From JBFLYE01 sp040756715 [NCBI: bacterium] (GTDB taxonomy: Bacteria; UBA9089; UBA9088): a stretch of DNA of 11,118 nt. The position numbers and the translations under genes are program-made. Shown piece by piece: positions 1 through 11,118 of this stretch. Positions within the stretch are counted from its first letter, which is position 1; the number at the start of each line of letters is the position of its first letter. Below the pieces are notes generated by a model. It was not told where the DNA came from. It was given only the letters and a program-made list of their open reading frames with translations, and searched no databases. Location of the stretch: assembly GCA_040756715.1 (NCBI GenBank), contig JBFLYE010000004.1, positions 1 through 11,118 on the forward strand. Direction: 5' to 3'.

Positions 1-108
1 AGAAGGGCTTATGGTTATAGGGATAAGGAGTATATGAAACTAAAAATTATTCAAGGTTGTTCCTCTATCGGTGTCTTTAAACCCTATCCCTATCCTCATG
101 CACCATAA
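1..108 (+). CDS. 3' end of a transposase, probably ISL3 family (partial)
   Basis: The frame starting at base 1 is open to a TAA at 106-108 and gives about 35 residues beginning RRAYGYRDKEYMKLKI. That arrangement of basic and aromatic residues (RRAYGYR, then xEYxxLKI) is what I recall for the C-terminal end of DDE transposases of the ISL3 (IS204/IS1001/IS1165) group, which cut and paste their element through paired terminal inverted repeats. The catalytic part lies outside the window to the left. The family call is supported by the sequence just downstream, which reads like an ISL3 terminal repeat on the other strand. A Shine-Dalgarno-like AAGGAG (25-30) sits only three bases before an in-frame ATG at 34; I regard it as chance inside the coding region. 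The family assignment rests on a short tail and on memory, so it is moderate. Confidence 0.55.
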   Translation, partial: RRAYGYRDKEYMKLKIIQGCSSIGVFKPYPYPHAP

Positions 109-121
109 TTCACGATGAGCC
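1..121. mobile_element. right end of an insertion sequence, probably ISL3 family
   Basis: Read on the minus strand from 121 inward, the sequence begins GGCTCATCGTGAATTATGG. This resembles the GGCTCTTCGTAA-type terminal inverted repeats of ISL3-family elements, and it follows a transposase-like C-terminus by 13 bases. The next eight bases (122-129, ATAAAAAA) are the kind of AT-rich 8-bp target that ISL3 elements duplicate. The left end and the matching duplicate lie outside the window, so the boundary is inferred. An imperfect inverted repeat inside the element pairs TTATGGT...TAGGGATAAGG (9-28) with the segment at 82-108. Confidence 0.5.
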
Positions 122-139
122 ATAAAAAATTATGAACCA

Positions 140-565
140 ATGGTTGTTCCAATAAGGCTAAGCAATGCCCCCTGCTTTATCTATTACAAGAGATTACCTA
201 TTACCTCAAAAGATAGCCTCCTTGAGAAAGAGATTCAAAAGGAAATAAAGATTAACTACCAGCCAATTGAGAATATAAAGGCGATGGAGATGGTCTGGGA
301 TTGTGGGACAAGGCTCTTTAAGCGAGGGGGTCTATTTTTTAATAAAAGAAGGATTGATTGGGCAATATTGGAATGGGAAAAGGCAATAGCATTAAATGCA
401 TTGAATCCATCAAATCTGGTGCAGGCACATTACTGGCTAGGTGTTTCCTATCTTAGGAAAGGAAGGAAAGAAGAAGCAAGGCTTCAATTTAAAAAGGTTT
501 TAGAAAAAGAGCCAAATAATAAAGATGCCCTATCTATCCTTGAGGATATACAGAAAATGAAATAA
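140..565 (+). CDS. TPR-repeat protein, probably truncated at its 5' end by the adjacent insertion sequence
   Basis: The last 75 or so residues of this 141-residue ORF form two tetratricopeptide repeats: a helix pair around DWAILEWEKAIALN, then AHYWLGVSYLRKGRKEEA and a capping helix. TPRs are protein-protein interaction scaffolds; the partner cannot be told. The N-terminal half (residues 1-65) matches nothing I recognise. No Shine-Dalgarno precedes the ATG at 140. The frame is open leftward to a stop at 116-118, just inside the inferred insertion sequence end at 121, so the original gene probably began further left and the insertion replaced its start. A 9-bp tandem duplication (389-397 and 398-406) adds an extra ALN between the first repeat helix and the usual NPSN turn. 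Expression is doubtful unless driven from the element. Function unknown. Confidence 0.6.
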   Translation: MVVPIRLSNAPCFIYYKRLPITSKDSLLEKEIQKEIKINYQPIENIKAMEMVWDCGTRLFKRGGLFFNKRRIDWAILEWEKAIALNALNPSNLVQAHYWLGVSYLRKGRKEEARLQFKKVLEKEPNNKDALSILEDIQKMK

Positions 566-574
566 AAATTTTTC

Positions 575-605
575 TTGCAAAATTTTTTGTTTATGGATGT
601 ATAAT
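575..605 (+). promoter_or_regulatory. sigma70-type promoter for the secreted beta-helix gene
   Basis: A -35 candidate TTGCAA (575-580) and a perfect -10 TATAAT (600-605) are separated by 19 bases. Transcription would start near 612, giving a leader of about 145 nt before the ATG at 757. The -10 is exact; the spacing is slightly long. Placement between two same-strand genes and ahead of a structured leader supports the call. Confidence 0.55.
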
Positions 606-710
606 TATCTATCGTCGCAATGAAAGATTTTGGAAAAGATTATAAAGATTATAAAAGTATGAGGGTGGTTAAACCTAACCGCCCGGAAAGGTTTTTATAT
701 AAAATCAAAG

Positions 711-738
711 GCAGGTTCAATAAAGAGCCGGCTTTTTT
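711..738 (+). terminator. terminator-like stem-loop upstream of the ribosome binding site
   Basis: GCAGGTTC (711-718) and GAGCCGGC (725-732) form an 8-bp stem with one mismatch and one G-U pair around the loop AATAAA, directly followed by TTTTTT (733-738). It lies inside the leader of the secreted-protein gene, before its strong Shine-Dalgarno. It therefore suits premature termination (attenuation) better than termination of the upstream TPR gene, whose stop is 145 bases earlier and on the far side of the promoter. Confidence 0.5.
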
Positions 739-742
739 ATTT

Positions 743-748
743 AGGAGG
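743..748 (+). promoter_or_regulatory. strong Shine-Dalgarno AGGAGG deciding the ATG at 757
   Basis: AGGAGG lies eight bases before the ATG at 757. This is the best ribosome binding site in the window and shows that the intended start of the secreted protein is 757, not the TTG at 869 that opens the long frame. Confidence 0.75.
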
Positions 749-756
749 TCAGTGAA

Positions 757-868
757 ATGAAAAGAGGAATCTTTGAGATTTTGATGGCGGTGGGATTTAT
801 GGCTTGCAAGATAGCCTGGGCTTAAGACTTATGTTTCTGGGACAATTACAGGTGATACAACCTGGAAT
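757..868 (+). pseudogene. signal-peptide part of the beta-helix gene, separated from it by a one-base frameshift
   Basis: From the ATG at 757 the frame encodes 22 residues, MKRGIFEILMAVGFMACKIAWA, then TAA at 823-825. It has a basic start, a hydrophobic stretch and a typical AWA signal peptidase site, but no mature protein follows in frame. One base over, from 824, the sequence reads KTYVSGTITGDTTWN and runs without a stop into the long frame that opens formally at TTG 869. Removing one T from the CTT at 821-823 would give AWA followed by KTYVSG, a normal export-signal junction. The hydrophobic core also carries Glu7 and Lys18, which would weaken export. Either the gene is decaying or the assembly has an extra base. 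The strong ribosome binding site shows this was the real N-terminus. Confidence 0.75.
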
Positions 869-3697
869 TTGACAGGAAGCCCATATATTGCAACCGATAC
901 CGTATATGTCGCCAATGGAGTTAAATTGACCATTGAGCCAGGGGTAACCGTAAGGTTCGCAACAGAAACATCTTTAATCTGCTATGGCACATTGAATGCT
1001 ATTGGCAATCCTACAGGAACAATTACATTTACCTCCAGCCAGACTACACCATCTGCAGGCGATTGGAAAGGGATTAAGCTTTCTGGAAGTGGAGCAAGCG
1101 GAAGTCAGATAAGCTGGTGCAATATAGGGTATGCAAAGCAGGCGGTTTATTTGGAAAATATATCTTCTATTGTGATTATAAATAATTATATCCACGACAA
1201 TAAAGGAAATGATGGTGGATTACTTGGTGAAATAGGTTGTGGGATATATCTTTATCAATCAACAAACAATATAATATCAGAAAATTCAATCTTCCAAAAT
1301 ACAGGTGGCCAAGGAGGAAGAACTAGTTGGGACGGTGTAGGTGGTAGAGGCGGAATTGGTTGTGGAATCTATCTTTCAAATTCAACAAACAATGCAATAT
1401 CAGAAAATACAATATTAAATAATACAGGAGGTAATGGAGGAGCAGGAGATGGCCATAGTGCAGGTGGCCAGCCTGGTAATGGCTATGGAATATATATTGA
1501 GTCAAATAGCTATAATAATACAATTACAACTACGAATACCTATAACAATGAGCCAATCCATTATTACTGCAATCAAGCAGGAATTACTATTGAAAATCAA
1601 ATATTAACCCTGGCTGGCTCTGGCTCAACCAATCTGGGAAGGATTGTCTTAATCAATTGTTCTAATTTTACAATAAGAAACAACACAATTTCTGGTGGAA
1701 TTGGCCAGAATGGAATAACCGGTAGCTATGGGAGTTCAGGTGGCCCTGGTGGCATTGGCTGTGGAATTTACCTTGAAACATCAACCAATGGTACAATTAC
1801 CAATAACACAATATTCCAAAACACAGGAGGTCGGGGAGGAGCGGGTGGCTTGTGGGGTTCAAATGGCAGTCCTGGACAGTGCTATGGAATATACTCCATC
1901 TCAAACTCTAATCCCACCATTCATTGCAACAACCTCTCTGCCAACAAAAACGGCGACTTAACCAAAGGCTATGGTGTCTATCACGATGGAAGTTCTGGAA
2001 CAATCTCTGCTACTTACAATTGGTGGGGAGCAAATTCAGGTCCAGAGCATCCCATAACAAATCCATCAGGTCAGGGTGATAAGGTATCTGATTGGGTTGA
2101 TTATAGACCTTATCTTACTGGAACATTTACAGGACCAAGTGTTTCGCTTGTTCCAACATCAGGGTTAATTGGAACAGAAGTAAAGATTGAAAGCTATGGC
2201 TTTGCCACAGAAAGCACAATTTCCATTACCTTCGCCACCCACTCCACCATCACCACCACCCAATCAAGCCCCCTCGGCACTTTCTCCACAACCTTTGTCG
2301 TAAGCACCCAATCCCCTGGCACAAAGGTTATTACCGCCACAGATTCCTATGGAAACTATGCCACCACGACATTTATCCTCCTTCCACCCACCTTCTTAAG
2401 GGTTATTCCACAATCAAGGATTGTGGCAAAAGGGGATGAATTTGTTAGCGAGATAAAGATTGATGATGTCAGGAATATGGCCGTGGTTGGGGTTTATCTA
2501 TCGTTTGACCCAGATGTGCTTGAGGTTTCTACAATAACAGAGGGAGGATTTCCTTCAGGTGGAATGGTGATGAAGAAAACATTTAACAATGCAAATGGAC
2601 ATATTGATTATAGTGTTGGTCTTTTATCAGGCTCATCATCTGGTTCGGGTGTTTTATGCTCAATAAGGTTTAGAGGAAAGGAGGGTGGAACCTCAAGCAT
2701 TAGGTTTGACTTTGATATTTTAGGCAATCGCAATACAAAGATTATAGATACACAAAGCAATCTTATTCCATTTAACAAAGAAGAATCTTTAATCTATGTT
2801 GCCACAGGGCTTTCCATCTTTCCAAAGGATAAAACAATAATGGCAGGAAATAGCCAAATTTATAATGCCTATGCTATTTGCGGAGGATTAAATGTAGATG
2901 TTACTGGCTCAACCACATTTACCTCAAACGGTGGGGGTTCCTGGACAACTAATTCCTTTGAGGCACATTACATTGGAACTTACACTATAACAGGAACATT
3001 CTTAAGCTTAATGGGAACAACAAGTGTAATTATAACCCCAGGAACACCAACCAGCCTTATTTATGTCTCAGGCAATAACCAAACCCAAAATTGCCAAGAA
3101 ACCTTAGCAAACCCATTTGTTTGTAAGGTAGAGGATTTTTACCACAACCCTTGCGATGATGTCTTAATAGATTGGGAAATTACAGAAAATCCCATTGGTG
3201 CATCTGGATTTAGCCTATCAGCCACACAGACTTTAACAAACCTACAGGGAACATCGGCAACCTACCTTACCTTAGGAACAGAGCCACCTGGGACTTGGAC
3301 CATTGAGGCAAGAAATACATCCCTTTCTGGTTCACCGATTATCTTTAAAGCCTATTCTCTAAGAAGGTTTGGCTCAATCTCGGGAACCTCTCTTATTGAT
3401 CGAGGAACAGAGGCACAAAGACAAGCTGGAATATTAGTAAGATTGGTTGAAACCGGAGAGACAAAAACAACAAATGCAGACTCTTACTTTATCTTTAGCA
3501 ATATTCCAGTAGGAACCTATACTTTATCCTTTACCTACCCTGGGGCAACCCCAGCTACAAAAACCGATGTCTTGATAACCAAAACCCAATTTAATGACAC
3601 CACAGACATTGGAACAATAACCCTAATTGCTGGAGACCCCAATGGAGATGGCCAGATAAATATCTTAACTGGCCATCTTAGGAAAACCCCTCTTTAA
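869..3697 (+). CDS. secreted parallel beta-helix protein with cohesin-like and carboxypeptidase-regulatory-like domains (frameshifted at both ends)
   Basis: A large extracellular or surface protein; its ligand is unknown. Numbering from TTG 869: residues 15-35 hold the ANGVKLTIEPGVTVRF entry motif typical of bacterial right-handed beta-helix proteins. Residues 90-360 are helix rungs with NNTI/ENSI turns and glycine-rich insertions recurring every 41 residues. The closing motif YNWWGANSGP is at 383-392. Residues 424-505 form an Ig-like repeat rich in Thr/Ser, and about 508-645 resemble a cohesin fold (VVGVYLSFDPDVLEV). Residues 645-830 look like further Ig-like modules, 833-920 a carboxypeptidase-regulatory-like module (NIPVGTYTLSF), and 922-931 half a dockerin EF-hand (GDPNGDGQIN). 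The frame then ends abruptly. The true start is the signal peptide at 757, one frame away, so 869 is only a formal start. Domain calls come from sequence style; no enzyme active site is visible. Confidence 0.8.
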   Translation: MTGSPYIATDTVYVANGVKLTIEPGVTVRFATETSLICYGTLNAIGNPTGTITFTSSQTTPSAGDWKGIKLSGSGASGSQISWCNIGYAKQAVYLENISSIVIINNYIHDNKGNDGGLLGEIGCGIYLYQSTNNIISENSIFQNTGGQGGRTSWDGVGGRGGIGCGIYLSNSTNNAISENTILNNTGGNGGAGDGHSAGGQPGNGYGIYIESNSYNNTITTTNTYNNEPIHYYCNQAGITIENQILTLAGSGSTNLGRIVLINCSNFTIRNNTISGGIGQNGITGSYGSSGGPGGIGCGIYLETSTNGTITNNTIFQNTGGRGGAGGLWGSNGSPGQCYGIYSISNSNPTIHCNNLSANKNGDLTKGYGVYHDGSSGTISATYNWWGANSGPEHPITNPSGQGDKVSDWVDYRPYLTGTFTGPSVSLVPTSGLIGTEVKIESYGFATESTISITFATHSTITTTQSSPLGTFSTTFVVSTQSPGTKVITATDSYGNYATTTFILLPPTFLRVIPQSRIVAKGDEFVSEIKIDDVRNMAVVGVYLSFDPDVLEVSTITEGGFPSGGMVMKKTFNNANGHIDYSVGLLSGSSSGSGVLCSIRFRGKEGGTSSIRFDFDILGNRNTKIIDTQSNLIPFNKEESLIYVATGLSIFPKDKTIMAGNSQIYNAYAICGGLNVDVTGSTTFTSNGGGSWTTNSFEAHYIGTYTITGTFLSLMGTTSVIITPGTPTSLIYVSGNNQTQNCQETLANPFVCKVEDFYHNPCDDVLIDWEITENPIGASGFSLSATQTLTNLQGTSATYLTLGTEPPGTWTIEARNTSLSGSPIIFKAYSLRRFGSISGTSLIDRGTEAQRQAGILVRLVETGETKTTNADSYFIFSNIPVGTYTLSFTYPGATPATKTDVLITKTQFNDTTDIGTITLIAGDPNGDGQINILTGHLRKTPL
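1235..1891 (+). repeat. 41-residue (123-bp) glycine-rich repeats inside the beta-helix
   Basis: The motif G[CY]GIY[LI] followed by STNN-type turns, an NTGG stretch and a Gly-rich loop begins at residues 123, 164 and 205 (nt 1235, 1358, 1481). It begins again at residue 297 (nt 1757), with a last GIYS 41 residues further on. The exact 41-residue spacing is kept although the glycine loops differ. This is coding tandem duplication, degenerate at DNA level, and suggests two of these blocks flank a non-repeated stretch of about 90 residues. Confidence 0.6.
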
Positions 3698-3768
3698 AAG
3701 GCCTTTACTTCTACAAGCTTTCTGCGGGAGAATTCTCTGAAACCAAGGCTATGGTGATTGGGAAGTAG
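3698..3768 (+). pseudogene. orphan C-terminal sorting-tail-like remnant of the beta-helix gene
   Basis: In the frame one base back from the long ORF, after a TAG at 3679-3681, the sequence reads ENPSLKGLYFYKLSAGEF and ends ETKAMVIGK with TAG at 3766-3768. GxYFYKLSAGxFSxTKxMVxxK is the classic last strand and tail of FlgD-Ig-like/type IX-type C-terminal domains on secreted proteins of candidate phyla. It directly follows half of a dockerin EF-hand in the other frame. One extra base in the A4C4 run at 3683-3690 would join the frames, but the joined sequence is still not a normal domain, so a deletion between dockerin and tail is more likely. Its last 20 bases overlap the 3' end of pyrG on the opposite strand. 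Confidence 0.65.
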
Positions 3769-5350
3769 AGGCTATACTGCTTTTTATAAATGCAGAAAAC
3801 AAGGGATGTGGTGCGGTTGGTTTTGATTGGAATTCGGGGTGAAATTGAACCGCCACAAACCAGGGGTGATCTTTTAACTCAACAATCTCAACCAGGTTTT
3901 CCTCTGGATATATTCCTGTAATCCTTATCCCTACATCCTCTAATATCTTCCTATATTTGTTATTAAACTCATACCTGTGCCTATGCCTTTCCTTTACAAG
4001 CTCCTTTTGGTATGCCTTATATGCAAGGCTGTTTTTTTCTATTCTACAGGGATATATCCCAAGCCTCATTGTTCCTCCCTTTTTCTTTATTATTATTCCC
4101 CTTTGCTTTTTCATCAGGTCAATCACAGGATAGGAGGTATTTTGGTCAAACTCAGATGAATTTGCATTAGAAAGCCCTGCCAAATCTCTTGCTATATCAA
4201 TTACAGCACATTGAAGCCCAAGGCATATCCCAAGAAATGGGACTTTATTAACCCTGGCAAATTTAGCTGCCTTTATCTTCCCTTCTATCCCTCTATATCC
4301 AAATCCACCAGGGATGAGGATTCCATTGACACCTAAAAGCTCATCCAAAATGTTTTTACTTTCTGCGTCAACCCATTTTATCTTTACCTTGCAATTGTTT
4401 GCTATGCCACCGTGATACAATGCCTCAACAATAGATTTATAGGCATCCTTAATCTGGATATACTTTCCCACAATAGCAATTTTTGTCTTTTTCTTTGCAT
4501 TTTTTATTTTAAAAACCATATCTTCCCATTCTTTAAAATTGTCCTTTTGAAAAGAAAGGGAAAGGGATTTTATTATTGCCCTATCCAAACCCTGTTTTTT
4601 AAAGCTTAAAGGAACCTCATAAATGCTCTCTACATCATATGCATCTATTACATTCTCCTTTCTGACATTACAAAAGAGGGAAATCTTTTCCTTTAGAGAG
4701 GAAGATAATGGTTTTTGTGTCCTGCAGAGCAAAATATCGGGTTGAATTCCTATTTCCCTTAATTTCATTACCGAGTGCTGGGTTGGTTTTGTCTTTGCCT
4801 CATCGCAGGAAGAAATATATGGAACAAGGGTAAGGTGGATATACAAAACATTTTCCCTTCCCATCTCCCTTCCCAATTGCCTTATTGCCTCAAGGTAGGG
4901 AAGGCTTTCTATATCACCAACCGTCCCTCCCAATTCAATGATTGCAACATCTATATTTTTAGAAACCATTTTTATACATCCCTTTATCTCATCGGTGATA
5001 TGGGGGATAACCTGAACCGTATTTCCAAGGTATTCTCCCTTTCTCTCCTTCCTTATAACCTCATAATATATCTTTCCCGTGGTCACATTGTTTTTCTTGG
5101 TTATCTTTGCTTCTGTGAACCTTTCATAATGGCCAAGGTCTAGGTCTGTCTCAGCACCATCAGAGGTTACATAGACCTCACCATGCTGGTATGGATTCAT
5201 CGTGCCTGGGTCTACATTGATATATGGGTCAAGCTTTTGGAGGGTTATCTTTAATCCAAGCGATTCCAGAATTGTTCCAATAGAAGAGGCAGCTATTCCC
5301 TTTCCCAAAGAAGAAACCACACCACCGGTTACAAAGATATATTTAACCAC
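3749..5350 (-). CDS. pyrG: CTP synthase
   Basis: CTP synthase (glutamine-hydrolysing) makes CTP from UTP, ATP and glutamine, the last step of de novo pyrimidine nucleotide synthesis, in the cytosol. At 533 residues it is normal for the family. The N-terminal amidoligase domain (1-270) starts [15 protein letters not shown], with the nucleotide-binding loop near 9-19. It continues [19 protein letters not shown] (41-59), [11 protein letters not shown] (68-78) and the GGTVGDIES motif (141-149). The C-terminal class I glutamine amidotransferase domain (about 290-525) has the oxyanion-strand motif PGGFGYRG and the nucleophile Cys376 in GICLG, with His504 and Glu506 in FHPEF completing the triad. 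The start is GTG (5350-5348), one base after the yidC stop, with AGGA upstream. Third gene of the panD-yidC-pyrG run. The last ten residues ([10 protein letters not shown]) lie partly over the remnant tail of the convergent gene. No clear terminator follows. Confidence 0.97.
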
Positions 5351-5351
5351 C

Positions 5352-6791
5352 CTAAATTCCTATCCCTTTCTCTATAAGCCAATGCTCAAAAATTGTGAGA
5401 ATATTCTGAACAAGCCAATACAAAACAAGGCCTGATGGAAAACCAAGAAACAAAAATGTCATCACTAATGGCATAATAAGCATCATCTTCTCTGTGCTTG
5501 GATCCTGGGTTGAGGGTGTCATCTTCTGCTGAATAAACATGGTAAGACCCATAAGTATAGGAAGGACAAAATAGGGATCCTTTAATGAAAGGTCTTTTAT
5601 CCATAAAACAAATGGTGCACCGCGAAGCTCAATCCCTTTATCCAAAGCACTATAAAGGGCAAAGAATATGGGTATCTGAAGGATAAGGGGAAGGCAGCCA
5701 CCAAATGGATTGACATTATGCTCCTTGTATAGCCTCATCATCTCCTTTTGAATTGTCTCATGGTCATCTTTGTGCTTTTCCCTTAATTTCTCTATGTGTG
5801 GCTTTATTGCCTGCATCTTCTTCATCATTTTAAAATTCTTTCTAGTAAGAGGATGTAAGAGAACCTTGACAATTAAGGTTAAAAGAATAATTGCTACCCC
5901 ATAATTTCCAATAAGCTTATAGAAAAAGACCAGGGCAAGAATAATAATCTTTGAAAGAAACCATAATCCAGAAAGGCTTTCAAGCCCAACCCCCTTTAAT
6001 ATTTTATAATCTCTAGGTCCTGCATATACCATTATTTTGTTTTTAATTACCTCATTTGGTTTAAGGGAATACCTTGGAAAGAAAGCCTTTATATCCTCTG
6101 GGGAGAGCAAAATAGAGGAAAACCTCATTTCTGGCTTTACCACAAAAAGAAAATACTTATCCTGTGTCCCTACCCAGTTAATTGCTTCATCGTTTTTTAA
6201 GACATTTTTAGCCTTTTTTATTCCAGAAGCCGTCTGATAAAGAAATGGGTTTTCCTTAAGCTCAGGATCCTGACCAAGTGAGCTTTTTAATGAAAAGCAA
6301 ACCCATGGAATGGTTATTGGCTTGTCTTCTTTATTTATAAATGAAAGGTTCATCGTAAATGGATAGGTTGAGGAAGAAAATTCATATTTTTTTATTATCT
6401 TAAATGATTGCAGGTCATAGACAAAGCCATCTTTTGAAAATTCATTTGGAAATATCTCCTTTTCCTCTAAAAAAATAGAGAATGTATCTTTATCCTTTAT
6501 TATTGTATATGGAAGGCCCTTTCTATCCTTAAATTTTAAAAGGTTTAAGGATTTGATTGTTCCCTTTTGGGAAAGGGCTAATGAAAATAGGGAATTTTTA
6601 AAGATAAGCTCTTTTTCATCAACCAAAGGAAGGCTGGGTTCTTTAGTCTCTATTGGGGGCTTTTGAACAACCTCGTTTTTAACAAAAGAGGGCTTTATTT
6701 GTTTAATTTCCTTTTTTTTTGGAAGAAAGAGGGAATGAATGTAGAGGATTAGGAATGAAAGAATAATAAATAGAACAAGCCTTTTCTCCAT
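5352..6791 (-). CDS. yidC: membrane protein insertase YidC (Oxa1 family)
   Basis: YidC inserts and folds inner-membrane proteins, alone or with the Sec translocon. At 479 residues it is the Gram-negative form. There is an N-terminal signal-anchor helix (about 5-23) and a large periplasmic beta domain (about 60-270, for example [16 protein letters not shown] at 205-220). The conserved Oxa1 core follows: helices near 280-312, 360-385, 407-422 and 436-470, and a charged cytoplasmic hairpin ([20 protein letters not shown]) after the first core helix. In that helix the charged residue that is Arg in Escherichia coli and Bacillus YidC is Lys309 ([11 protein letters not shown]). The ATG shares its A with the panD TAA (TAATG). 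The gene is usually next to rnpA and jag; here it sits between panD and pyrG instead. Confidence 0.95.
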
Positions 6792-7117
6792 TAAACTTCA
6801 ATTACCTTTAGCTTAAATTGCCTTGCTTCTTTATCAGGAATGAGGCAGGAGGAAAGGATAACAACCTCATCGCCTACCTCACCTAGCCTGGCGGCTGGTC
6901 CATAAAGGATGCAATCCAAAGAGCCTTTTTTTTCATAAATTGCATATGTTTCAAACCTTGCCCCGGTTTGCATATTAAGGACATAAACCATTTCTCCCTT
7001 AAGTATATCAGCCTTTTTTAGAATTTCTCCATCAATACCAATGCTTCCGGAACATTCCCTCTTAAGGCCTGTTATTTTAAGGCCCTTTATCTTTGACTTG
7101 CACATTTCTCTAAACAT
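6791..7117 (-). CDS. panD: aspartate 1-decarboxylase (pyruvoyl enzyme)
   Basis: PanD converts L-aspartate to beta-alanine for pantothenate and coenzyme A. It is made as a proenzyme that cleaves itself between Gly24 and Ser25, the serine becoming the pyruvoyl cofactor; CSGSIGID at 22-29 is that site. Also present are Lys9, Arg54, Thr57 and Tyr58 (GARFETYAI, 53-60) and the GPAARLGEVGDEVVILS strand (73-89). At 108 residues it is slightly shorter than the usual 115-130 because the C-terminal tail is missing. Compared with the E. coli enzyme as I recall it, the residue three before Ser25 is Cys instead of Tyr, and the Asn of VNGAAA is Tyr72 followed by Gly-Pro. First gene of the minus-strand run. 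A perfect -10 ends eight bases before the ATG, so the message is probably leaderless or nearly so, and no Shine-Dalgarno is present. Confidence 0.92.
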   Translation of the reverse strand: MFREMCKSKIKGLKITGLKRECSGSIGIDGEILKKADILKGEMVYVLNMQTGARFETYAIYEKKGSLDCILYGPAARLGEVGDEVVILSSCLIPDKEARQFKLKVIEV

Positions 7118-7155
7118 AATTTATAATTATAGCATAAACGATGGAAGATTTGGAA
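7098..7155. promoter_or_regulatory. overlapping divergent promoters sharing the palindrome TATAATTATA
   Basis: The 10-bp palindrome at 7122-7131 contains a consensus -10 on each strand. For the plus strand TTGCAC (7098-7103) lies 18 bases upstream of TATAAT (7122-7127), predicting a start near 7134, about seven bases before the ATG at 7141. For the minus strand a weak TTCCAA (7155-7150) lies 18 bases upstream of TATAAT (7131-7126), predicting a start at or just before the panD ATG at 7117. The two polymerases could not use the shared -10 at once. Confidence 0.55.
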
Positions 7156-7743
7156 GAAATTTTAGAGGATGAAGAACCCAAAGAAGAGATAAAAAATATT
7201 CCCTGGGAAGAAAGAGAAAAAATCGGCTTTTTTAATGCCCTATATATGACAATAAAAGATGCCATATTTAAACCAGGTGATTTCTTCGGAAAGATTAAGC
7301 CAGGTAGCATTAAAAATGCCGCTATTTATGTTGTAATTATTGCAAGCATTATCTATTTTCTCAATCTCCTCTGGATTAGCAAAAAAATAGAGTTAAACTA
7401 CATTCTCCTTATCCCCTTTGTCTCTCTTATCTTTTTCTTCTGTTTAGAAACAGGGCTTCTCCATCTTGGGCTTTTACTCCTTTCCTCTAATAAATCTGGA
7501 TTTACCACCACATTTAAGGTGGTTGCCTATTCTGAATCTGTCCTTATGTTTTCTGCTCTTCCCATTATTGGTGGAATTATCTCAAGCATCTGGGGGCTTG
7601 TTATTACAATCATTGGCCTTTCAAAGGCACACAATATAACGATAAAAAAGGCTTTATTTTCTGTCCTTTTTTCTATTGTGGTTACAAGTATTATTATGGC
7701 TATTCCAGCCTTATTTTATTTAGAGGAGGTAAGAAATGAATAA
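7141..7743 (+). CDS. Yip1-family integral membrane protein
   Basis: A 200-residue protein with an acidic cytoplasmic N-terminus (about 1-30) and the entry helix FFNALYMTIKDAIFKPGDFFGKI that typifies the bacterial Yip1 domain (PF04893-like). Four or five membrane segments follow, near 60-78, 86-115, 132-160 and 170-192. The stretch FKVVAYSESVLMFSALPIIG, then SIWGLVITIIGLSKAHNI (about 126-166), is the family's most recognisable part. In eukaryotes Yip1 proteins act in vesicle traffic; the role of bacterial members is not established and none is claimed here. The ATG has no Shine-Dalgarno and lies about seven bases after the predicted transcript start, so it may be translated as a near-leaderless message. 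It overlaps the next gene by 8 bases, so the two are probably made together. Confidence 0.8.
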   Translation: MEDLEEILEDEEPKEEIKNIPWEEREKIGFFNALYMTIKDAIFKPGDFFGKIKPGSIKNAAIYVVIIASIIYFLNLLWISKKIELNYILLIPFVSLIFFFCLETGLLHLGLLLLSSNKSGFTTTFKVVAYSESVLMFSALPIIGGIISSIWGLVITIIGLSKAHNITIKKALFSVLFSIVVTSIIMAIPALFYLEEVRNE

Positions 7744-8131
7744 ACAAATTTTAAGATGGACAGGAAGCATTATAGCCGTAATCTTTGTTATCCTTGTAAT
7801 GTTTGCGGCTGAGACAATGCACAGGGCTTATCGGGAGTTTAAGGAAGGAGAGGCCCTTTATAAAAAAGGGGATATCCCTATGGCAATCCTCTATTATGGC
7901 ACTGTGATAAGCTTCTATACACCCTATTCACCTTGGGTAAATAAGGCTATAAACAGGCTATTTGAGATTGGAGCCTCTTGCCAAAAAAAGAAGGATTATA
8001 AAACCGCAAAGGAGGCTTATGATGAGATAATCCATAGGATATATTCAGTAAGAAGCTTCTATACACCCCATAAAAAAACCCAAGAAAAGGCAATGAAACT
8101 TCGGGATTCTGTAGAAAAATTCATAAAATAA
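7736..8131 (+). CDS. membrane-anchored helical-repeat (TPR-like) protein, function unknown
   Basis: A 131-residue protein with one N-terminal membrane helix (about 10-26) and no cleavage site. About 95 residues follow that are probably periplasmic or extracytoplasmic and form two TPR-like helix pairs: AYREFKEGEALYKKGDIPMAI (31-51) and ASCQKKKDYKTAKEAYDEI (81-99). Each pair is followed by the motif SFYTP plus a basic/aromatic stretch (SFYTPYSPWVNKA and SFYTPHKKTQEKA), 48 residues apart. I recall similar small SFYTP proteins in Desulfobacterota-like genomes, also without a function. A strong Shine-Dalgarno (GAGG) lies within the 3' end of the Yip1 gene, and the 8-base overlap indicates translational coupling. 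A partnership with the Yip1 protein at the membrane is plausible but inferred only from the gene order. Confidence 0.7.
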   Translation: MNKQILRWTGSIIAVIFVILVMFAAETMHRAYREFKEGEALYKKGDIPMAILYYGTVISFYTPYSPWVNKAINRLFEIGASCQKKKDYKTAKEAYDEIIHRIYSVRSFYTPHKKTQEKAMKLRDSVEKFIK

Positions 8132-8138
8132 ATTTTAT

Positions 8139-8168
8139 TTGACTTGTTTTTATTCTTTTTATTAAAAT
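8139..8168 (+). promoter_or_regulatory. sigma70-type promoter upstream of the NuoG-like gene
   Basis: TTGACT (8139-8144) and TAAAAT (8163-8168) are 18 bases apart, predicting a start near 8175 and a leader of about 29 nt before the GTG at 8204. A Shine-Dalgarno-like AAAAGG ends 14 bases before the start, which is farther than usual. The promoter separates this gene and infC from the Yip1 pair. Confidence 0.55.
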
Positions 8169-8203
8169 TTTTGTATGTTTGTAAAAAGGTTATCTAAAAT
8201 AAT

Positions 8204-10465
8204 GTGAAAATCTCAATTGATCACAGAGAAATAGAGGTCTCCCCCAATATGACCATCCTTGAGGCAGCAAAGCAAGCCAATATAAAAATTCCAACCCTTT
8301 GCTACGATAAAAGGCTTTCGCCCTTTGGTGCCTGCAGAATTTGTATTGTTGAACTAGAAGGAGCAAGGGAAAGATTTACCACATCCTGCACGACACCTGT
8401 AGCAGATGGGATGAAGATAAAGACAACCTCACCTGAGATAATAAAGGCAAGAAAAACAATCCTTGAGCTTATCCTGGTGAATCATCCCCTTGATTGCCCT
8501 GTCTGCGATAAGGCAGGTGAATGCGAGCTTCAAAATCTTGTTTATGAATATGGGGTTTCTTCCAATAGGTTTTTAAGGTTTAGAGAGGAGGTAAAATTAA
8601 GGAAGGATTATGAAAGCCCCCTTATTGAGAGGGATATGAATAGGTGTATTTTATGTGGGAAGTGCGTTAGGGTCTGCGATGAGCTTGAGGGAAAGCAAGA
8701 AATCTCATTTGCAAACAGGGGGGAAAGGACTTTGATCACCACAGATTTTGAAAGACCCCTAAATTGTGATTTTTGTGGTATGTGCCTTGATATCTGCCCG
8801 GTAGGAGCCCTTTCTTCAAAGCTCTTTAAATACAAAAAAAGGGCATGGGAGCTTGAAAACAAAGAGACAATCTGCCCATTCTGCAATGTTGGATGCAGGC
8901 TTATCACAAGGAGCAAGGATGGCGTGATTTTAAAGGTAGAGGGAGGCGATGGGATAAATGAAACCTCTATGTGTGTAAAGGGGCATTTTGGCTGGGATTA
9001 TGTCTATTCAGAAAAAAGGATTAGCGAACCCCTTATTAAAAAAGATGGAAGGCTTGTTAGTGCAAGTTGGGATGAAGCTTTAGAGCTAATTGCAAAAAAA
9101 TTTCAAGGCATAAAGGGAAAAATTGCCCTTATTGCCTCTTCCCGTCTTACCAATGAGGAGCTTTTATTGGCAAAACAATTTAGCCATTCCTGTTTAGAAA
9201 GCCAAAATATTTTCTCTTTAGATGAAAGCTTTTCTTCCTTTTCTTCTCTTTCCTCCTCTTTGGGATACATTCCATCTTTATCCCCCTCTTCGATCAAGGA
9301 TTCTGATTGTATCCTTTGTCTCTCTGATATTTCAGAAAGCAATCCTGTTTTAAACACCTTTGTCCATTATGCTTGCAAAAACAAAGAAGCAAACCTTATT
9401 TCCATAAGCCCGATAGAGACAAAGATAACAAGGCTTTCCTCTATAAAGCTCCTTACAAAACCAGGAAAAGAGGAAGAAATTCTCTTTAAAATGCAAAGGA
9501 CAATGATTGATGAAAATATTTGTAATTGGGATTTTATCCATCAAAAAACAGAGGGTTTTGATTATTTAAGGGAGACCCTTTCAAAATACGAACCAGATGA
9601 TAAAACAAAAGAAGCCGCAAAGACATTTGCCAAAGCAAAAAACCCTGTAATTATTGCTTCGGGTTCTTCTTATGTGATCAAATCTGCTTGCAATCTTCTG
9701 CTCCTTCTAGGAATACCAAACAATATCATTGTTTGTGGAAACAGGGCAAATTCAAGGGGTGCTTATGAAATAATAAAAAATCAAGCTTATGACTTAACCT
9801 CAAAAGATATAAAAGGTTTATTTCTCCTTGGAGAGATCCTTCCTTCTCTGATCATTAAAGAAAAGGAATTTGTTGTCGTTTCCCATCTATTTATGAGGGA
9901 TGAGATGATGGAGGCAGATGTTATCCTTCCAAGCTCATCGTCTTTAGAGAAGGATGGAAGATACACCTCCCTTTTTGGAATTACACAAAAAATAGAAAAG
10001 GTTTGTTCTTTTCCTTTTGGAAAATCACAGCTAGAAATTTTACAATTGCTTTCTTTAAAAATGGGTTGTCCAATAGAAAAAAGGGAGGAGGAAGGGGGAA
10101 GGAAGGAGTTTGAAAGGGGGAAATTTTGGGTATTAGAACCACAAGAGACAAGAGACAACAAACAAGAGGGATTTGATATTATTTTATCTTATAATCACTT
10201 TCATTCTGGCTACATATCCCATTATTCAAAGACCTTAATGGAGCTTTCACCTTTTCCTATTCTTAAAATGAATAAAAATGACATAAAGAGGCTTAATATA
10301 AGCCAAAGGGCAAAGATAATGTTAGAAAAGCCAATCGTTATGAAGGTAGAGGAAGATAGAAATATAGGGGAGGAACTAGCTGTTATTATGGAGCATCCAG
10401 ATATAACATCTGTATTTTATAATCAACCAAGGGTTTTTAAGGCAATGATAGAGTCTATAGATTGA
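8204..10465 (+). CDS. nuoG: NuoG-like NADH-quinone oxidoreductase subunit G (iron-sulfur/molybdopterin-fold protein)
   Basis: A 753-residue electron-carrying subunit of the complex I subunit G family. In order: [2Fe-2S] ferredoxin domain with Cys33, Cys44, Cys47 and Cys62; the His-Cys3 [4Fe-4S] motif His94, Cys98, Cys101, Cys107; a two-cluster ferredoxin domain with Cys148/151/154/158 and Cys188/191/194/198; the N7-type cluster Cys224, Cys227, Cys231, Cys257; then a molybdopterin-oxidoreductase fold (about 260-753). The Cys/Sec that formate dehydrogenases carry after the first Rossmann part is missing. That region is serine-rich (SFSSFSSLSSS, 342-352), so the domain is probably non-catalytic as in NuoG. 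Late motifs are ADVILPSSSSLEKDGRYTS (571-589) and a C-terminal molydopterin-binding-like barrel. The start is GTG. No nuoE, nuoF or other complex I gene is beside it, so the partner (complex I, NAD-linked hydrogenase or formate dehydrogenase) is unresolved. Confidence 0.82.
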   Translation: MKISIDHREIEVSPNMTILEAAKQANIKIPTLCYDKRLSPFGACRICIVELEGARERFTTSCTTPVADGMKIKTTSPEIIKARKTILELILVNHPLDCPVCDKAGECELQNLVYEYGVSSNRFLRFREEVKLRKDYESPLIERDMNRCILCGKCVRVCDELEGKQEISFANRGERTLITTDFERPLNCDFCGMCLDICPVGALSSKLFKYKKRAWELENKETICPFCNVGCRLITRSKDGVILKVEGGDGINETSMCVKGHFGWDYVYSEKRISEPLIKKDGRLVSASWDEALELIAKKFQGIKGKIALIASSRLTNEELLLAKQFSHSCLESQNIFSLDESFSSFSSLSSSLGYIPSLSPSSIKDSDCILCLSDISESNPVLNTFVHYACKNKEANLISISPIETKITRLSSIKLLTKPGKEEEILFKMQRTMIDENICNWDFIHQKTEGFDYLRETLSKYEPDDKTKEAAKTFAKAKNPVIIASGSSYVIKSACNLLLLLGIPNNIIVCGNRANSRGAYEIIKNQAYDLTSKDIKGLFLLGEILPSLIIKEKEFVVVSHLFMRDEMMEADVILPSSSSLEKDGRYTSLFGITQKIEKVCSFPFGKSQLEILQLLSLKMGCPIEKREEEGGRKEFERGKFWVLEPQETRDNKQEGFDIILSYNHFHSGYISHYSKTLMELSPFPILKMNKNDIKRLNISQRAKIMLEKPIVMKVEEDRNIGEELAVIMEHPDITSVFYNQPRVFKAMIESID

Positions 10466-10992
10466 AGGATAAAAGGCTTTTTATAAATAAAAATATTAGA
10501 GCCGAAAGAATAAGGCTTATTTCTCAAGATGGAAATCAAAAAGGGGTGGTCTCAAAAAAGGAGGCACTGGAGGAGGCAAGAAAGGCCAATCTTGACCTGG
10601 TTGAGATAGCACATGATAATTCCATATCCGTATGTAAAATTATGGATTATGGAAAGTATATGTATTGCCAGAACAAAAAGGCAAAAGAGGGGAAAAAGAA
10701 ACAAAAGATAATTCAAATAAAGGAGATAAAATTAAGACCAAGCACAGATGATCACGATTTTGCCTTTAAGGTAAATCAGAGTAAAAAATTTTTAGAAAAT
10801 GGTCAAAAGATAAAGGTTGTTCTTAATTTTAAAGGAAGGGAAATAGTACACTCTGAGATAGGAATGGATACTATTACAAGATTTTCTAATTGCCTAAAGG
10901 ATTTTTCTTTTATTGAAAGAAGGCCATATTTTGAAGGAAAAAGGATAGTTATGGTTATTGCTCCAGTGAAAAGTCAGAAGACAAAAAAATGA
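10462..10992 (+). CDS. infC: translation initiation factor IF-3
   Basis: IF-3 binds the 30S subunit, prevents premature 50S joining and checks start-codon and initiator-tRNA pairing. At 176 residues it has the normal length. The N-terminal domain starts FINKNIRAERIRLISQDG (7-24), with EALEEARKANLDLVEIA and the KIMDYGKYMY motif (60-69). A lysine-rich linker follows (about 71-85), then the C-terminal domain IQIKEIKLRP through KVVLNFKGREIVHSEIG and RRPYFEGKRIVMVIAP. The TTG start overlaps the preceding stop codon (TTGA), giving MKDKRLFINKNIRA, close to the Bacillus N-terminus in length. No good Shine-Dalgarno precedes it, so coupling to the NuoG-like gene is likely. infC often uses a rare start codon through which IF-3 represses its own synthesis; TTG fits that habit. 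rpmI and rplT do not follow within the window. Confidence 0.95.
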   Translation: MKDKRLFINKNIRAERIRLISQDGNQKGVVSKKEALEEARKANLDLVEIAHDNSISVCKIMDYGKYMYCQNKKAKEGKKKQKIIQIKEIKLRPSTDDHDFAFKVNQSKKFLENGQKIKVVLNFKGREIVHSEIGMDTITRFSNCLKDFSFIERRPYFEGKRIVMVIAPVKSQKTKK

Positions 10993-11017
10993 TTTAAGAC
11001 ATAAATTTAAATCTTAT
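10991..11017 (+). repeat. weak AT-rich inverted repeat after infC
   Basis: GATTTAA and TTAAATC pair as a perfect 7-bp stem with a 9-base loop just past the infC stop. It is AT-rich and has no T-run, so a role as terminator is doubtful. Confidence 0.3.
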
Positions 11018-11086
11018 AGTTAATTCCATAACGCTTTACAAAATGTATGTGTTTAGATAATCTTAAGGAAAACTTTATAAAATTAT

Positions 11087-11111
11087 GAATTTTGAATGTT
11101 GAATTTTGAAT
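11087..11111 (+). repeat. short direct repeat GAATTTTGAAT, two copies
   Basis: Two identical 11-bp copies (11087-11097 and 11101-11111) are separated by GTT, a 14-base period. Rows of TGAATTTTGAAT-type units are common as simple intergenic repeats in AT-rich environmental genomes. The remaining bases between infC and the window end hold no gene that I can see. Confidence 0.5.
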
Positions 11112-11118
11112 TAAAAGG

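Follow-up and report, generated by a model that had tools for sequence, protein, structure and literature searches.

What kind of leader RNA precedes the secreted-protein gene near the start of the window, by which we mean the whole stretch of 11,118 nucleotides analyzed here? An initial annotation had proposed a transcription-attenuating riboswitch, in which the loop of a GC-rich hairpin would pair either with a downstream pseudoknot partner or with the 5' arm of an intrinsic terminator.

The leader and its gene in the window

The promoter, leader, GC-rich hairpin, terminator, run of six T, AGGAGG, and ATG named in that annotation were each located in the sequence, all on the forward strand. 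A sigma-70-type promoter (575-605) was read from the sequence as TTGCAA (575-580), a 19-nt spacer, and TATAAT (600-605). This -35/-10 spacing is long, and the promoter is not among the 31 matches of a simple promoter scan, which allows spacings of 16-18 nt only. A leader ORF of 46 codons (620-760) begins with the ATG at 620, crosses the terminator in the phase named frame A below, and ends with TGA (758-760), so placed that the stop overlaps the ATG of the secreted-protein gene as ATGA. The GC-rich hairpin (663-684) has 8 pairs, formed by GGGTGGTT (663-670) and AACCGCCC (677-684) around the loop AAACCT (671-676). Positions 661-668 are those of a simple-repeat tract, which in relatives holds G runs of up to 11 or GA runs of up to 27 nt and of which only GAGGGTGG remains in the window. 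The TAA at 676-678 lies in frame C, which is not the frame of the leader ORF in the window. This TAA is the local version of a stop codon common to all related leaders. Leader comparison placed the most conserved stretch, (A)GGTTTTTATATAAAAT, at 689-705, including the AGGTTT (689-694) proposed as the pseudoknot partner. The intrinsic terminator (711-738) consists of a stem at 711-732, with AGGTTC at 713-718, and six T at 733-738, and is followed by the Shine-Dalgarno sequence AGGAGG (743-748) and the start codon ATG (757-759), which together span 743-759.

The gene itself (757-3697) encodes a secreted right-handed beta-helix protein and, compared with its paralogues, carries a frameshift. Reading from ATG 757 ends after 22 codons at TAA 823-825, and the body lies in another frame as an ORF at 869-3697, the frameshift following the signal peptide (757-869). 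The gene ends abruptly at 3640-3697, within what we take to be a dockerin-type repeat (GDPNGDGQINIL..). From the sequence, the frameshift and the abrupt end may mark a pseudogene or an assembly error. The window protein, on which alone Pfam was run, matches Beta_helix.

Folding of the window leader was compared with 200 shuffled sequences. The hairpin alone (661-686, -14.5 kcal/mol, z -3.85), the terminator alone (706-738, -12.4, z -4.45), and the entire leader (z -3.13) were each equalled by none of the 200. For the hairpin with 14 further bases (661-700), the fold contains the hairpin and is unable to represent the pseudoknot; it had a z of -2.45, matched by 4 of the 200 shuffles. The window terminator was one of 9 matches in a terminator scan, yet shuffles average 12.3, so the case for its reality comes from its conservation in relatives; simple promoter and terminator scans do not by themselves lift the site above chance. 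The initial annotation had seen no fit to the c-di-GMP, TPP, SAM, fluoride, preQ1, or guanidine consensus sequences. A search of the full window against Rfam 15 gave no match at gathering scores, and relaxing the cutoff to an E of 10 for 540-860 brought up sub-threshold matches only, with E ≥0.4 and none credible.

Related leaders and their common anatomy

Related leaders numbering 18 were found in four genomes of one order: 3 in the window's genome (G000), 11 in a genome of the same genus (G001), and 2 each in G003 and G004, which belong to another family of that order. One assembly per species was compared, and in these no locus shows two different tract lengths. A DNA search with the window leader returned two further full copies in its own genome, on contigs C58 and C10, together with many more weak matches there that were short or covered the promoter-like part only. 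In the same search, 3 of 61 genomes (its own included) matched at E ≤0.001, among them G001 and G060; the G060 match, considered as a leader copy, was rejected by eye as apparent coding sequence matched by chance. No more than 18 relatives from the same phylum were available to this search, so the organism presumably falls outside large phyla such as that of Streptococcus. More leaders came from G001, G003, and G004 through a covariance model from 10 leaders followed by a GA-repeat pattern, the two in G004 being found by a pattern that itself ends in TAA. The leader recurs before other secreted-protein genes, which the annotation had named as a supporting sign.

A second covariance model (R2) took 16 of the 18 leaders as its input and matches those by construction. 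Run on the same 19 genomes, it added no credible member; both covariance-model searches scored 150 candidates per genome. A G016 match to the second model (E 0.035) was rejected by eye as a family leader, as it precedes an apparent rpsL, and on reading, weak first-model matches (E 0.1-1) at G000:C74 and G001:C133 were put down to chance. The truncated leader at G001:C100 is excluded from every count of 18. One pattern scan of genome contigs gave 12 stretches that by eye were chance, without the surrounding promoter-tract-terminator layout, and three pattern scans of viral contigs gave 2, 0, and 0 stretches, both collections being ones that may omit records close to the window's genome.

The leaders have a common order: promoter, leader ATG, purine tract, TAA or TAG, intrinsic terminator, Shine-Dalgarno sequence, and gene. 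In all 18 the best promoter-like pair precedes the leader ATG, the -10 having been sought by the script only 3-20 nt before that ATG, and in 15 the -35 is TTGCAA or TTGACA. The leader ATG, chosen by eye in every case, begins 5-14 nt after the predicted -10 in 18/18 leaders; because of this short distance, the leader ORF would be nearly leaderless, and most would have no room for a Shine-Dalgarno site. After the tract, TAA (13 leaders) or TAG (5) stands at the equivalent place in all 18, with 40-63 nt between the first base of the ATG and the first base of the stop. Terminator hairpins, whose stems were positioned by eye, are present at the equivalent site in 17 leaders, and 16 of these 17 have at least 5 T within the next 9 nt. 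An automatic fold search recovers 15 of the 18 terminators (z -2.3 to -6.6) and misses those of C78, G004:C124, and C226. The frame-C stop lies 25-38 nt from the terminator stem in 15 of 17 leaders and 55 and 62 nt from it in the other two (C123 and C172). The terminator arms vary between leaders on both sides, as in GCAGGTTC/GAGCCTGC, GCAACGGC/GCTGTTGC, and GCAAGCC/GGCTTGC. Exceptions to the layout are G001:C226, which lacks a terminator and stops early, G000:C58, with three T after the stem, and G000:C10, with a mismatched stem.

Gene starts could be placed for 17 leaders, C226 being the exception. Judged by eye, 14 of the 17 products resemble secreted right-handed beta-helix proteins and those of C10 and G004:C124 resemble other secreted proteins; C58 shows 32 residues only. 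Matches to the N-terminal domain in G001 span nearly its whole length in 12 of 14 cases, and 8 of those 12 proteins carry the leader. Among the other four, C221 and C209 have none within the available 141 and 221 nt, and C119 has none; at G001:C151 the promoter is present, with a dispersed repeat instead of the leader core. This dispersed palindromic repeat (CCCCTTC..GAAGGGGTGGCAGA..TCTGACGGGGTAG..ACACCCCGTC..), seen at L005, L007, L082, L088, L084, and L217, sits between leader and gene or replaces the leader core. A separate repeated unit with AAAAAGGTTTTTATATAAAAATAGCCC, whose second copy TATATGAAAATAGCCC lies about 70 nt away, was noticed at L041 (Deltaproteobacteria MAG Dive96_bin3.294) and judged from its context to be unrelated.

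Reading frames and simple-repeat tracts

Frames were named after the data had been seen, with C holding the common stop and A and B being the remaining two. Of the 18 leader ATGs, 4 lie in frame A (the window, C165, C130, and C172), 3 in frame B, and 11 in frame C, the last proportion having P 0.014 against one third and being compatible also with a fixed short leader peptide. In 15 leaders no stop interrupts the ATG frame before the tract ends; C78 and C205 stop directly after the G run, and C226 ends after 3 codons. Counting C78 and C205, the ORF is open through the tract in 17/18. Over the same stretch one of the two non-ATG frames contains stops in all 18 leaders and the other in 10, the first figure being inflated by ATGA, which includes TGA. 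For the same reason, that any ATG-A start contains TGA, the ATGA overlaps are weak evidence.

The three frames meet the terminator differently. Frame C ends ahead of it, frame A crosses the whole stem in all 17 leaders that have one, and frame B enters or crosses the stem in 16 of 17, ending 6 nt before it in the remaining case, G004:C178. In 16 of 17 leaders A and B are both open as far as the stem while C is closed, a combination that dinucleotide shuffles produce with a probability of 0.004-0.09 per leader; these probabilities do not multiply, because the leaders are related by descent. We considered whether frame A might be a selected protein, with the common motifs PKRFLYK and SNSRKQFLYR, and dropped this idea, as no frame has a clear synonymous excess and B scores above A. 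For 16 of the 18 leaders, synonymous changes in frame A were 0.24 versus 0.229 in shuffles, which is no excess, and an amino-acid similarity test gave z of 6.3 for frame B, 3.4 for A, and 3.2 for C, all inflated by relatedness.

A long simple repeat, defined as a G run of at least 7 or a GA run of at least 10 nt, occupies the purine tract of 13 leaders as G7-G11 or as GA runs of 10-27 nt. The longest G run is 3 to 11 in ten leaders, and the other eight have GA runs of 10-27 nt, one of which adjoins CA repeats; tract unit and length vary between paralogous leaders. Frame C is used by 10 of the 13 long-tract leaders and by 1 of the 5 without a long tract. Searched with up to one mismatch, a pattern of a GA tract followed by TAA occurred 14 times in G000-G004, versus once for the reversed pattern. 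Exact GA tracts of at least 15 nt number 11 in these five genomes, 5 of them within the leaders, three within short MLRERE-type ORFs (G003:C178, C204, and C218), and the remaining three within other short ORFs (G001:C7, C38, and C61). Elsewhere, GA tracts of 11-14 nt were coding-like where read, except at G001:C22 and in the leaders G003:C189 and G004:C124. Of the five G runs of at least 9 in G001, 3 are in these leaders and the other 2 in coding repeats. In the comparison as a whole, the sequences establish the architecture, the common stop, the frames, the terminators, and the repeats at an equivalent place.

The MLRERE-type ORFs with GA repeats (L186, L123, and L125, the three G003 loci above) look by eye like a second kind of leader, each leading to a strong terminator-like hairpin. 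Secreted-looking genes lie downstream of G003:C178 and C204, and in C178 one frame appears by eye to cross the hairpin.

Attenuation models and their alternatives

The leader probably acts as a translation-controlled transcription attenuator of the pil1 type, phase-variable where its tracts are long, and we put the probability of this reading at about 0.6. RNA polymerase would start just ahead of the small leader ORF. In frame C, ribosomes would leave at the TAA or TAG some 25-38 nt before the terminator, the hairpin would form, and transcription would mostly stop, leaving the gene low or off. In frames A and B, reached by gain or loss of repeats, ribosomes would enter or cross the terminator and block the hairpin, and the secreted-protein gene would be transcribed. 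The long G or GA tracts of the relatives could slip and flip the state at random. The window copy, with its tract lost and frame A read through up to the ATGA, would be locked on at the RNA level, although the gene behind it carries a frameshift. Translation of the leader ORF, termination, blocking of the terminator by ribosomes, and repeat slippage are steps that we infer from this arrangement.

Two well-known kinds of system resemble parts of this model. In leader-peptide attenuators of the trpL type, a short ORF is followed by a terminator some tens of nucleotides past its stop, and the ribosome decides the outcome; the present leaders have the same short ORF and spacing, but we found neither a conserved antiterminator nor a run of codons for one amino acid common to the leaders. 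Simple-repeat contingency loci carry mono- or dinucleotide tracts in the coding regions or promoters of surface proteins. The tracts described here likewise stand before or in secreted-protein genes, but in a separate leader ORF ahead of a terminator. Contingency loci of surface proteins are also mentioned in the report on the closest precedent, the pil1 operon of Streptococcus gallolyticus (Danne et al. 2014; PMC3894217).

According to that report, GCAGA repeats in the pil1 leader ORF shift its frame, a short peptide that stops 39-49 bp before the terminator gives low expression, and longer peptides that end 4 bp before or inside the terminator give high expression (PMC3894217). Deletion of the terminator locks expression high, mutation of the leader start makes it low, and a mutant with stops in all frames is slightly above the low state (PMC3894217). 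The likeness to pil1 and pil3 extends to a promoter, a leader ORF, simple repeats (in 13 of 18 leaders here, the window copy retaining only GAGGGTGG), a downstream surface-protein gene, and one frame that stops tens of nucleotides before an intrinsic terminator while the others reach or cross it. The differences are that S. gallolyticus has GCAGA repeats, an ORF led by a ribosome-binding site, and two pilus operons, with the mechanism proven there and inferred here; in our leaders, which occupy at least 18 loci across four genomes of another lineage, the tracts are of G or GA, the ATG lacks a Shine-Dalgarno sequence and lies almost at the predicted start of the transcript, and the stop codon keeps a fixed position.

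The riboswitch proposal may now be weighed against the same set of leaders. It would have the RNA bind a ligand or a protein through an H-type pseudoknot, with a GGG../..CCC stem and an AACCU/AGGUU second helix. Of the 18 leaders, 10 were aligned for this comparison; 93% of cells pair in the second helix, mostly through one-sided changes compatible with G-U, and hairpin and pseudoknot together pair in 85% of cells versus at most 72.5% when slid by 1-3 columns. The near invariance of GGTTTTTATATAAAAT across leaders, for which the phase-variable attenuator model gives no explanation, and a 5' part that folds at z ≤-2 in 6 of 17 leaders are also consistent with such an RNA. However, in these 10 leaders the covariation score of hairpin plus pseudoknot was reached in 136 of 500 column shuffles, and no measure rose above shuffles. 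The first stem is made of the variable repeat: G runs or GA repeats of varying length take the place of the GC hairpin's 5' strand in relatives, and the hairpin structure is not conserved. The 5' part has z >0 in 5 of 17 leaders (four GA-type leaders of G001 and G004:C124), the GA-type G003 leaders, where they fold, use another stem by eye, and a match to Rfam is lacking. The supposed pairing of upstream sequence with the 5' arm of the terminator is likewise not conserved; it was mildly above shuffles in the window (z -1.7), C165 (-1.1), and C10 (-0.6), and z was >0 in 14 of 17 leaders. The attenuator layout before a secreted-protein gene stands; the comparison speaks against the ligand binding and mutually exclusive pairings. 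On comparative grounds the riboswitch reading fails, and a pseudoknot RNA of this type seems very improbable; what the leaders do conserve is a reading frame that has a stop codon ahead of the terminator.

Another reading is a classical leader-peptide attenuator without phase variation, in which the short frame-C peptide is functional and the position or speed of the ribosome decides termination. The 11 leaders in frame C encode short peptides, most ending at the common stop, and the distance from stop to terminator is like that of trp leaders. Against this, 7 of 18 leaders are outside frame C, the peptides have by eye little in common beyond the part encoded by the G or GA tract, and there is no conserved antiterminator, the tracts varying in unit and length; we regard it as unlikely. 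A promoter, leader, and signal-peptide cassette might instead have been copied before paralogous genes without any regulatory role, carrying repeats and terminators as passengers. The leaders do mostly precede one paralogous family with a signal-peptide start in common, and at some loci the dispersed repeat substitutes for the leader core. Mere copying fits poorly with terminator stems that are retained with differing arms (GCAGGTTC, GCAACGGC, and GCAAGCC) and with a stop codon that is retained in 18/18 leaders across two families despite divergence between ATG and tract, and we consider it decidedly unlikely.

If the phase-variable attenuator is taken as the working model, its wider meaning is more tentative. 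At somewhat less than even odds, we suggest from the sequences that an order far from Streptococcus has independent repeat-driven attenuators with nearly leaderless ORFs at at least 18 loci in four genomes, 11 of them in one, which would turn single beta-helix surface proteins on or off randomly and produce combinatorial surface variation. In the literature searched, phase variation through a leader ORF and terminator was demonstrated only for S. gallolyticus pili (PMC3894217); two Lactobacillus pilus papers cite that work, one speculating that another pilus operon may act alike. If true, an independent set with mono- and dinucleotide repeats at many loci in another lineage would suggest that such a switch evolves repeatedly and governs whole surface-protein repertoires. 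The case also calls for caution, in that promoter-leader-terminator layouts can mimic riboswitches.

Slippery tracts were also seen in other settings. On the reverse strand of G004:C72 (L130), upstream of a secreted-looking protein gene, TTGACA and a TAAAAT-like -10 have a G9 tract in their spacer; from this placement, the site is likely a phase-variable promoter. At G001:C22 (L182) and G001:C7 (L118), related secreted-looking proteins (..FAEDLRWGF..) have a GA tract within their N-terminal coding part or immediately upstream, where translational phase variation is possible. The arrangements at G004:C72 and G001:C22 would fit a lineage that uses slippery tracts.
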